Assembly: GCA_003225055.1 (NCBI GenBank)
Contig: QIAU01000183.1
Span: 1 to 64,000, forward strand
Length of the DNA: 64,000 bases
DNA from: Acidobacteriota bacterium
Lineage (GTDB): Bacteria > Acidobacteriota > Terriglobia > Terriglobales > Acidobacteriaceae
Reading direction: 5' to 3'
The translations under genes were made by a program, and so were the position numbers. Below are positions 1 through 64,000 of the stretch, piece after piece. How positions within the stretch are numbered: the first letter of the stretch is position 1; each line of letters starts with the position of its first letter. The notes beneath the pieces are model-generated. The model had not been told where the DNA came from and ran no database searches. It worked only from the letters and a program-made list of their open reading frames with translations.

Positions 1-649
1 AAAACTTGAATTGGGAGAGATCGAGCCCATGATAAATACAATGAAGTTTGCCATTAGCTGCCGCCCCGATCTGCGTCGACAGATAGCGCCGGTTGTACTC
101 GGTGCACGTGATCACCGCCCGAGCACGCTGGGCCTCAGCTCGAAGAAGCTCAGGCGGCGTCTTGACGTAAATGTCCTTGGCGTGAGCCGTAAAAGTGTAG
201 GGAATTCCGGTGAGCTGATGAGTAAACATCGCCACGAGGGCCGGGTCATGGGCAAAGTGCGCATGAAGATGAGTCAACGGTTCCCGGGAAAGTATCTCGG
301 CTAGATAACTCGCCTGGAAGAAGCATCGGAGAACACCCCACCGACCATAGCGCAGTGCCCGAAGTATGGTTCGACAGCCGCGGATAGGTCGCCTGAAAAA
401 TAAGCGGATACTAGCCTGCAAAATGGGTTTCCCGCTGTGCTTAATCGAGAGGTAGGTTACCCGCGCACGCACCTGCGCCACTCTGGCGTGAACCGGCTCG
501 TCGTTCGGATCCTTCACGGAAAAAATCCGCAGCCGCGCCCCCCGCCGTTCCACCGCAATCACCTCGTTCAGGATAAAAGTTTCCGACAGCCGCGGCCAGC
601 CGCTGACGACATATCCGACCGTGCGGTTCTGATTAGGCCGCGGATTCAT
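1..649 (-). CDS. Glycosyltransferase family 4, N-terminal part (runs off window)
   Basis: The frame stays open from an ATG at 649 to the window edge, giving 216 residues. The N-terminus reads GYVVSGWPRLSETFILNEV, followed by LHAHFAHDPALVAM near residues 128-141 and ITCTEYNRRYL near 180-190. This is the donor-independent N-terminal Rossmann half of GT4 enzymes of the WcaL/exopolysaccharide type. The catalytic C-terminal half lies outside the window. The start overlaps the end of the upstream gene by 17 bp, so the two are probably translationally coupled. The likely role is transfer of a sugar from a nucleotide-sugar during polysaccharide synthesis at the cytoplasmic face of the membrane. The family call is firm; the acceptor and sugar are unknown. 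Confidence 0.85.
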   Translation of the reverse strand, partial: MNPRPNQNRTVGYVVSGWPRLSETFILNEVIAVERRGARLRIFSVKDPNDEPVHARVAQVRARVTYLSIKHSGKPILQASIRLFFRRPIRGCRTILRALRYGRWGVLRCFFQASYLAEILSREPLTHLHAHFAHDPALVAMFTHQLTGIPYTFTAHAKDIYVKTPPELLRAEAQRARAVITCTEYNRRYLSTQIGAAANGKLHCIYHGLDLSQFKF

Positions 650-2015
650 ACACTCGCTGTCCGAGAAGTTCCGAGAGATGGACAGCCGCACGCGCGGCGC
701 CGTCCAACTGGATGGCTTCGTCGTCAACGGGGTAATCGTCTCGCTCTAAGGCTGCCATCACCCGTTTCGCCAAAAGCTTCGGAGATAGGTCCTGGGGATG
801 AATCATGTCGATCAGTCCGCGCTCCGCAAAGTACTTAGCACGCATGATCTGTTCGGCGCTTGGGCCGGCACGTGGCAGCACCAAGGACTTCTTCCTCAAA
901 CGCAGAACCTCGCATAGCGAGTTGTACCCCGCCATCGTGATCACAAGGTCTGCGGCGTTCATGTAGTTTAAGTTGTCGAACACGTGGCTCAACATTCGGA
1001 CTTTCAGTCCCTCTGCCTGTATTTGAAGACGCGCTTTCTGTTCGGGATCCATAAGGGGACCGGCGATGAGGATGACTTCACAGGGAGGGTCCTGTCCGAA
1101 GAGCTGAAGAGCGTCTAAGCACACTTGCAGCATTGGGTAGCCATCTCTCCCTCCCCCTGCCGTGACCACGACCAACTTGTCCTTTCGGATTTCTAGCTCC
1201 TCACGCATTTGCTTTCTGGTTTTGTGAGGCTCGTCCGAGCAGATGTACCCGCAGTATGTGATCTTTCCGGGGAACTCGACATCCAACCCGTACTGCGATG
1301 CCGTATCGAACACACTAGGACAACCGTAAATAAGAACCTCGTCGTAATGGTTGCGGATAGCCCTATAGATATTCTCGCGGCGCCAGAGCTCGCGGACGGT
1401 GTCCGGAGCGTTGACGATGTCCCTCAGCCCAAGGACAGTGCGGGGAGGATCTTCGCGTTCGCGGAACATCTGCAACGTGGGTAGGAGTTCTGCCCAAACT
1501 CCAGTGGGTACGTGATCGACCAGGAAGAGGTCTGGCCGAAAGACTTCGGCTGCTTTCTGGATCATGGAAGCACGAAGGCCCTTCATTTTCTCCGGGCTTA
1601 TGCGGAGATTGAGAGGGTGCCAGTCTTCGGCAGCGACTTTGACAATGGAAGGAACTTTGATGAAGTCGACCCCTGCTTGTGAACCAAAAAAGCTCCCCAC
1701 TGAGCACCCCACTAGCAGGAGCACGTTTGACCCTGGCCTCTGGCGAACGAACCGAGCGGCGATATTAGTGTTCCTGCGAAGATGTCCCAATCCGAAACCG
1801 TCGTGAGAATAGGCCATTACGCAGACAGGATCACTATCTCCTATGTCCTTTCGTAGGGGATAGGTTGACAATGCTGAATTTAGTTGTTCACCAACAAATG
1901 GTTGAGAGTTCAAGCTGTCCTCCTCCGGACCTTCCGTCGATCTTCTTCCGGGCTTGGCATCGTTTGCGTCCCCCCAGGAAATGTCTCCTAGCGGGCGGTA
2001 GGCGACGCTTTTCAA
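633..2015 (-). CDS. MurG-like glycosyltransferase (COG4671 type)
   Basis: 460 codons from a TTG at 2015. The conserved part begins near residue 62 (VCVMAYSHDGFGLGHLRRN), which resembles the N-terminal loop of predicted glycosyltransferases in the GT28/MurG-like superfamily. The C-terminal half holds VVTAGGGRDGY and a donor-site-like ADLVITMAGYNSLCEVL stretch. The first 60 residues look unconserved and no ribosome binding site precedes the TTG, so the true start may be internal. It overlaps the GT4 gene downstream, which suggests a small polysaccharide or glycolipid operon. The substrate is not known. Confidence 0.8.
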   Translation of the reverse strand: MKSVAYRPLGDISWGDANDAKPGRRSTEGPEEDSLNSQPFVGEQLNSALSTYPLRKDIGDSDPVCVMAYSHDGFGLGHLRRNTNIAARFVRQRPGSNVLLLVGCSVGSFFGSQAGVDFIKVPSIVKVAAEDWHPLNLRISPEKMKGLRASMIQKAAEVFRPDLFLVDHVPTGVWAELLPTLQMFREREDPPRTVLGLRDIVNAPDTVRELWRRENIYRAIRNHYDEVLIYGCPSVFDTASQYGLDVEFPGKITYCGYICSDEPHKTRKQMREELEIRKDKLVVVTAGGGRDGYPMLQVCLDALQLFGQDPPCEVILIAGPLMDPEQKARLQIQAEGLKVRMLSHVFDNLNYMNAADLVITMAGYNSLCEVLRLRKKSLVLPRAGPSAEQIMRAKYFAERGLIDMIHPQDLSPKLLAKRVMAALERDDYPVDDEAIQLDGAARAAVHLSELLGQRVYESAA

Positions 2016-2990
2016 AAGCTCGCAGTTATGCCTGACACCCTGGAATTTTCATAAGAAATTAATCCACCCTTAATGCCTGTGAAACATTTTGCTGGTACAA
2101 AAGATCCTGAGACTCGAGTTATGCGTACGCCTCTCTGTGGATACTCAGTTTCGGGTGGAGTTGTGACCCTCACGGTTTCGTATGTCGGGTTTATGGCGTT
2201 GACTAACACCGCGAGTTCGAAAAGGTCGAAGGCGGACTGTGGCGTGCAGACCCATCAGGTCTACGCGGCGAATAGACAACTCCGCCCTCTCAGTCCCATT
2301 CCCCCCTACCACTCACTGCTCAGGAGTGCGAACTGCTTCGGGCTTTCTGCCGACGTCGCGAAAGCGATGTAGTTTCCCTTTGTTTGCCAGCGTGAATTTA
2401 TGGGACGCGGGAGCAGTTGACAATCAGGTAAGGACCTTATTTCCGGCAGCGAATTCCTCTATCGCTCTCCACAGACGGCACCGGCTTGCCTAAGAGGGGT
2501 AGTAAGGCCTCGGTCTTCGAGTTGCTATGCGACGGACTTTTCATGACGAGAATGCGTCTGAATAGCCCTGGCAACGAGCTTCAGCACGGACTGTTACTAC
2601 AAGGGAATGGTGGCGCATAGTCCCGCGCCCTTGGCCACAGGTATTAACCGCTCCGCCCACTCTCCGCCCACTCAGTCACAATGCTGAATGTGTCCATCCC
2701 TTCGGCCTTGGGTAGGCCCCCCTCGCACATTTGGGAGCCTCATTTTCACCCCTACTGCACACACCGGTCGTGGCGCCGAGGCGACCTCCACGTAGGGAGC
2801 TGGACTTCATCCATTAGTTCAGCATTGCCCGCCCCCTAATGTCAATTACCGCCATGGCCTACCGCCATGGCCTACCTCGGACGCTTAGCCGTAACTAAGT
2901 AACCAGAATCTGTTTCTCATTTTTGGCTAGTCCTTATTGTCTACGTAAATTGACTAGCCCAAATTTACTACTACGATCGGCCGCTGGGCC
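2016..2990. other. Gene-poor stretch
   Basis: No frame here has a convincing start, ribosome binding site or family motif. A 13-bp direct repeat (CGCCATGGCCTAC twice) lies near 2852-2877. The stretch leads into a transposase fossil. Confidence 0.5.
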
Positions 2991-3009
2991 TGATCAGGAA
3001 TGCCCGTGA

Positions 3010-3415
3010 GGCGAGAAGGCCGATTCATGTGAAGCCCGCCGTTTCGTGGTGGCGCCAAGATTCCCTAGCGAGAGAATAAGAGGAGTTGGGTTCGATACAG
3101 AGTAAGGGATCGTAGGATCGTTTGCCGCGATAGCGGGGATTGTAGCCGAACCGCAGCGCCATCCTGATGTCCAAACACGGTCACGACCGTGCTCTCGACG
3201 TCGAAAATAAGACGCGAGCGGGGTTGGGGCTGATTAATAAAATGTTGTAGTAGTCGGTCATTGACGCGATGAATCTGCTCCCAAAAACCGCGTAGTGCCT
3301 GGAGTTAAGAAGCGACGCAAGGTTTGCGGATCGGGAAAGTTTGGCAAACCGGTGAGATACTGGAACGTACCATTGGAACGTAGGAATGATGCGGTCTCGA
3401 TACGATCCAGCTCCT
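3010..3415 (-). pseudogene. IS1380-family transposase fossil
   Basis: Conceptual translation across three frames recovers an ordered IS1380-type transposase. LDRIETASFLRSNGTFQYL and LTGLPNFPDPQTLRRFL come first, then after a frameshift RVNDRLLQHF and RSRLIFDVESTVVTVFGHQ. After another frameshift comes GYNPRYRGKRSYDPLL. The FDVEST-VVTVFG stretch carries the first catalytic Asp in the family. The C-terminal part and both ends are missing and no intact reading frame remains, so it cannot make transposase. No inverted repeats were identified. Confidence 0.85.
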
Positions 3416-3866
3416 AGCATATTGAGGAAATCCTACCGAAATGTTAGGAATTCCTCAAAGAGGTAGAAACCGAGTCGAAGGTGCGTCAATAGAGGCTTTC
3501 CCGGCCTTCAAGAGGACCAGAATGCGCCGGATTTGAGAAATAGAAGATCATATGATATTTACCAGGCCCGGGGTCTGCTCGCAAAGGCCAGTAAGGACAC
3601 GATGAAACACAATACAGTGGACCGCGAGTGTCCGCGACTCCGCCGCCGCTGAACCCACGATCAACGTGCTAGCGGTGGCTCCGTTGCCTTGGACGCACAC
3701 ACGCCCGCTCTAAACGCTCTCCTTAGATTCCTAGATTCTGACGGCTTCTAGTAAAAACAACAGCGTGTGAACTGGAAAGCGTTAAAGTCACTCAGCGGTG
3801 AGGTATTGCGGTGCTTTCGCAGGGTCCCTTGTCCCCTTAGCAGATCCCTCCATCGCCGGACAAGGG
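3416..3866. other. Non-coding stretch
   Basis: No supported gene. It lies between two fossils and has no recognisable motif. Confidence 0.4.
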
Positions 3867-4000
3867 TCACGTCGTTGAAGATCCAAACACGAGATCGAGG
3901 CCCGCAGCCTCGACGAACGCCCGGAAATCCCCGTCTCGCGTCAGGAGAGGAATGCCCCGGTCAATACAGCCATAGCTGGGTGCTGAGTCGCGCGTGCTCG
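3867..4000 (-). pseudogene. PIN-domain toxin C-terminal fragment
   Basis: One frame ending at a TGA (3867-3869) reads CIDRGIPLLTRDGDFRAFVEA followed by AGLDLVFGSS. This matches the last strand-helix-strand of VapC-type PIN ribonucleases (the LLTRDxDF motif). The N-terminal acidic residues are absent and no partner antitoxin is visible, so it is a scrap of a former toxin gene. Confidence 0.6.
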
Positions 4001-4097
4001 GCGGTGGCGCTTCCCCCGCGTCGTCCGTGATTCTGCCGCACATACGGAGAATAGGTCCTTGGCCTAATTCCGCGTCGGCACCCGGCTGGCTTGATCT

Positions 4098-4535
4098 TCA
4101 CTGCTTTTGAACTATAAAAATCCTGTGCTTTCCCGAATTTGTTTGAATCGCGAGGACCTCGCTCCCGCCATTGGCGATGGTCATTTCAAAGTGTGACTCA
4201 TAGCCGTTCCTCTCGATGACGGCGACGGAGCCGGTACAGTCGGGATTGACAATATACGCTCCCGTGAAGGGGATTCCGCGCTCGATATGTCCATTACCGT
4301 TCGCAGTGAAAGAGCCGGAGAGTATTCCGTCCCCGGAAAACAAAATTGTTCCAACAAAAACAACTGGGGCGAAGCCGGTATTGCTGCCTGCTTTGCGAAC
4401 AGTGTCCAATCCGTTGCCTGAAAAACCATAGGTACCGGCTAGGGTAGCGGCCGCACATTCGCCCTCAGCTCGCACCTTGAGTGCAATAGCTAGGACCAGC
4501 AGAGTGACAACCAGAACGATTCTTGTGGCGATCAT
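4098..4535 (-). CDS. Secreted beta-barrel-like hypothetical protein
   Basis: 145 residues with a clear Sec signal peptide (MIATRIVLVVTLLVLAIALKVRA). The mature part reads TLAGTYGFSGNGLDT, then FSGDGILSGSFTANGNGHI, then GAYIVNPDCTGSVAVIE. These Gly/Thr-rich strands recur in a common acidobacterial secreted family of unknown function. A GGAG site sits 6-9 bp before the ATG. It is probably periplasmic or extracellular. No catalytic motif is visible. Confidence 0.8.
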   Translation of the reverse strand: MIATRIVLVVTLLVLAIALKVRAEGECAAATLAGTYGFSGNGLDTVRKAGSNTGFAPVVFVGTILFSGDGILSGSFTANGNGHIERGIPFTGAYIVNPDCTGSVAVIERNGYESHFEMTIANGGSEVLAIQTNSGKHRIFIVQKQ

Positions 4536-5057
4536 GGTCCTTCTCCTGCAATGCCTTGAATTTGAAAGAGGCCGTGGTCAGCTCCTTCATGTGCGGCTGA
4601 ACGTCGGGGAGCCCGCTTGACCCCGAAAACACACGAACTCTTCTACCAACAATTTGGCGAGGGGGGAGCTAGAGAATGGCCGGTACAGCTTCGAGGCGAC
4701 TACCGGTGTTGAATTGAAGGAGCCCCCACAACTCGACCGCTTGAGAAACGAAGTATACACCGGCAGGCAACAAGCCGCGCTTATGCGGAGCGAATGACAG
4801 ACCTCAGGGCGCATTCTCCGTCCCCCTCGGGTTGTGAGCGCAGGAGGAGCGGCACTTCGACACTTCGACACCGTCAGGCTTGACCGCGCAAAAGATGGCG
4901 TAGTTCTCTCCAGGAAGACGAGTTGTGGGTCCCGGTCGCGGTTTGTTTCCACGCTTGCCCGCCGAGCTGTACGAAGTTCCCCGTGCCATGGGGTTCCTTA
5001 TCCGATGGAGCGTAAAATCTCGCTCGCCCTTTTAGGGTGGGGATATAAGCGACTCGG
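4536..5057. other. Non-coding stretch
   Basis: No supported gene. The right part, next to the IS200 fossil, has a short CCACCCTAAAAGGGCGAGCG segment with a CCCT/AGGG hairpin typical of the subterminal hairpin of IS200/IS605 elements. Confidence 0.4.
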
Positions 5058-5458
5058 TTAAGTCGGTGTCTTCTGAGATTCTATGTACTGCTTGAGGAGG
5101 CGGATTGGCGCTCCTCCACAGGTTGCAGCCAAGTAGGGAGGTGACCAAAAGTACTCCCTTCCCGTATTGGTGGGCCAGATCAGGTCTTGCGCTTCGTAGT
5201 AGCCTGCTGGAAACCCCCTTTAAGTGCTAACCATTGCCGATACCGAGTGTTGGGGCGGGTAGTGGATTAGCCGACGGACATGTCGGCCTCTCCCTCCATC
5301 TCCCCAAGCTGAGCCTCGAAGTCGGCACAAACCTTCGCAAAGATTAGCCGTAGGCTGTGGATGGCCGCTCCATCGCACCCTTTTGTGCGGTATTTGGTGA
5401 GGAAGACCAAATGTACATGCATCTGAAAAACACAGTGTCTACCGTGTCGAATATCGTT
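5058..5458 (-). pseudogene. IS200/IS605-family TnpA transposase, frameshifted
   Basis: The N-terminal part reads DIRHGRHCVFQMHVHLVFLT then KYRTKG and VCADFEAQLGEMEGEAD. After frameshifts the other frames give GVSSRLLRSARPDL and then YFWSPPYLAATCGGAP followed by LLKQYIESQKTPT and a stop. This order matches the small Y1 HUH transposase of IS200. Its HUH motif is recognisable as HVHLVF, and the catalytic Tyr would sit in the QYIESQ helix. The DHVHLL segment is lost to the frameshift, so the gene is dead. No TnpB follows. Confidence 0.85.
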
Positions 5459-5461
5459 GAC

Positions 5462-5503
5462 AAACGGGGTGTCAGCAAGGACCTGGCGGCGAAAACCGCC
5501 GGA
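5462..5503 (+). pseudogene. Group II intron reverse-transcriptase scrap
   Basis: Fourteen codons read KRGVSKDLAAKTAG. They are nearly identical to the C-terminal segment KRGVSKDLAAQTAG of the intact intron protein at 54,841-56,232. Similarity stops on both sides, and on the left it abuts the IS200 fossil. It looks like a recombination scar from an older intron copy. Confidence 0.65.
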
Positions 5504-5506
5504 CAT

Positions 5507-5867
5507 CGAGGAGCCGGGATCATCCTTGCGCTTTGCTATGAACCACAGCCGGGAGTTGCGGAATCGTTTTGTCCCGCCGGAATGCTTCTGCAGTGTGTGT
5601 TAGATGAGCCGCACTTCTCTACTGCCGTCGACTACCGTCCACTGCCATTTTCTGCCTTCAAGGCACATTCTCTCCTCCTCCTCCTCCCTCTTGGGAAGCA
5701 TAAAGCTGCAGTTACTGCAATTTTATGGGTAAAGTTGCAATCACGTCGGTTGAGAACCGCAGGTTCATGACTTGCTGCTGTCCGCGGAAATTGCATCATG
5801 TTGGCGTAAGCGGCTGGCGGGGCGCTTACTTCGATTTGAGGTGCGGCGGGCATCGACGCGGGAGGAA
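5507..5867. other. Non-coding stretch
   Basis: No supported gene. On the minus strand a Pro-rich reading frame may be the decayed tail of the STN-like gene that begins at 6440, but the link is weak. Confidence 0.35.
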
Positions 5868-6068
5868 CTAGGATGATTGGCGTCCCCACTTCAACGTCCC
5901 ACACCTTCGTCGCCGCCGGTCTGCGCGATCAGCAGGACGACCTTCGCGATGGCAGCCGGGGGGCCGCATCCGCCGGGGGTGGGGAAGAGGGTTTCGCTCT
6001 TGCCGTGGGTTAAGGCATGACCTGGATGGCTCGGATAGCAGTAAATCCGCGACCCCGCCCACAATGAC

Positions 6069-6440
6069 CTAGTTCATATGCGACCCCTCGAGCAGTGCAG
6101 CGATAAGCTGCGCTGGAGGCTGTGGTCCGAGATACACGGTGACACGCTCGTTCAGCGTGGGCGCCTCAACCACAGCGCCAGGGGAATCGCGCACCCCGTC
6201 GATGATTTCGCGTAACGTAGCGTTCTTGGCGGCGACAGTAAGCAACCCATTTTGGAATGAACCAAGAACCGCGGGCGCTGGAGCTGGCTGGGGTCGGTCC
6301 ACAACCTCAGAAGGGAGTGGCTTTGCCTTCTGTCTCCTGTAAACCGGACGGGTGCGCGGCACGGCGGAGGACGACGGTTTCGCTGCCGCCGTCCCGCCTA
6401 CGATACAAACCGCGCAGGCAATCGCGAGCGCTCGTTTCAT
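6069..6440 (-). CDS. Secreted STN-like protein, cut by an in-frame stop
   Basis: 123 residues from the ATG at 6440, with a signal peptide (MKRALAIACAVCIVGGTAAA) and a Pro-rich linker. A C-terminal fold reads LLTVAAKNATLREIIDGVRD ... VTVYLGPQPPAQLIAALLEG, like the secretin/TonB N-terminal short domain. Reading stops at GSHMN-TAG. The next codons in the same frame (VIVGGVADLLLSE) continue the usual family sequence, so the TAG probably replaced a Tyr codon and the natural protein was longer. It starts 19 bp after the BamE-like gene, in one operon. Confidence 0.65.
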   Translation of the reverse strand: MKRALAIACAVCIVGGTAAAKPSSSAVPRTRPVYRRQKAKPLPSEVVDRPQPAPAPAVLGSFQNGLLTVAAKNATLREIIDGVRDSPGAVVEAPTLNERVTVYLGPQPPAQLIAALLEGSHMN

Positions 6441-6459
6441 TGCTGGAACCTGCTGTCTT

Positions 6460-6843
6460 CTAGTGCTCGTGAGTCGCCTTCGGAGGCGGAGCAGCGGCCA
6501 GCACGATGATCGCGCCCTTGGCCGGAGTCTTGGCAATCATGCGTGCTATGCCGGCCTCGTCATACTCAATGCTGATCCTGAACACACCACCGGCCTCATG
6601 GCCCAGGTATTCCCAAATTTCCTGGTAGTCGATGGGATTGCAGTCTCCATAGTTGACGGTGCGCCAGGGGACGCCAAGCAGTTCCGTCACCTGCGCCCTG
6701 TTCGAGCTACCGACCTTGATTTTCGAAACCATACCCAGGGTGATGTCTTTGGGAGTGATCTTTGAGATTGCGGGAGCGTCTGACGCGAGCGCGAGGCAAG
6801 ACAGCAACACGAAGCTCAACCCTAACATCCCTTTAAACTTCAT
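6460..6843 (-). CDS. BamE/SmpA-like small lipoprotein or secreted protein
   Basis: 127 residues. The N-terminus has a hydrophobic signal ending LSFVLLSCLALAS, where LLSC could serve as a lipobox. The core, ITLGMVSKIKVGSSNRAQVTELLGVP followed by a Tyr/Asp-rich strand and IWEYLGHEAGGVFRISIEYD, resembles the beta-alpha-beta fold of BamE/SmpA proteins. Those assist outer-membrane protein assembly. It probably sits at the outer membrane. The BamE similarity is structural-pattern level, so an outer-membrane assembly role is only a suggestion. Confidence 0.7.
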   Translation of the reverse strand: MKFKGMLGLSFVLLSCLALASDAPAISKITPKDITLGMVSKIKVGSSNRAQVTELLGVPWRTVNYGDCNPIDYQEIWEYLGHEAGGVFRISIEYDEAGIARMIAKTPAKGAIIVLAAAPPPKATHEH

Positions 6844-6909
6844 GAGTGCGCACCTCCCGAACTCACGGTCCGTACCGTGAAACGGATGACAGCCCCGAGT
6901 CAGGAACGA

Positions 6910-8781
6910 TCAGTGTTTCGCTACCTCATCACCTAACCCCGCGGCCGCTGCCTCGCCGGTGAGCTTCAGAATGTGCATTCCAGTGCCGGCACGGTCTGCG
7001 ATGTAGATATACCCGCGATCATCGAGTTCAACATTGTTAGTTTGGATCGCGTGCACCGAGTGATTGTCCCTGCCCGTGTTCGCGAAAGTGCAGCCGGGGC
7101 CAGGCGAAGGCCCGCCTCCTGACCCGCAGCCCGTATCGTTCGGCGCGGGGATGAAATAAGCAATCGGGCGCGCATCGTCGGGGTTGCGGATATCGAACAC
7201 ACGCACGCCGCCAGCAAACCAGGAGATGATCGCCAGTCTGCCGTAGTACGGCGGGTAGAACAGCTCTGAGGAGGCATGGGCGCCGAAGCGTCCGCCCTGG
7301 TTGCAGAACGTATTCTGGTTAAGTGGGGGAGTATCCTGCGGCGTGAGGCTGGCCTGATACACACCGGAGGACGCGCAATTCGAAGTGCCACACGCCTGCC
7401 CCGCGCTACCGGTCAACCCGTTGGACACGACATGGAACATGCCGTCGAAGCCGTCGGGAACATCCAGGAATGTCCGCGCCGGATCATTGGGATTCAACGA
7501 AATCAGTTTTGCCTTCGCTTCGTCGGTGATGTCATAGAGCCAGGCGGCGTGGGGTGCGCTTCCAGCGCTACATTCGTTGCCGCCTTCCTCTGATACCACG
7601 AGGAGAATGTTACGAGCCTTCCCATCCTCCTCCCCAAAGATGGGGAAGGAACTGTGCCCGCCCTGCAGGCCCAATCCCGGCAGTGAGAAGAATCCCGTTT
7701 GCGGCGCCAGCATTTCCGCCTCGGTAGGACTCTTGGCACAGTTGGCCGATGCGCCGGGAAGCGTGCAGCCTTTCAGCACCTTCTCGCGGTCATAAATTCC
7801 AACCACACCATTGCCGCCTACGCCAAAGGGCATGTAAATGCGATTACCGCCTGAAATTGGTCCATGGATTCCGGTCGGCGGAGTGACCAGCCCTTCGACA
7901 GTGGATCCCAAGTTAGGTTGCTGGCCGACAAAACCGAAATCTCGGACATACTCTGGATTGGCCGGGTCATGCAGGTTGTAAATCTTAACGTGCTGGTTGG
8001 AACCGCTCTGGTGCCAGCCGGGCGCCAAATCGGGCCTCGGTGACGCCAGGGAACTATCGTTGGCTACCAGGTAGGCGATTCCTGAGTAGCACTCCCACCA
8101 GTTCTTGTGAGTGTTGGTGAGTTGGGTCACGACGGTGGTCAGCAACACAGGGTTCGCAGGGTCGGTAACGTCAAAAATCTGGTGTGATTCCTGCCCTGGG
8201 TTGGCGGACCCGGAGGAGTTGCCATTGCTGCGCAGCAGGTAATACCGACCCTGTTTGCGTGCAGCCTCCTCGGCGCTGTTGGATGGCAACCAGTCACCGC
8301 TGCAGACATGGGCCATCTGGTTGCCGGCTGCATCGATCGAGCCGCCGGGTCCCGGGATGTGCGCGAGATAAACCGGGTGTGCTGGGTCGGTGACGTCGAG
8401 AAGCGAAGTTCCGTTAGTTTCGACCTTGCCGTTCAAGCGATTGATCCCGGTCCCGGCATGATGAGCCATATAGGCGATGTAACGATTGCCCTGATGAGCA
8501 ACCAGCGGCTGGTAGGTCGAACGGCCGTCAAGAGTGTCGTATCCCACCAATGCCATATTCCATGCGGACTGCGCCGTTCTGCCGTCGGGCAACAGATTTG
8601 GGGCGGGAGGGGTTATGTGCGGCCTCTTTCCGTGATCAAAATGTGCGGTTGGGACATTTGGACCGTAAGGCGGGTAGTCCTGCGCCATCATGTAAACCGG
8701 TACCAGAGTGACGAGCAGGAGCAACAGGAACAGCATTCGGGACCGAAGGGTTCGGGCTAGAGACAATCTGGAGTTGGACAT
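6910..8781 (-). CDS. LVIVD-repeat secreted protein
   Basis: 623 residues with a signal peptide (LRSRMLFLLLLLVTLVPVYMMA) and a GGAGG site before the ATG. The body carries repeated blade-like segments in which a name is tied to a value: SLLDVTDPAHPVYLAHI, QIFDVTDPANPVLLTTV, KIYNLHDPANPEYV and VRVFDIRNPDDARPIAYF. These are LVIVD-type beta-propeller repeats. Such proteins are exported and bind or display ligands. No catalytic site is seen. The ligand is unknown. Confidence 0.85.
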   Translation of the reverse strand: MSNSRLSLARTLRSRMLFLLLLLVTLVPVYMMAQDYPPYGPNVPTAHFDHGKRPHITPPAPNLLPDGRTAQSAWNMALVGYDTLDGRSTYQPLVAHQGNRYIAYMAHHAGTGINRLNGKVETNGTSLLDVTDPAHPVYLAHIPGPGGSIDAAGNQMAHVCSGDWLPSNSAEEAARKQGRYYLLRSNGNSSGSANPGQESHQIFDVTDPANPVLLTTVVTQLTNTHKNWWECYSGIAYLVANDSSLASPRPDLAPGWHQSGSNQHVKIYNLHDPANPEYVRDFGFVGQQPNLGSTVEGLVTPPTGIHGPISGGNRIYMPFGVGGNGVVGIYDREKVLKGCTLPGASANCAKSPTEAEMLAPQTGFFSLPGLGLQGGHSSFPIFGEEDGKARNILLVVSEEGGNECSAGSAPHAAWLYDITDEAKAKLISLNPNDPARTFLDVPDGFDGMFHVVSNGLTGSAGQACGTSNCASSGVYQASLTPQDTPPLNQNTFCNQGGRFGAHASSELFYPPYYGRLAIISWFAGGVRVFDIRNPDDARPIAYFIPAPNDTGCGSGGGPSPGPGCTFANTGRDNHSVHAIQTNNVELDDRGYIYIADRAGTGMHILKLTGEAAAAGLGDEVAKH

Positions 8782-9093
8782 ATTTCCTCCGTTGTACCCT
8801 GCGAAGGGGACACGCAGTGCGATTGTGGGGCGTTAGCGAGACTCAACATTCAGAACGACTCGAGCTACCAAACCGCATGCCGTTTTGAGATGTGGCTCCC
8901 CTAAAAGTATTGGTTGAGAGAAAAAAGCCAGAATGATTCGGGCCTGGAACTGCGCTCCGCCACGGATTGGCGGTGCCCCGCTCCTAAAAACGGGCCAAAG
9001 TCTATGCAGAGCTCGCCAGCTTGTCAACCAACGCAACGTAAAGTACGTAAAGTTTTGTAAACGCCACGCGGATTTCCGCAGCCCGCGCTGTCC
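8782..9093. other. Intergenic region
   Basis: Contains the promoter side of the LVIVD gene. No supported gene or structure was seen. Confidence 0.4.
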
Positions 9094-9270
9094 ATGAGGA
9101 GTGCCATCATCCAGACCGTACTCCTGCTTGTTGTGACCGCAACCTTGCTCGGGCAGACAGCGCAGCCACCTGAGTTGACCCCACTCAAAAATGCGGTCTC
9201 GGTCACGATATTTAATAGCAGTGTTGTCTCATCCCGACGCGAGTGCATTGGTGCCTGTCACTCGAATTGA
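9094..9270 (+). CDS. Short putative secreted peptide
   Basis: 58 codons from ATG. The first 22 residues (RSAIIQTVLLLVVTATLLG then QTAQ) form a good Sec signal peptide with a plausible cleavage site. The rest (PPELTPLKNAVSVTIFNSS ... ECIGACHSN) is short and ends in two Cys. No clear ribosome binding site precedes it. It may be a real small exported protein or the 5' remnant of a longer gene. Confidence 0.35.
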   Translation: MRSAIIQTVLLLVVTATLLGQTAQPPELTPLKNAVSVTIFNSSVVSSRRECIGACHSN

Positions 9271-9415
9271 GTTGGCAGGTCTTGAGGCTTGAGATAGAGA
9301 ACACGACACCTGTGCCTGTCATCGTCGCGGTTGATGTACGCTATACTTCCCACCTGTCTTAGCGAGGGGTTTTCAAACAACTGGAGGAGGCGTCGACACA
9401 AGGAGAGTGGCGGGC

Positions 9416-9643
9416 ATGGCTTCCATCGATATTCCTACGCACAGTCGAGTGTGGTATGAGCATGAGCACATGGCCTCTCATCTGGCCTATGATGATATTG
9501 TGCAAAAGACCCGCTTTCTCCAAGGGCGCGGAGAAATCATCGCGGGTGTGTTCGCGAATGGGGAGGAAACGCGATGGGAGGACTTTGAACCGAAGCCTGA
9601 GCACCCGATGGAAGCAGTAGACAGCGGCGTTTGTGAGAATTGA
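9416..9643 (+). CDS. Small hypothetical protein
   Basis: 75 codons. An AGGAGA site nine bases before the ATG decides this start over the GTG at 9407. The product is soluble and acidic, with no recognised domain (MASIDIPTHSRVWYEHEHMA at the N-terminus, ANGEETRWEDFEPKPEH in the middle). It stands alone between the LVIVD gene and the hydrolase gene. Confidence 0.5.
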   Translation: MASIDIPTHSRVWYEHEHMASHLAYDDIVQKTRFLQGRGEIIAGVFANGEETRWEDFEPKPEHPMEAVDSGVCEN

Positions 9644-10254
9644 TTTGATGATGTTCTCAATTGCTCCGATTAGACACGCCGCAGACTTGACCAGTACCTA
9701 TAAACCGCGACACAACCCTTGAAATTTGGACGTTGTGCGCCATTGCTTCCGAGGCACAGATTGCCCACGAGGCAAAGAGTGAGAAGCCAGCCCCAGATTG
9801 ATGATAGCCCTGACCGCGGGATTCTCCCATCACATCTTGATTACCGAATCGCGCCGGCTCGGGTGGCATTTTGCTCTGAGAGCCATGATTCATGTCATCG
9901 ATAATGATTCAGCGATAATAATTCAGCCGGTTATCTCGCAAGCGGTTGCTGCTGTAACCGGCCCGAAAATGGCATTGAAGCGAAAGACGAAGTTCTGGAC
10001 AGCGTTGACAGATTGGGGGCGCACAAATTGCGCGCACCCTTGACAGGTCCACTGGGGAACAGCAGGTTGGGCACCCGGTTGGCAGCCCCACAACCGAACA
10101 CTCTGAAATTCAAGAAAAGCTTCCGATATCGTAGCGCCATGGCTTTGAACTGGCGGTCTAAAGAACCCAGGGCCTTAGTTTCGGGGCCAGCCCGCACCTG
10201 TACCATTGCATTCTTGGCGAGGACTATGGGATCAATCCTGATGGAGGTCTAATT
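9644..10254. other. Intergenic region
   Basis: No frame here has a ribosome binding site or family motif. It holds the leader of the hydrolase gene at 10,255. Confidence 0.4.
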
Positions 10255-11544
10255 ATGACTACGCGCTGGCTCCTCCGATTTGTGCTGGCGTTGGCTTTGG
10301 TAGCATCCGCACAGGTGGTCGCGGCACAAGATCTGCCCGCTGGGGCGGCCCAGATCAATACGATCCGAAAGATCAGCGGGGATGTCTATGAGTTCGTCTT
10401 CACGCTGACTACAGGACCCGGTGCCTTTGATCGGATAGGCGTGCATCGCGTGGTCCGGGTGGAGGACGGGAAGCCGATTGTCAGCCACAACGCCGTTCTC
10501 TTGACTCACGGGCGCAATTGGGGATTCGAGGCAGCGTTCCTGGGCGACGCCGCCTCTCCCCATTCTTTCGGCGTCTATCTTGCGAGCCATGGGATCGACG
10601 TTTGGGGGATCGACTTTTCATGGACGCTCGTGCCGCAAACCGTCAGCGACTTCACATTCATGCAAAACTGGGGCATGCAGCACGACATCGACGACCTGGA
10701 GCGGGCACTTCGCTTCGCACGCAAGGTTCGCAGCCAGACCGGCAGCGACCGAGGACGCTTGACGTTACTGAGTTGGAGCCGAGGTGGGTGGATCGGCTAT
10801 GGCCTGCTCAATCAAGAGTCACAGTGGCCGTGCGGCCAGCGCCAGGTGAAGGCGTTCATTCCCGTCGACACCTTTTACAAGGCCAACACGCCATTTGCAG
10901 TGTCCGGAGAGTGTTCGTTCGAAGCGACCGTCAACAAAGAGATCAAGGCGGGTATCTACGTCGACGCCACAGGTCAGCTCTTTGAGCAACTCGGCGCGCT
11001 TGCGGTGCAGGATCCAAGCGGCCTTTCTCCCGTTTTACCAGGGCTCACGAATCTCCAGGCGTCGTTGGCCGTCGGCGCTGCGCTTTTCCAGTTCCTGCCC
11101 GAGTTCACGCCCTTCTTCCACTTCGTTGGTGGTACCTTCGGTTCGTCGGGCATCTCTGGTCTCGCCTTCACGAGCATCTCTCGGTGGAACAATCTTCTGA
11201 TAGCAGCCACACCTTTCGAGCCCGTTCGCCTGTTTGCAGACTATGCGGCCGTGACCTGCGGTGACGTCAGCTTACCTTTTGACAAACACCTGGAGGACAT
11301 CACCGTCCCGGTGTTTTACGTTGGCGCGGGCGGGGGATTTGGCTCGGCAGGTCTGTACACGTTGTCACTGCTGGGCAGCGAAGACGTCACCCACGACATC
11401 ATGAGCTTCTATCCACCCGCGGAAGCGGTTTTGGACTTCGGACACGTAGACCTGTTCACCGCGGACGATGCGCCAAAACTGGTGTGGAGCAATATCCTGC
11501 TGTGGCTGACCGATCACGAGGGCGAAAACAGTTGCCCCGCGTAA
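10255..11544 (+). CDS. Secreted alpha/beta-hydrolase
   Basis: 429 residues with a signal peptide (LLRFVLALALVASAQVVAAQ) and a GGAGG site before the ATG. The fold is suggested by AVLLTHGRNWGFEAAFL (oxyanion region), a nucleophile-elbow-like LTLLSWSRGGWIGYGLL with S-W-S-R-G-G (Ser near residue 177), a late Asp region (DITVPVFYVGAGGG) and a C-terminal FGHVDLF with the likely catalytic His. The elbow SxSxGG is close to the usual GxSxG. The substrate, perhaps an ester or lipid, is unknown. Confidence 0.75.
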   Translation: MTTRWLLRFVLALALVASAQVVAAQDLPAGAAQINTIRKISGDVYEFVFTLTTGPGAFDRIGVHRVVRVEDGKPIVSHNAVLLTHGRNWGFEAAFLGDAASPHSFGVYLASHGIDVWGIDFSWTLVPQTVSDFTFMQNWGMQHDIDDLERALRFARKVRSQTGSDRGRLTLLSWSRGGWIGYGLLNQESQWPCGQRQVKAFIPVDTFYKANTPFAVSGECSFEATVNKEIKAGIYVDATGQLFEQLGALAVQDPSGLSPVLPGLTNLQASLAVGAALFQFLPEFTPFFHFVGGTFGSSGISGLAFTSISRWNNLLIAATPFEPVRLFADYAAVTCGDVSLPFDKHLEDITVPVFYVGAGGGFGSAGLYTLSLLGSEDVTHDIMSFYPPAEAVLDFGHVDLFTADDAPKLVWSNILLWLTDHEGENSCPA

Positions 11545-11715
11545 TGAATGACGCTCGCGGGCCGAGCTGAACAGGTTGTAAGGAAGTAATGCAATTCGAT
11601 GTTTGACGTGACGATCAGGAAGGAAGAAAGAAAGAAAGAGCCACCCCATGAATCTCCAGATTCCTATTGGAGCTAGAAGCTCGTCAGCGGCCAAACGGAA
11701 GTTTAGGAGGACATT

Positions 11716-12375
11716 ATGGATTTGCCCGGGTCTGTCCAAAGCGCTGCTGCGTCAGTGCCTGGATTTGATTGCGATACGACTATCTCTGCGCTCCTTGCCG
11801 AGCAGTTTTATGCTCAGGGATATAAGTTCTGTTTCAGATATCTTTCGCGCGACGCAGAGTCTGCCCGGGACCTGAGCGCACAGGAGGCAACAGAGATTCT
11901 GAATTCGGGACTGGCCTTGATGCCGGTCCAGCACGTGCGGGCACCAGGATGGTTTCCGAACCAAGATCAGGGGCAACAGGACGGTCAAAATGCAGCCACG
12001 AACGCACAAGAAGTCGGCTTCCCTGCGGGTGTCAATGTGTGGTGTGACTTGGAAGGGGTGAATAGCACTGCGCAGGCCCAGAACGTGATTGACTACTGTG
12101 AAGCTTGGTACGAAGCTGTGAACCTCGCAGGCTACATCCCTGGCCTATATGTCGGTGCTGGAGGGTTGCTGACAGGGCAGCAGCTCTACGATTTGCCTTT
12201 CCAGCATTATTGGCGCTCACAGAGCCGGGTACCCGATATCCCCACTCGCGGATACCAAGTTATTCAGCTGTTCCCGTCGATTCAAATCAACGGCATCTCG
12301 GTTGACGTTGATATTTTGCAGAATGATAAGAAAGGCGGACAAGCGCAGTGGCTTTGCCTGCCGAGAGTCTCTTAA
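11716..12375 (+). CDS. DUF1906 glycoside-hydrolase-like protein
   Basis: 219 residues, with an AGGAGG site just before the ATG. The sequence begins GFDCDTTISALLAEQFYAQG, followed by KFCFRYLSRD, NSGLALMPVQHV, VNVWCDLEGVN, IPGLYVGAGG and YQVIQLFPSIQINGISVDVD. These mark the beta/alpha-barrel strands of the DUF1906 (Rv2525c-like) domain, whose Asp/Glu residues line a presumed sugar-binding cleft. No signal peptide is seen, unlike many relatives. The activity in this family is not established. Confidence 0.85.
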   Translation: MDLPGSVQSAAASVPGFDCDTTISALLAEQFYAQGYKFCFRYLSRDAESARDLSAQEATEILNSGLALMPVQHVRAPGWFPNQDQGQQDGQNAATNAQEVGFPAGVNVWCDLEGVNSTAQAQNVIDYCEAWYEAVNLAGYIPGLYVGAGGLLTGQQLYDLPFQHYWRSQSRVPDIPTRGYQVIQLFPSIQINGISVDVDILQNDKKGGQAQWLCLPRVS

Positions 12376-12600
12376 GAACCGAGTGCGTGAATCGCGAAGG
12401 TCGAATGAGGTACGGTTATGTAGACGCAAGAAACTGGGTCTCTGTGATCTGTGACCATCCGCCGTTGTGGACCGGGGAAGATCAGCTCTCGAACTTCCGT
12501 CGACAGTTTTTTCCTACCGACCTGTTTTCTCGCCTGGAGATCAAACTCCAGTCCAGTCGAAAACCAGCACGATGCCAGCGCACCACAGTCTCAGGATTGA
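12376..12600. other. Non-coding stretch
   Basis: No supported gene. Confidence 0.35.
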
Positions 12601-12604
12601 GGAG

Positions 12605-13050
12605 CACGAGATACGGCTTCCAAGCACCCCAGAAACGACGGGCGCGAGTTTCGTGCCCTGCACTCGCGCCCGTACCTTGGCAAAGGCGGTGTCACGGCTC
12701 GTGGAAGTGTCATCGCTGAAAGACGAGAATCCGCAGTCGTCGATAGTACTGAGATACTGGATCGGTATGTACTCAGACGCACTCAGACGCTTCGAGTCCA
12801 CGGTCCCGCACTTCTTCCGGAGTGCCAACGGGGGCCGACTGTAGCAGTGACTCCCACGAAAATGCGCTGATCCGGTTTCTGGTATTTGCGAATGCTTTTC
12901 AAAGCGTGGCGGCGGTCCCGCTCGCCTGCCGGGGCGACGTAGAAATTTCCCGCCTTAAGCTCAAACGAGCCGGGCAGCAACTCCGCGTAATCGCGGACGA
13001 AAGCAATGAGACCGCAGCCGCAGGAAACGTCTTAAGGGATTTATCTTACC
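12605..13050 (-). pseudogene. Cobalamin-independent methionine synthase-like (MetE C-terminal type) pseudogene
   Basis: Three frames give consecutive pieces of the MetE-like methyltransferase barrel: DYAELLPGSFELKAGNFYVA, KYQKPDQRIFVGVT, VGTPEEVRDRGLEASE, and TIDDCGFSSFSDDTSTSRDT followed by AFAKVRARVQGTKLA. In the family the DCGF segment supplies the zinc-binding Cys near the homocysteine site. There are at least two frameshifts and the N-terminal two thirds are absent. A tandem GACGCACTCA duplication lies near one frameshift (12,776-12,790). Confidence 0.75.
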
Positions 13051-13051
13051 T

Positions 13052-13200
13052 CTACGGTTTCTTCGTCGGGGGCAGGTATTTCTTTGCGATGGAAGCCACG
13101 ACAACGTAATTTGGATCCCCCATTTCGTTGAAATGAACCTTCGCGACTTTCGACAACCGCTCGTAGGCATCCAGATCGGAAAGTCCGTAATCACGACGCT
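13052..13200 (-). pseudogene. Unrecognised gene fragment
   Basis: The minus frame ends YERLSKVAKVHFNEMGDP then NYVVVASIAKKYLPPTKKP, which has protein-like composition. The upstream part of this frame is antisense to the TfoX-like remnant, so only the C-terminal 50 codons look genuine. No family is recognised. Confidence 0.3.
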
Positions 13201-13233
13201 CGCGCCTCTTATCGGGACGTAGCGGGAGGAAAG

Positions 13234-13457
13234 ATGATGTTCTCCTACGGCCTGAAGGTGAATGGAAAGATTTTCGCCGTTGTTCGGGAGGAAGCGATTC
13301 GTCGCGAAACTTCCGAAGCAACGAGTCGACGCGCAGGTGATTGCAGGCAATGCGCTTCGATCCCGGTCACGGCCGACTCATGAAGGAGTGGGTTGTCGTT
13401 GCCCACGGGAAGGTAGACTGGGTGGAGCTTGCCAGGGAGGCCTGCGATTTCGTGTAA
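13234..13457 (+). pseudogene. TfoX/MmcQ-like small protein, frameshifted
   Basis: Starting after a GGAGG site, the frame gives MMFSYGLKVNGKIFAVV. Then, in a second frame, it gives FVAKLPKQRVDAQVIAGNA, and in a third RFDPGHGRLMKEWVVVAHGK then VDWVELAREACDFV and a stop. This order matches TfoX-N/MmcQ-like domains (NGKxFA ... KLP..RV ... F.PG.GR.MKEWV). Two indels make it non-functional. Confidence 0.65.
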
Positions 13458-13592
13458 ACGCGGCAAATCGTGAGCTAAACTAATTTCGCCCCATCCATGG
13501 GACGGCTCGCAGCAAACCAGCACATCTGAGGTGCTGAGGCTGAACCGAAGACATCACGGGCCTTGAGGTACTGTGAGTAACGGAGGGGCCAA

Positions 13593-13840
13593 ATGGCGAA
13601 ATGCGAAGTTTGCGGTAATGAATACGACAAGGCTTTCAAGTTGATCGCCGCCGGGACACATTACACGTTCGACAGCTTCGAGTGTGCCATTCAGGCGATG
13701 GCGCCCATTTGTGAGCATTGCAAGTGCAGAGTAATCGGCCATGGTGTGAGGTTAGGGGTCGTTTTTTCTGCTGCGCCCATTGCGCGAGGTCTGCAACGTC
13801 CGCCGATGTCAAAGATCGCGCGGGCTTAGATCGAATGACC
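13593..13840 (+). pseudogene. Small Cys-rich metal-binding protein, frameshifted
   Basis: A GGAGGGG site precedes the ATG. The frame reads MAKCEVCGNEYDKAFKLIA then FDSFECAIQAMAPICEHCKC and RVIGHGV. The family sequence continues in the +1 frame as VRGRFFCCAHCARSATSADV. CEVCG, CEHCKC and CCAHCA are zinc-type Cys pairs. One missing or extra base near 13,750 separates the parts. If the frameshift is a sequencing error, this is an intact zinc protein of about 75 residues. Confidence 0.65.
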
Positions 13841-14001
13841 ATACTCAAACACCCAACCATCCCGTACCGCTTCGCGTCATCGATGAAGTGGAAGTTGCCG
13901 GTCCCGCCCTTATCGCAAACAAAGCTCCAGCCTTTGCCAGCATCGCGGAGGTTCAGCATGCACGCCGCCGCACCGGGAGCATTGGTGAATTGTCGAGACG
14001 C

Positions 14002-14754
14002 TTACTTCGCCTCCAGTTCCAGAAATCGCGCTGCTTCGGAACCAATGTTTCTAATCTGGTGAGTGGTTCCCGCAGGATAGGCCCGTGTTTCTCCAGGAGC
14101 CTTGTCAACATTCTCGAGAGCACCCTGGCTGAGATGAATGGGGGTAAGTGCGATGAGCATTTCTGACCCGCGATGTGTATGCCGTTCGAAAGTACCTCTT
14201 GGCCCAAGTTCAACTCTGGTTAGTTTGACCGTAGGGGTCTCGAAGAGGGTAGTCGTTGAGTAGGTCCCCTCTTCAGTCTTGCCGAACCGACCGTCGGTGC
14301 AGGGCGTCGCTGCAAGACCACACGACGCGTGCTCCGGCCGAATGTTGTGCTCCACATCTACCTCAATTAATCTCGCCGAGCGATCGCCGAGATTTGTAAG
14401 GCGGTGCGTCCACCCACCTTTCATTACCTGCATTTCTTCCTGGCCTAACTGGATCGCGTAAGTATTTCCTGACGGACCGGTCACCTCCAACTGACTATCG
14501 ACCAATGAGAGCAAGAGATAGTCGGACGGGTGCGATCCTAGGAGCGTGGACCCACGAGGCGGAATTGTTATCGCGTAGGAAGTGAGTTTCTCGGTGGCAG
14601 CGAGCCGCTGATAGCGGGGATCTGAACGGGCCAGTGTTGTGCCAACCAGCGCCTTAGAGGGCGTCTTCCCTTGTCGGCTTTGTGCGAGTACCTCGAACGG
14701 AATCGATAACGATGGGGCAAGCAGCAGAAACAGGGCCCAAGCACGGTTACGCAT
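14002..14754 (-). CDS. Secreted double-cupin protein
   Basis: 250 residues, with a signal peptide (RAWALFLLLAPSLSIPFEVLAQ) and a GGGAGG site 5 bp before the ATG. Two cupin-like halves are visible. The first has EVTGPSGNTYAIQLGQEEMQ and GGWTHRLTNLGDRSARLIEV. The second has GTFERHTHRGSEMLIAL (the HxH...E metal motif) and YPAGTTHQIRNIGSEAARFL. The second half could bind a metal ion. It acts outside the cytoplasm. The substrate is unknown. Confidence 0.75.
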   Translation of the reverse strand: MRNRAWALFLLLAPSLSIPFEVLAQSRQGKTPSKALVGTTLARSDPRYQRLAATEKLTSYAITIPPRGSTLLGSHPSDYLLLSLVDSQLEVTGPSGNTYAIQLGQEEMQVMKGGWTHRLTNLGDRSARLIEVDVEHNIRPEHASCGLAATPCTDGRFGKTEEGTYSTTTLFETPTVKLTRVELGPRGTFERHTHRGSEMLIALTPIHLSQGALENVDKAPGETRAYPAGTTHQIRNIGSEAARFLELEAK

Positions 14755-14970
14755 AACGGCCTCCCGCGATTGGATAGATTTCAGGGCCCAGGAGCGAGGA
14801 TTGAATCAAAGGGCACAATGCTTGTCAATCGGTGAATCCGTGTATTCCGTCAGGTTGAACCGATAGAACGGTCCTCCTGCAGAAAACCCGACTTGCTATA
14901 CTTCGTCAGCGATAATTGAGTAGAATTTAGCCTGAAATTTCATTTTGTCCGACGTCAGTTCTATTGAACT

Positions 14971-15618
14971 CTACGGAGATCGATCCTTCCTCCGCTGCAA
15001 CAGAGTACCTATAACCCCTCCAAGAGAAGCGCAGACCAAAAGCCCGATCAAAAGGATGAGCGTAAAAGCAGTCAGGCCTGCAGGGGATGCCATGGCCGCA
15101 ATCAGCTGTGGCGCGGCTTCTGGGTCGGCGAATCGGGCGCCTCGTTCTAACGCACTTATGAAGGCCGCACGAAGCTCGCCGCCACTGTGGAATAGCCACA
15201 CTCGCAAGCAGATAAAGACTACGACAAAACCCAATTCCACCAGAGCGCTAAGAGCACCCACCTTGGCACCCACGCCAGACGTCACCGGAGCCCCCGGGCT
15301 CCGACGGCGGTAGAACACTACAGACAGAAAGCCTCCGCAAAGCATCCCCAATCCAAGACCGAAGAGCGGGATGATGAGCACGGCTGTGATAAGTCCGGCT
15401 GCAGCCGCAGCCCAGAGGGCAGTCGGCCAGCGGACGACTGGCCCGGCTAGTTCCGGCGTTGTTCCGAGACGAGTGAGAACATCCGGCTGTTCAAGTTCAG
15501 CCAGAGGTTGAGGAGAAGCCTCAGTTCCAGCAACTCGCACCTGAGGAGCACCACATTTCTCACAGAATAGGACTCCCTCCTCCACAGGCGCATCACAACG
15601 ATGGCAGGGATACTCCAT
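14971..15618 (-). CDS. Zinc-ribbon membrane protein
   Basis: 215 residues. The N-terminus is a zinc ribbon (CHRCDAPVEEGVLFCEKCGAP). About four hydrophobic segments follow: residues 68-85 and 86-103, a third near 120-142 and a fourth near 180-205. Such zinc_ribbon-plus-TM proteins are frequent in Acidobacteriota and their function is not known. The start is the first Met before the ribbon. Confidence 0.8.
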   Translation of the reverse strand: MEYPCHRCDAPVEEGVLFCEKCGAPQVRVAGTEASPQPLAELEQPDVLTRLGTTPELAGPVVRWPTALWAAAAAGLITAVLIIPLFGLGLGMLCGGFLSVVFYRRRSPGAPVTSGVGAKVGALSALVELGFVVVFICLRVWLFHSGGELRAAFISALERGARFADPEAAPQLIAAMASPAGLTAFTLILLIGLLVCASLGGVIGTLLQRRKDRSP

Positions 15619-15678
15619 TCGAATTCAAGCTACTGCGAAGAGGTGCGCCCGCGCAAGATGGGCTCATTAACACAGATG

Positions 15679-16110
15679 GGCTCTCGGTTAAGAGACGCAT
15701 CGCTCTGGCTCCCTGCCAGGAGCCAAGGGGCATTGCCGTCGACTTGCAGAACCGGCGACTATTTTCTGGCTGTAGCAACGGGATGATGACGATTGTGGAT
15801 CCTGATAAAGGACAGCTTATCGCCATGGTGCCGATCGACGGGCGGGTCGACAGCGTCGCCTTCGATCCCGTGTTGCAATTTGTTTTTGCGTGTAACGGCG
15901 TGGGGACGCTCACCGTCACGAGTGAGCATTCTGCCGATCAGTTCGTTGTCCTTGAGAATATGCGGACGAAGCGGCACACACGGAGCATGGCTCTCGACAC
16001 CACCTCGCACAAACTTTACCTTTGCTACCGGCGATTTCCGACATCCACAGATTGAAGACCCGCAATTGGTCGTGCCGAATTCGTTTGTCCTGCTGGTGGC
16101 GGTGAAGTAA
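15679..16110 (+). pseudogene. YVTN/YncE beta-propeller protein, 3' remnant
   Basis: The frame reads LAPCQEPRGIAVDLQNRRLF then SNGMMTIVDPDKGQLIAMVP, GRVDSVAFDPVLQFVFACN, GTLTVTSEHSADQFVVLEN and RSMALDTTSHKLYL. After a frameshift it ends ATGDFRHPQIEDPQLVVPNS then FVLLVAVK and a stop. These are YncE-type propeller blades with the usual VPNSFxxLVV ending. The signal peptide and first blades are missing. Confidence 0.75.
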
Positions 16111-16259
16111 GTCCTTGTGCGAAAGCCGGAGTGCAGGGTCAGTCCAGTCCGGCCGCGCTCCGGCCACGGGGTCTTCTCTGCCACTCTATATTGTCAATCG
16201 TTGGGTCCGCAGCCCAACGTACCAGGTGCCACCTCGTCACTCGGGACCTGGAGACGCAA

Positions 16260-16468
16260 GACTAATTCAGGAGCGGGCTGCCGAATCGAAGAACCCGTCA
16301 CCTGAAGGCTTCATCTTCGCAAACCGTTACAAGCGGCTGGTCGAGAAGCTGAACGATTACGACCACGCCACGTTCTACGACGGGGACATGAAGGGATACA
16401 CGGATTACCCCAACGCTCGAAGAATTGCGATCCATGCCGAGGTCGCAGAAGTCGAAGCTTGCCGTTGA
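16260..16468 (+). pseudogene. Unrecognised gene fragment
   Basis: The frame reads FIFANRYKRLVEKLNDYDHA, TFYDGDMKGYTDYPNARR and IAIHAEVAEVEACR. It is protein-like in composition but lacks a start with a ribosome binding site and has no known family. It may be the 3' end of a decayed gene. Confidence 0.3.
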
Positions 16469-16699
16469 GCAAAGGAAGCGCGCAATGAGAGGTCACTTGA
16501 AGGAAAGATCGCTTTGGTGACGGGAGATCTGAGTCCCATCCCTCGAAGACTTCTCGCCTGGTATTTAGCCAGCATGACCTGTCTGCGCAGGAGCAGCGTC
16601 TTGAGGTGAACTATGAAACTACTGTCTGCGAATGCGAAGCCCATCCCGGCGCCCCGGAGGGCATCATACTAAGTTAGCACGAGGGAGCGGCGCAGACTG
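16469..16699. other. Non-coding stretch with possible SDR scrap
   Basis: A short plus frame near 16,490-16,525 reads SLEGKIALVTG, which resembles the first strand of short-chain dehydrogenases but stops at once. It is too short to call. Confidence 0.25.
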
Positions 16700-17467
16700 A
16701 TGAGGATTAGACGACTGAGTTGGGCGGGCGTTGAGATCCAAACGAGGGAGCGCTGTCTCCTCATCGATGCTATGCAGACCACTGCGCCCTTGAAGGCACT
16801 ACTCGGGGAGCCACGCTGGCCGCCTGTCGCTATCGCTCCCTGGGACGGCAAGAGCAATGTGGACGCGCTGGTCACGCATCGACATCCCGATCATTATGAT
16901 GCCGACACATTGAAGAGATCGTTGGGTCCTGCCGGACGCGTGTTCTGCCCTGTGGAAATTGCGCCAGAATTGGAAGCCGCAGGGCTAAACGCGCGGGGCG
17001 TGGCCTTGTGGGAGACGGTGCGGCCGCCGGCGTCCGAAGGAGTCGCGATCACTGCTGTGCCTGCCGTGGATTGGCGGGGTGACCATCAAGTGTCCTGGGT
17101 CGTAGACGATGGCGAGCACCGTATCTTTCACGGCGGCGATACGATATGGCACGGCAGTTGGTGGTTGATCATTAAACGGTTTCTTAGTTTCGATGTCGTG
17201 TTTCTTCCGGTGAACGGTGTGATCGCGCGACTGGCTGAAATGGAACCCTCGAATCTTCCGGCTACGTTGACTCCCGATCAAGCCGCAGTTGCCGCTCGCC
17301 TGCTGAAAGCCCGTATCTTCTGTCCGATGCATTTTGGTCAGTTCGATAACCCTCATACATATCGCCAGTATCCAGACCTGGACGGTGCCTTGCGTGACGC
17401 CGCAATCCGAGAAAATGTGAGCCTTTGCGCGGTTAAAGACGGTGAGGTTGTATCCCTGGATTTGTAA
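16700..17467 (+). CDS. MBL-fold metallo-hydrolase
   Basis: 255 residues. The metallo-beta-lactamase signature H60-R-H62-P-D64-H65 (VTHRHPDHYD) is present, followed by HGGDTIW (metal His/Asp) and CPMHFGQF with a late His. The overall pattern matches UlaG-like or NAPE-PLD-like hydrolases that bind two metal ions in the cytoplasm. A GAGGGAG site lies upstream. The substrate cannot be read from the sequence. Confidence 0.85.
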   Translation: MRIRRLSWAGVEIQTRERCLLIDAMQTTAPLKALLGEPRWPPVAIAPWDGKSNVDALVTHRHPDHYDADTLKRSLGPAGRVFCPVEIAPELEAAGLNARGVALWETVRPPASEGVAITAVPAVDWRGDHQVSWVVDDGEHRIFHGGDTIWHGSWWLIIKRFLSFDVVFLPVNGVIARLAEMEPSNLPATLTPDQAAVAARLLKARIFCPMHFGQFDNPHTYRQYPDLDGALRDAAIRENVSLCAVKDGEVVSLDL

Positions 17468-17581
17468 GCCTAGGGTTCTTTGGTCGATTTCGGAGGAACA
17501 GGCAAATGTTGTGGACGAGTATGCGCACAGCGCTGTTCGATGTATTTACTATGAACGACTACCAACGTAATCGGCTTTAGA

Positions 17582-17657
17582 TGGCGGGGCAACGGGACTC
17601 GAACCCGCGGCCTCCTGCGTGACAGGCAGGCGTACTAACCAGCTGAACTATGCCCAT
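17582..17657 (-). tRNA. tRNA-Asp (GUC), acceptor stem imperfect
   Basis: The minus strand folds as a cloverleaf. The anticodon arm is CCTGC-CTGTCAC-GCAGG with anticodon GTC. The T arm is GCGGG-TTCGAGT-CCCGT, the D arm contains AGCTGGTTAG, and CCA is encoded. The acceptor pairs only GGGCA with TGCCC. The outer two positions mismatch and the 3' side is one base short before the discriminator. It may be a tRNA pseudogene or an unusual functional copy. Confidence 0.75.
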
Positions 17658-17669
17658 AGCTACCTTGCA

Positions 17670-18107
17670 TCAGGACAGCGCAACAACGGCGAAACCAGCT
17701 GCGCCGGCGCTCTTAGACAGGCGTTGATCCGCACAGATGAAAGTTCTGCGTGCTGGCCGTTGTTGACACCAAGTTAACGCTGCGGCAAGCTGCAAGCTAT
17801 CAGCAGCCCGCAATCCGAAGGTCTCGAGTAGCCGCGTTGAAAGCTCGCGCAATGTGTCAGACGGCAGAATCTCTCTCCAACCCCGGCTGAGCATATCGAG
17901 ACGGGAGAGGGCGCCCTTCTTGTCCACCTCTTTCAACTTGCCTAGTCTGTGTAAGCGCGCAATCGCACTGTGCACCTCGATCGGGCTCACCCACCATACC
18001 ACTGGCATAGACCGGCGCAGCTGAGATTGCGCTTGACGACTGGTAATCTCATGAACGCACAACGGCACCAGGGCACTGGCATCCCAAAAAGCAGGTTCTC
18101 TGCTCAT
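17670..18107 (-). CDS. vapC: VapC-family PIN-domain toxin
   Basis: 145 residues. The first acidic residue sits in FWDASALVPL (Asp9), acidic helix residues lie around WVSPIEVHSA, and RAADSLQLAAAL and FICADQRL complete the PIN active site. PIN toxins are Mg2+-dependent ribonucleases. The ATG overlaps the antitoxin stop (ATGA), which is the usual translational coupling in vapBC operons. The exact RNA target is unknown. Confidence 0.9.
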   Translation of the reverse strand: MSREPAFWDASALVPLCVHEITSRQAQSQLRRSMPVVWWVSPIEVHSAIARLHRLGKLKEVDKKGALSRLDMLSRGWREILPSDTLRELSTRLLETFGLRAADSLQLAAALTWCQQRPARRTFICADQRLSKSAGAAGFAVVALS

Positions 18108-18394
18108 AAGCTTTCCGCCCGATCATCCAGAAGCGCTTGGACTCCTTCGTTCCTAGGCACTCTTCCTGTGCGGATCTTCAGCAATTCGTCCACGTTGAGC
18201 GCGCTCTGTGGCATTCGCATCTTTCCTGCGGCAACCAATAGCAGTTCCTCTTCGCTTGCTTCACCTGAAGAGAATGGAACCAGTTTTGCCACCGGCAAAT
18301 TTCGATCCCGAATGACGATTTCTTCCCCGCCTTTGGCGAATGTCAGGTACTTGCTCAGCTGATTCTTGAGCTCTGCAACATTAACGCTCCGCAC
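18104..18394 (-). CDS. vapB: VapB/Phd-type antitoxin
   Basis: 96 residues from a GTG at 18,394. An AAAGGAG site lies 6 bp upstream and fixes this start over the ATG at 18,424, which falls inside a palindrome. The N-terminus, SVNVAELKNQLSKYLTFAKG then GEEIVIRDRNLPVAKLVPF, is the Phd/YefM DNA-binding fold. The C-terminal part would wrap the VapC partner. It overlaps vapC by 4 bp and is presumably autoregulated through the upstream palindrome. Confidence 0.9.
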   Translation of the reverse strand: MRSVNVAELKNQLSKYLTFAKGGEEIVIRDRNLPVAKLVPFSSGEASEEELLLVAAGKMRMPQSALNVDELLKIRTGRVPRNEGVQALLDDRAESL

Positions 18395-18407
18395 ATTTAA
18401 CTCCTTT

Positions 18408-18424
18408 ATGGCTATTATAGCCAT
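18408..18424. promoter_or_regulatory. Palindrome, probable VapB operator
   Basis: ATGGCTAT-T-ATAGCCAT is a perfect 8+1+8 inverted repeat ending 1 bp upstream of the antitoxin's AAAGGAG site. The position and symmetry fit autorepression by the VapBC complex. Binding is inferred. Confidence 0.6.
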
Positions 18425-18543
18425 GTTGGGGCGCGAAGGGAATCCCTCTTTATTGAGGCAAACAAAAACCTGCTCATGGACTACCCTTTGAAATCGGGGG
18501 TGCAATGGAAGCGTGCGGCTATTGCGGCCCGAACAGACCGTAT

Positions 18544-18571
18544 CGACGGGATTTGAACCCGTGTTAGCGCC
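18544..18571 (-). repeat. tRNA-Glu-like 3' fragment (T arm)
   Basis: 28 bp matching the tRNA-Glu 3' fragments at 60,131 and 63,913 with one mismatch, containing the T-arm core GGGTTCAAATCCC. The acceptor end is not conserved. It lies just upstream of vapBC and may be an old attachment site. Confidence 0.45.
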
Positions 18572-18762
18572 GTATCGGCTGGTGGGTTTCGAACCCGATC
18601 GCATTCCACACATTCACGAAGCCTCACACTTCCTTGGAAATTCTTCACCCGATCTTATCGACCAAGTCGGTGAGGCACTTCAAGACCCCGAGGTCCCCTT
18701 TCAAGTCGTGCCTGAATTTCGGCACATTTGTGCGATTTGAAACCGAGGTGAGACTTGACCAA

Positions 18763-19089
18763 TCAGCCCGCAGCCGCGGCCGCACGCAACTTAAAACGAA
18801 CTCTTTCTTTGCGCTGAAGATACTTGACGATCTCGAATAGGTTACGGGCCTGAGGGTTTCCGGATGGGCTAAGCATTCGCATCAGACTTTTTGGCGAATG
18901 GTGTGTGACCTCGGCCAATTCGTTGAACCCCAGAGTCGCATTGATGTAATCACGGAGCACAGCTTTCCCCGTCTCAATATCTCCGGCAAGGAAGCATTCA
19001 ATCCCTTCGCGCAGAAGTTCCTTCCGAAAAGCGGCATCGCGCCGCACCCGCGCTTGGATCGTCTCTTTGAAGTTCCGTGTCAAAGCCAT
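18763..19089 (-). CDS. HigA-like antitoxin (addiction module antidote)
   Basis: 108 residues. A helix-turn-helix region reads GFNELAEVTHHSPKSLMRML then SPSGNPQARNLFEIVKYL, typical of the probable addiction-module antidote family (HigA-like, PF21716-type). A GGAG site lies 7 bp before the ATG and inside the end of the toxin gene, and the two genes are 4 bp apart. It would neutralise the RelE/HigB-type toxin, which is frameshifted here. Confidence 0.85.
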   Translation of the reverse strand: MALTRNFKETIQARVRRDAAFRKELLREGIECFLAGDIETGKAVLRDYINATLGFNELAEVTHHSPKSLMRMLSPSGNPQARNLFEIVKYLQRKERVRFKLRAAAAAG

Positions 19090-19093
19090 TTGA

Positions 19094-19433
19094 TTACTCC
19101 TGCTTCCTTCTTTTGTAATCCTGCCACCTGGCGATCGCCTCGCTTATGTCCCTCTGCTGCCGCTTTTTGCTCCCGCCGCCCAACAAGATAATCAGCTGGT
19201 TCCCTTCTTTCCCAAAATAGACTCGGTAACCGGGGCCGAAGTCCAGCCTGTACTCGTAGACCCCAGAGCCCACGCCCTTGACGTTGCCGAAATTGCCTTG
19301 GGCCAACCCGCGTTAACGCCACAGAAACTTTGGCTGCAGCTTGTGCATTCAGACCACCGAACCATTCAGCGTATGGGCTGCGACCATTTGGGGCGAGGTA
19401 TTCAAGAATTTCCACCTCCGATGATGGTATCAT
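19094..19433 (-). pseudogene. RelE/HigB-type toxin, frameshifted
   Basis: The N-terminal frame reads VEILEYLAPNGRSPYAEWF then [17 protein letters not shown]. The C-terminal frame reads [20 protein letters not shown] then [19 protein letters not shown] and [19 protein letters not shown]. Together they form a complete Gp49-like/HigB toxin. One extra G near 19,308 puts them in different frames. A TTGACA box at 19,446-19,451 lies upstream. The start at 19,433 is tentative. Confidence 0.8.
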
Positions 19434-19605
19434 ATACGTTACCTTTGTCAAGTGTCCACGGCCGAATGCCTGTCAATTCTTCGGAATCCCGGGGGACTGC
19501 TGCAGGCGATGCGCGCTGACATATTGTCGATTCTTGCATTTCAGACCGGAATGGTCCCCTGCTCGATCGTGCCTGAGAGATGGATATCCGATGGAAGCAA
19601 AAGAC

Positions 19606-20874
19606 TTAGTACAGAAGATATTTGTTGCGGACGTCGCGGAATCGTTCGAGCCCCTCCCGCCAGCTCTGGGCAATCAGTCGTGGATCCTGATCTGCGTTAA
19701 TTGCGTCCACTGCCGATTTGTTGGCAATTATGGCGATGATTGATTTCATATCGAAATCCCTGGGATAGAGTCTGTGCAGCGCTGAGGCGATCTCGATGCC
19801 CATTTCGGGCGAGTCGAGCGTTTTGCGATCCAGAAGAACTACATAGATCCCGCCTAGCTGCTGGCTCTCGTACCAGGAAGCAGTTGGGGTGAAATAGAGT
19901 GGGACAAATCGAACCCCGGGGATCTGACGTGAGTTGAGATAGCCCGCGAGTTGCTTCGGATTTATCCAAGGCGCGCCAACATTCTCGAATGGCTTATCGG
20001 TACCGCGCCCTACTGAAACGTTAGTCCTTTCAATCAAACAAACGCCTGGGTACAGAGTCGCCTCGGTTAAGCTGCGCATGTTCGGCGATTGGTTGATCCA
20101 CAATTGGCCAGTGGCATCAAACCAGTCCTCGCGCCGCCATCCTTCCATTTGCACCACCGTCAACTTTGCACTGATATGGCGTTCGGCGTTGTACATCCCA
20201 GCCAACTCACCAACGGTCATGCCATGGCGCACCGGCGTTTCGCCGTAAGCGACAAAGCTCTCTTGGTCCGGATCCGTAACAGGTCCCTGAACGTCAATGC
20301 CATCAATTGGGTTTGGACGATCGAGAACGATCAGCTCACGTCCGGTCTTCGCGGCTGCTTCCAGGAAGTATGCCATGGTGGTTTCGTATGTGTAGAATCG
20401 GACCCCAACATCCTGCACGTCATAGACGACTGTGTCCAAGTTCTTCACTATATCCAGCGGGGGGCGCCGGCTTTCAGCTGTCGGGCCGAAGACGCTGTAG
20501 ATCGGAATCCCTGTCCTCCGATCCACAGCATCCCCAATGTTGGTTGTTTCCAGAGCTCCAATGGCGCCGTGCTCAGGACTGAACAGAGCCACCAATTTGA
20601 TCCCCGTCACATTCGCGAGCACGTCAATCGTCCGCCGGCCGCTCGAGTCAACCCCGGTTTGGTTGGTAACCAGTCCGATCTTCCTTGGCGTCTGCGGATT
20701 TGGGTGAAGCGCTTCAAAATTGTGTTTCTCGAGGACATCGATACCATTTTTCACTTCCCGGTATTCGGCAACAGAAGCGCTGGGCATTCTCGGCGCGCCT
20801 TGGATCTGAGAAAAAGCGTTGAAGGAAAATACGCATGTATAGAGCAGGGACAGGGATGTGGCAGCTCGTTTCAT
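19606..20874 (-). CDS. DUF1343 (NamZ-like) exo-N-acetylmuramidase
   Basis: 422 residues with a signal peptide (ATSLSLLYTCVFSFNAFSQ). The family core is KIGLVTNQTGVDSSGRRTID, LVALFSPEHGAIG, VVYDVQDVGVRFYTYETTM, IVLDRPNPI, RHGMTVGELAGMYN, LTEATLYPGVCLIERTNVS and VGRGTDKPFENVGAPW. Members characterised in Bacillus (NamZ, GH171) release terminal MurNAc from peptidoglycan fragments. It probably works in the periplasm on muropeptides or in cell-wall recycling. The exact specificity is inferred from the family. Confidence 0.9.
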   Translation of the reverse strand: MKRAATSLSLLYTCVFSFNAFSQIQGAPRMPSASVAEYREVKNGIDVLEKHNFEALHPNPQTPRKIGLVTNQTGVDSSGRRTIDVLANVTGIKLVALFSPEHGAIGALETTNIGDAVDRRTGIPIYSVFGPTAESRRPPLDIVKNLDTVVYDVQDVGVRFYTYETTMAYFLEAAAKTGRELIVLDRPNPIDGIDVQGPVTDPDQESFVAYGETPVRHGMTVGELAGMYNAERHISAKLTVVQMEGWRREDWFDATGQLWINQSPNMRSLTEATLYPGVCLIERTNVSVGRGTDKPFENVGAPWINPKQLAGYLNSRQIPGVRFVPLYFTPTASWYESQQLGGIYVVLLDRKTLDSPEMGIEIASALHRLYPRDFDMKSIIAIIANKSAVDAINADQDPRLIAQSWREGLERFRDVRNKYLLY

Positions 20875-21050
20875 GTGGTCTCTTTTATCACTTCCTATTT
20901 ATCACTTCCTATGTGGCCGTTCAGGTTCAACCGCAGCTTGACAAGCCTTACCGCCCTCGATAAGCATTTTGCCGTCCGCAGAGCCGATCGTTCGAACGCG
21001 GAGACACGAATCGGCAAGTCTGGGTTTTGAGAGTCATTGGGAGGCTTCCT

Positions 21051-24000
21051 ATGTCCCGCGCCACTTACATCAAGAAGAACACCGGTACGCACCGCATTCT
21101 TGCCTCATTCGGGATCTGTCTCATCCTGTCGTTGTCATGCGCAATCACTGGTGCTCAAGTTACGACTGCCGACATTTTAGGGACTGTGAGCGACCCGAGC
21201 GGCGCCGTTTTGCCGAAGGTGACCATTGTGGTCACAAACACAAGCACGCATGACACGCGTACAACCTCGTCAGACTCATCCGGACAATACTCCTTCACCT
21301 TGCTGCCCAGTGATCAGTACAAGCTTACCGCCAGCGCGCCCGGTTTCAAGAATGCTGTCGCCACCCTCACACTCAACGCAGGGGATCGCCGGCGACAGGA
21401 CATTCAGATGTCGGTCGGTTCCGCAGTTGAACAGATAGAGGTCAGCGGCACGCCACCAGCACTGGAAACAGATACTTCTGTGCTGAGCACGGTTGTTCCA
21501 GAGAAGCCTGTGGAGGACTTGCCTTTGAATGGCCGCAACTTTGTCCAGCTTGCTCAGTTAGCCGCCGGCGCCAACGAAGGCCGTCCTGAAGCGATCTCGA
21601 ACGGGAATCGCCCTGACGATCGCCGGCAGACCGCCGCAGTTTCCGCCAACGCGCAGTCGGATACCTTGAACAATGAGCTCGTAGACGGACTCGACAATAA
21701 CTCGTACACGATCGGCACGATTGGAGTGCGGCCATCGATTGATGCCATTTCGGAATTCCGGGTAGAAACCAATCTATATCCTGCCGAAATCGGGAAAACG
21801 CCGGGCGCCGTCGTAAATCTGATTACTAAATCTGGTACCAACCAGCTCCATGGCTCCGTGTACGAGTTTATGAGAAATGACATGTTCGACGCGCGGAATT
21901 ATTTCGCCAGAACCGGTCGAAAGCCAGAGTACCGTGAGAACCAGTTTGGGGGCAGTTTGGGTGGCCCGATCCGTAAGGACAAGACCTTCTTCTTCGGCGA
22001 TTACGAAGGCCTGAGGGTCGTGCAAGGCGTGACCTACGTCAGCACGGTTCCAGCGCTGTTCGAAGAGCAGAATCCAGGCAATCTGTCGGACATTGGGGGT
22101 CCGGTGCTTAGCCAAAGCCAGCTAAGCCCCATCGCGCTGAAATATTTCGCACTCTATCCCGCGCCAAATCAGGCAGGACGCGTGAACAATTTCGTTTATA
22201 GCCCGACCAATGCGCAGTTCAGCCATACCTTCGACTCGCGCGTCGACCACCGCTTCTCGGAACGGGATAATCTGTTCGCGCGCTATACCTTTAATGACGT
22301 CACGACCTTTACGCCGGGAAGCCTGCCGCCCGTCAGCGGCATTCAGCCGGCCGGCTCTGCATCCTTTCCCGGTGACGCGAAGCAGCGCGCTCAGCAGGTG
22401 CTGCTGAAAGATGTCCATACTTTTTCGTCAACTCTCCTGTTTGAGCTATCGGCAGGGTACAGCCGCATCAACAATGCTTCGTTCCCGCTGAACTACGGGA
22501 CAGACCTGGGCAACCAGTTCGGAATTCAGAACGCGAATTTCAACCAGTTCAGTTCCGGTCTTCCGACCGTCTCTATCGCAGGCTACACAGGCTTCGGCGG
22601 CACGTCGTTCTTGCCTCTTATCGATCTCGACAACCTGTACCAGCTCACTGGAGCCCTGACCTACGTACGAGATCAGCACACCTTCAAATTCGGCTCGGTG
22701 GTACTGCGCAGAGACATTTACAACCAGCAGAGCCCGGCTGGCGCCGGAGCTTTCTCGTTCTCCACTACGCCGTCGTCGTTTGCGCTCGCCAATTTTCTTG
22801 CCGGAAACGTCTTTCAAGTCACGCGCCAGTTGCAACTTTATCCGCGGTATCTCAGCGATTGGGAACCCAGCTTTTATGCGCAGGACGATTGGCGAGTGAG
22901 GCGCTGGCTGACGCTGAATCTCGGTTTACGGTACGACATCATCACTCCCGTTTCGGAAAAATACGGCCACATTTCCCATTTTGATCCGGGATGTGCTTGC
23001 ATCCTAGTGGCAAATCAGAACGCCGCGTCCTCCACTGCAAACATCGAAACGGACTACCGCTCGATTGCGCCCCGGTTCGGCTTCGCCGCATCAATCGGAC
23101 ATGGCACTGTTTTGCGCGGTGGATACGGCCTCGTATACTTCCGCGATAACACGGGACCTTCGGTTCCCTTTGCGGATCCTCCTTTCACGACTACTTATGT
23201 TCCCAACGCCCTCACAGTTCCATTCTCTGCGCCCTTACCGATCCCGACCTCGCAATCTCTGACCAACCTCACTGGCGGGCTGCGCGGGATGCAATTGATG
23301 TACAGGAACTCTTACGTCGAGCAAATCAACTTCAATTTGGAACACTCTTTTGGCGGCACGGTAATGATGGTCGGTTATGTAGGCTCGCTCGGTCGCCATT
23401 TGCGGATCACACCGGATATCAATCTCGCTCCGCCTTCCTCTGTGAGCTTCGTCGCCCGCCGGCCGTTCTACTCCCTGTATCCGAAGGTGACCTCGATCTT
23501 CGAAATCATGTCCGAGGGCTACAACAACTACAACGGCCTGCAGACTTCATTGCAACGGCGGCTCTCCCATGGGTCCATGGCGGCGGCGAATTACACCTGG
23601 AGCCATGCCATCGGTGATACCCAAGGCTTCTCAGCAGGCGGGCTGTACACAAGCGCTGTCCCATCACAGACGGCGATCCTTGAACGCGGCAACAGTGAGT
23701 TGGATATGCGTCAGCGCTTTACGCTCATGCTCGGTTATCAGCTTCCCTTCGGGAACAACCTGCAAGGTTGGAGGGGAGCTTTGGGCAAGGGCTGGGAATT
23801 CAACGCCATCGATGTCTGGGAGACAGGTTTCCCGTTCTCCGTGGTGAACGCGAGCCCGAAGAGCAACACCGGTGTAGGCAGCGACCGTCCCAATCAGTTC
23901 GGAAATGCCAGTCTCGATAATCCCAGTCTTTCACGTTGGTTTGATACGTCTATCTTCCAGGTGCAAACACTCGGAACTATAGGATCGGAACGACGCAACG

Positions 24001-24230
24001 GTCTCTACGGCCCGCACTTCCGTCACTTCGACGTCTCCGTCTTCAAAGACTTTCGTCTGAGTGAGCGGGCAGTTCTACAGGCGCGCGCGGAATCGTTCAA
24101 TTTGACCAACACTCCGAATTTCTCGCTGCCTGCGGCAAGTCTGGGGGCGGGAGGTTTTGGAACGATCAGCAGCACGAGAGCTGGCAGCACGCCGCGTCAA
24201 CTCCAATTCGCGTTGCGGCTGACCTTCTAG
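21051..24230 (+). CDS. Oar-like TonB-dependent receptor
   Basis: 1059 residues from the ATG at 21,051, chosen because GGGAGG lies 6 bp upstream; the frame also opens at a TTG at 21,027. After the signal peptide (FGICLILSLSCAITGAQ) comes a carboxypeptidase-regulatory-like beta-sandwich (ADILGTVSDPSGAVLPKVTI). A plug follows (VPEKPVEDLPLNGRNFVQLA ... ISEFRVETNLYPAEIG). The rest is a long outer-membrane barrel with GGSLGGPIRKDKTFFFGDYE and a C-terminal RQLQFALRLTF strand. This is the Oar/CarboxypepD_reg class abundant in Acidobacteriota. It imports a bulky substrate, perhaps a polysaccharide or peptide, using TonB energy. Confidence 0.92.
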   Translation: MSRATYIKKNTGTHRILASFGICLILSLSCAITGAQVTTADILGTVSDPSGAVLPKVTIVVTNTSTHDTRTTSSDSSGQYSFTLLPSDQYKLTASAPGFKNAVATLTLNAGDRRRQDIQMSVGSAVEQIEVSGTPPALETDTSVLSTVVPEKPVEDLPLNGRNFVQLAQLAAGANEGRPEAISNGNRPDDRRQTAAVSANAQSDTLNNELVDGLDNNSYTIGTIGVRPSIDAISEFRVETNLYPAEIGKTPGAVVNLITKSGTNQLHGSVYEFMRNDMFDARNYFARTGRKPEYRENQFGGSLGGPIRKDKTFFFGDYEGLRVVQGVTYVSTVPALFEEQNPGNLSDIGGPVLSQSQLSPIALKYFALYPAPNQAGRVNNFVYSPTNAQFSHTFDSRVDHRFSERDNLFARYTFNDVTTFTPGSLPPVSGIQPAGSASFPGDAKQRAQQVLLKDVHTFSSTLLFELSAGYSRINNASFPLNYGTDLGNQFGIQNANFNQFSSGLPTVSIAGYTGFGGTSFLPLIDLDNLYQLTGALTYVRDQHTFKFGSVVLRRDIYNQQSPAGAGAFSFSTTPSSFALANFLAGNVFQVTRQLQLYPRYLSDWEPSFYAQDDWRVRRWLTLNLGLRYDIITPVSEKYGHISHFDPGCACILVANQNAASSTANIETDYRSIAPRFGFAASIGHGTVLRGGYGLVYFRDNTGPSVPFADPPFTTTYVPNALTVPFSAPLPIPTSQSLTNLTGGLRGMQLMYRNSYVEQINFNLEHSFGGTVMMVGYVGSLGRHLRITPDINLAPPSSVSFVARRPFYSLYPKVTSIFEIMSEGYNNYNGLQTSLQRRLSHGSMAAANYTWSHAIGDTQGFSAGGLYTSAVPSQTAILERGNSELDMRQRFTLMLGYQLPFGNNLQGWRGALGKGWEFNAIDVWETGFPFSVVNASPKSNTGVGSDRPNQFGNASLDNPSLSRWFDTSIFQVQTLGTIGSERRNGLYGPHFRHFDVSVFKDFRLSERAVLQARAESFNLTNTPNFSLPAASLGAGGFGTISSTRAGSTPRQLQFALRLTF

Positions 24231-24544
24231 TTGCGAGCCCAGGGTTTCTTGCAATTGGAGGCTCGCCGGAGGGGTGATTTACATGGCCTTGAGCTTTGAG
24301 TGGCTGCGGACCTCCCGGAAGGGAATTTCAGTTCTGTTCGAACCAACCACGGATTCTATGCACATTGCAGCAGAGGCTTCGAATAAGCGGCGGGGCGAAG
24401 GGCGAATTCTGAGTTACGTCCAAGGTGGAGCTAGGACAGCTATATAGCACTGCCCCAGTGGTCATTACCGGAGAGTAGGCTTTCCTGCTGGGGTCACTCA
24501 CGCTTTAAGTGGCTGTAGAAGAAGCAAATGTCGCCTTAATGTCT
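24231..24544. other. Intergenic region
   Basis: A GCGAGCC...GGCTCGC hairpin with a 20-base loop lies just after the receptor stop (24,234-24,267) and may act in termination. Nothing else was recognised. Confidence 0.35.
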
Positions 24545-24569
24545 CACAGGGCAGCTTTCTGGCTCGTGG

Positions 24570-25073
24570 CTCAAGTGCTCTCAATCACGCGCGTGACACC
24601 GGCATGACCGTTATCCTCGTCCAAGTCGGCTTTCGTCCCGGCCTCCCGGAGGTCTCTTCGGCGCGATTACAGTAAGTCCTCAGCCCAACATCAGAAACCG
24701 CTCGGAGCGATCCCCCTGCAATCGCCCGAAAGAGGGCGAATTTGTCATCACCAAGCACCGCGTCAGCGCCTTCGCCGGCACCGACGTAGCCATGATCCTC
24801 CGCACTAATGACATTGACACACTCGTCCTCTTCGGTATGGCCACCAGCGGCGTCGTCCTTTCCACGTTGCTCGAAGCCGCCGCCGACGATTTCCGCCTCG
24901 CTGTCATCAACCACCGCTGCGCCGACCTCGACTTCAATCTCCATGATTGCCTGATCAACAGATTCTTCCCCTCCCGAGCAGCGGTACTGTCGGCTCGGGA
25001 ATTCATGGAAGCTTCGACCACCGCCAGTAGTCCTGGTTCATTGGGATTTGGGAAGCGTCTACGAGTAAAGTGA
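24570..25073 (+). pseudogene. Isochorismatase-family hydrolase, frameshifted
   Basis: The first frame reads LNHARDTGMTVILVQVGFRP then GLPEVS. A later frame reads FVITKHRVSAFAGTDVAMIL then NDIDTLVLFGMATSGVVLST and FFPSRAAVLSAREFMEA. This is the cysteine-hydrolase fold of isochorismatases and nicotinamidases. The family Cys-bearing cis-peptide loop is here GMATSGVV, without Cys, as in catalytically dead relatives. A stop and frameshifts between 24,650 and 24,740 break the gene. Confidence 0.7.
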
Positions 25074-25138
25074 CGGCATGCGCGTCTGGTACAACACTTC
25101 CCCAAGTTCCTAATCATCATCCTTCGCTTAAGATGGAA

Positions 25139-27015
25139 TCAGGTTTGTCGCCCGATGTACCACGGCGCACTCACCGTGAAGATGCGTTCATTGCCGCGGG
25201 CGAGAAGCACCCATTCCAGGACCCGGCCACGCTGATTGTGGAGGAAGTATTCGTACCATCTGTCCTCCACAAGCTCCGGTATAACCACAACGATGCTGCG
25301 AGCAGGATTTTTTTTCGAAAGGTCAAGAACGAATTGAACAATGGGAATGATGACAAAGCGGTAGGGTGAAGGCAGGACGTGGAGCTGGGGTGGCTCCTTG
25401 CCTTCCGCGCGGAAGGGTTGCTCAACGTATTGTTCCCAGTCGTCTTGAAGCAATTCGGAATGCTCGGTGGGCTCGACGTGCAAGGCGATCACTTCCGGGG
25501 AAAGCCGGGCAGCAAATTCAATTCCCTGGCGGGTTATGTTGCTCCAGCGGTCGATGGCAATGACCGCAATGGGAGGGCGGCTGAGACCTGCGGCGTCGAC
25601 GGGAACCTTGCAAGTGGTGAGCACTTTCACGGAATGGTAGTGGCGGCGGACAACGGTGAAGAAAACAATCGTTAAGGGGATGAAAAGCAGCGTAATCCAG
25701 GCGCCTTCCACGAATTTCGCAACCAGCACGACGCCCGTGGTAATGCCGGTGACGAGGGCACCCAGTCCGTTAACGATTGCGCTCTTCAGCCAATTCGGAC
25801 CGCGTTTGTTCCGCCGTGCATGACCATGCCTGATTGCGAAAGCGTGAAGGCCAGAAAGGCGCCGATGGCATAGAGGGGGATAAGCCGGTCAGTGACGCCA
25901 CCGAAAAGGATGAGAACGCCGCCACAGAGTACGGCCAAGGCAACAATGCCGTAGGTGTAGACGAGCCGCCGCCCACGGTAGCCGAAGGCGTGCGGGAGAT
26001 AGTTGTTCTGCGCGATGGCGCGGCAAAGACGCGGAAAATCGGCAAAGGCCGTGTTGGCTGACAGCGAAAGAACGACAAGGATTGAGCCGATGGTCAGATA
26101 GTAAAAGAGGCCTTTGCCGAAAACCGCGGCGGCGAGCATGGAGAGAACGCTCTGGTAGCCGGGCTCGCCCGGATCGGTTGCAACCATTCCGTAAGTCTTT
26201 ACGAGATACGAAATTCCCGCCAGGAGCACCGCCAGGAGGAAAATAATCACGGTGAGAGTGCGCTGGGCGTTTTTAACCGTGGGCTCCCGGAAAGCCCTGA
26301 CGCCGTTGCTGACAGCTTCCACGCCAGTCAACGCCGTGCAACCGCTCGCGAAAACCTTGAGCAGCAGCCAGTAGCTAATGGCTTCCGTCACCGGCGGCGG
26401 AAGTGGAAGGGGAACTGCCGGTATGGGATGCCCTCCGCTGAGGAGAACACGGAGAACGCCTGCAATGATTGTTATGAGAAGTGTGCCAACAAACAGATAG
26501 GTAGGAACCGCGAAAGCACTACCTGCTTCGCGCACGCCGCGGAGATTGAGGACAGTGATGACGATCAGAATGCTTACGCAGAGAGAAACGGTGTGCGGCA
26601 GCAAGGATGGAACCGCCGAGACCAACGCACCAACTCCCGCGGAAATGCCCACTGCGGCCGTGAGAATGTAATCAGTGAGGAGCGCAGCGGCTGCGAGCAG
26701 GCCAGCAGGTGCGCCAAGATTGAAGCGCGCCACGGTATAGGAGCCACCACCGGAGGGATAGGCGGCGATGGTTTGGCGATAGGAGAAGAACACGATCACG
26801 AGTAACGTGATGATGGCAGCGCTGATGGGTACGATATACCGAACACCGAGAAGGCCAAGGGGGATCAGAAGGCTGAGGGCCGCTTCCGGGCCATAGGCAG
26901 CCGAGCTAAGCGCATCGAGACCAAAGATAGGGATGCCCTGTGTCGGGCCGATCTGCTCGGCGCGTTCGTCGCTGGTTTTGATGGGTTTGCCGACTACGAG
27001 ATCAAGTATGTTCAT
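25139..27015 (-). pseudogene. APC-family permease with C-terminal USP-like domain, frameshifted
   Basis: The N-terminal part, from an ATG at 27,015, reads GIPIFGLDALSSAAYGPEAA and carries about ten to twelve hydrophobic segments, as in APC-superfamily transporters. The frame breaks near 25,800 after FTLSQSGMVMHGG. The other frame continues with RGPNWLKSAIVNGLGALVTG, LVAKFVEGAWITLLFIP and a cytoplasmic tail (IAVIAIDRWSNITRQGIEF ... ALHVEP) like universal stress proteins. Restoring one base would give one protein of about 625 residues. It probably carried an amino acid or K+-like solute. Whether the indel is real is uncertain. Confidence 0.8.
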
Positions 27016-27280
27016 AAGGGATGGTGCCCAAAGGACTGTGTCGCCAGGAAAAAAATAAGATCTACGTAACGAGTGTGCCCACGATGTCTGAGCGCAGACA
27101 CGATAGCATTGCTCGGATTTGCAATCAAAAATTGACTTCGGGCCAAGTAAACGTAGCCACGAACGCACGAATGTGCCCTAATTGAAGTGGCCTCCGCCCC
27201 CGGCAAGTTCCAGGCGTAAGGTCGGCTACACTGACGTTGGCCGCCTGCCGGAAGTCTTAACTGCTCAAATTACGGGTTGC

Positions 27281-28165
27281 CATCATTCGGGGTAAACTGA
27301 AGACTCCAGAGAAACGCAAGAAACTGCAGGACCTGTTGGCCGGACTGCGGCTAGACGTCAACACAGATGGCCGACGTCCTTGACTTCGATCACGATGGCG
27401 GAGGCCGTGGAACATTACAAACTTCACGAGCTTGCCGACTCTGGTCACGAAGGCGAAGCGTATTCGACCCGGAATAGAAAAACTCGAGTTCTGAACCGTT
27501 GGATTGTTCCTCATTGGGGAAAACTTGAGCTTCGAGCCATCAAAACTGTTGCGGTTGAGCAATGGCTTAAGACTCTCGTCACTGAGAAGTTGGGCAAATG
27601 GAAAGCGGGAACGGATACCCGAGATTCTCGAAACTGAAGAGATGCAGAAGCTCCTTGCAGCTCTCGGCATTCGAGAAAGAGCCATGGTCTTCTTGGATAT
27701 GCCTTCTGGCCTTCGGCGCGGAGAGTTGGCCGGGCTGAAATGGGGGGACTTCGACTTCAAGAATCTCCATGCTGTCACTCCGTATAAGCAACCATCCGAT
27801 TATGTGTGGGCTACCGCAGCGAACCGGGCGGGGGCGAAACGCGGAAAGCAGCCCGTCTGGCTGAGTGCTGTTATGAGGGATATCATCCAGCCGGCGGCGC
27901 GAAAACCGGGAATCACCAAAAAAAACTCGTGGCATACTTTCGCCACACCTTCTCTTCCATCCTCAAAGCGAATGGTGAGGACGTCAAAGTAGTGCAGGAG
28001 CTATTCCGGCATACCACGTCCCGCATGACCCTGGACATCTACACCCAAGCGCTGAGCCCGGACAAGCGGGCGGCTCAGGGCAAGGTGGTGAGCATGATCG
28101 GCCCGAAACCAAGTTGTACCGTCGTTGTACCGCGAAACTCTGAGGAAATTCGCGCAAATGGCTGA
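27281..28165 (+). pseudogene. Tyrosine recombinase (integrase) remnant, copy 1
   Basis: The N-terminal core-binding piece reads RVLNRWIVPHWGKLELRAIK then TVAVEQWLKTL. After an internal deletion another frame gives ILETEEMQKLLAALG and GLRRGELAGLKWGDF (catalytic Arg). A third gives YFRHTFSSILKANGEDVKV and HTTSRMTLDIYTQ (catalytic His/Arg and nucleophile Tyr). The parts are in three frames, so no enzyme can be made. The last 400 bp recur at 59,715. Confidence 0.85.
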
Positions 28166-28171
28166 AAAGAT
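27771..28171 (+). repeat. Integrase 3' repeat, copy 1
   Basis: Nearly identical to 59,715-60,129 and in the same orientation. It covers the integrase catalytic domain and about 25 bp past the stop. Copy 1 lacks a base in the HTFRHTF region that copy 2 retains. Confidence 0.85.
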
Positions 28172-28534
28172 GACTTCAAGGAGAGAGCGTTCGTACCAGG
28201 GACTGTCGTGTCGTTCGTGAATTTAGGCATGGGAACGCGAATATCACACCCCCACACCACAATAGCGTAATGGTAGGGCCGGAAGCCATGGTGCGACCGT
28301 TCAAAAGTGCTCACCTTTCTTAAATGAGCCGCGGCAGACCCAACGGACCCGGTGATTTTCGGCGGTCAAAATTGACCAGTCTTTTCCGCACTCTTGTTCT
28401 TTAATCAAGATGAACATCTGGGCGGGGCTGAACGCGAGCACGAGCCTTTTAACAAGCAAGAAGAGCAGGTCAGGACAGCCGGGTTGCCGTGCGTTCTGAC
28501 GCCGCTTCAAAAAAGAGTAAGGAGGAGAGCAGCA
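28172..28534. other. Intergenic region with one TGGTCA-type palindrome
   Basis: Holds the palindrome at 28,364 and the leader of the gene at 28,535. No supported gene. Confidence 0.4.
28364..28377. promoter_or_regulatory. GGTCAA-AA-TTGACC palindrome (site 1)
   Basis: Inverted repeat GGTCAA/TTGACC around AA. It is one of six related sites in the island. It lies 157 bp before the plus-strand gene at 28,535; no minus-strand gene start was found next to it. Confidence 0.5.
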
Positions 28535-28825
28535 ATGTTTGCTCGCAACGTCGGTTTGAGGGCGAATCCTCCGGGCAAGTTTGCTCAGGTATCCGAAGCG
28601 GAATTCGCTAAGGTTTCCTCTATGGAAAAGACTATAAGCGAGCAAGTGCGGGAGCTCCGAGACGAGATCACGATGCTACAGAGACTAAACGATGATTACG
28701 GGCGTATCAAGAAGTCTCCACTAAGCATAGTAGAACACGAAGGCAGACGGTTGAGATTGAATCAGATCAAGACAAAACTGATAGCATTTAAGGGTATTAC
28801 AAGATCCAACAATCCAGAGGGGTGA
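28535..28825 (+). CDS. Hypothetical coiled-coil protein
   Basis: 96 residues from the ATG at 28,535, chosen for the AAGGAGGAG site upstream; the frame opens earlier without one. The middle (VSSMEKTISEQVRELRDEIT then MLQRLNDDYG) is a predicted helix with heptad-like hydrophobics. It is basic at the C-terminus. No family is recognised. A TGGTCA-type palindrome lies 157 bp upstream. Confidence 0.6.
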   Translation: MFARNVGLRANPPGKFAQVSEAEFAKVSSMEKTISEQVRELRDEITMLQRLNDDYGRIKKSPLSIVEHEGRRLRLNQIKTKLIAFKGITRSNNPEG

Positions 28826-28880
28826 CCGTCGGATCAATTCGCAACAACGGCAGCGAGCGGCCGCACCGGGAGGTGGCGAC

Positions 28881-28961
28881 ATGCTTACGAACGCAGTTGA
28901 GATCGTAGTTGCGTTAGTAGTCATCTACATATTGATTCGTTACTGGAGAAAGCGCGCTTAG
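28881..28961 (+). CDS. 26-residue single-pass membrane microprotein
   Basis: The peptide MLTNAVEIVVALVVIYILIR then YWRKRA has one hydrophobic helix (about residues 5-20) and a basic C-terminal tail, a positive-inside-like pattern. A GGGAGG site lies 7 bp before the ATG, stronger than many neighbours have. It follows the coiled-coil gene by 55 bp and could be co-transcribed. No known family. Confidence 0.5.
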   Translation: MLTNAVEIVVALVVIYILIRYWRKRA

Positions 28962-29205
28962 CCGTCGTGAAGCTGATACTGCCAAATGGCCTCGGTCCTA
29001 CGCTCCCATTCCACTTCCGCACGCAGTCTTTGTGAAACTGCCGTAATCGGGTTGCTTGTGCTCAGATCCCGATTCACGATCTCTCACGAGTTCAACCGGA
29101 TCGTCGGCCGCCAGGAGGACCAACCATTTCATCGACTGTTGTAGGCTTCAACGATCCTGTAGGCGCGTTCGACATCCATAATTGAAGAACTCTCCCGAGG
29201 AACAC

Positions 29206-30063
29206 CTAGTGAGGACTTGATGCAGCGTCTGGCATAGTGCTCAATTCTGATGGCGAGAGCCGGGATCGATCGCAATAGCCATACCCTTTGACGCATGCCG
29301 TGTAGTTCCTCTGGTGCTCAACGGCCTCCATGGCGGCCAATTCTGCCGCTGTCAGCTTGGAGTAGTCGCAAGATTCTGCGCCGCTTTTGCACCCGGAGGC
29401 GTTGCGCCGATGCTCGGCGGCGGTAATTGCGGTGGCTTCCGGTTTAGTCAGTTTCGAGTGTTCACAGGTGCTGTAACCATCCCTGCAAGAGGAGAGGTTA
29501 CGCTGATGTTCGGCAACGGCCACTGAGCTTGCTTCGCGCTGCGTCAGCTTCGAGTAGTTGCAGGTCTCGAAGCCTTCGCTGCAATCTGAGAAATTGCGCT
29601 CGTGTTCGGCAACGGCCACTGCTCTTGCCTCCGGCTGGGTCAGCTTCGAGTAGTTGCAGGTTCCGAAGCCTTCGCTGCAATTCGAGAAATTGCGCTCATG
29701 TTCAGCAACGGCCACTGCCCTTGCTTCCCGCTGGGTCAACTTCGAGTAGTTGCAGGTTCCGGACCCTTCGCTGCAATCTGAGAAATTGCGCTCGTGTTCG
29801 GCAACGGCCACTGCTCTCGTTTCCGGCAGAGTCAATTTGGAGTAGTCGCATGACCCAACGCCGTTCCTACAGTCCAAGAAGGTGCGCTGGTGCTCAGCGG
29901 CGGCAACCGCGATCGCTTCCGCCTGGGTCAGCAAGGCGAAGTCGCAGATCGCCGATCCGCTTGTGCAAGCCGCGAGATTCTCGCGATGGTCGGGTATTTG
30001 AGCAAATAGAAGAACGTGCGAGAGGCTAAGGTACATTAGCCAAGCCCAAGAGGGTCGCCGCAT
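29206..30063 (-). CDS. Secreted Cys-rich 32-residue repeat protein, copy A
   Basis: 285 residues from the ATG at 30,063, set by GGAGG 5 bp upstream. The signal peptide is AWLMYLSLSHVLLFAQ. Eight tandem units of about 32 residues follow with consensus C-x2-G-x3-C-[DNE]-x-SKLT-x2-EA-x-A-[VI]-x-[AV]-AEHxRN. Examples are CSEGSGTCNYSKLT and ARAVAVAEHERN. Each unit has two Cys that could pair, plus a conserved helix. It is probably folded outside the cytoplasm. No named family is known to me. An HTH gene lies directly upstream, and copy B at 47,418 has the same arrangement. Confidence 0.85.
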   Translation of the reverse strand: MRRPSWAWLMYLSLSHVLLFAQIPDHRENLAACTSGSAICDFALLTQAEAIAVAAAEHQRTFLDCRNGVGSCDYSKLTLPETRAVAVAEHERNFSDCSEGSGTCNYSKLTQREARAVAVAEHERNFSNCSEGFGTCNYSKLTQPEARAVAVAEHERNFSDCSEGFETCNYSKLTQREASSVAVAEHQRNLSSCRDGYSTCEHSKLTKPEATAITAAEHRRNASGCKSGAESCDYSKLTAAELAAMEAVEHQRNYTACVKGYGYCDRSRLSPSELSTMPDAASSPH

Positions 30064-30108
30064 ACTGACCTCCAAACGTTTAATGATTTCGCATTGCCGA
30101 TCCAAAGC

Positions 30109-30396
30109 TCATAAGAAACATGCACTCTGCTGAACGACATGCGCTCCGATCAGTCTCCTCGCCTGCACTAGGCGGCGCGAAGTGTCGGTTGTGCTGCGTC
30201 GTTCGCACGCAGAACCTAAGGTGGCCCGTGTGCTTGTCTCCAAAAAGTGACAGAGCCACGATACGCAATCTTGAACTGTAGGTTCCGGAAGCCCTAGCTT
30301 CTTTGCAATCTCGCCGTCATTAAGACCCTGCGCTACCATCTTGTAAACGGGGCCGAGGACATCCATTCTTTCCCATCTTTCCCAAGAAACACGCAT
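30109..30396 (-). CDS. LuxR/GerE-like helix-turn-helix protein, copy A
   Basis: 95 residues. The core, VYKMVAQGLNDGEIAKKLGL then PEPTVQDCVSWLCHFLE, is the four-helix GerE/LuxR DNA-binding domain without a sensor or receiver domain. It resembles the gene at 48,321 (GFNDGEIAKKLDLTELNVQS). The C-terminal 40 residues are unlike that copy. It lies 45 bp before the repeat-protein gene on the same strand, so it probably controls or accompanies it. Upstream signals are weak. Confidence 0.75.
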   Translation of the reverse strand: MRVSWERWERMDVLGPVYKMVAQGLNDGEIAKKLGLPEPTVQDCVSWLCHFLETSTRATLGSACERRSTTDTSRRLVQARRLIGAHVVQQSACFL

Positions 30397-30451
30397 TACA
30401 TGCCTGCTTTCTCCATCCCCGGAAGATTATTCGGAGTAGCAGCCGCCCGCA

Positions 30452-30736
30452 TCATCTGCATGTGCTGTTACCCGGTTCCTCGTGGGGTTCGAGCCTGGGT
30501 TTGGCCTCTTCCACTTTCAGAGGGATGCGCAATACCGCCGTCCCATTCAAGCTTACAACGGCCTTCATCGCAGCAATGTCATTTGTCATCTCGACAAAGG
30601 CAAAACCGGGTGGATATCCGGTATTGGGGTCCGTTATGATCTGGACTTCTTCGACTGCTCCGTACGTTTGAAACAACGTACCAAGTTCGTCCGGTGCCAG
30701 ATTAGAGGACAGGTTTCCAACAAATAAGTTTTTCAA
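30452..30736 (-). CDS. RRM-type RNA-binding protein
   Basis: 94 residues from a TTG with an AAAGGA site 6 bp upstream. It is a single RNA recognition motif with RNP2 LFVGNL (residues 4-9) and RNP1 GFAFVEM, then a charged tail. Bacterial RRM proteins of this size bind single-stranded RNA, often under cold or stress conditions. It works in the cytoplasm. The targets are unknown. Confidence 0.92.
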   Translation of the reverse strand: MKNLFVGNLSSNLAPDELGTLFQTYGAVEEVQIITDPNTGYPPGFAFVEMTNDIAAMKAVVSLNGTAVLRIPLKVEEAKPRLEPHEEPGNSTCR

Positions 30737-30852
30737 TAAATTCCTTTGCCTGCCGACCCATTCGACTGTGGCCTAAAAATCAGGTCATGGCGGTTTCTGC
30801 CAGAGAGGAGGGAACGTGATCCAAGGCTTCGCTTAGCGCCATCGCGGCTGCC

Positions 30853-31155
30853 TCACTCTCTTCTTCTGTAGGCGTCTGCACCTGGAGCAAGCCGTTGCGA
30901 CCAAGATTGGGCCGGCGGCGAGAATGCATCCTGGTGCTGCATAATCAATTCCAAGTTGTGCGCCAGATCGACGGACTTATATCCATTCTCGAAGTGGATT
31001 CCGCCGGTGTGAAACGTGGAAGGCGACATCCAGTATTCACACGCCAGGTGCCAATGGCCCCGAGTCGTCGACAACCAAAGCTTGAGATATTCGATGGAAT
31101 CTCGTGGACCGAAGGCGTAATCAACATGGATCAGCCCTGATTCGTTAGCTTGCAT
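30853..31155 (-). CDS. Hypothetical protein
   Basis: 100 residues from the ATG at 31,155; an alternative GTG lies at 31,179, and neither has a strong ribosome site. The sequence HVDYAFGPRDSIEYLKLWLS then RGHWHLACEYWMSP is rich in aromatic residues and looks soluble. No family is recognised. It lies downstream of the membrane-protein gene on the same strand. Confidence 0.5.
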   Translation of the reverse strand: MQANESGLIHVDYAFGPRDSIEYLKLWLSTTRGHWHLACEYWMSPSTFHTGGIHFENGYKSVDLAHNLELIMQHQDAFSPPAQSWSQRLAPGADAYRRRE

Positions 31156-31223
31156 CAGATCTCGCCAACTCAACATCACCGCGCATTAAAGAATGCGGTC
31201 GAGACTATCGCACTTTTCCGGTC

Positions 31224-31574
31224 TCATAACGACTCGCTTCCGGGCATACGGTCAGTGATCGATGCAATCGATAGCCTGCGCTGTGGCTGCAAGAGCTCGA
31301 GCGAAAAGAAAAATAGAAGCAGCGTGAGAGTACTCACCACCACGAAAACGTATTTCGAGAATCCAATCGGTAGAATGGGATTGAACAGGCCCGCGACGAG
31401 CAGAAATAGACTCATCCAGACGTACTGGCGCATACCCGCCGCTTGCACGAGAACGACAAAGGCTGCTGCCGAGACCACGAATTGGAGAAGGATCCCGTAG
31501 CCTCCGAGCGGACGCCAGAAAAGACCTCCAATCAACACGGCAATCGCAACCCATTTCAAAATCTTGGTAAGCAT
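31224..31574 (-). CDS. Small integral membrane protein (DUF6804-like)
   Basis: 116 residues with four hydrophobic segments (near residues 5-22, 27-48, 52-72 and 76-95) and a GGGAGG site before the ATG. The pattern LFWRPLGGYGILLQFVVSAA and FNPILPIGF resembles the DUF6804 four-helix membrane family. It sits in the inner membrane. No function is known. Confidence 0.75.
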   Translation of the reverse strand: MLTKILKWVAIAVLIGGLFWRPLGGYGILLQFVVSAAAFVVLVQAAGMRQYVWMSLFLLVAGLFNPILPIGFSKYVFVVVSTLTLLLFFFSLELLQPQRRLSIASITDRMPGSESL

Positions 31575-31680
31575 TCATTCCTCCCGTATTTTATCTTGCA
31601 CAGAAGCACGCAGCCTAAACGACATCATTTTTGTGGCTGCGAGGCGCTCCACTCCATTCTTGGTGAAGCTTGCATCGTCA

Positions 31681-32112
31681 TCAGCCGCACGCCCATTCAG
31701 CATCCTTCCGGTTTGTCCGCCGTTGTTGGATGTCATCCAAGCGACAACTCTGTTGTATGTGCCGGCAGTTTGCGGAAACGCTGGTGTATGGCACGCCTAA
31801 GAAGTCTTTGGCAGTTATCCCGGTGACTTCAAGACAATTGAAGTTTTGATCGCTCGTCTTAGCTAAAATCCGCTTCAACGCCTTCCGAATGTTCTTTGCT
31901 CCCACAGACCCGAAGAACATCGCTTTCACTTCTCCCGCCATGAAGAAGAAGTTCCAGCCAGCGGCATGAATTTTACGGTCGAGAGCGAAGCCATTTCCGG
32001 CTCCAACTACGCTCCAGGTCCCGACATACCCCTCACTCTCGATCCCCAGCGCCTGCGCTATCGAGGCCCGGTCGTCGATGAGAACGGTACCGACTTGAAT
32101 TTCTTGTGACAT
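31681..32112 (-). CDS. Conserved hypothetical protein
   Basis: 143 residues. An AGAGGA site lies just before the ATG. The sequence VGTVLIDDRASIAQALGIES, LDRKIHAAGWNFFFMAGEVK and FNCLEVTGITAKDFLGVPY has the look of a conserved soluble domain seen in acidobacterial genomes. No catalytic motif or family name can be given. The last 20 residues are basic and may be a decayed extension. Confidence 0.6.
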   Translation of the reverse strand: MSQEIQVGTVLIDDRASIAQALGIESEGYVGTWSVVGAGNGFALDRKIHAAGWNFFFMAGEVKAMFFGSVGAKNIRKALKRILAKTSDQNFNCLEVTGITAKDFLGVPYTSVSANCRHIQQSCRLDDIQQRRTNRKDAEWACG

Positions 32113-32175
32113 AAGTCCTCTACATAAGACTGTGTTGGATTGCGCTCTGGAACGCCTTAACGCGGTTTTACACGA

Positions 32176-32382
32176 CTACACGGCTGGAAGCGGTCTTCCA
32201 CACTCCAGGCAAAATGCCTTTAAGCGGGAGGTGATCAACCCACAAAACGGGCACATCCGTTGTGACCGGAAACCCGCGATTGGTCCTTTCAGCCTTACGC
32301 GCACAGACGTGGTGAGATTTCTCAGTGAACGAGTAATGAAGGTCCGGAAACCGGTACAGAACGGATGAAGAACGGGTTCCAT
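32176..32382 (-). CDS. Small zinc-ribbon protein
   Basis: 68 residues from the ATG at 32,382. The C-terminal half has CPFCGLITSRLKAFCLECG, a CxxCG...CxxCG rubredoxin-like zinc knuckle. The N-terminal half is basic. A TGGTCA-type palindrome lies 86 bp upstream. It may bind nucleic acid or protein. Function unknown. Confidence 0.6.
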   Translation of the reverse strand: MEPVLHPFCTGFRTFITRSLRNLTTSVRVRLKGPIAGFRSQRMCPFCGLITSRLKAFCLECGRPLPAV

Positions 32383-32467
32383 TGGTAAAATCTCACTCGT
32401 GCAGGGGAGCGGTCCCCAACACGTTCCTGCTTGCAGATACATCATCGAACGGTTGGCCGCGAAAAGC

Positions 32468-32483
32468 TGGTCAAAAGTGACCA
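32468..32483. promoter_or_regulatory. TGGTCA-AAAG-TGACCA palindrome (site 2)
   Basis: Perfect 6-bp arms around AAAG, placed 86 bp upstream of the minus-strand zinc-ribbon gene ending at 32,382. Confidence 0.5.
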
Positions 32484-32668
32484 TGTTGCAAGATGGCGTC
32501 CCATGGTGACCGAGCGTCGACGTGAGGCGGGAGGAAAAGTCGCCGCTTGGCAGGTTCACGTAATTCCTGCCCAGATTGTGACTTTTCCCAAAAAGCATGC
32601 GATCGTCGTGCCAAGGCGATGCGGCTAACGCAATTTTTGGTCTTCAGAAATCTGACGAGTCCGAACCG

Positions 32669-32845
32669 CTACCGGTCGCGAACCGCGAGAGCCTGTACGA
32701 GTTCTTGCCTGATTTTCTTCCGGTGGGATTTTCGTCGTTCGACGTCTGTTGCGCTTGACGGAACCGTCGGAGCCGCTGTCTCCGCCCTGTTCAGAGCTAA
32801 CAGTTCTTTGATTAGAGCCGTCACTTGTTTGGAAGCATTACTCAT
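32669..32845 (-). CDS. Small basic hypothetical protein
   Basis: 58 codons. MSNASKQVTALIKELLALNR then RRKSHRKKIRQELVQALAV forms two likely amphipathic helices joined by a Pro/Ser linker. The ribosome site is weak (GAG 6 bp upstream, inside a direct repeat of ATGCTATGAG). It may be a real small regulator or DNA-binding peptide. No family is recognised. Confidence 0.4.
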   Translation of the reverse strand: MSNASKQVTALIKELLALNRAETAAPTVPSSATDVERRKSHRKKIRQELVQALAVRDR

Positions 32846-32887
32846 AGCATCTCATAGCATCTAGACTGCGGCGCACGAAGATAATCG

Positions 32888-33166
32888 TCATGTTGCACGA
32901 TCAAGCATTTCCACGAAGGCCGTCGAAATTTTGGCAACATCGACACCGTTTGTCGATGCCCATTCAACGGGCGGAAAGTGGCGCACGATATTCAGTTCAG
33001 TCACTTTGGAGTGCTTGTTGCCACACGCCAGGCAAACAGCTCCCACTTGCGTGACCTGGCTTTCCCTCGATATCTCATTCTCGCGTATGGCAAGCAAGCC
33101 GGATATAACCGGCCCGCCACAGCGGTCACAGGAATAAGCTGAGATGTGCAGGTACTGTATTCTCAT
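32888..33166 (-). CDS. Small zinc-finger hypothetical protein
   Basis: 92 residues from the ATG at 33,166, with an AGGA-type site upstream. Two Cys pairs, CDRCGGP and CLACGNK, separated by about 36 residues form a probable zinc site. The C-terminal part reads VDVAKISTAFVEMLD. No family is recognised. Confidence 0.6.
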   Translation of the reverse strand: MRIQYLHISAYSCDRCGGPVISGLLAIRENEISRESQVTQVGAVCLACGNKHSKVTELNIVRHFPPVEWASTNGVDVAKISTAFVEMLDRAT

Positions 33167-33375
33167 AATGCGTCCTAGCAAGGGCCGAATCATCCGATTT
33201 ATCTTAGGGTGTTCAAACTTCACAGGTCTGTTTAAAACTGCTCAGCCAGGTGCACCCCCATTTACTTTCTCCTCCTTCGCTGCGTCAGCTTTAGCATTCG
33301 ACGGGTGGGGGAGATGCGAGGCTGAGAAAGATTGCCCACAATCGACGCGTCCTGGTCTCGACCAGTGTTCGTTTC

Positions 33376-34356
33376 TTAGCGCGATTCGCGCCGCCGTTCG
33401 TAAGATCCGTTGGCATCCAACCAATCCAAGAGACCACGAATGCTGCCTCGAGCCAGAGCGATCGAGCAATCTGCAGCCCCATAGTAAAGATTGATAGTAT
33501 CGCCATCTGCCGCCATGGTGTATCCGCAGGGGAACACAACGTCGTGGACATCGCCATGCCGCTCGTACTCGGCCTCCGGCCCAAAGATCCACGAGTCTCC
33601 ACGAAGCAAACATTTTTCCGGCTTTTCAATGTCGAAAAGAGCCAAGCCCAATCGATACAAACAGCCCGAAGGCGTGTGCCGTACTCCGTGATAAAGCACC
33701 AGCCATCCTCGCGGCGTCTCAATCGGTGGAGGCGACAACCCTATCTTGTTCGCGTCCCACCATGCCCCACGGCGAGCCTCCAGCATGAGCTTGTGATTGC
33801 CCCAGTGACGCAGATCGGGGGAGTAAGAGATCCACATGTGAGTCCCGAGGGGCGTCATGGGCCGATGAATTAGCGCCCAGAACCCATCAATTCTGCGAGG
33901 CAGGAGAGCGGTGTCCTTGTCTTCGGGCGACATGATGACGCCATATCTCTCAAAAGTTCGGAAATCCTTAGTCAATGCCAGCGAGACCCCCGGACCACCC
34001 CGGGAAAAAGACGTGTACGTCACGACGTACTGCTGAAGTTCTGGCACGAAGGTGATGCGCGGATCCTCAATTCCCCATATTTCCTCGGGATATTCATTGG
34101 GACTGGGCATCAAGGTGGGCTGGCTATCAATTTCCCACCCGTCCACTCCATTTCGCGAGCGGGCAGCACAGAAGTGTGATAGACCGCGGCGATCTTCTAC
34201 TCGACAAAGCAACAGGGTCGAACCATCCGCGAGCAGCGTTGCCCCGGCATTGAAAACGCTGTTGATGGTGTAAGGCCAGTCTCTGCCCGTCAGGATTGGA
34301 TTGGCAGGGTGGCGAAGGAGCAAAGGCTCAAAACGAGTGGCTATAGCAATACTCAT
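33376..34356 (-). CDS. GH130-type mannoside phosphorylase
   Basis: 326 residues. The five-bladed propeller motifs of GH130 are visible: HPANPILTGRDWPYTINSVF then NAGATLLADGSTLLLCRVED, EEIWGIEDPRITFV, RGAWWDANKIGLSPPPIET and GWLVLYHGVRHT. In GH130, a single Asp (the IEDPR motif) drives phosphorolysis of beta-mannosides. The gene starts 6 bp after the fusion glycosyltransferase gene and surely shares its transcript. Together they suggest making and trimming of a mannose-containing glycan or compatible solute. Confidence 0.88.
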   Translation of the reverse strand: MSIAIATRFEPLLLRHPANPILTGRDWPYTINSVFNAGATLLADGSTLLLCRVEDRRGLSHFCAARSRNGVDGWEIDSQPTLMPSPNEYPEEIWGIEDPRITFVPELQQYVVTYTSFSRGGPGVSLALTKDFRTFERYGVIMSPEDKDTALLPRRIDGFWALIHRPMTPLGTHMWISYSPDLRHWGNHKLMLEARRGAWWDANKIGLSPPPIETPRGWLVLYHGVRHTPSGCLYRLGLALFDIEKPEKCLLRGDSWIFGPEAEYERHGDVHDVVFPCGYTMAADGDTINLYYGAADCSIALARGSIRGLLDWLDANGSYERRRESR

Positions 34357-34362
34357 AAGATT

Positions 34363-36786
34363 TCACGAATTGTCGAAGGAACATCCAGTGCCAGACACAA
34401 CAACCTCTGATTCAAAAGAGATTGCCTTCATCGCCGGAGGTTGGAACTCTTGCAGCAGGTGCATTTCCGCCAGGGCCATTAGGAATGCCAGCGACGACTC
34501 CGCTCCCTGATTCTCATTAACTCGCTCCGGATGCAGCCCATCCCGACAGCCGCCGGTACTCGGGTCGTAAAGCGGAATTCGGAGATCGTTCTCCCCCATG
34601 AACCAGTTGAAAGCTGACCAGGCTTCCTTGCGCCAACGATCGTTTCCGGTTACACGATAGGCTTCAAGACATGCCGAGACAGCACCCCCTGCCTCTACAG
34701 GCTGCTGGTCAAACCGAGCCCTCTCGCCTGCCTTGCGATAAAAACCTTGCGATCCGATCGGGACGAAGTGGCCGTTCTCCTCGCACCGCTGTAAGGATGT
34801 GAGCCAATCTAATGCTCCGACACCAGCCGAGAGAGCACGGTGGTCCCCCGTCCGAGAGCCTGCCAGCAGAACGGCTTGCGGCAATCTCGCATTTGAGTAA
34901 GCCAGGACGTTTTCAAACCAGTTCCACTGTGGCGACTGATTTGAGTCATAGAGTTGGATCAGGCGATTCACCAGAACTGATCTCAGCTGCTGAGCATCCC
35001 GGTCGCCGGGAAAGCAGTCGAGATATTCCTGAATCCCAAGCAATGCGAAAGACCAGGCACGTGGGCTGGTGAAGGCAACGGCTGCGGCAACGGCGTTCTC
35101 GAAGATTCGACCCGCGGCACCCCTGAGCCCTTGCTCTTTAGACCGGCCCACAACAGTTCCAAGCGCCCACAATGCACGCCCATGACTATCCTCTGAACCT
35201 TCGGCTTCCTTCCATTCGCGTGAATAACTCAGGAAGTTTCGGAACCTGCCGGTCGCCGGATTGAAAGCATGTCCGAGAAAAGCTAAGTACCGCCCAGCGA
35301 AATCATCACCCATGCCCAACTGCTCGAGGAGAACGGCCAAGACGAGTGCGCGAGCGTTGTCGTCGGTCGTATACCCCTCGCCGTAGTTCGGGACGGTAAA
35401 GATCGCGTGCTGAAGTATGCCCGTGTCATCCGTCAGTCGATGCAGATGATCCAGGTTTAACAGTGGTAAGCGATTGAAGCCTTTTTCCGGCTCTGTATCC
35501 GAGAACACAGCGCGTGGCTTCCGCATTCGCTCCGCCCGCGCCCTTTCAAAGCTTCCCCCATAACGATGCGCAACCCTCTCCCACACCATGTTCCGCGCAT
35601 AAAGATAGGCGCGTTTACGCATCGCGTGGCGCGCCGCGTCATTATCCAGAAGTTCTATCGTTTTTTCGGCAATGGCAATCGGGTTTCCGAACGGGACCAA
35701 CACTCCTCGCCGATCGTCCAACAGTTCGAGGGCGTGCCAATACGGAGTCGAAATTATCGCCTTTCCAGCGCCTAACGCGTACGCCAGGGTGCCCGACACC
35801 ACCTGCTGCTCGTGGCGATAAGGCGTGATGTAAATGTCTGCCGCACTAATAAGTTCGCCCATCTCTTCAGCGCTGACAAATTGGTTATGGAAGATGACAT
35901 GCGACTCAACTCCCAGGTCCTTGGCGAGGGCCTGCAAGTAAGCTCGATACTGCTCGCCATCACGGCGGAGAACGTGGGGATGCGTCGCACCTGCGACCAT
36001 GTAAACCACGTCATCGTGTTGAGACAAAATCCGTGGAAGAGCCTGGATTACGTTCTCGATCCCTTTATTGGGCGAGAGCAAGCCGAAGGTGAGTAGTACT
36101 GCCTTTCCTTCTGTCCGAAAGCGATCCTTGTAGAAATTTGGATCGACAAACGGCAGGTCCGGAACCCCGTGGGGGATGAAGTCGATCTTGTCGCCAGGCA
36201 CTTTGAATATCTCTTGTAAGAACTGGGCAGAAAGTTCGCTCATCACAATGAGACGATCCGACCCCGCAGCGATTTCCTCCATCACCAGCCGTTGGTCAAG
36301 ACTCGGTTCACGAAGAACCGTATGGAGGGTGGTTATGACTGGCATCTTGAGCCGCCGTAGCAGGGCCAAGATGTGACTTCCCGCCGGACCGCCAAAGATC
36401 CCATATTCGTGCTGCAGGGATACCAAATCGAAGTTTGTGAAATTCAGAAACTCAGCGGCTTGCTCGTAAGATGACAAATCGTCCTGTGCAAGCGCGAGCC
36501 TGACCCGCGCAGGATACGGATACCCTGATTCCGTGTCATTGACCGGGATGGCAAACAGCCGTGCTGCACCATACTCGGTAGAAAGCGCTTCGCACAAATC
36601 GGTGGTAAACGTGGCGATCCCGCACTGCCGCGGAAGATAGTTGCCAATCACGGCTATGCGGCTCGGGAGCGATGCCCCCGACGCCAATCGAGCGGTTATG
36701 GCGGGCACTTGAGGGGATGCGACTGGGCGCCTATTCACAAGTTCGAGTGTTCGGGTAGAAGTCATGGTCTCCATTACTGACATCAA
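34363..36786 (-). CDS. GT4 glycosyltransferase fused to an alpha/alpha-hairpin domain
   Basis: 807 residues, with AGGA before the ATG. Residues about 40-420 are a GT-B glycosyltransferase: IAVIGNYLPRQCGIATFTTD, LLTFGLLSPNKGIENVIQAL and the donor-site YRHEQQVVSGTLAYALGAGK. Residues about 440-780 have repeated helical hairpins with GYTTDDNARALVLAVLLEQL, EDSHGRALWALGTVVG and EAGGAVSACLEAYRVTG, like six-hairpin glycosidases. It is cytoplasmic and in an operon with GH130. It probably elongates a mannose-containing product. The hairpin domain's activity is unproven. Confidence 0.88.
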   Translation of the reverse strand: MMSVMETMTSTRTLELVNRRPVASPQVPAITARLASGASLPSRIAVIGNYLPRQCGIATFTTDLCEALSTEYGAARLFAIPVNDTESGYPYPARVRLALAQDDLSSYEQAAEFLNFTNFDLVSLQHEYGIFGGPAGSHILALLRRLKMPVITTLHTVLREPSLDQRLVMEEIAAGSDRLIVMSELSAQFLQEIFKVPGDKIDFIPHGVPDLPFVDPNFYKDRFRTEGKAVLLTFGLLSPNKGIENVIQALPRILSQHDDVVYMVAGATHPHVLRRDGEQYRAYLQALAKDLGVESHVIFHNQFVSAEEMGELISAADIYITPYRHEQQVVSGTLAYALGAGKAIISTPYWHALELLDDRRGVLVPFGNPIAIAEKTIELLDNDAARHAMRKRAYLYARNMVWERVAHRYGGSFERARAERMRKPRAVFSDTEPEKGFNRLPLLNLDHLHRLTDDTGILQHAIFTVPNYGEGYTTDDNARALVLAVLLEQLGMGDDFAGRYLAFLGHAFNPATGRFRNFLSYSREWKEAEGSEDSHGRALWALGTVVGRSKEQGLRGAAGRIFENAVAAAVAFTSPRAWSFALLGIQEYLDCFPGDRDAQQLRSVLVNRLIQLYDSNQSPQWNWFENVLAYSNARLPQAVLLAGSRTGDHRALSAGVGALDWLTSLQRCEENGHFVPIGSQGFYRKAGERARFDQQPVEAGGAVSACLEAYRVTGNDRWRKEAWSAFNWFMGENDLRIPLYDPSTGGCRDGLHPERVNENQGAESSLAFLMALAEMHLLQEFQPPAMKAISFESEVVVSGTGCSFDNS

Positions 36787-37127
36787 TTTCCTGGTTTGCT
36801 CGGAGCTGGTATGGGAAACGGTTAACTTGCAGGTTTAACGTACCGACTCATCCGCGTTGAACTAAAGACGTGCAATGACGCCTTATTTCGTTTGGTTTAC
36901 GTGGCATTCTCTCGCGGACAGCAATCTCCCCACGTTTAGTATCAGCTTGTTAGACGATGAAGACTGGTCAAAATTGACCAGATTGCAATTCGACAATGCC
37001 CTACCCTGAGGTGTAGTCCTTAGCCATGCTGTATCTGGCACGAGGGCCGCTTCGCTGGCACGTTCTTGCGAGCCCTTCGATGGCGGCTCTTTAATTTGAC
37101 ATGTTGTACGTTCGCAGGAGGGTTCCC
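36787..37127. other. Divergent intergenic region with palindrome
   Basis: Separates the minus-strand glycan operon from the plus-strand small genes and carries site 3. No gene was recognised. Confidence 0.45.
36965..36980. promoter_or_regulatory. TGGTCA-AAAT-TGACCA palindrome (site 3)
   Basis: Perfect 6-bp arms; symmetry extends to CTGGTCA...TGACCAG. It lies between divergent genes, 179 bp before the glycosyltransferase and 148 bp before the plus-strand gene at 37,128. Confidence 0.55.
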
Positions 37128-37304
37128 ATGATGGCACCTGAAAAAGGTCCCAATCGCTTGAACATGAAATTCACAGATTTCGGTAGAAAAGTTGTCATTC
37201 ATCTTGTGCGTGGTCTTCCTCCAAAAGTAAGCAGCGATAAGAAAACAATCACTATTACGTTCCCAGAGCAACGAGCTAGCCGCAGCAAGCTCCCTAAAGG
37301 GTAG
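37128..37304 (+). CDS. Small basic hypothetical protein
   Basis: 58 codons from ATG with AGGAGGG 5 bp upstream. The sequence KFTDFGRKVVIHLVRGLPPK then KTITITFPEQRASRSK reads as a beta-rich basic protein. No family is recognised. Confidence 0.55.
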   Translation: MMAPEKGPNRLNMKFTDFGRKVVIHLVRGLPPKVSSDKKTITITFPEQRASRSKLPKG

Positions 37305-37396
37305 TCGGCTGCAGGCATTGCGCCCGGCGAACCGTCCTGTCTCGAGTGAGGAAGACATACCGGGAACAGAAACTCTGGTTTCTGCGTGGTAATTTT

Positions 37397-37651
37397 ATGA
37401 CGACTGCGTATCGTGCCGATCTAGTCCGTACTGTCTACGAGAATGAGATTGCCAAATTAGCGGCCGGCCCGTCTATCAGGACGGAGCCAATTCTCGTTTC
37501 GTGCCCGACGACGACCTGTGGAGTACGATACAGCTTGCTCGAGCCGCGGGACATAACTGAAGAGGAGATCCGAAAGCACACAGCTGCAGTCGAGAAGGCG
37601 ATGCGGCAGCAGTATTGTCCGCACCATCCTCCCAAGATTGAGTTGGACTGA
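37397..37651 (+). CDS. Hypothetical protein with Cys/His pairs
   Basis: 84 residues from the ATG at 37,397; the frame opens earlier at 37,346. SCPTTTCGVRYSLLEP and a late CPHHPP could chelate a metal. The middle EEEIRKHTAAVEKAMRQQ is a helix. The ribosome site is weak. It follows the 37,128 gene by 92 bp. Confidence 0.5.
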   Translation: MTTAYRADLVRTVYENEIAKLAAGPSIRTEPILVSCPTTTCGVRYSLLEPRDITEEEIRKHTAAVEKAMRQQYCPHHPPKIELD

Positions 37652-38036
37652 TCTACTTTGTCTCTAAAGGCGAATGCGGGGTAGTGGGTCAGTTTCAATT
37701 TCCACAGGCTCGCTTTAGCATCTGCAGTGTGGCATCATAACGCCGTGGGGAAGCACGCCCATCTTACAGACAAGAAATTGGCTTCCGAGCTACGACGCGC
37801 GAAACAGCGGGTCAATGAAGATCCCCAGGAAGCCGAAACAGTCGTGTCGGTATGCCAATGAATCGCCGCAAAAAGCCGCAAGCAAGCTAAATCCAGCTTG
37901 GGGAAGCCATGACCATCGGCAAAGGCAGGCGTCCGCGCGATCCGGACCACCTGGCAAAATGGGAATGCGGTTGACAATCCCCACTGCAGGAGCATACGGT
38001 GTTTATGAGCGAGCACACCTTGCCGCTCTTTCAGAT
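37652..38036. other. Intergenic region
   Basis: A possible 38-codon GTG-started frame lies at 37,745-37,861 (HLTDKKLASELRRAKQRVNE), without a clear ribosome site. The right half shares diverged similarity with the inverted region at about 42,060-42,150. Confidence 0.3.
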
Positions 38037-38063
38037 CCTCTGAACTAAGTCAGCCCATCTGAA
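38020..38063 (+). promoter_or_regulatory. Shared leader element, copy 1
   Basis: Includes TGAACTAAGTCAGCCCATCT followed by GAAGT. The same 26-bp core occurs in the same orientation relative to the gene at 42,024-42,049, before the monooxygenase gene. It ends 46 bp before the ATG of the DUF4440-like gene. It is likely a common promoter or operator. Confidence 0.55.
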
Positions 38064-38108
38064 GTAGTCCCGCCTTAGTCACGTAACAACCTGAAAGGTT
38101 CACATTAC

Positions 38109-38573
38109 ATGAAGAGAATTGTGCTTTTGCTTTTTTCTGCAACGATAATGTTGGTAGGCCTGAGCTCGATTGTCCTCGCTAAGAATCCACTCTCAGATGA
38201 CGATGCGGTGGCGGCGATTACAAAGTTCGAGAATGATGCCGTAAAAGCCGATCTGGCTGGAGATTCAGCTTTCTACGAGAAGAACCTTGTGGACAATTGG
38301 ACCGGCGGCTACAGCGGTGGAACGTGGTATACGAAGGAATCCATGCTAGCAGAGATGAAGGATACTGCTAAGAATAAGACGAACAGCGAAGAGATCACCG
38401 ATCTCAAAGTTCGCGTCTACGACAATACCGCGATCGCGACATACAAGAGCAACTACGATTCAATGGTCGGCGGCGAACACCGCGCTAAGACTGTCCTGAG
38501 TACCGACACGTTCGTCAGAAAGAACGGTGTCTGGAGACAGGTTGCAGGCCACAGCTCCGAAGCAGCAAAGTAA
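38109..38573 (+). CDS. Secreted NTF2/DUF4440-like protein
   Basis: 154 residues, with a signal peptide (IVLLLFSATIMLVGLSSIVLA) and an AAAGG site upstream. The mature part is a cone-shaped NTF2 fold: AAITKFENDAVKADLAGDSA, DNWTGGYSGGTWYTKESMLA, VRVYDNTAIATYKSNY and TDTFVRKNGVWRQVAGHSS. DUF4440/SnoaL-like proteins bind small ligands or are enzymes; no catalytic residue is evident. It is periplasmic. It shares a leader element with the gene at 41,981. Confidence 0.85.
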   Translation: MKRIVLLLFSATIMLVGLSSIVLAKNPLSDDDAVAAITKFENDAVKADLAGDSAFYEKNLVDNWTGGYSGGTWYTKESMLAEMKDTAKNKTNSEEITDLKVRVYDNTAIATYKSNYDSMVGGEHRAKTVLSTDTFVRKNGVWRQVAGHSSEAAK

Positions 38574-38590
38574 GATTCCATTCTGTCCAA

Positions 38591-38610
38591 GCCCGCCCTT
38601 TGGGGCGGGC
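38591..38610. terminator. Strong GC hairpin after the DUF4440-like gene
   Basis: GCCCGCCC-TTTG-GGGCGGGC, a perfect 8-bp stem 18 bp after the stop codon. There is no T-run, so it may stall transcription or protect the 3' end. Confidence 0.5.
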
Positions 38611-38746
38611 GCTGGTTACAAACGGTATCCGAAGGAAACCTGTCGTTGCAGAATTACCGGGTGGGCTGAGGCCTCCATTTTCAGTATGTTGCGCCTCAGC
38701 TGGAAATGGAAAGCACGTTCCTCCGTTAAGATAGCGGAGAGAACGT

Positions 38747-39061
38747 ATGCGAAGAGAGCGCAAGCACTACACCGCCGAAGAGAAAGTAGCCATCCTGAGG
38801 CGACACCTCTTAGACAAGGTCCCAGTTTCCGATTTGTGTGAGGAAAATGGACTGCAACCCACCGTCTTCTATCGCTGGCAGAAAGAGTTCTTTGACAACG
38901 GAGCTGCCGCCTTCCAGGCGAAGGAACGTCCTGCCCGTCAGGTCGAGGAGAAGCAGAAACGGATCGAGTTCTTGGAGAAGAAAGTCCAGACCAAGGACGA
39001 AGTCCTGGCCGAACTGATGGCCGAGCATGTGGCTTTAAAAAAAAGTCTTGGGGAGCTTTGA
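38747..39061 (+). CDS. IS3-family transposase OrfA
   Basis: 104 residues. The HTH part reads YTAEEKVAILRRHLLDKVPV then SDLCEENGLQPTVFYRWQKE, followed by a leucine-zipper-like RIEFLEKKVQTKDEVLAELM. A slippery run of eight A before GTCTTGG (39,037-39,044) near the end of the frame is the usual site of -1 frameshifting that makes OrfAB. OrfA alone would act as a DNA-binding regulator of transposition. Confidence 0.9.
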   Translation: MRRERKHYTAEEKVAILRRHLLDKVPVSDLCEENGLQPTVFYRWQKEFFDNGAAAFQAKERPARQVEEKQKRIEFLEKKVQTKDEVLAELMAEHVALKKSLGEL

Positions 39062-40106
39062 CCAAGACTTGGGTGCCGCATGATGTGCGGGATCAAGTGG
39101 TGGATTTTGTCCGACGTTGGTCGGAAGAAGACCGAGATCAGCGTCGGACGCTTCCCGCCGTGGCTGGGCATGGGGGCCAGCAAGTTCTACGACTGGCGCC
39201 AGCGCTATGGGCGAGTGAATGAGCACAACGGTTGGATTCCCCGGGATTTCTGGCTGGAGGGGTGGGAGAAGGAAGCCATCATCGGTTTTCATCTGCAGAA
39301 TCCCTTGGAGGGCTATCGGCGGCTGACGTTCATGATGCTGGACGCGGAGGTGGTGGCGGTGAGCCCGGCGAGCGTGTCGCGAGTGTTGCAGCAAGCCGGA
39401 CTGCGGTCGCGATGGAAGGGCAAGCCCTCGCGCAAGGGGACGGGGTTCGAGCAGCCGCTGCAGCCGCACCAGCACTGGCACATCGATGTTTCCTATATCA
39501 CCCTGTCGGGCACGTTCTATTACCTGTGCAGCGTGTTGGATGGATATAGCCGGTCGATTGTGCATTGGGATCTGCGGGAATCGATGAAGGAAGCGGGAGA
39601 TCGAAGTCATTCTGGAACGAGCCAAGGAGAAGTACACGGAAGCGAAACCCAGGATCATCTCGGACAACGGGCCGCAGTTCATCGCGCGTGACTTCAAGGA
39701 GTTCATTCGGATCTCAGGCATGACCCACGTGCGAACATCTCCGTTTTATCCGCAGTCGAACGGAAAATTGGAAAGGTGGCACAAATCGCTTAAGAGCGAA
39801 TGCATTCGGCCGCTCACGCCGCTGACGCTGGAAGATGCGCGGCGCTTGATTCAAACCTACGTAGATCGCTACAACACGGTGCGCCTGCACAGCGCGATTG
39901 GTTATGTGACGCCGCAGGATATGCTGGCGGGACGACAGGCTCAGATCCACGCCGACCGCGATCGTAAGCTGGAACAGGCTCGCCGGCAGCGGCAACTTCG
40001 TCGGCAGCAGGCACCGCCGTCGATGTTTGCCCGGTTCCGCAATGAAGGTAAAATATCTTCGTCAGGTGAAACGGAAGCAGGCTCTGCGGGGACACAACCA
40101 TGCTGA
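39062..40106 (+). pseudogene. IS3-family transposase OrfB, two frameshifts
   Basis: The DDE domain is recognisable: HWHIDVSYITLSGTFYYLC (first Asp), then in another frame IISDNGPQFIARDFKEF (second Asp) and PFYPQSNGKLERWHKSLKSE (Glu). One extra base near 39,123 and one near 39,598 put the pieces out of frame, so no transposase is made. The element runs from about 38,640 to 40,110. Terminal repeats were not resolved. Confidence 0.88.
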
Positions 40107-40323
40107 GGGATAACTTGACGGGGCTCATCGAGCCGATGTTCAGCAGCGCGGGAGCTTACCCTCTCGCGCTGTGCACTGACCGGAACAAGTCATCGGACGA
40201 TAGACCCCAACAATGCCTTGAAAATCCCCGCCCGCCAGGGCGGAATCTATGCACTAACGGAGAACGTCACTTCTCCATTTCACGCTGAGCCAAGACAAGT
40301 ACGATACTAGTTTCAGTACGATA
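40107..40323. other. Non-coding stretch
   Basis: No supported gene. A CCGCCCGCCAGGGCGG stem lies at about 40,227-40,242. Confidence 0.35.
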
Positions 40324-40533
40324 CTAGGCATTAACCTGTACGGGCACTAATTCCGGGCTGCACCGGGAATTTTGGATGGATTTGACAGCGTCTTCGGCCG
40401 TGAATCTTCCCATAACCAGTGCTAGGTTAAGGTGGGTTGTCATCTGGATAGGAGTCCGATCAATCCGCTTCACGTATTCAGCGGCGTGTGTACCGACACG
40501 GCTCACTTTCACAACAAACTTGATATTCTTCAT
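40324..40533 (-). CDS. Small conserved hypothetical protein
   Basis: 69 residues from the ATG at 40,533, set by AGGAG upstream; the frame also opens at 40,626. NIKFVVKVSRVGTHAAEYVK then RIDRTPIQMTTHLNLALVMG and FTAEDAVKSIQNSRCSPEL look like a compact alpha/beta fold. I have no family name for it. Confidence 0.6.
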   Translation of the reverse strand: MKNIKFVVKVSRVGTHAAEYVKRIDRTPIQMTTHLNLALVMGRFTAEDAVKSIQNSRCSPELVPVQVNA

Positions 40534-40644
40534 GGTTGCTCCTATTTCCATTTTTGCACTACTACGGCAATTACCAATTCTCTGTTTCGTGACGGGCTGT
40601 GCGGGCCGGTGAATAACACTTCCCAATGGCCGATTGGTCGGCGC

Positions 40645-40974
40645 TCACTGCGCGTCATTTTTCCTGCTCTCGCTTGCAGTTGGCATCTTCACTTCTGTAA
40701 TGTGAATCGAATCCTTGTCCGCATAGATATGGGCGTTCACTCGCACGTAATGTCCTTCGTGACCCTTAAGGGTCTCCGGGTTGTCCACCTTCCAGGCCCT
40801 TTGGTCGGTCACAAACCTAAATTTCTCGCCGTGTTCACTGACAGTGCCCATAATGGATGTGGACCGGATCCTTGCGGCTTGATGCTTCAGTGGCGCCAGA
40901 ATGGGAGAGTCCCGGGCAACAGCCACGATGCCCACGGAAAAGCACAGAAAAAGGGCCAGTAAAAAGGTTTTCAT
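40645..40974 (-). CDS. Secreted DUF5818-like protein
   Basis: 109 residues, with a signal peptide (FLLALFLCFSVGIVAVA) and a GGAGG site before the ATG. The mature part, MGTVSEHGEKFRFVTDQRAW and LKGHEGHYVRVNAHIYADKD then HITEVKMP, forms OB-fold-like strands as in DUF5818 proteins. It is periplasmic. Function unknown. Confidence 0.75.
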   Translation of the reverse strand: MKTFLLALFLCFSVGIVAVARDSPILAPLKHQAARIRSTSIMGTVSEHGEKFRFVTDQRAWKVDNPETLKGHEGHYVRVNAHIYADKDSIHITEVKMPTASESRKNDAQ

Positions 40975-41023
40975 GGAAAGAACCTCCTTCTAATGTTCCG
41001 AATGACAAATGCGAGGTACAGGT

Positions 41024-41053
41024 AAAAAAGGGGAAGTAACATGAACTGCCCCC
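41024..41053 (-). terminator. Rho-independent terminator after hsp20
   Basis: On the minus strand a GGGGGCAGT...ACTTCCCC stem-loop is followed by six T. It lies 51 bp after the Hsp20 stop and separates it from the DUF5818-like gene. Confidence 0.65.
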
Positions 41054-41103
41054 TTTCTCCTGTTTTCTTGCGCTATCTGTAACCCCGGATCCAGGCGTTG
41101 CTT

Positions 41104-41595
41104 TTATGCGGCTTTGCCGTGAACCTTGGCTTCTATGCTCTTCTCGCTGCCAACATTTACCTTGATCTGCTTGGGCTTGGCTTCAGCTTTTTTTGCGAGG
41201 TTGATCCTCAGTACGCCCTTATCGTAGTGGGCGCTTACTTGCCCCGGGTCCACCGAGTTCGGCAGCGTGAACGAACGGGTGAAGCTTCCGTACTGGCGCT
41301 CGACGCGACGGAAGTTCTCCTCCTTCTCTTCCTTCTCGAACTTCCGCTCGCCGTGGACGGTAAGGGTGTTGTTCTCGATGCGGACATCAATGTCTTTTTC
41401 GTCGATGCCCGGGGCTTCAATCTTCAGGGTGATGTTGTGCTCGTCCTCGTAGACATCGACCGGAGGTGCGAAACCGGTGGTGGTCAATGCCTCCTCCGGG
41501 CCTTCGGGGCTATAGAGCTCACGGACAAAACGGTTTAGGCGGTTTTGCATTGTGGCCACCTCACGGATAGGATCCCAACGGGTCAATACTGTCAT
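41104..41595 (-). CDS. Hsp20 small heat-shock protein
   Basis: 163 residues from the ATG at 41,595, fixed by AAGGAGG 6 bp upstream. The alpha-crystallin domain spans about residues 50-145: PPVDVYEDEHNITLKIEAPG, IDVRIENNTLTVHGERKFE, FTRSFTLPNSVDPGQVSAHY and KGVLRINLAKK, the last holding the G-V-L motif. It holds unfolding proteins in the cytoplasm in oligomers. The neighbours include groES-groEL 2 kb away, pointing to a stress gene cluster. Confidence 0.95.
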   Translation of the reverse strand: MTVLTRWDPIREVATMQNRLNRFVRELYSPEGPEEALTTTGFAPPVDVYEDEHNITLKIEAPGIDEKDIDVRIENNTLTVHGERKFEKEEKEENFRRVERQYGSFTRSFTLPNSVDPGQVSAHYDKGVLRINLAKKAEAKPKQIKVNVGSEKSIEAKVHGKAA

Positions 41596-41660
41596 AATTT
41601 CCTCCTTCGGAAATCTTGAAAAGCGGTTTATAAGCATTCGTCGACGTGAACGGCGCGCCT

Positions 41661-41981
41661 TTAGGCCGCTGCCCGAGTGGCGATCTTGTGGAAGGTCGAA
41701 TAGGCAACCTCAAGAGTTCTCACCTCAGGAGTGGGCTCAATCACTTTTCCCAGGGTCTTCAGCACTTCTGGGTAAGTTGTGCGGTTGTAAGTTTCCGCGC
41801 TCTGCTTCGAGTCCCACAGGCTGATTGCGACCACTTCCGGTCCACCTGGATCGACAAACAACATTTCATCCTTAAAACCCTGCTGCTTACGGAGAGTGAG
41901 AATGACTTGGCTCTCAAATAACTGGGTAAATTCTTGACGTGTGTTCGGCTTCAACTGCATGGCAACAACACGAGCAAACAT
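41661..41981 (-). CDS. Antibiotic-biosynthesis-monooxygenase-like protein
   Basis: 106 residues, with GGAGG before the ATG. The ferredoxin-like ABM fold is suggested by RVVAMQLKPNTRQEFTQLFE, KQQGFKDEMLFVDPGGPEVV and AISLWDSKQSAETYNRTTYP. Such small proteins are cofactor-free monooxygenases or stress-response dimers. The reaction is unknown. Its leader shares a 26-bp element with the DUF4440-like gene at 38,109. Confidence 0.8.
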   Translation of the reverse strand: MFARVVAMQLKPNTRQEFTQLFESQVILTLRKQQGFKDEMLFVDPGGPEVVAISLWDSKQSAETYNRTTYPEVLKTLGKVIEPTPEVRTLEVAYSTFHKIATRAAA

Positions 41982-42021
41982 GGTTAACCTCCATGGATTG
42001 ATGGGGAAATCTAAGAGGAAA

Positions 42022-42063
42022 GACTTCAGATGGGCTGACTTAGTTCAGGAGACCTGAAAGAGC
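42022..42063 (-). promoter_or_regulatory. Shared leader element, copy 2
   Basis: On the minus strand, CTGAACTAAGTCAGCCCATC then TGAAGT lies about 43 bp before the ATG at 41,981. It matches copy 1 at 38,020-38,063 exactly over 26 bp, with weaker similarity further upstream. Confidence 0.55.
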
Positions 42064-42540
42064 AAGAGGAGGATGCTCAATTACCACCCTAGTCTCATGC
42101 AGCGGGATTGTCAATCGCAATTCGGCATCGGGTCTGTGGGGGCAGTATGGACGCGTTTCGCTATGGCGGCCCAGCCCATTCCAGCGGGTTTCAGAGTACC
42201 TCAGGACCCCCGTTTTGTGTTGCGTCCGCGCCAGAAAGCGCAGGTCTACTTCGCGTGTTTCATGATCGGACAAAAGGAGTACGATTGCCTTGGCATTAAG
42301 ACTAGGAAGTGGTCCTCGTGCCCAATGATCCACGAATGACATGGCAATTCGCCGTCGCGGCCTCCCGGGAACAAGACCTCAAGAAACTCACGCACCGCGC
42401 CTGCAACAGCTTCCCAGGGCCCTCGACAAAGCTGATCCTAACGGTGACGAGGTTGGGGCTTTTACAAGTTCCCGCCGCTAGCATTCTCGTGGGAGATTAC
42501 CAACTCAAGCCATGATCATGGCAGGTGTGAGCATGGCAAG
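42064..42540. other. Intergenic region
   Basis: Several overlapping frames here lack ribosome sites and known motifs. No gene is called. Confidence 0.35.
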
Positions 42541-42558
42541 ACCTGGAGACTCGCTAAA

Positions 42559-42969
42559 ATGACAATTTTCGTCCTACGGATGAGAAACGGAAATTGCGTC
42601 GTCGCTTCGGCAGAAAACGAAACAGCCGCCAGGGAGCGCGCAAGAGATATCGGAAAGAATATTGAGATCGCTAGCGTTCGCGAACTGAGCTCCTTCGTTG
42701 CGCAGTTCACGCTGACGGAGGAAGGCGACCTCATCAGCACTCTGCTCGACCGGCAGACCCTTTCTGACTTGCACAGCCACGAATATCCGATGCTGTATGC
42801 TGCGCGTTCCCATTCATACAACGACTTTGGGCCATCTCCGACTAATGCTGCCTCGGAGCCGCTTCTCTACGACGCGGGGGTGCGAACGAACAGGCGCGAG
42901 TGGGACATGCGCGATAAGAGCATGATCTCTTACGCAGTGCAACAGGAAAGAGAGCGATTAGCGAATTGA
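42559..42969 (+). CDS. Hypothetical protein
   Basis: 136 residues. A GGAG site lies about 10 bp before the ATG. The N-terminus (TIFVLRMRNGNCVVASAENE then AARERARDIGKNIEIASVRE) looks like an alpha/beta domain. The middle has LDRQTLSDLHSHEYPMLYAA, and the C-terminal part is polar. No family is recognised. It stands alone upstream of a gene-poor stretch. Confidence 0.65.
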   Translation: MTIFVLRMRNGNCVVASAENETAARERARDIGKNIEIASVRELSSFVAQFTLTEEGDLISTLLDRQTLSDLHSHEYPMLYAARSHSYNDFGPSPTNAASEPLLYDAGVRTNRREWDMRDKSMISYAVQQERERLAN

Positions 42970-43551
42970 TTTGACACCGTCTTTGGATCGATTCGCTTCT
43001 CTTTTGGTGGGGCAATTTGGGTGCCGTAACCGTCCCTGAAGGCGTGTTCCACGATCAAACCCCCAGACGTACCGAGTCTGCTTTTGGTTGTGGACGGGAA
43101 TTCGAGTTACGGGGCGTTCATGCACACCGCACGGCCCAGAGCTGCTCATAACGCCCGCTATACGGATGAATCCCATCAGACGCTGAAGCTCGCGCGATTT
43201 CACGGTTGGGAGGCTACTAGGCGATAGATTCCGAGTGCGCGGCCCTACGCCCGGAATCGTGTTGGCAGTTGTCACCGGCGTTGACCTATCATCCGAGCGG
43301 CGCTGGCTGTTGGCCGAGCAGAGATGAAGCTGAATACCGCATCAAGCCGGCGCTAGCGGCCAACTGAATAGGGCAAACAGGAATCACTTCTTTTCTCGCG
43401 AGCTGAGACCGTTCACGGCACTGAAGTACTGAGTGTCGGTTGACCATAGCCGCTGAGTGACCACCGACCATGTTGCCGTCTCACGCCATCACCAGCCACC
43501 GCGACCCGGCCACAGCCGCTCTTCGCCACTAGCCGACCGTGTGCCTCGTTC
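42970..43551. other. Intergenic region
   Basis: No supported gene. It lies after groEL (minus) and the plus-strand gene ending at 42,969, so it should contain both 3' ends. No clear hairpin with a T-run was found. Confidence 0.4.
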
Positions 43552-45228
<1,677 letters not shown>

Positions 45229-45349
45229 CTAAGAATATCGAAGTCTTCGATTCGGATCTTCTTCCGGCGTGTTACTGCAGTCCGCGCGTCGTCACTTTGC
45301 TAGCTGTGAAGAGCGCAGATACGCCAACAGGGACGCTCAAGGGAGCAAG

Positions 45350-45679
45350 CTATCTCTTGGCTCCAACGGTCTCTTTCTTCGCCACACCGGTGACGACACC
45401 GAGGACTTCCTCCTCTTTCATAATGAGAAATTCTTCCCCATCAATCTTAATCTCGGTACCGGAGTACTTGCCGAACAGAATGCGGTCGCCTTCTTTTAGC
45501 GCGACAGCGAACACTTTGCCTTCGTCATTGGTCTTGCCTTTGCCAACTGAGATGACTTCACCTTCTTGTGGTTTATCTTTGGCAGAATCGGGGATGATGA
45601 GGCCGCCGCGAGTAGTGCCAGCTTCTTCTACGCGCCGCACCAGAATGCGATCGTGGAGGGGGGTAAATTTTGTAGCCAT
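45350..45679 (-). CDS. groS: Co-chaperonin GroES
   Basis: 109 residues. [20 protein letters not shown] then [18 protein letters not shown] includes the mobile loop (TTRGGLII) that contacts Gro[22 protein letters not shown] is the roof strand. AAAGGAG precedes the ATG. No CIRCE-type inverted repeat was found in the 65 bp upstream, so HrcA control is not indicated. Confidence 0.97.
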
Positions 45680-45744
45680 GCTTGCAGACTCCTTTCATTC
45701 GAATCCGGTTAATAACGGGGAAAGCTATGAAAATCCATCACCTG

Positions 45745-45963
45745 TCAGAGCCAGGACTGTCGAAGCGTGGACCACAACGAAAACTGGGCTAAGCCAACTG
45801 CAGCCATCAGGACGGATAGCGCCAGAAGTATCAGCATCTTGTCGCTGCCGATGCTAAGGCTGAGCACAGCATTAAGAATCCCGAGACCGCCAAGACCAAG
45901 TCCTAGCCACAGTCGCCACGTAGCAGTACCGGGCTTTACCATTTTGGATCTCATCTCCACCAC
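45745..45963 (-). CDS. Small two-helix membrane protein
   Basis: 72 residues from a GTG at 45,963, chosen for a perfect GGGAGG 7 bp upstream. Two hydrophobic helices, near residues 20-38 and 43-62 (LWLGLGLGGLGILNAVLSLS, MLILLALSVLMAAVGLAQF), make an inner-membrane hairpin. Function unknown. It lies just upstream of groES on the same strand. Confidence 0.6.
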   Translation of the reverse strand: MVEMRSKMVKPGTATWRLWLGLGLGGLGILNAVLSLSIGSDKMLILLALSVLMAAVGLAQFSLWSTLRQSWL

Positions 45964-46322
45964 TCGGGCTCCTCCCTTCGCTGTTGCGAACTTGGCGGTC
46001 TGAGTTTACAGGTCACGCCTTATCCCACAACCGAGACCAGTAGCGGGGCCCGAAGATTCCTTGAAGGCCCCTGTTGCCCACAGCTGGAGTTTATGGCCGG
46101 ACGCACCCGGATGTTTTTTTTGAAGCCACATGAGTCGGCGGTCCCTCACAGTTAGGTTCCAGGTAGGGGTCACTGGATCCATCTTCGATTGCTGAGCGCT
46201 CTCCAAGCATGCTGTCACAAGAACTCTCCCCTTTTTCTAGATCTCCTTGCAAAATCCCGGCCGTCGGCTCCACACAAGCTGTACAACGAAAGTGCGCAGT
46301 TGATGATCCGTAACTAACGGCG
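45964..46322. other. Intergenic region
   Basis: No supported gene. Confidence 0.35.
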
Positions 46323-46571
46323 CTACCGACTGGATACAGCTCTCTCCTCTTCAGAGTGAGCTTCTTCCTCTAGGGCTTCGACCTCATCTTTGGAATACCC
46401 AGTAGCACCATCTACGGTTGAGTTTTCATTGGGGCAGCCGTCGTCGTACATTCGTGATGAGGCTTCTTCTTCGCGGCCGTAGACGTTGAGCTGGTCACAA
46501 AATCGCGGGACATCGCCCGAGAAAGGGAACAAGGGTGGCGGTGGGGAACACGTGACTTTGTCGGGGACCAT
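46323..46571 (-). CDS. Small acidic hypothetical protein, GCPN-motif copy 1
   Basis: 82 codons, with a weak AAAGG site. The middle reads NVYGREEEASSRMYDDGCPN, followed by an acidic tail (YSKDEVEALEEEAHSEEERA). A related block, LYSKGQGADQEASLRMYDEG then CPN, is encoded at 47,124-47,352, so two copies of one family lie 0.7 kb apart. The conservation of EASxRMYDxGCPN argues for real coding. Confidence 0.5.
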   Translation of the reverse strand: MVPDKVTCSPPPPLFPFSGDVPRFCDQLNVYGREEEASSRMYDDGCPNENSTVDGATGYSKDEVEALEEEAHSEEERAVSSR

Positions 46572-47123
46572 ATGGCCAGCCTTTCGAACGACCCTGACTG
46601 AACCTTACCAAACCAGGGTTGCCCAGTCTGCTCAATAACGCTCACATTGCTCCCCCGGCAACATTCTTTCGCTCAACCTAATAGCTCAATCTCGGAACCC
46701 TAACCTGCCGGCGCCGCTCGGCCAAGGCGCGCAAATGGCCTTCCTTGCTAAGATCGCCCGAGCTATGCGTACCGTGCTGGGCAGCCGTTTCATTGCTCCG
46801 AGGAACACGAGTCTGGGCGGCGAAGTGCGCCCATCATCGCCTGCGAGCGCAGTCGACAGAAGGCCTTGAAACAGTTCACGAGATGGGGCCAAACGGCCCA
46901 GGAGCCATTGGAAAAGCGCAATACGTCAAGGCCTGGGGCGAGGACGACGGGGCGGGAGTGCTACGGGACCGATAGGTTCGCCTAAACTGGCCCACCACTC
47001 TCCGTTGCGGGATCGTGATTTCAGGTAACAAAATCCCAGACTCGTTGCAATAGCCGCAGGATAGGCTCGAAAAGCAGCTCGTACAGCAGGGTTCTTAGTG
47101 GGCGATTCATTAAGATCGCCTAC
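46572..47123. other. Intergenic region
   Basis: No frame has both a start signal and a recognisable motif. Confidence 0.35.
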
Positions 47124-47352
47124 TCACTGGAAGTAGCTCCCCCCGGTCCCGAGTATCCCGTCGCGTCGGGTGTTGTTGGCGATACCTGCGTTGGGACAGC
47201 CTTCGTCATACATTCGCAATGAAGCTTCTTGATCAGCGCCTTGACCTTTGGAGTAGAGGAAGTTGTGGACCAGGGTCCGGGGAAGCTTGCCTCGTATCGG
47301 CGCTCCGATCTCGTCGGTTGGTTCCTTGAAAGGTGTTGGTCGTTCTCACCAT
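47124..47352 (-). pseudogene. Small hypothetical protein, GCPN-motif copy 2, frameshifted
   Basis: The ATG at 47,352 has a good GGAGAG site but its frame soon departs. The conserved block (LPRTLVHNFLYSKGQ then GADQEASLRMYDEGCPN) is in another frame ending at 47,124. One indel separates start and body, so this copy looks broken relative to copy 1. Confidence 0.45.
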
Positions 47353-47417
47353 GAATTGCTCTCCTTCACATGTGTGTTCGCGAGTAAGCTCTATGCGGTC
47401 TTGTCACCCCTGCAGTG

Positions 47418-48290
47418 CTATTGGGGAATTGGGTTGTACTGGGCCGGAATCGCTCTGGCTTCTGAGGGCGTTAGCCGCGAGCGATCGCAGTACCCCTGGC
47501 CCCTTGAGACATGCTGAGTAATTTCGCTTGCGGTCGGCGGAGGCCAATGCCCTAGCTTCTGCTGAGTGAGTTTGGAGTAGTGGCGGGTCTTTTGGCCGTC
47601 CTTACAAGCAGAGAGATTGCGCTGGTGGTCCGCGACGGCTGTCTGACGGGCTTCCGAGGGAGTGCGCCTTAAGTGGTCGCACTCGTCCCAGCCATTTTCA
47701 CAATTCTGCGCGTTGCGCTGGTGTTCTGCGGCGGTCACTACCCTCGTTTCCGAAGGAGTTAGCCTGGAATGATCGCAGAGCCCAGCGCCATTCTTACAGT
47801 CGGAGACGTTGAGCTGGCGTTTGGCAGTGTCCACTGCCCCCGCTTCCGACGAACTCAGTTTGGAGCGGTCGCAATCGCCTACCCCGTCTTTGCGGTTGGC
47901 GAAGTTGCGCTGGTGCTCCGCGACGGCCATTTCACGGGCTTCGGACTGGCTCAGTTTAGACCGGTCGCAGGACCCCATGCCATCGTTGCAGTTGGAGATA
48001 TTACGCTGGTGATCGGCTAGTGCCAACGCGATAGCTTCGGGTTCGGTTAGTTTCGAATGGACACAGGGTTCGAAGCGGTCTCTGCAATTCGCAATGTTGC
48101 GTTGGTGATCGGCGAGCGCCACGCCGGCTGATTCGGATTCGGTCAGCTTAGAGCGATCGCAGGCCCCGCGGCCGTTCTTGCAAGCCTCCAGATTCTGCGC
48201 AAAATCAGAGGACTGAGCAAATGCCAGAATAGGCAAAAGACTGAGGCAAGCTATTTGCGCCCAGAGATATTTCCGTAGACTGACTCTCAT
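47418..48290 (-). CDS. Secreted Cys-rich 32-residue repeat protein, copy B
   Basis: 290 residues with a signal peptide (LWAQIACLSLLPILAFAQ). Eight units of about 32 residues, such as CKNGRGACDRSKLTESESAG and CNDGMGSCDRSKLSQSEARE, match copy A at 29,206. Units 4, 7 and 8 have lost one Cys, and units 7-8 pass through a pair of compensating indels (QQKLGHWPPPTASEITQHVS replaces EARALASADRKRNYSACLKG of the other frame). It lies downstream of an HTH gene, as in copy A. It is exported and likely disulfide-stabilised. Confidence 0.85.
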   Translation of the reverse strand: MRVSLRKYLWAQIACLSLLPILAFAQSSDFAQNLEACKNGRGACDRSKLTESESAGVALADHQRNIANCRDRFEPCVHSKLTEPEAIALALADHQRNISNCNDGMGSCDRSKLSQSEAREMAVAEHQRNFANRKDGVGDCDRSKLSSSEAGAVDTAKRQLNVSDCKNGAGLCDHSRLTPSETRVVTAAEHQRNAQNCENGWDECDHLRRTPSEARQTAVADHQRNLSACKDGQKTRHYSKLTQQKLGHWPPPTASEITQHVSRGQGYCDRSRLTPSEARAIPAQYNPIPQ

Positions 48291-48320
48291 TATGTGCCAA
48301 CTCTCGATTGATAGGCAAAG

Positions 48321-48518
48321 CTATGCTGCAGCTAAGGCGTATACGACCAGCTCTTGACGGTCCTTCAGCTTCAAGAAATGAAGTGTCCAGGCTATGCAGC
48401 TTTGTACGTTTAATTCGGTGAGATCCAACTTCTTTGCGATTTCACCATCATTGAACCCTTGACCCAACAAGCGATAGATCGGGCCAAGGGCACCCATTTG
48501 CTCCCAAAAGCAGCGCAT
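48321..48518 (-). CDS. LuxR/GerE-like helix-turn-helix protein, copy B
   Basis: 65 residues, only a DNA-binding domain: GPIYRLLGQGFNDGEIAKKL then DLTELNVQSCIAWTLHFLKL and KDRQELVVYALAA. The last helix matches the C-terminal helix of NarL/GerE domains better than copy A does. It is 30 bp upstream of the repeat-protein gene. With no sensor domain it may be a stand-alone regulator, like GerE. Confidence 0.8.
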   Translation of the reverse strand: MRCFWEQMGALGPIYRLLGQGFNDGEIAKKLDLTELNVQSCIAWTLHFLKLKDRQELVVYALAAA

Positions 48519-48625
48519 TTGACGCCTCCATCGTGAGTTCCGTCACCCCAAGTCTGTGGTGCTGACCGGAACCAGTACGTGGTTCCGGTCAGCGGAAATC
48601 CGATGATCGTAGGATCCCACACAGA

Positions 48626-49296
48626 TTACTTCCTGTCTTCTTTCGCTTCCGCAACGTGCACTTGTTGGCCTGCATCTGACACGGCCTTGATGAATGCGGC
48701 CGCACTTTCCGGAGTTGACACCTTGCCCGAAAGAATGTTTCGGAACTTCATGTTCTTGCCGTAAATAGCGCGCGTCGAGCCGTCATCCTGCTGCACGACC
48801 GCACCTTCGAGTGTCAGGCCGGCGAACACTCCCTTCGAGCGTGAGTAGGTCAGCATTCGAGTGTTCATCTTCCAGTCGGTTCCGGCGGCCGCGTGACGGC
48901 CAACCGGGCCTGCTGCAACTAATCCTTCGCCGGTCAATTGAAACTTAGTAGAGAGCAAATGCTGGAAATCCTGGTCGTTCATGCCTAGCATGACCAGGTC
49001 CACGCCTTCGACTCCGATCTGCAATCCCCAACTTCCTCGACCAACTGAGACGAACGCGGGCGCACTCCAGCCTGCAGTAGTACGGCAAGAGGCCACGCCA
49101 CGTCCGTGCTTGCCCCAAAAATGAAGCCACCTTTAATGAGGTCTGGCACTACCAGGATGCACTTTGCATTGCTCAGCACTTCTTCCGGGATACCTTTGTC
49201 CGGTATTGACATAATCGCATGCAGAACATCCACGGACTTTTGCAGGCGGTCAACCGTGTCTTCCCGAGCCGAGCCTGCCCACGCGTTAAGTTCCAA
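48626..49296 (-). pseudogene. SYLF-domain (Ysc84-like) protein, frameshifted
   Basis: One frame gives REDTVDRLQKSVDVLHAIMS then PDKGIPEEVLSNAKCILVVP and DLIKGGFIFGA. The other gives VASCRTTAGWSAPAFVSVGR, GSWGLQIGVEGVDLVMLGMN and GKNMKFRNILSG. Joined, they make a full SYLF lipid-binding domain. An indel near 49,105 splits it, and the signal-peptide region upstream of 49,296 is also out of frame. Confidence 0.85.
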
Positions 49297-49337
49297 TCAC
49301 GCCCATGAAACTGATCAACAGAACTCAGTTTTAAAGT

Positions 49338-50000
49338 TCAACACAGCGCAGAAATTTCATCACGCATATAGTCGCGTGCGCGTTCAATGATGTATCTATT
49401 CTTGCTCGGACAGAAGCGGCATGGCGCTTCAAACACTTCGCCGGCGGTTTCTTCTACTACCGTCAACTGAAACGCCCGCAGACATTCTGCGCATGTCACT
49501 ACCACATACGGCATGCCCTGTGAGTCATTCCCATTGCGAGGAATCCAAGCTGGAGCACCCTCCTTCAGATGGGCACTCACCCAGGTGTCGGATGTTCGAA
49601 TTAGGTCCGCAACGGTTGCCAAGAGATGCTTCGGACTCTGCCCTTTAGCAAAAAAGCTGTCGGCAATCACGTCAGGGGGTACGGCATCGCCTTGATAGTC
49701 GCCGCTCATCGCCACAGTCATGATTTGTGGGAAACGCCGGCGGACGACGGAGAGTAGCTCATAACCTGACATCTGCGGCATGTTGAGGTCGGAAACGATT
49801 ACGTCAGGCAGCATCTTTCTTAGCTGCAAAAGCGCCCCAAAGCCATCCTCCGCAGCGGTCACATCGTATCCGGCTGACGTCAACAGCACGGCAACAGTCT
49901 CGCGGACACTCGGCTCGTCATCGACCACAAGCACTTCACGGTTCGTAGGCACTCTCTCTGCGTTTTGCAGGTACATCATCACGTGCGAGCAGTCTCGCAT
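49338..50000 (-). CDS. Response regulator with C-terminal Cys-rich domain
   Basis: 220 residues. GGAGG precedes the ATG. The receiver domain is clear: VLVVDDEPSVRETVAVLL (acidic pocket), VIVSDLNMPQMSGYELL (phospho-Asp) and IMTVAMSGDYQGDAVPPDVI then FFAKGQSPKHLL (conserved Lys). After a linker, a small domain has VVVTCAECLRAFQL and FEAPCRFCPSKNRYIIERAR, two CxxC pairs likely to bind zinc, and no DNA-binding domain. A TGGTCA-type palindrome covers 50,019-50,034, just upstream of the start. The partner kinase is not in the window. Confidence 0.9.
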   Translation of the reverse strand: MRDCSHVMMYLQNAERVPTNREVLVVDDEPSVRETVAVLLTSAGYDVTAAEDGFGALLQLRKMLPDVIVSDLNMPQMSGYELLSVVRRRFPQIMTVAMSGDYQGDAVPPDVIADSFFAKGQSPKHLLATVADLIRTSDTWVSAHLKEGAPAWIPRNGNDSQGMPYVVVTCAECLRAFQLTVVEETAGEVFEAPCRFCPSKNRYIIERARDYMRDEISALC

Positions 50001-50507
50001 CCAGACCTCCTATGCGTCTGGTCAAAATTGGACACTCCCATTCCAGATGATTTCTCCCACACGCTTGGCGAACAAGGTGCATTTTTCTCGCCCGTTTCCT
50101 GATTTTTGCAGACCGTGCAGGTTTTGCTAGCGAGCTTGTCACTAAATGAACAGGCTTCCTCATTCCGCTGCGTCACCGAAGCCTGCCTGAAATTTTCGAA
50201 CCGAGCAATTTTGAACATCGCCCGATCCTCCGCAAGGCGCACCATCTTTGTTGATAGGGTAAGGGTCATGACTGGAAGTTGTGGCGGCTAAACTAGGCAT
50301 CGGATGATCGCCGCCCTTCCCCCTCGACCGATTCTCGGGAGCCATATCATGGTGAACCACTCGGCTACCAAGCCACAGCTGCCTGAGCCTCCGTATAAGC
50401 CTTACAAGGGAACGTAGTCGCTGGGCGACGGTCAGTCGAGGAGAGCGCGCGGACTCCGAATACTCCAAGAGTGGGAACTCTTGGTTTTCTTTCCGTCCCG
50501 AGTTTTG
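50001..50507. other. Intergenic region with site 4
   Basis: Holds a palindrome near its left end. The remaining frames lack start signals and motifs. Confidence 0.4.
50019..50034. promoter_or_regulatory. TGGTCA-AAAT-TGGACA partial palindrome (site 4)
   Basis: The left arm is perfect and the right arm has changes. It ends 19 bp before the response-regulator ATG, so it overlaps the probable transcription start. Confidence 0.5.
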
Positions 50508-50717
50508 TCATGTTTGATCGACCAATTTCGAGTTCGCTCGTCTATCTGCGCGAAGTTGCTCTGCACTAAAAGCCTGTCCACAGGTGCCGCATCTCCACTT
50601 GGCGTTTGGCCTCACCATGTTTCCCGAGCTAGGGCTGAGCCGACCATTTTCGCTGGGACGAACCGCCATCACCAGTTCACCACCGCATTCCAGGCACTGT
50701 CGCTTACGCATGGTCAT
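50508..50717 (-). CDS. Small zinc-ribbon protein
   Basis: 69 residues. CLECGGEL and CGTCGQAF are two Cys pairs separated by about 35 residues, with a charged C-terminal helix (SAEQLRADRRANSKL). The start at 50,717 or 50,711 is not resolved and no ribosome site is strong. A TGGTCA-type site lies 31 bp upstream. Confidence 0.6.
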   Translation of the reverse strand: MTMRKRQCLECGGELVMAVRPSENGRLSPSSGNMVRPNAKWRCGTCGQAFSAEQLRADRRANSKLVDQT

Positions 50718-50747
50718 GTTGTTACCACAAGCCTGGCTGCATTCGTC

Positions 50748-50763
50748 TGGTCACAATTGAACA
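50748..50763. promoter_or_regulatory. TGGTCA-CAAT-TGAACA partial palindrome (site 5)
   Basis: It shares CGTCTGGTCA and AATTG with site 4. It lies 31 bp upstream of the small zinc-ribbon gene. Confidence 0.45.
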
Positions 50764-50989
50764 CTGTCACAGGCGAGAAAATGCTTCTGGCACCTCCTGG
50801 ACTTTAACGCCCGCTCAATCGCTGGCAGAAGTGGTCTGCTCCAGACCGGCGGTTGCGCTCCACATCCCGGGAATTTCAAGGTGCGGCATTGGGGAACCCG
50901 CAAACAGCCGCTGGCAAGGCTTTGCCAACCAGCGGCCCCACCGCGCAGATCGAGAGACTCGTGCACTGTCAGTGGCAATTCCCGTATCT

Positions 50990-51345
50990 GCATACATCTG
51001 CCTGTAGATCTTGGAGATCAAGACAAAGGCGAGGCGGGCGCGCAGAGATTTTATGAACAGGGACCGCATCCAGATGGACTTCAGTCCATAAAACGTATCG
51101 CAGACGGATTGCGTGCGGTGCATATTGAGGCTGTGCCCGCGAAAAACCCTTCCTTCTGGACGAAAGAAACTCGGATCGAACAGGCCTATGCCAAGGTAGG
51201 GAATTTCTGGCTTCCCACTTCCAATCGAAGCAGCAGCGCGATTCGACTGGGAGGCCATGCCTATTTCACCATTGACTACCAGGACTACCAGATTACGGCT
51301 GCCACTCCGCTGGGTACGACCAGCAACGTCGCAGACCACCGATAG
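50990..51345 (+). pseudogene. Probable outer-membrane lipoprotein-sorting-like gene, 3' remnant
   Basis: The frame ends with GLRAVHIEAVPAKNPSFWTK then ETRIEQAYAKVGNFWLPTSN and GGHAYFTIDYQDYQIT. This resembles the C-terminal half of acidobacterial beta-rich envelope proteins (VG.FWLPTSxR...TIDYxDYQI). No signal peptide or start is present. It is probably a 5'-truncated gene. The family call is tentative. Confidence 0.4.
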
Positions 51346-51386
51346 CGCTATTCTTGATTGCGAAGAGAAGATCGGTGCGGAGCCGC

Positions 51387-52064
51387 TCAATCGTGCAGAA
51401 CTACATTCAGCAGTGAACTGTGAACCTGTAGCCCGCCGTCTACCCCTCCGGCGTAGTGAATGAAGCCCAATTTCCTGAACCGGTTCATGAAAAAGCTCAC
51501 TCGGGAACGAGTGGTGCCGACCATTTCTGCCAGGGTCTCCTGACTGATCTTCGGCACCACGGTCTCGGGCACTCCATCCTTACCAAAATGAGCTAGCATA
51601 AGAAGCACACGGGCCAGTCTCTTTTCGCTGGAATTGAACAGTTGGTCGACCAGGTCCTCTTCATATCGGATATTACGGCCCAGCAAATACGCCACGAACA
51701 TATCGGAAAAAGCGCGTTCCCGATGAAGCGCGTCCATCATCGCCTTCTTCTCGATCCGCAGAAGATCGCAGTCCGTCATGGCAGCTGCGGATCCCATACG
51801 GAGAGCCTGGCCGGCCAGCGAGCCTTCGCCAAAAAAATTCCCCTCGCTCAATATGCCGATCGTGGCTTCCTTGCCGGTCTTGGATACGACAGTGAGTCGC
51901 ACTTTGCCGTTCTGGATATAGAAGACAGCGTCCGCCGCATCCCCTTGTGTGAAGATCCTCTCTTTCTTGGCAACGGTCAGGCTCTTCCTGCCCTGGCCAA
52001 TTGTCGCGAGGAAGGTGCTAGGGTTAAACCTGCGGTTCTTTTTGGATGCCGCAACAGAACTCAT
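51387..52064 (-). CDS. Crp/Fnr-family transcriptional regulator
   Basis: 225 residues from the ATG at 52,064, with GAGG upstream; the frame opens earlier at 52,118. The cyclic-nucleotide-binding-like barrel is SLTVAKKERIFTQGDAADAV then FYIQNGKVRLTVVSKTGKEA and SEGNFFGEGSLAGQALRMGS. The dimer helix follows. The winged helix, ISQETLAEMVGTTRSRVSFF then MNRFRKLGFIHYAGG, binds DNA. No Cys cluster for an Fe-S sensor is seen. A TGGTCA palindrome lies 300 bp upstream, before the adjacent zinc-ribbon gene, so it is a candidate to read the palindromes. Confidence 0.92.
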   Translation of the reverse strand: MSSVAASKKNRRFNPSTFLATIGQGRKSLTVAKKERIFTQGDAADAVFYIQNGKVRLTVVSKTGKEATIGILSEGNFFGEGSLAGQALRMGSAAAMTDCDLLRIEKKAMMDALHRERAFSDMFVAYLLGRNIRYEEDLVDQLFNSSEKRLARVLLMLAHFGKDGVPETVVPKISQETLAEMVGTTRSRVSFFMNRFRKLGFIHYAGGVDGGLQVHSSLLNVVLHD

Positions 52065-52192
52065 AATCCTCAATTGTAGTCCCAAAGTGCGGTGCTGCTG
52101 GACCCATAGTGCAAACAAACGATGCGCGAAGCATCACGGCGAGGTTTAGCTTGCACGATTGAGGCGGGCTCATTCCGTGCTTGCGCAGAGAG

Positions 52193-52333
52193 TTACCTGT
52201 CCGAAGCCGCCAGGCGCCGATCTCGATGGGGTTCAGTGCGCGGCTGCCCGGTACTAAGCTCGCATTTCTCTCCCGGCTTAGCGCCACAAGTGGGGCACCG
52301 CACCGCCAGTGCTTGTTTCTCGGTGACTCTCAT
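52193..52333 (-). CDS. 46-residue zinc-finger microprotein
   Basis: MRVTEKQALAVRCPTCGAKP then GEKCELSTGQPRTEPHRDRR and LAASDR. CPTCG...CELS...PHRDRR matches a widespread short family with a CxxC-xn-C-xn-H zinc site (actinobacterial and acidobacterial ...CP.CGA.PGE.C...G.PR..PH..R). The palindrome at 52,367 lies 34 bp before the ATG. Function unknown. Confidence 0.7.
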   Translation of the reverse strand: MRVTEKQALAVRCPTCGAKPGEKCELSTGQPRTEPHRDRRLAASDR

Positions 52334-54293
<1,960 letters not shown>

Positions 54294-54534
54294 GCCCGCG
54301 ATACTCCCGACTCACTTGGCGACGAACAAATGCTCATGGTGAGGGTACGCCAGCCTTGAGTTCTCGACTCTGAGCGCCGCGGCTCGTTTTCGTCCAGGCA
54401 CACTCTTACTGCAGGTCTGCGCTGACCGCGATCTCACAACTCTAACTCCATCGCAATATCTCTGCCAATTGTGGAGAGGGTTCCACGGACAGCTGAAAAC
54501 ATCAGGCAGGCTCTTGAGCAGGTCGCGTGTCGGA

Positions 54535-54745
54535 TCAGTTGCGGGCAGGCCTGGGTTTCCGTACACGGATCTTTCGCTCTGTCGCAACGACAAAGCAACC
54601 GGCCCAACCGCCCACGTTTTCCGCTTCAAAGAGTTCGGTCACCCGAGCAATCAAGTTTCGTCGGCTGGGCGTTTGCAAGCGTATGAGCACGATTCCGTGA
54701 TGGGCCCGGCACAAACTTGCCGGTATCCGAAAAATCAAGGTCTTG
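54535..54745 (-). pseudogene. DUF5615 toxin, 3' exon (frameshifted)
   Basis: From 54,745 the minus strand reads QDLDFSDTGKFVPG. After one lost base it continues THHGIVLIRLQTPSRRNLIA then RVTELFEAENVGGWAGCFVV and ATERKIRVRKP to a stop. It continues the coding sequence that ends at LLIT at 56,734, on the other side of the group II intron. DUF5615 proteins are PIN-like (Mut7-C type) toxins. Confidence 0.8.
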
Positions 54746-56733
54746 AGTTGTCTTGATCGGCATAGGGGGACGGGTCACCCCGCCTCCCCTGCCACACCAC
54801 CGTACATGCGGGTCCGCATACGGCGGTTCGGCGGATTAAGCTAGGACCGTACGACTAGGGGCAGAAGCCCGAGCTCAGCAAAGTAGGCATTAGGCAAGGC
54901 AATCGCCAGAGCGGGCGAGTTCGCGAGCCGCCACGGACCGTGAGGGCTCCCGGCCGTTTGTGCTGCCAGGTCCTTACTGACGCCCCGTTTGCGAAGCTCG
55001 CGGAACCGTGTCCGTCCGCGCTTCCATTGCTTCCACACCACCGACCGCAGTCGGCGGCGTACCCACGTTTCAAGGTCGTGCAACACCGAAGGCGTTTGAC
55101 AGTCGCCGAAGTATCCGAGCCATCCTCGCAGATAAGTCGCGATCTCCTTGACCATCTGCTGCAGGCTGATGCCGCGGGTTCTCCGGGTCTGCTCCCGAAT
55201 CCGCTCCTTGAAGCGAGCGATGGCCTTGGGGGCGATCCGCCGCCTCGGTTCTCGTTCGCTCGTGAAGCTGAATCCAAGAAACTTCCTTTGCCACGGTCGG
55301 GCTACGGCGCTCTTCGCCTGATTTACCTTGAGCTTGAGACGATGCATGATGAAGCGCGTAACGCTCTCCATCACTCGTTGTCCCGCTCGTTCGCTGCCCA
55401 CGTAGATGTTGCAATCGTCGGCATAACGCACGAAGCGGTGACCACGCCGCTCTAACTCCCGGTCCAGTTCGTCCAGCACCAAGTTGGAAAGTAAGGGTGA
55501 AAGCGGACCGCCCTGAGGCGTTCCCTCATCCACCGCACTTACCAACCCGTCCTCCATCACTCCGGCCTCCAGAAACGCTCGAATCAACTTGAGCATTCGC
55601 TTGTCGGCCACACGCTTGGCGACCGCCGCTAACAGGCGGTCGTGGTTTACTCGATCAAAAAATTTTTCTAGGTCGAGGTCCACCACCCAGCGGTACCCTT
55701 CGGCGATGTACTGCTGCGCCTCGTGCACCGCCTGCTGTGCGCTACGCCCCGGTCGAAAACCGTGGCTGTGTTCGGAGAACGTCGGATCCCAGCGCTTCTG
55801 CAGAACCTGCAGCACTGCTTGCTGAACAAAGCGGTCCAGCACACAAGGAATGCCCAACTCGCGCATTCCCTGACCGTCCGGCTTGGAGATTTCCACTCGC
55901 TTGACCGGTCGCGGCTGATAGGTTCCGTTTCGTAGCTGTCCCCCGATTTCTAGCCCATGCTGCTTTAGGTATTCCGGAAGTTCCTCGACGGTCATCCCGT
56001 CTACTCCCGGACTCCCTTTATTGGCCTTGACTCGTTGTAACGCCTGCTTGCAGTTTTCCAGCCCGCAGACTTCCTCCATCAGTCGTTCAGTTCCGGCCAG
56101 GCTTTCTGACTTGCGCTTCGCCACGGGCGTTTCGGTCCCTTCCTCGGTGGCCGTCGGAGCATCACTCCTACTCTCCACCGCAAAGGCCAGCACCCCTTGT
56201 TCGGGCCGGTTTTTCTGCCGCCGTTCGCTCATGAGTCGCGCCGCTTACTCGCCTTTCCTTTATTCCCCTTGCGGGGTACCGTTCGGGCCTTCGATCATCG
56301 TTCCCGGCTTGGCCTATCCGTTGCTCCGTCTTTCGACTTTGGAGTGCCTCACTAGCCTCGCCGACGGCATGACCTACTTTGCCCTCTGCTGACTTCTGCG
56401 ACACGGTCAGGATGAATTGCTTCACCCTCAGTCACGATTCCGTGACATGCCGCAGATCTCCCGAGGTAAGCTCGACCGCCTTCCACGCGCAACCGCCGGA
56501 TCTACCACCAGTGAGCTTGATGGATATGGGCTTCGCAATCAACTGCTTGCTCGCCCGTCACCGTAGGCCTCGTATCCGGTTCTTGTTCATCAGTTCGCGT
56601 CTTTGCTCCACGCTTCTTTCAGGCCCCGCCTCGCGGCGGGTGTGATTTCGCCCTTGCGCTTCGCTATCACTTCACGTCCATCACGTTGTGAAGAGGACTT
56701 GCACCTCCAAGCTGTCGAACATGCTCGGCACAC
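54746..56733 (-). mobile_element. Group II intron
   Basis: The RNA begins GTGTGCCGAGCATGTTCG at 56,733 and carries its reverse transcriptase gene in domain IV. Near the 3' end (54,760-54,840, minus strand) lie a domain V-like hairpin (CCGTATGCGG...CCGCATGTACGG) and a GGCGGGGTGACCCGTCCCC hairpin as domain VI. The whole is about 2 kb. It sits inside the DUF5615 toxin gene. The exact 3' boundary is uncertain by several bases. Confidence 0.8.
54841..56232 (-). CDS. ltrA: Group II intron reverse transcriptase/maturase
   Basis: 463 residues. Reverse transcriptase motifs include KGSPGVDGMTVEELPEYLK, GIPCVLDRFVQQAVLQVL, EGYRWVVDLDLEKFFDRVNH (first Asp), GTPQGGPLSPLLSNLVLDEL and FVRYADDCNIYV (YADD catalytic site), then the maturase X domain near RGISLQQMVKEIATYLRGWL. 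No H-N-H endonuclease domain follows; the protein ends FAELGLLPLVVRS. It splices and retrotransposes the intron. The gene is intact. Confidence 0.96.
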   Translation of the reverse strand: MSERRQKNRPEQGVLAFAVESRSDAPTATEEGTETPVAKRKSESLAGTERLMEEVCGLENCKQALQRVKANKGSPGVDGMTVEELPEYLKQHGLEIGGQLRNGTYQPRPVKRVEISKPDGQGMRELGIPCVLDRFVQQAVLQVLQKRWDPTFSEHSHGFRPGRSAQQAVHEAQQYIAEGYRWVVDLDLEKFFDRVNHDRLLAAVAKRVADKRMLKLIRAFLEAGVMEDGLVSAVDEGTPQGGPLSPLLSNLVLDELDRELERRGHRFVRYADDCNIYVGSERAGQRVMESVTRFIMHRLKLKVNQAKSAVARPWQRKFLGFSFTSEREPRRRIAPKAIARFKERIREQTRRTRGISLQQMVKEIATYLRGWLGYFGDCQTPSVLHDLETWVRRRLRSVVWKQWKRGRTRFRELRKRGVSKDLAAQTAGSPHGPWRLANSPALAIALPNAYFAELGLLPLVVRS

Positions 56734-56892
56734 AGTGATTAGCAGGCGGCCCTTGCGTTGGGCCGCCTGCCAGATATCCGCATCCACACGCCCCGTGAGG
56801 TTTTCCTTGCCAACGGTCTGTAAGTCATAGGTGCGAGCTCGGAGTTCAAATGCGATTTGTAGAGGCAAGTTTTCATCGAGTTTGACTTTCAT
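56734..56892 (-). pseudogene. DUF5615 toxin, 5' exon
   Basis: MKVKLDENLPLQIAFELRAR then YDLQTVGKENLTGRVDADIW and QAAQRKGRLLIT, up to the intron. The acidic Asp at LDENLP begins the PIN-like active site. The ATG overlaps the DUF433 stop (ATGA). Host protein would need exact intron splicing plus repair of a downstream frameshift. Confidence 0.8.
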
Positions 56893-57134
56893 CGAATTCG
56901 AGGAACAGCCGGTACGGGCAAATCCTCCTCAGCCGACGCAGCCGCGAATGCAATCGCCCCTTGAACGTCCTCCGGCTTCAGGCTGGGAAAGCCAGCCAAG
57001 ATCGCCTCGGGCCTATCGCCGGCCGCAAGGCTGGCAAGCACACTACGCAGAGTGACCCTTGTTCCCTTGAAGACCGGTTCTCCTCCGCAGATCTGCGGGT
57101 CACGAACGATGCGTTGGTCGAAATGCGCGAGATC
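56889..57134 (-). CDS. DUF433 antitoxin
   Basis: The frame reads RIVRDPQICGGEPVFKGTRV then TLRSVLASLAAGDRPEAILA, FPSLKPEDVQGAIAFAAASA and EEDLP. This is the DUF433 helix-turn-helix antitoxin (CGG.P..KGTRV). Its stop overlaps the toxin start by 4 bp, as in paired TA genes. No good start codon was found at the 5' side, so the N-terminus is not fixed. Confidence 0.75.
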   Translation of the reverse strand, partial: DLAHFDQRIVRDPQICGGEPVFKGTRVTLRSVLASLAAGDRPEAILAGFPSLKPEDVQGAIAFAAASAEEDLPVPAVPRIR

Positions 57135-57250
57135 CCCGCCACGGCCACTGATAACCTTATCTCCTCGCTTGTAGCCTATCTTAAAGCATTAGCCCGTTTC
57201 GGCCCAATTGAGCGTCTAGCACTGCCACGCTAGGCCAAGCTGGCCGTTTA

Positions 57251-57425
57251 CTAGCGCCCATGAATGCTTTTGTAGACCGCATACCAATCGGTTGCAATCT
57301 CGCGCTGTGCCTCGGACAGCGATGTCTCCCCACTACACACCTTGCGATTCAGATAGTCTTCCACTTCATCCTTTTCCTTCGCTCCCGGAACTACGTTCCT
57401 CGCTTCCGGCCACAGGTTCTACAGC
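57251..57425 (-). pseudogene. 3' fragment of a conserved hypothetical gene
   Basis: The frame reads NLWPEARNVVPGAKEKDEVE then DYLNRKVCSGETSLSEAQRE and IATDWYAVYKSIHGR. It matches the end of a common bacterial family with LWPEP...KD.VE.YL...VCSG..SL.EAQ..IA.DW. The part before NLWPE is gone. Confidence 0.6.
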
Positions 57426-57522
57426 ACGAGCAAGTAATTGTCGGAAAAATCGCCTCACGATTCGGATTCTCAGCGCAAACGCCTGACAAATAGTTATCCC
57501 TCAGTGGGCGTAGACTATCCTT

Positions 57523-58050
57523 GTGAACCGTGGCGTTCAGGTCGTCCTGTTGGTCATATTCTTCGCGTCTTCATTGGCTCAAACATCTCAGGCACCTGAT
57601 TTAATCGCAACCGAGAAGGACGTTGGCAACCAGTTCAACGAACTACGCGAAAAATCGGGTCTCAAGCCACTGAGAGCGCGACGTGACCTACGCGGGTGCG
57701 AATGGAAGCCTGTTCTGTCCAAATCATAAGGGCCCGACCCGATCGGGGACATAGCGCAACAGAAACGGAAATTTTGGCATCTGACCGCCGACCCGAAAAA
57801 GACGAACGATGACCTGACACGTTTGGCAAACGAAAAGACGAGCTATGACCATGTACCCGTGGGTGCCTGGTTTGCCGCAACACAGGACCACCCATCCGGC
57901 ATTTATTGGGTGGTTGTTTACCCTGAACATAGCGCTGCTCACGAAGCGTTCTGGAGTCACTTTTACCTGACGGACGATTTCGAGTATCAAACCCCTTTCG
58001 GCAAGCACTGGAAACAACGACTTCCTCAGCAATGTCGCTCTATTCAGTAA
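57523..58050 (+). pseudogene. Secreted CAP-like protein, frameshifted
   Basis: A signal peptide (VQVVLLVIFFASSLAQ) and VGNQFNELREKSGLKPLRA start the gene. Two frameshifts on, the frame reads GDIAQQKRKFWHLTADPKK, VPVGAWFAATQDHPSGIYW and VVVYPEHSAAHEAFWSHFYL then KHWKQRLPQQCRSIQ. This resembles an acidobacterial CAP/SCP-like secreted family. It is not expressible as one protein. Confidence 0.55.
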
Positions 58051-58561
58051 ACCGCACGGGCACCTATCTGTTGAAATATCGCCATGCAAAGTACGGCTGC
58101 CAGTGTCTTGTTCCCCTTTGCCATTTTTCTTGGCCGATATATCGTTTGCCTCCTTTGCGTTCTGCAGTCCAAATGACCGCCATCACCGCGCACGACACGG
58201 CGAGTTTTCAGGCGGACATCTCCTCCAGCCTTGCTGGTGCAGTTCGCGAACCTGCTGACGGTAGCTGTAACCACGGTCACCAGTCCCATTGTAGACTTCG
58301 CCTTAAGCAGACGGACGAGTCGACTGTCCTGATAAACCTCAAGTGAGTACACAATCCCACCTGATCCTCCAGGCACTTTGATATCGACTTGTGCTGGTCG
58401 ATCAGCCGGGTTTTTGGGATCGGCATCGGGTTCAGCGATACGGATGATCTTGTAAACGAGTTCGTGAAATTCGTGGAAGGTAAAGACGCAACGCGACGAT
58501 CAAGAATACTGGTATTCGATATCGGCTGCTGGGCGGGCGAGGATTGCAGCTGCTCAGCGTG
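58051..58561. other. Possible decayed minus-strand gene
   Basis: A minus frame reads TFHEFHELVYKIIRIAEPDA then RPAQVDIKVPGGSGGIVYSL and EVYQDSRLVRLLKAKS with a stop at 58,044. It is bounded upstream by a stop and lacks an ATG. No family is recognised. Confidence 0.3.
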
Positions 58562-59359
58562 CACGATGCGCCAAAGAGAGGAGTCAAGCTGAGAAGCCCG
58601 CGAGAGTGGTCTCAATATAGGCCCGCAGAAAGATGGCGGCGGCCCAACGTACAAGGTGGGTCAAGTGGAAAGCCAAACGAAACTAAAACTCTCTCGACCG
58701 CGGCTCCGGATTCTGCTTGACAATCCTGCGTCTGGGTGTAAGGTGTTGACACTGAGTCAAACCCACTCTCCCCGCGTGCTGTCACTCTCCCAGCGTGCTG
58801 TCAGTGTGATCTCTCAAATAGCCGGAAGAACAGGTGAATTATGCTTCTGCGAGGAGCGCCTACGAGAGAGCCATTTCCTCCTCCCGGCATCGTCAGCGAT
58901 AATGCGACCCGGCAAAAACGCAAAGCGTTGCTTCAGGCGTGCAGGGAGCAACTGCAAAGTCAAAGCCGGTACGTGACGGCGGAAGCGACTCGAACCCTGA
59001 AGCAGTCAGATGCCGTCTCAATCGTTCGCGTCATCTGTCGCCGGTTTCATGCCGCGGTGGTGCAACTCCAGAGTCAGCAGCGCCAGGCCCTCCAAATCAA
59101 CAACGAGTATGACGTTCAGGATATTCTGCATGCTTTGCTGGAGCTTCATTTCAACAACGTTCGCGCGAAGCAGCCAACGCCGTCGTTTCGTGGTGAGCTC
59201 TCGCGGACGGACTTCCTGTTGAAGAACGGACAAATTGTGGTAGAGGCGAAAATCACGCGTGCCACGCTCGCTGAGAAGGAAGTGTGCTTCGAGCTAATGG
59301 AGGATGCGGCGCATTACAAGCGGAACGGCGACTGTCAGAGGTTGGTCTGCCTTGTGTAC
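58562..59359 (+). repeat. Direct repeat copy 1 (nuclease region)
   Basis: About 97% identical to 62,120-62,921 in the same orientation, covering 280 bp upstream of the nuclease gene and 519 bp of its coding region. It ends in the CTTGTGTACG of the LVCLVY codons. Confidence 0.9.
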
Positions 59360-59458
59360 GATCCTCAAGGGTTCATTAAGAACCCGCGCGGAGTTGAAAC
59401 CGAGATACGGAAGCTATCCTCCGCCTCGCTGGGCGTGGAGCTAATCGTCGCATCATGA
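58841..59458 (+). CDS. DpnII/MboI-like PD-(D/E)XK nuclease, intact copy
   Basis: 205 residues. The restriction-endonuclease-like core has INNEYDVQDILHALLELHFN (residues 87-105), then SRTDFLLKNGQIVVEAKITR with D124, E135 and K137 as the PD-(D/E)XK site, and LVCLVYDPQGFIKNP. It matches the REase_DpnII-MboI domain found with or without partners in defence loci. The N-terminal 60 residues are less conserved. The ribosome site is weak (AGGTG). Confidence 0.85.
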   Translation: MLLRGAPTREPFPPPGIVSDNATRQKRKALLQACREQLQSQSRYVTAEATRTLKQSDAVSIVRVICRRFHAAVVQLQSQQRQALQINNEYDVQDILHALLELHFNNVRAKQPTPSFRGELSRTDFLLKNGQIVVEAKITRATLAEKEVCFELMEDAAHYKRNGDCQRLVCLVYDPQGFIKNPRGVETEIRKLSSASLGVELIVAS

Positions 59459-59714
59459 ATCTAGGCATGGATAGGGGTGTTGACGCCACCACGCGCCGTC
59501 AAAACGGCTAGTGAGTACAGCTAGCGAGAACGCTGGTTCAGCCTGCCCGGGCCAAGCTTTTGGGCAGCGAGTTGTCTCAGCCGCTCGTTATGCTTGTGAA
59601 GGGCAGCTTGCAATTCCCTGATAATTGATCCGAGTCATCAGGAGCGCTCACGGCCTTGCCGCAAGCTGATGCCCCATCGACTCCTACGTCGCTCGCGACC
59701 TCTTGGTCTGGTAC
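59459..59714. other. Non-coding stretch
   Basis: No supported gene. It separates the nuclease from the integrase fragment. Confidence 0.35.
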
Positions 59715-60123
59715 GCTGTCACTCCGTATAAGCAACCATCATAAGCAACCATCCGATTATGTGTGGGCTACCGCAGCGAACCGGGCGGGGGCGAAACGCG
59801 GAAAGCAGCCCGTCTGGCTGAGTGCTGTTATGAGGGATATCATCCAGCCGCCGGCGCGAAAACTGGGAATCACCAAAAAAATCTCGCGGCATACCTTTCG
59901 CCACACCTTCTCTTCCATCCTCAAAGCGAATGGTGAGGACGTCAAAGTAGTGCAGGAGCTATTGCGGCATACCACGTCCCGCATGACCCTGGACACCTAC
60001 ACCCAAGCGCTGAGCCCGGACAAGCGGGCGGCTCAGAGCAAGGTGGTGAGCATGATCAGCCCGAAACCAAGTTGTACCGTCGTTGTACCGCGAAATTCTG
60101 AGGAAATTCGCGCAAATGACTGA
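59715..60123 (+). pseudogene. Tyrosine recombinase C-terminal fragment, copy 2
   Basis: The frame keeps ISRHTFRHTFSSILKANGED then VKVVQELLRHTTSRMTLDTY with the catalytic RHTFRH residues and Tyr, and ends SEEIRAND. The core-binding domain and Arg I are missing. It abuts a tRNA-Glu fragment, as site-specific integrases usually do. Confidence 0.85.
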
Positions 60124-60129
60124 AAAGAT
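59715..60129 (+). repeat. Integrase 3' repeat, copy 2
   Basis: Nearly identical to 27,771-28,171, with a 13-bp tandem duplication (ATAAGCAACCATC). It ends 1-2 bp before a tRNA-Glu 3' fragment. Confidence 0.85.
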
Positions 60130-60130
60130 T

Positions 60131-60177
60131 TGGCGTCCCCGACGGGATTTGAACCCGTGATACCGCCGTGAAAGGGC
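60131..60177 (-). repeat. tRNA-Glu 3' fragment, copy 1 (att-like)
   Basis: On the minus strand, 47 bp with anticodon loop CTTTCAC and T arm CGGGTTCAAATCCCG, ending GGGGACGCCA. It is one base different from 63,913-63,959. The 5' half of the tRNA is absent, so this is an integration remnant rather than a gene. Confidence 0.7.
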
Positions 60178-60270
60178 GCTGAAAAACTGGAACCTGTTGT
60201 AATGACAAGGCAGCGGTCGCACTGCAATGCCCTGTAAAGAGCCGGAAAGAACGCAAAGGAACACAGTCAT

Positions 60271-60293
60271 GTTGTACCGTCGTTGTACCGCGA
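60271..60293 (+). repeat. Third copy of integrase-end sequence
   Basis: TTGTACCGTCGTTGTACCGC recurs here and at 28,114 and 60,072. It belongs to the integrase 3' end, so this is a further small recombination scar. Confidence 0.6.
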
Positions 60294-60606
60294 GTTTTGA
60301 GGCAGAATTACAGGAACCGGAGAAACCACCATGGGAGCAAAGCCTATAATAAGGACGATTTCGAACCGTACTGGGATGACGAGAAGGATTGGTTATGAGC
60401 CCACAGGTACTTGTAATGTTTTGTAATGACAACTTACAAGACGCGGGTTCTAAGCTGTCCGGTGTTTGCTGCGGCCTCTCCGACGTTCCGTCAATCTCGC
60501 AACCACTCTTAGAGTTTCGACTGCTGCAAAACTTTGGAGAGAAATGTGCGATTTTCGGCCAAACTCGGGGAGATATGCTGAGCTTCACGCCGGATCCAGG
60601 TAATAA
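60294..60606. other. Non-coding stretch
   Basis: No supported gene. Confidence 0.35.
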
Positions 60607-60842
60607 CTAGCCCTCTCCCGGTTGGCGCATGCCGCAGCTGGGGCAGCGCTGGGCGTCGATCTGGAGCCCCCTTCCGCATTTACTGCAGAATACTTACACT
60701 TGTACTTGTGGCATTCGCGTGGCGGGCAGTACTCCTGGACTCGACTCACGCATTCCAACGTAAAGCGCCTCTTGACGCAGAGTCGCCATCCACAAAACAG
60801 CCATATGAAAAAACCAGAAGATCGCAGCGTCAATGTCGCCAC
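60607..60842 (-). pseudogene. Small membrane/zinc-ribbon protein, frameshifted
   Basis: The N-terminal frame has a hydrophobic segment (GFFIWLFCGWRLCV) and a Cys-rich PPRECHKYKCKY. After an indel the last part reads FCSKCGRGLQIDAQRCPSCG then MRQPGEG and a stop, a classic double CxxC ribbon. Confidence 0.55.
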
Positions 60843-60864
60843 TACCGCAGACGACTGTGCCGCT

Positions 60865-62094
60865 TCAGATTCGCGCCGTAAACATCGCGATCCATCGGGC
60901 GAAAAACGGATCCTCGAAACGCATCCTTATATCACCACTCCCTTCTTCCTCACGCAAGATCCCACGGTCCATCAACGCTCCCAACGACCTGCGAACCGTT
61001 GACGGCCCTTTGCCCAGAGCACGGACTACCCTCATCGATTGCAGATTGGTTCCGCCTTCCGTGATGACCAGAATCAACGTTTTCTGCTGGATCGCCGTCA
61101 GGCCGTTCCAAAGCTGGGTGTAAAACGGATCGTATTGTCTGACCAGGCGCTCGAGGGCTCCTCGCACGACACTGTGATTCAGGACTGGTTGCTCACTCTT
61201 TGCCTTTGCCCGAAGATCCTCCCAACACGCATGGGCCAGCATTTGCACGTTGTAGGGGACTTCTTCGGCGAGATCCAGAATCAGGTTGAGCACGCCGGGA
61301 TCGTCGACCCCGAACCGGCTGTCGACAAACTTCTTGTGCAAGAAGCTGGTGAAATCATTACGCGGCACTGGCCCAATAAACCGGGATGCACCTAGGCGAT
61401 AAAAGGGTCGCGCCGCGTCGGTAGTCATGGAAGTCAGGAGCCGGGTTTTGGAGCCGGCGAAGACATATCCCGTGCGCTTGTGGCGTTGAATGGCTGCCCG
61501 AATGTGGGCCTCCGCCGATTGGCCGCCAATCTCGATAATCTTTTGAAATTCGTCAATTACCAGACCAACTGCCCGATCCTTGGGCTGCGCTTTTGCCAGT
61601 TGTTCCAGGCCATCGAGCGCTTCCACCAAGAGTGTCACATGATGTTCGGTGGTATCGGCGGCGGTTACTCCCACTTTCGCCGTCCACTCTCGTTCCGTCA
61701 TGCTGAAGTTCAATTCCGGGCGCAAGCGTGAGAAGAACTTGCGGATCTGTTCACCCGTCCGCTCTACGCCTCCCTTCAAATGCCTCGCAGCGCCCGCCAC
61801 TAGGCTGTTAACGAGCAGATCGAGCGAAGGGTAGCTTTCGGCATCGTAGCGAAGCACGACTGCTCCGGCGGTTCGTAGCCTGTCTTCTGCTGCCTTGAGA
61901 ATCGAGGTCTTACCGTACCTACGCGGCCCGACGATGAACAGTTTTCCACCTTGCTCGATGGCCTCCACCACCTCCGCGACCTCGGCATCACGGTCGACAA
62001 TCTCATCAACCCCTAATTCCCGGCCGAACTCAAAAGGGTTCTTCGTGGCACATAAGTGTATCACACATAAATGTGTGGCACAGTATTGTGCCAT
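60865..62094 (-). CDS. AAA-family ATPase (archaeal-ATPase type)
   Basis: About 409 residues. GGKLFIVGPRRYGKTSILKA is the Walker A loop, RAVGLVIDEFQKIIEIGG the Walker B, and RTGYVFAGSKTRLLTSMTTD the sensor strand. The C-terminal part (QQKTLILVITEGGTNLQSMR then VRALGKGPSTVRRSLGALMD) is a winged helix. The start is unsure: an ATG at 62,094 falls inside an operator-like repeat, and a GTG slightly downstream is possible. It lies between the two nuclease copies; a defence role is possible but unproven. Confidence 0.85.
   Translation of the reverse strand: MAQYCATHLCVIHLCATKNPFEFGRELGVDEIVDRDAEVAEVVEAIEQGGKLFIVGPRRYGKTSILKAAEDRLRTAGAVVLRYDAESYPSLDLLVNSLVAGAARHLKGGVERTGEQIRKFFSRLRPELNFSMTEREWTAKVGVTAADTTEHHVTLLVEALDGLEQLAKAQPKDRAVGLVIDEFQKIIEIGGQSAEAHIRAAIQRHKRTGYVFAGSKTRLLTSMTTDAARPFYRLGASRFIGPVPRNDFTSFLHKKFVDSRFGVDDPGVLNLILDLAEEVPYNVQMLAHACWEDLRAKAKSEQPVLNHSVVRGALERLVRQYDPFYTQLWNGLTAIQQKTLILVITEGGTNLQSMRVVRALGKGPSTVRRSLGALMDRGILREEEGSGDIRMRFEDPFFARWIAMFTARI
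62045..62093. promoter_or_regulatory. Clustered inverted/direct repeats before the ATPase gene
   Basis: GTGGCACA occurs at 62,045-62,052 and within TGGCACA-GTAT-TGTGCCA at 62,076-62,093, with CACATAA twice between. Symmetric repeated sites like this suggest a self-regulating operator. The regulator is unknown. Confidence 0.45.
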
Positions 62095-62119
62095 TTTTAG
62101 ATCGTCAGTTTTCCATAAC

Positions 62120-62921
62120 CACGATGCGCCAAAGAGGGGAGTCAAGCTGAGAAGCCCGCCCGCGAGAGTGGTCTCAATATAGGCCCGCAGAAAGATGGCG
62201 GCGGACCCAACGTACACGGTGGGTCAAGTGGAAAGCCAAACGAAACTAAAACTCTCTCGACCGCGGCTCCGGATTCTGCTTGACAATCCTGCGTCTGGGT
62301 GTGGTGTCGCCACTGAATCAAACCCACTCTCCCCGCGTGCTGTCACTCTCCCAGCGTGCTGTCAGCGTGATCTCTCAAATAGCCGGAAGAACAGGTGAAT
62401 TATGCTTCTGCGAGGAGCGCCTACGAGAGAGCCATTTCCTCCTCCCAGCATCGTCAGCGATAATGCGACCCGGCAAAAACGCAAAGCGTTGCTTCAGGCG
62501 TGCAGGGAGCAACTGCAAAGTCAAAGCCGGTACGTGACGGCGGAAGCGACTCGAACCCTGAAGCAGTCAGATGCCGTCTCAATCGTTCGCGTCATCTGTC
62601 GCCGGTTTCATGCCGCGGTGGTGCAACTCCAGAGTCAGCAGCGCCAGGCCCTCCAAATCAACAACGAGTATGACGTTCAGGATATTCTGCATGCTTTGCT
62701 GGAGCTTCATTTCAACAACGTTCGCGCGAAGCAGCCAACGCCGTCGTTTCGTGGTGAGCTCTCGCGGACGGACTTCCTGTTGAAGAACGGACAAATTGTG
62801 GTAGAGGCGAAAATCACGCGTGCCACGCTCGCTGAGAAGGAAGTGTGCTTCGAGCTAATGGAGGATGCGGCGCACTACAAGCGGCACAGCGACTGTCAGA
62901 GGTTGGTCTGCCTTGTGTACG
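62120..62921 (+). repeat. Direct repeat copy 2 (nuclease region)
   Basis: The mate of 58,562-59,359. It ends mid-gene, after the codons for LVCLVY, where it joins the truncated reductase gene. Confidence 0.9.
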
Positions 62922-63040
62922 TATTCGCTGAACCCGCCAATCACGCTGGCGCTTGCGTTGGGTCTGCCGCTGCCCGGATATGCTTTGTTGGAAACGAAAG
63001 GACGGAAGACGGGGAAGCCACGGCGCACGCCAGTGGGTGA
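62402..63040 (+). pseudogene. DpnII/MboI-like nuclease, truncated copy 2
   Basis: Identical to the intact copy through QRLVCLVY except for a few residues (GIVSD to SIVSD, RNGD to RHSD). It then runs into unrelated frame VFAEPANHAGACVGSAAARI. The active-site D, E and K are kept, but the C-terminal strand is lost. It may be non-functional. Confidence 0.8.
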
Positions 63041-63317
63041 TGGACGTGTCGAGAGTCAGTTTTGGTTGGTCGCCGAGCATGGGATGAGGGCGGGATACGT
63101 CCGCAACATTGAGCGTGATCCGCATGTCCGTCTGAAGCTGCGTCAGGGCCTAACGTATCATTGGCACACGGGTACTGCGCATCTGCTCCCCAACGATGAT
63201 CCGCGTGAGCGTCAACGCTGGCTTGAGAATCAGTTGCCAAGCAGCGCAGGAGACTCGAGGGCGGTGTGCCTGTTCGGGACGCAGCTTCTCAGTATTCGAA
63301 TTGAACTGGATGACTAA
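62922..63317 (+). pseudogene. Deazaflavin-dependent (Ddn-like) reductase, 5'-truncated
   Basis: The frame reads NPPITLALALGLPLPGYALL then ETKGRKTGKPRRTPVGDGRV, FWLVAEHGMRAGYVRNIERD, PHVRLKLRQGLTYHWHTGTA and HLLPNDDPRERQRWL. This is the split-barrel Ddn/F420-dependent nitroreductase family (TxGRKTGxPRRTPV). The usual N-terminal helix is replaced by nuclease sequence, so the open frame begins inside the repeat. Confidence 0.8.
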
Positions 63318-63776
63318 ATGCGAAAAGAATTCCAAACGAAGCTGAATGGAGACGAGTCGCGGGCGGATGCAAGCGCATCGTTCACTCTGGCTTTCGACAC
63401 GCGAGGTGTCTGGAGCAAAGCCAAGGTGCCCGTCAAGGTGACGATCAACGGCTACACTTGGTGCAGCACGGTCGGGAACAGGGGAGGGATTCAGTACATC
63501 GTCGTGAATGCAAACGCCCGTCTTCATGCGGGCGTCAAGGCTGGAGACGTTGTGACGATTATCCTTGAGCCGGACACCGAAAAGCGGGAGATCGAGATTC
63601 CCGTCCAACTAGAGAGGGGGCTGGGCGCGAAGTTCACTGAAAAGCTGAACCGTCTATCATTTACCCATAGGAAAGAATTCGTCGTCTGGTATTCCGAAGC
63701 CAAGAAGGAAGAAACACGCACTCGCCGAATAGAGAAGATGAAGCAGATGCTCTCGACCGGAAAGGTCATTAGCTAG
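63318..63776 (+). CDS. DUF1905/YdeI-like protein
   Basis: 152 residues, starting right after the reductase stop. The N-terminal DUF1905 barrel is KVPVKVTINGYTWCSTVGNR then GIQYIVVNANARLHAGVKAG and DVVTIILEPDTEKREIEIP. The C-terminal OmdA/YdeI helices are FTEKLNRLSFTHRKEFVVWY and RTRRIEKMKQMLSTGK. Such proteins are linked with bacteriocin or stress protection. It is cytoplasmic. The function is not established. Confidence 0.88.
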   Translation: MRKEFQTKLNGDESRADASASFTLAFDTRGVWSKAKVPVKVTINGYTWCSTVGNRGGIQYIVVNANARLHAGVKAGDVVTIILEPDTEKREIEIPVQLERGLGAKFTEKLNRLSFTHRKEFVVWYSEAKKEETRTRRIEKMKQMLSTGKVIS

Positions 63777-63912
63777 TGATCTGCCTGCGTCTAATTGTGG
63801 TAATTCGTCAAATCGCTACGATCACGCGCCCCGGCTTCGCGGGATGCCAGCTTAACCGTAGCGTAACCCGTAGTGCGCCAAAACCAGCAATTCCGGAAGT
63901 GGTTGATAGAGT
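63777..63912. other. Intergenic stretch
   Basis: No supported gene. Confidence 0.4.
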
Positions 63913-63959
63913 TGGCGTCCCCGACGGGATTTGAACCCGTGTTACCGCCGTGAAAGGGC
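63913..63959 (-). repeat. tRNA-Glu 3' fragment, copy 2 (att-like)
   Basis: 47 bp, 46 of 47 identical to 60,131-60,177, in the same orientation. The upstream 5' half does not pair with the acceptor end (GGGGAC has no GTCCCC partner), so it is a fragment. With copy 1 it brackets 3.8 kb. Confidence 0.7.
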
Positions 63960-64000
63960 CTTCGCCAATTAGATCACGTTGTATTTACAAGGCTCGGGTG

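Follow-up and report, generated by a model that had tools for sequence, protein, structure and literature searches.

The window, a stretch of 64,000 nucleotides from an acidobacterial contig, carries two genes for proteins that are built from cysteine-paired units of 32 residues. These proteins belong to a repeat family that is real, unnamed and conserved, and its members are probably exported, as far as their sequences can tell. The linkage of such genes to a stand-alone HTH gene of the LuxR/GerE type is also real, but it concerns a minority of the loci. As the leading explanation, which we put forward tentatively, the repeat protein would be an exported, disulfide-stapled scaffold that in some lineages is regulated by the linked mini-LuxR protein. 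The two loci comprise the following features of the window:

29206..30063, minus strand: repeat protein 1, 285 aa, intact, with its ATG at 30063 and eight 32-residue C-x6-C units
29209..29967, minus strand: eight-unit array of repeat protein 1, from residue C33 to the C-terminus (unit table and TRF)
30109..30396, minus strand: stand-alone LuxR/GerE-type HTH 1, ORF of 95 aa, with subfamily homology over 30217-30378
47418..48290, minus strand: repeat protein 2, 290 aa, damaged, with five intact Cys pairs and a shifted-frame stretch
48321..48518, minus strand: stand-alone LuxR/GerE-type HTH 2, 65 aa, intact, with a gap of 30 bp to repeat gene 2
48626..49296, minus strand: SYLF/Ysc84 gene that precedes HTH 2, distributed over two reading frames

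The 32-residue unit

The leader of repeat protein 1 is hydrophobic, ends in ...LLFAQ and resembles a signal peptide by eye, and it is from this leader that we infer export. In the mature part, the unit spacing is exactly 32 residues and the 16 cysteines make up eight C-x6-C pairs; TRF reports a 96-bp period at 29507-29850 (3.6 copies, 87% matches, score 506). An earlier note on this DNA had described eight units with a period of 32 residues or 96 bp at 29 kb, which these data bear out, and the gene order, strand and coordinates that it gave for both loci were found in the window as described.

A consensus was derived from 152 units of 21 acidobacterial, Janthinobacterium and Cupriavidus proteins, leaving out the 47-kb copy, and reads C-[KR]-[ND]-G-x-x-[ST]-C-D-x-S-K-L-T-x-x-E-A-x-x-V-A-x-A-E-H-Q-R-N-x-S-x. 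The invariance of Cys 1 in the unit table is a consequence of how the units were cut, and Cys 8 occurs in 145 of the 152 units, the cysteines of the remaining seven being spaced differently. Gly 4 (132 units), Leu 13 (141), Arg 28 (122) and Asn 29 (132) are also well kept, and a histidine occupies position 26 in 84 units. In the acidobacterial proteins with 8, 11 or 12 units the spacing is exactly 32 residues and the repeat part contains no odd cysteine, save for two irregular spacings in G301 and one in G277; the extra cysteine of the C63 protein sits in its read-through tail, and the 4-unit protein of G253 has nine cysteines. The spacing between the two cysteines is 7 in acidobacterial units, with a single one of 6 in G301, and a spacing of 9 is found only in the Cupriavidus relative. 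As the first and the last cysteine both stand in complete pairs, pairing within the unit (C1-C8) is the simplest arrangement and leaves no cysteine over.

The units are not interchangeable. Across 14 proteins, unit i best matches unit i, with a mean identity of 0.50-0.69 on the diagonal versus 0.36-0.49 off it. The 29-kb copy follows this register less strictly, its units matching their positional counterparts in 42 of 104 comparisons versus 56-83 of 104 for the 13 other proteins, and its units 3-5 are 78-91% identical to one another, which together suggest that the middle of this copy was probably re-expanded or converted recently. Ten compared pairs of intact repeat genes gave dN/dS values of 0.16-0.26, including 0.16 and 0.26 for repeat gene 1 against two paralogues. 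Since the same period recurs in relatives from 19 genomes and is accompanied by such low dN/dS values, the 32-residue repeat is not a product of chance.

In the proposed mechanism the repeat gene product would be exported with removal of its signal peptide, and the mature protein would form a rod in which the 32-residue units follow one another. Within a unit, one disulfide (C1-C8) would probably close the C-x6-C loop, and positions 14-28, ahead of the conserved Asn 29, would form a helix of some 15 residues. Positions 14-28 indeed have a high helix propensity, with proline nearly absent past position 16 and glycine rare (144 units, the 47-kb copy and the Cupriavidus protein being left out). 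Counting against the scaffold, a hydrophobic-moment test of positions 14-29 in the same 144 units did not indicate an amphipathic helix (0.03, permutation p 0.98). The rod may present a defined surface that binds a periplasmic, envelope or extracellular partner; such a surface, rather than a bulk polymer, is probable because eight is the usual number of units and a given unit stays recognisable from species to species. A rod stapled by disulfides, should it be confirmed, would be a small scaffold of natural origin and would mark an envelope-stress gene pool in soil acidobacteria.

Two further observations on the array were set aside. A 166-aa ORF on the opposite strand (29529-30029, plus) was rejected, since a 96-bp repeat easily keeps a complementary frame open and the dN/dS values favour the minus frame. 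An IUPAC pattern for the repeat proved too loose in the own genome, with 98 matches versus 106 in a reversed control.

Copies, damage and distribution

The earlier note described two loci, at 29 and 47 kb, in a duplicated arrangement. This picture needs correction: the genome holds five repeat-gene copies (two on C209 and one each on C63, C107 and C279) plus a fragment on C22, and the two window loci are old paralogues with 44% identity. The recent twin of the 47-kb pair lies on C63, of which window positions 46878-48529 are a duplicate (1.65 kb, 94% DNA identity). In a tree of 17 proteins the 29-kb copy adjoins the G301 protein with weak support (80/62) and stands outside a group of 13 that contains C279, C63, C107 and most relatives (support 87/90, open fork). 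As an excerpt of an earlier paper attributes a large paralogue content to acidobacterial genomes (PMC3174227), such a set of copies appears ordinary in kind.

Eight intact units, as had been proposed for the 47-kb copy as well, are not present there. Repeat protein 2 has five C-x6-C pairs, TRF finds no tandem repeat in its gene at score 30, a stretch of about 20 codons near 47.50-47.56 kb is out of frame with the C63 paralogue, and dN/dS against this paralogue is 0.84; the copy was left out of the repeat alignment A2 and the unit tables. At 29 kb the regulator gene is affected instead: the homology of HTH 1 extends over roughly the first 57 of the 65 domain residues, and its last helix continues in another frame. 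Each pair in the window thus has one damaged member, HTH 1 at 29 kb and repeat protein 2 at 47 kb, which also counts against our preferred explanation. Taken further, the window copies could be decaying remnants, with module 2 and its split SYLF gene forming largely a pseudogene block and module 1 being left without a regulator. We consider this rather doubtful, as repeat protein 1 is intact, with a low dN/dS in comparisons with two paralogues, HTH 2 is intact as well, C63 and C279 carry intact copies, and part of the damage could be sequence error in a draft assembly of 301 contigs.

The near sample, the GTDB contig collection and the phylum sample together place the family in 19 distinct acidobacterial genomes; these correspond to 20 matching handles, G376 and G437 showing the same contig, which is also that of L039 and was counted once. 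The near sample has the gene in 3 of 41 genomes and the phylum sample in at least 7 of 396, the own genome being included in both; up to six candidates per genome were scored in the phylum sample, so that some of the 389 others may hold a divergent copy. The GTDB contigs, scanned with short peptide patterns that reach near relatives only, yielded 11 repeat loci. Eight units are present in 16 of the 19 intact acidobacterial proteins, the others having 12 (L037), 11 (G419) and 4 (G253), and the further loci G010, L040 and L041 are fragments or interrupted.

More divergent relatives were found outside the phylum on two betaproteobacterial plasmids; the profile searches of chromosomes covered acidobacterial genomes. 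A conjugative plasmid of Janthinobacterium sp. J1-1 encodes a relative with 33% identity and a mostly 32-residue period (L055 11980-13014), a gene not listed in the PLSDB gene table, and a plasmid of Cupriavidus oxalaticus encodes a 34-residue variant. The latter gene lies directly 3' of a J-domain protein gene with a 4-bp overlap (L056 6469-8855). By eye, the Janthinobacterium protein and the G253 protein (L062 7802-8917) have a C-terminal GY-x-[RK]-x-x-GTYV motif in common. A match on a Rhizobium lusitanum plasmid was rejected as a long low-complexity LTTxQ-type repeat protein that does not have the Cys pattern. Viral contigs gave 82 pattern matches, none of them a relative of the repeat family, and no relative was found in phage records.

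The Janthinobacterium gene is situated between a copper oxidase/TolC group and cueR, which raises the question of metal handling. The 16 cysteines per molecule, together with the histidine of the AEHxRN motif, might serve as periplasmic ligands of copper or another soft metal. However, the G419 units lack this histidine at position 26, as do five of the six regular units of the Janthinobacterium protein, and the neighbour families that were scored around the 23 acidobacterial loci include no metal gene, other neighbours being only skimmed. C-x6-C is also not known as a typical copper motif, and we regard a metal-binding role as improbable.

The stand-alone HTH gene and the wider neighbourhood

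The HTH subfamily consists of putative DNA-binding proteins of 65 residues in which a receiver or ligand domain is absent. A profile of the subfamily matches the DNA-binding domains of NarL (E 7.9e-6) and DevR/DosR (3.4e-5) in the PDB, and single sequences score 20.1 and 14.9 against Pfam PF00196, below its cut-off of 23.5. Apart from the near-identical pair of window and C63 (0.81), dN/dS was 0.06-0.28 in the ten HTH pairs that allowed an estimate, several of them with saturated dS. The C63 gene gave 0.23 against L035 and 0.27 against the G433 C109 gene, so that its product is a protein under selection.

Searched with a profile of seven sequences, nine places scored at least 91 bits, and all other matches listed reached at most 35 bits, nearly all of these being in long reading frames that resemble ordinary regulators. 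The nine places are in five genomes, all of which bear the repeat (G000 with three, G016 and G433 with two each, G301 and G432). The subfamily is therefore present in 5 of 19 repeat-bearing genomes and in none of the 389 sampled genomes in which no repeat gene was detected. In the phylum sample, where up to 15 candidates per genome were scored, this amounts to 2 of 7 repeat-bearing genomes versus 0 of 389 others (Fisher p=2.7e-4), or 1 of 6 when the own genome is removed (p=0.015); in the near sample it is 2 of 3 versus 0 of 38 (p 0.004), or 1 of 2 on removal of the own genome (p 0.05).

At the level of loci the association is looser. All 23 repeat loci were searched with the HTH profile: the gene lies directly upstream of the repeat gene at six, remnants are present at two, and 15 show no trace. 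The remnant at L031 is weak (14-15 bits), and besides the six hits nothing else exceeds 7 bits. The DNA upstream of the C107 gene retains, by eye, only the last HTH codons, and its match to the window DNA runs about 45 bp into the HTH gene; a stretch at L041 resembles the L031 remnant by eye and is not seen by the profile. The fixed two-gene module that had been proposed is thus not upheld, and a SYLF gene is in fact the commoner neighbour, although the order of HTH and repeat gene does recur elsewhere, namely in G301, G432 and G433.

Of the nine HTH places, six are directly upstream of a repeat gene and three have no adjacent repeat gene. This, like the 15 loci without a trace, speaks against the regulator part of our explanation, and it raises the real possibility that the HTH is a bystander, so that HTH and repeat gene would be independent members of a shuffled stress or envelope island whose adjacency results from block duplication. 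In G433 (C109) an HTH gene stands beside groES/groEL-like genes in the absence of a repeat gene, and the G016 places are flanked by Crp and SWADLM genes, with a repeat gene or remnant at a distance of 8-12 kb. Against such independence, the subfamily was seen in none of the 389 genomes in which no repeat gene was detected, and branches whose outer neighbours differ have the same order of HTH and repeat gene: the 29-kb locus and G301 are accompanied by SQEI and DUF6804 (their fork has a support of only 80/62), whereas the 47-kb locus, L034 and L035 are accompanied by SYLF. The gap between HTH and repeat gene is 30 bp at three of the four loci measured and 45 bp at the fourth, that of HTH 1 and repeat gene 1. 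These short gaps make the HTH a likely regulator of a shared unit. We prefer, still tentatively, the regulated scaffold, in which several lineages would have a LuxR/NarL-type DNA-binding protein of 65 residues encoded about 30 bp upstream that most likely regulates a shared transcript. The subfamily would then be a single-domain candidate regulator with a putative target at a distance of only about 30 bp. Near locus 1, promoter-like and terminator-like sites were no more frequent than expected by chance (one promoter-like site was found, 0.9 expected), which does not favour this explanation.

The neighbours that recur around the repeat genes are represented in the window by the following genes, in addition to the SYLF gene:

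30452..30736, minus strand: RRM protein beside locus 1; in L037 a member of this family precedes the repeat gene
30853..31179, minus strand: 'SWADLM' protein family (name coined here), recurrent neighbour; its L037 homologue has no Pfam match
31224..31574, minus strand: DUF6804 (PF20619) protein, recurrent neighbour
31681..32112, minus strand: 'SQEI' protein family (name coined here), recurrent neighbour; no Pfam match
43552..45216, minus strand: GroEL gene (by eye) downstream of locus 2; homologues adjoin the repeat gene on C279, L039 and G104
49338..50000, minus strand: response-regulator-like protein upstream of locus 2; its L036 homologue matches PF00072
51387..52118, minus strand: Crp/Fnr-type regulator upstream of locus 2

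At 10 of 23 repeat loci, a SYLF/Ysc84 gene (PF04366), which is a neighbour and not a homologue of the repeat gene, is found on the same strand no more than 0.7 kb upstream; at window locus 2, L034 and L035 the HTH gene stands between the two. SYLF genes are few (78 copies in about 105 Mb of sequence from 19 genomes), so that the chance of such an adjacency (at most 1 kb, same strand) is estimated at far below 1% per locus. The 10 loci are not independent, however, since most SYLF-linked proteins fall into one group of 9 of the 17 proteins in the tree, and this is a further point against our best reading. A gene or fragment for a Zn-dependent phospholipase C is found on the opposite strand at most 1.3 kb downstream at 5 of the 23 loci, groEL within 2.3 kb at 4, and 12 loci have a Crp-type regulator no farther than 9 kb away; these are plain counts, the genome-wide background control having been made for SYLF only. 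Genes for SQEI, SWADLM, DUF6804, RRM, ABM, response-regulator, Hsp20 and glycosyltransferase/glycosidase proteins also recur in changing order (GroEL, Hsp20, glycosyltransferase and glycosidase being named by eye, and ABM scoring 19 against a Pfam cut-off of 23.1), and the loci of G419 and G253 have none of the scored families. From this changing order it follows that the HTH-repeat pair is a piece of a larger shuffled gene pool, and the repeat gene would be a member of an acidobacterial pool together with SYLF, Zn-dependent phospholipase C, Crp, response-regulator, Hsp20 and GroEL genes.

The SWADLM (30853-31179) and SQEI (31681-32112) genes are often side by side near repeat genes, also at several of L031-L041, and by eye a glycosidase-like and a glycosyltransferase-like gene stay paired close to repeat genes both in the window (33376-36786) and in G277 (L060). 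The window further contains a group II intron on the minus strand, with an RT-like ORF at 54841-56232 (by eye) and Rfam group-II-D1D4-3 at 56470-56640, as well as an 804-bp direct duplication with 97.9% identity (58562-59360 and 62120-62921). Two tyrosine-recombinase-like fragments (by eye; 27784-28171 and 59741-60129), with 97% identity over 389 bp, are likely integrase remnants. Two adjacent small genes at 17670-18613 resemble a PIN-type toxin and an antitoxin by eye.

It is conceivable, though on balance doubtful, that all this amounts to a new exported architecture. It would consist of a mostly eight-unit rod with one short-range disulfide per 32-residue unit and with position-specific units, spread across Acidobacteriota and betaproteobacterial conjugative plasmids, provided in some lineages with its own single-domain LuxR-type regulator and embedded in an envelope-stress gene pool.

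Comparison with known families

Searches of Pfam, NCBIfam, PHROGs and the PDB gave no match that names the repeat family, and none that was above a curated cut-off or convincing, in agreement with the earlier note, which knew of no named family. Among the open-licence papers listed, no title or opening of an abstract describes this repeat, which is weak evidence of absence. Several matches were rejected as matches of composition: Pfam LacAB_rpiB (23.3 bits versus a cut-off of 24.7, in two of ten members), a DUF7739 row in one of ten members, the NCBIfam D-erythrulose-4-phosphate isomerase (23.8 versus a cut-off of 240) and two PHROGs rows with no function (6.8e-5 over 18 residues; 0.0027). The two isomerase matches span about one and a half units. 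The repeat plan, with its 32 residues, two cysteines and mostly eight units, is unusually rigid, lies outside the searched curated libraries and is under purifying selection.

The nine-sequence profile A5 weakly matches the designed TALE repeats of PDB 4hpz (dTale2; whole-sequence E 5.4e-4) over an LTP and helix-like stretch, and the acidobacterial profile A3 has no PDB hit. TALE repeats have 34 residues, as opposed to 32 in the acidobacterial unit, and the single-stretch E values were 1.8-81, so that membership of the TALE family was rejected; the match probably reflects no more than a similar LTP-plus-helix start in the sequences. For the linked regulator, GerE of Bacillus offers a parallel, being a stand-alone LuxR-type HTH that regulates structural coat protein genes; this is an analogy only, and the acidobacterial loci have no sporulation context.

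The closest likeness in design is to HcpB and HcpC, the Sel1-like proteins of Helicobacter, and to Csep1P of Campylobacter concisus, in which, according to an excerpt of PMC12904459, an internal disulfide stabilises each alpha-alpha hairpin. It is this plan of a secreted solenoid with one internal disulfide per repeat, which the acidobacterial protein would have in common with them, that would suggest a disulfide-linked alpha/alpha repeat protein descended together with the Sel1-like/Hcp proteins and diverged beyond sequence recognition. Such a descent is unlikely in our view: no Sel1 or TPR row was obtained from Pfam at E values up to 10 in one scan and 0.01 in two (HMMER filters drop weak matches), the acidobacterial profile is without a PDB hit, and the cysteine spacing of 7 within a 32-residue unit differs from the 9 given for Csep1P in the same excerpt. 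The acidobacterial protein, described here from its sequence, differs from the Sel1-like/Hcp proteins in its 32-residue unit, its taxa and its gene neighbours, and what it has in common with HcpB, HcpC and Csep1P, as portrayed in that excerpt (PMC12904459), is one conserved Cys pair per repeat, a likeness in the way such proteins would work.
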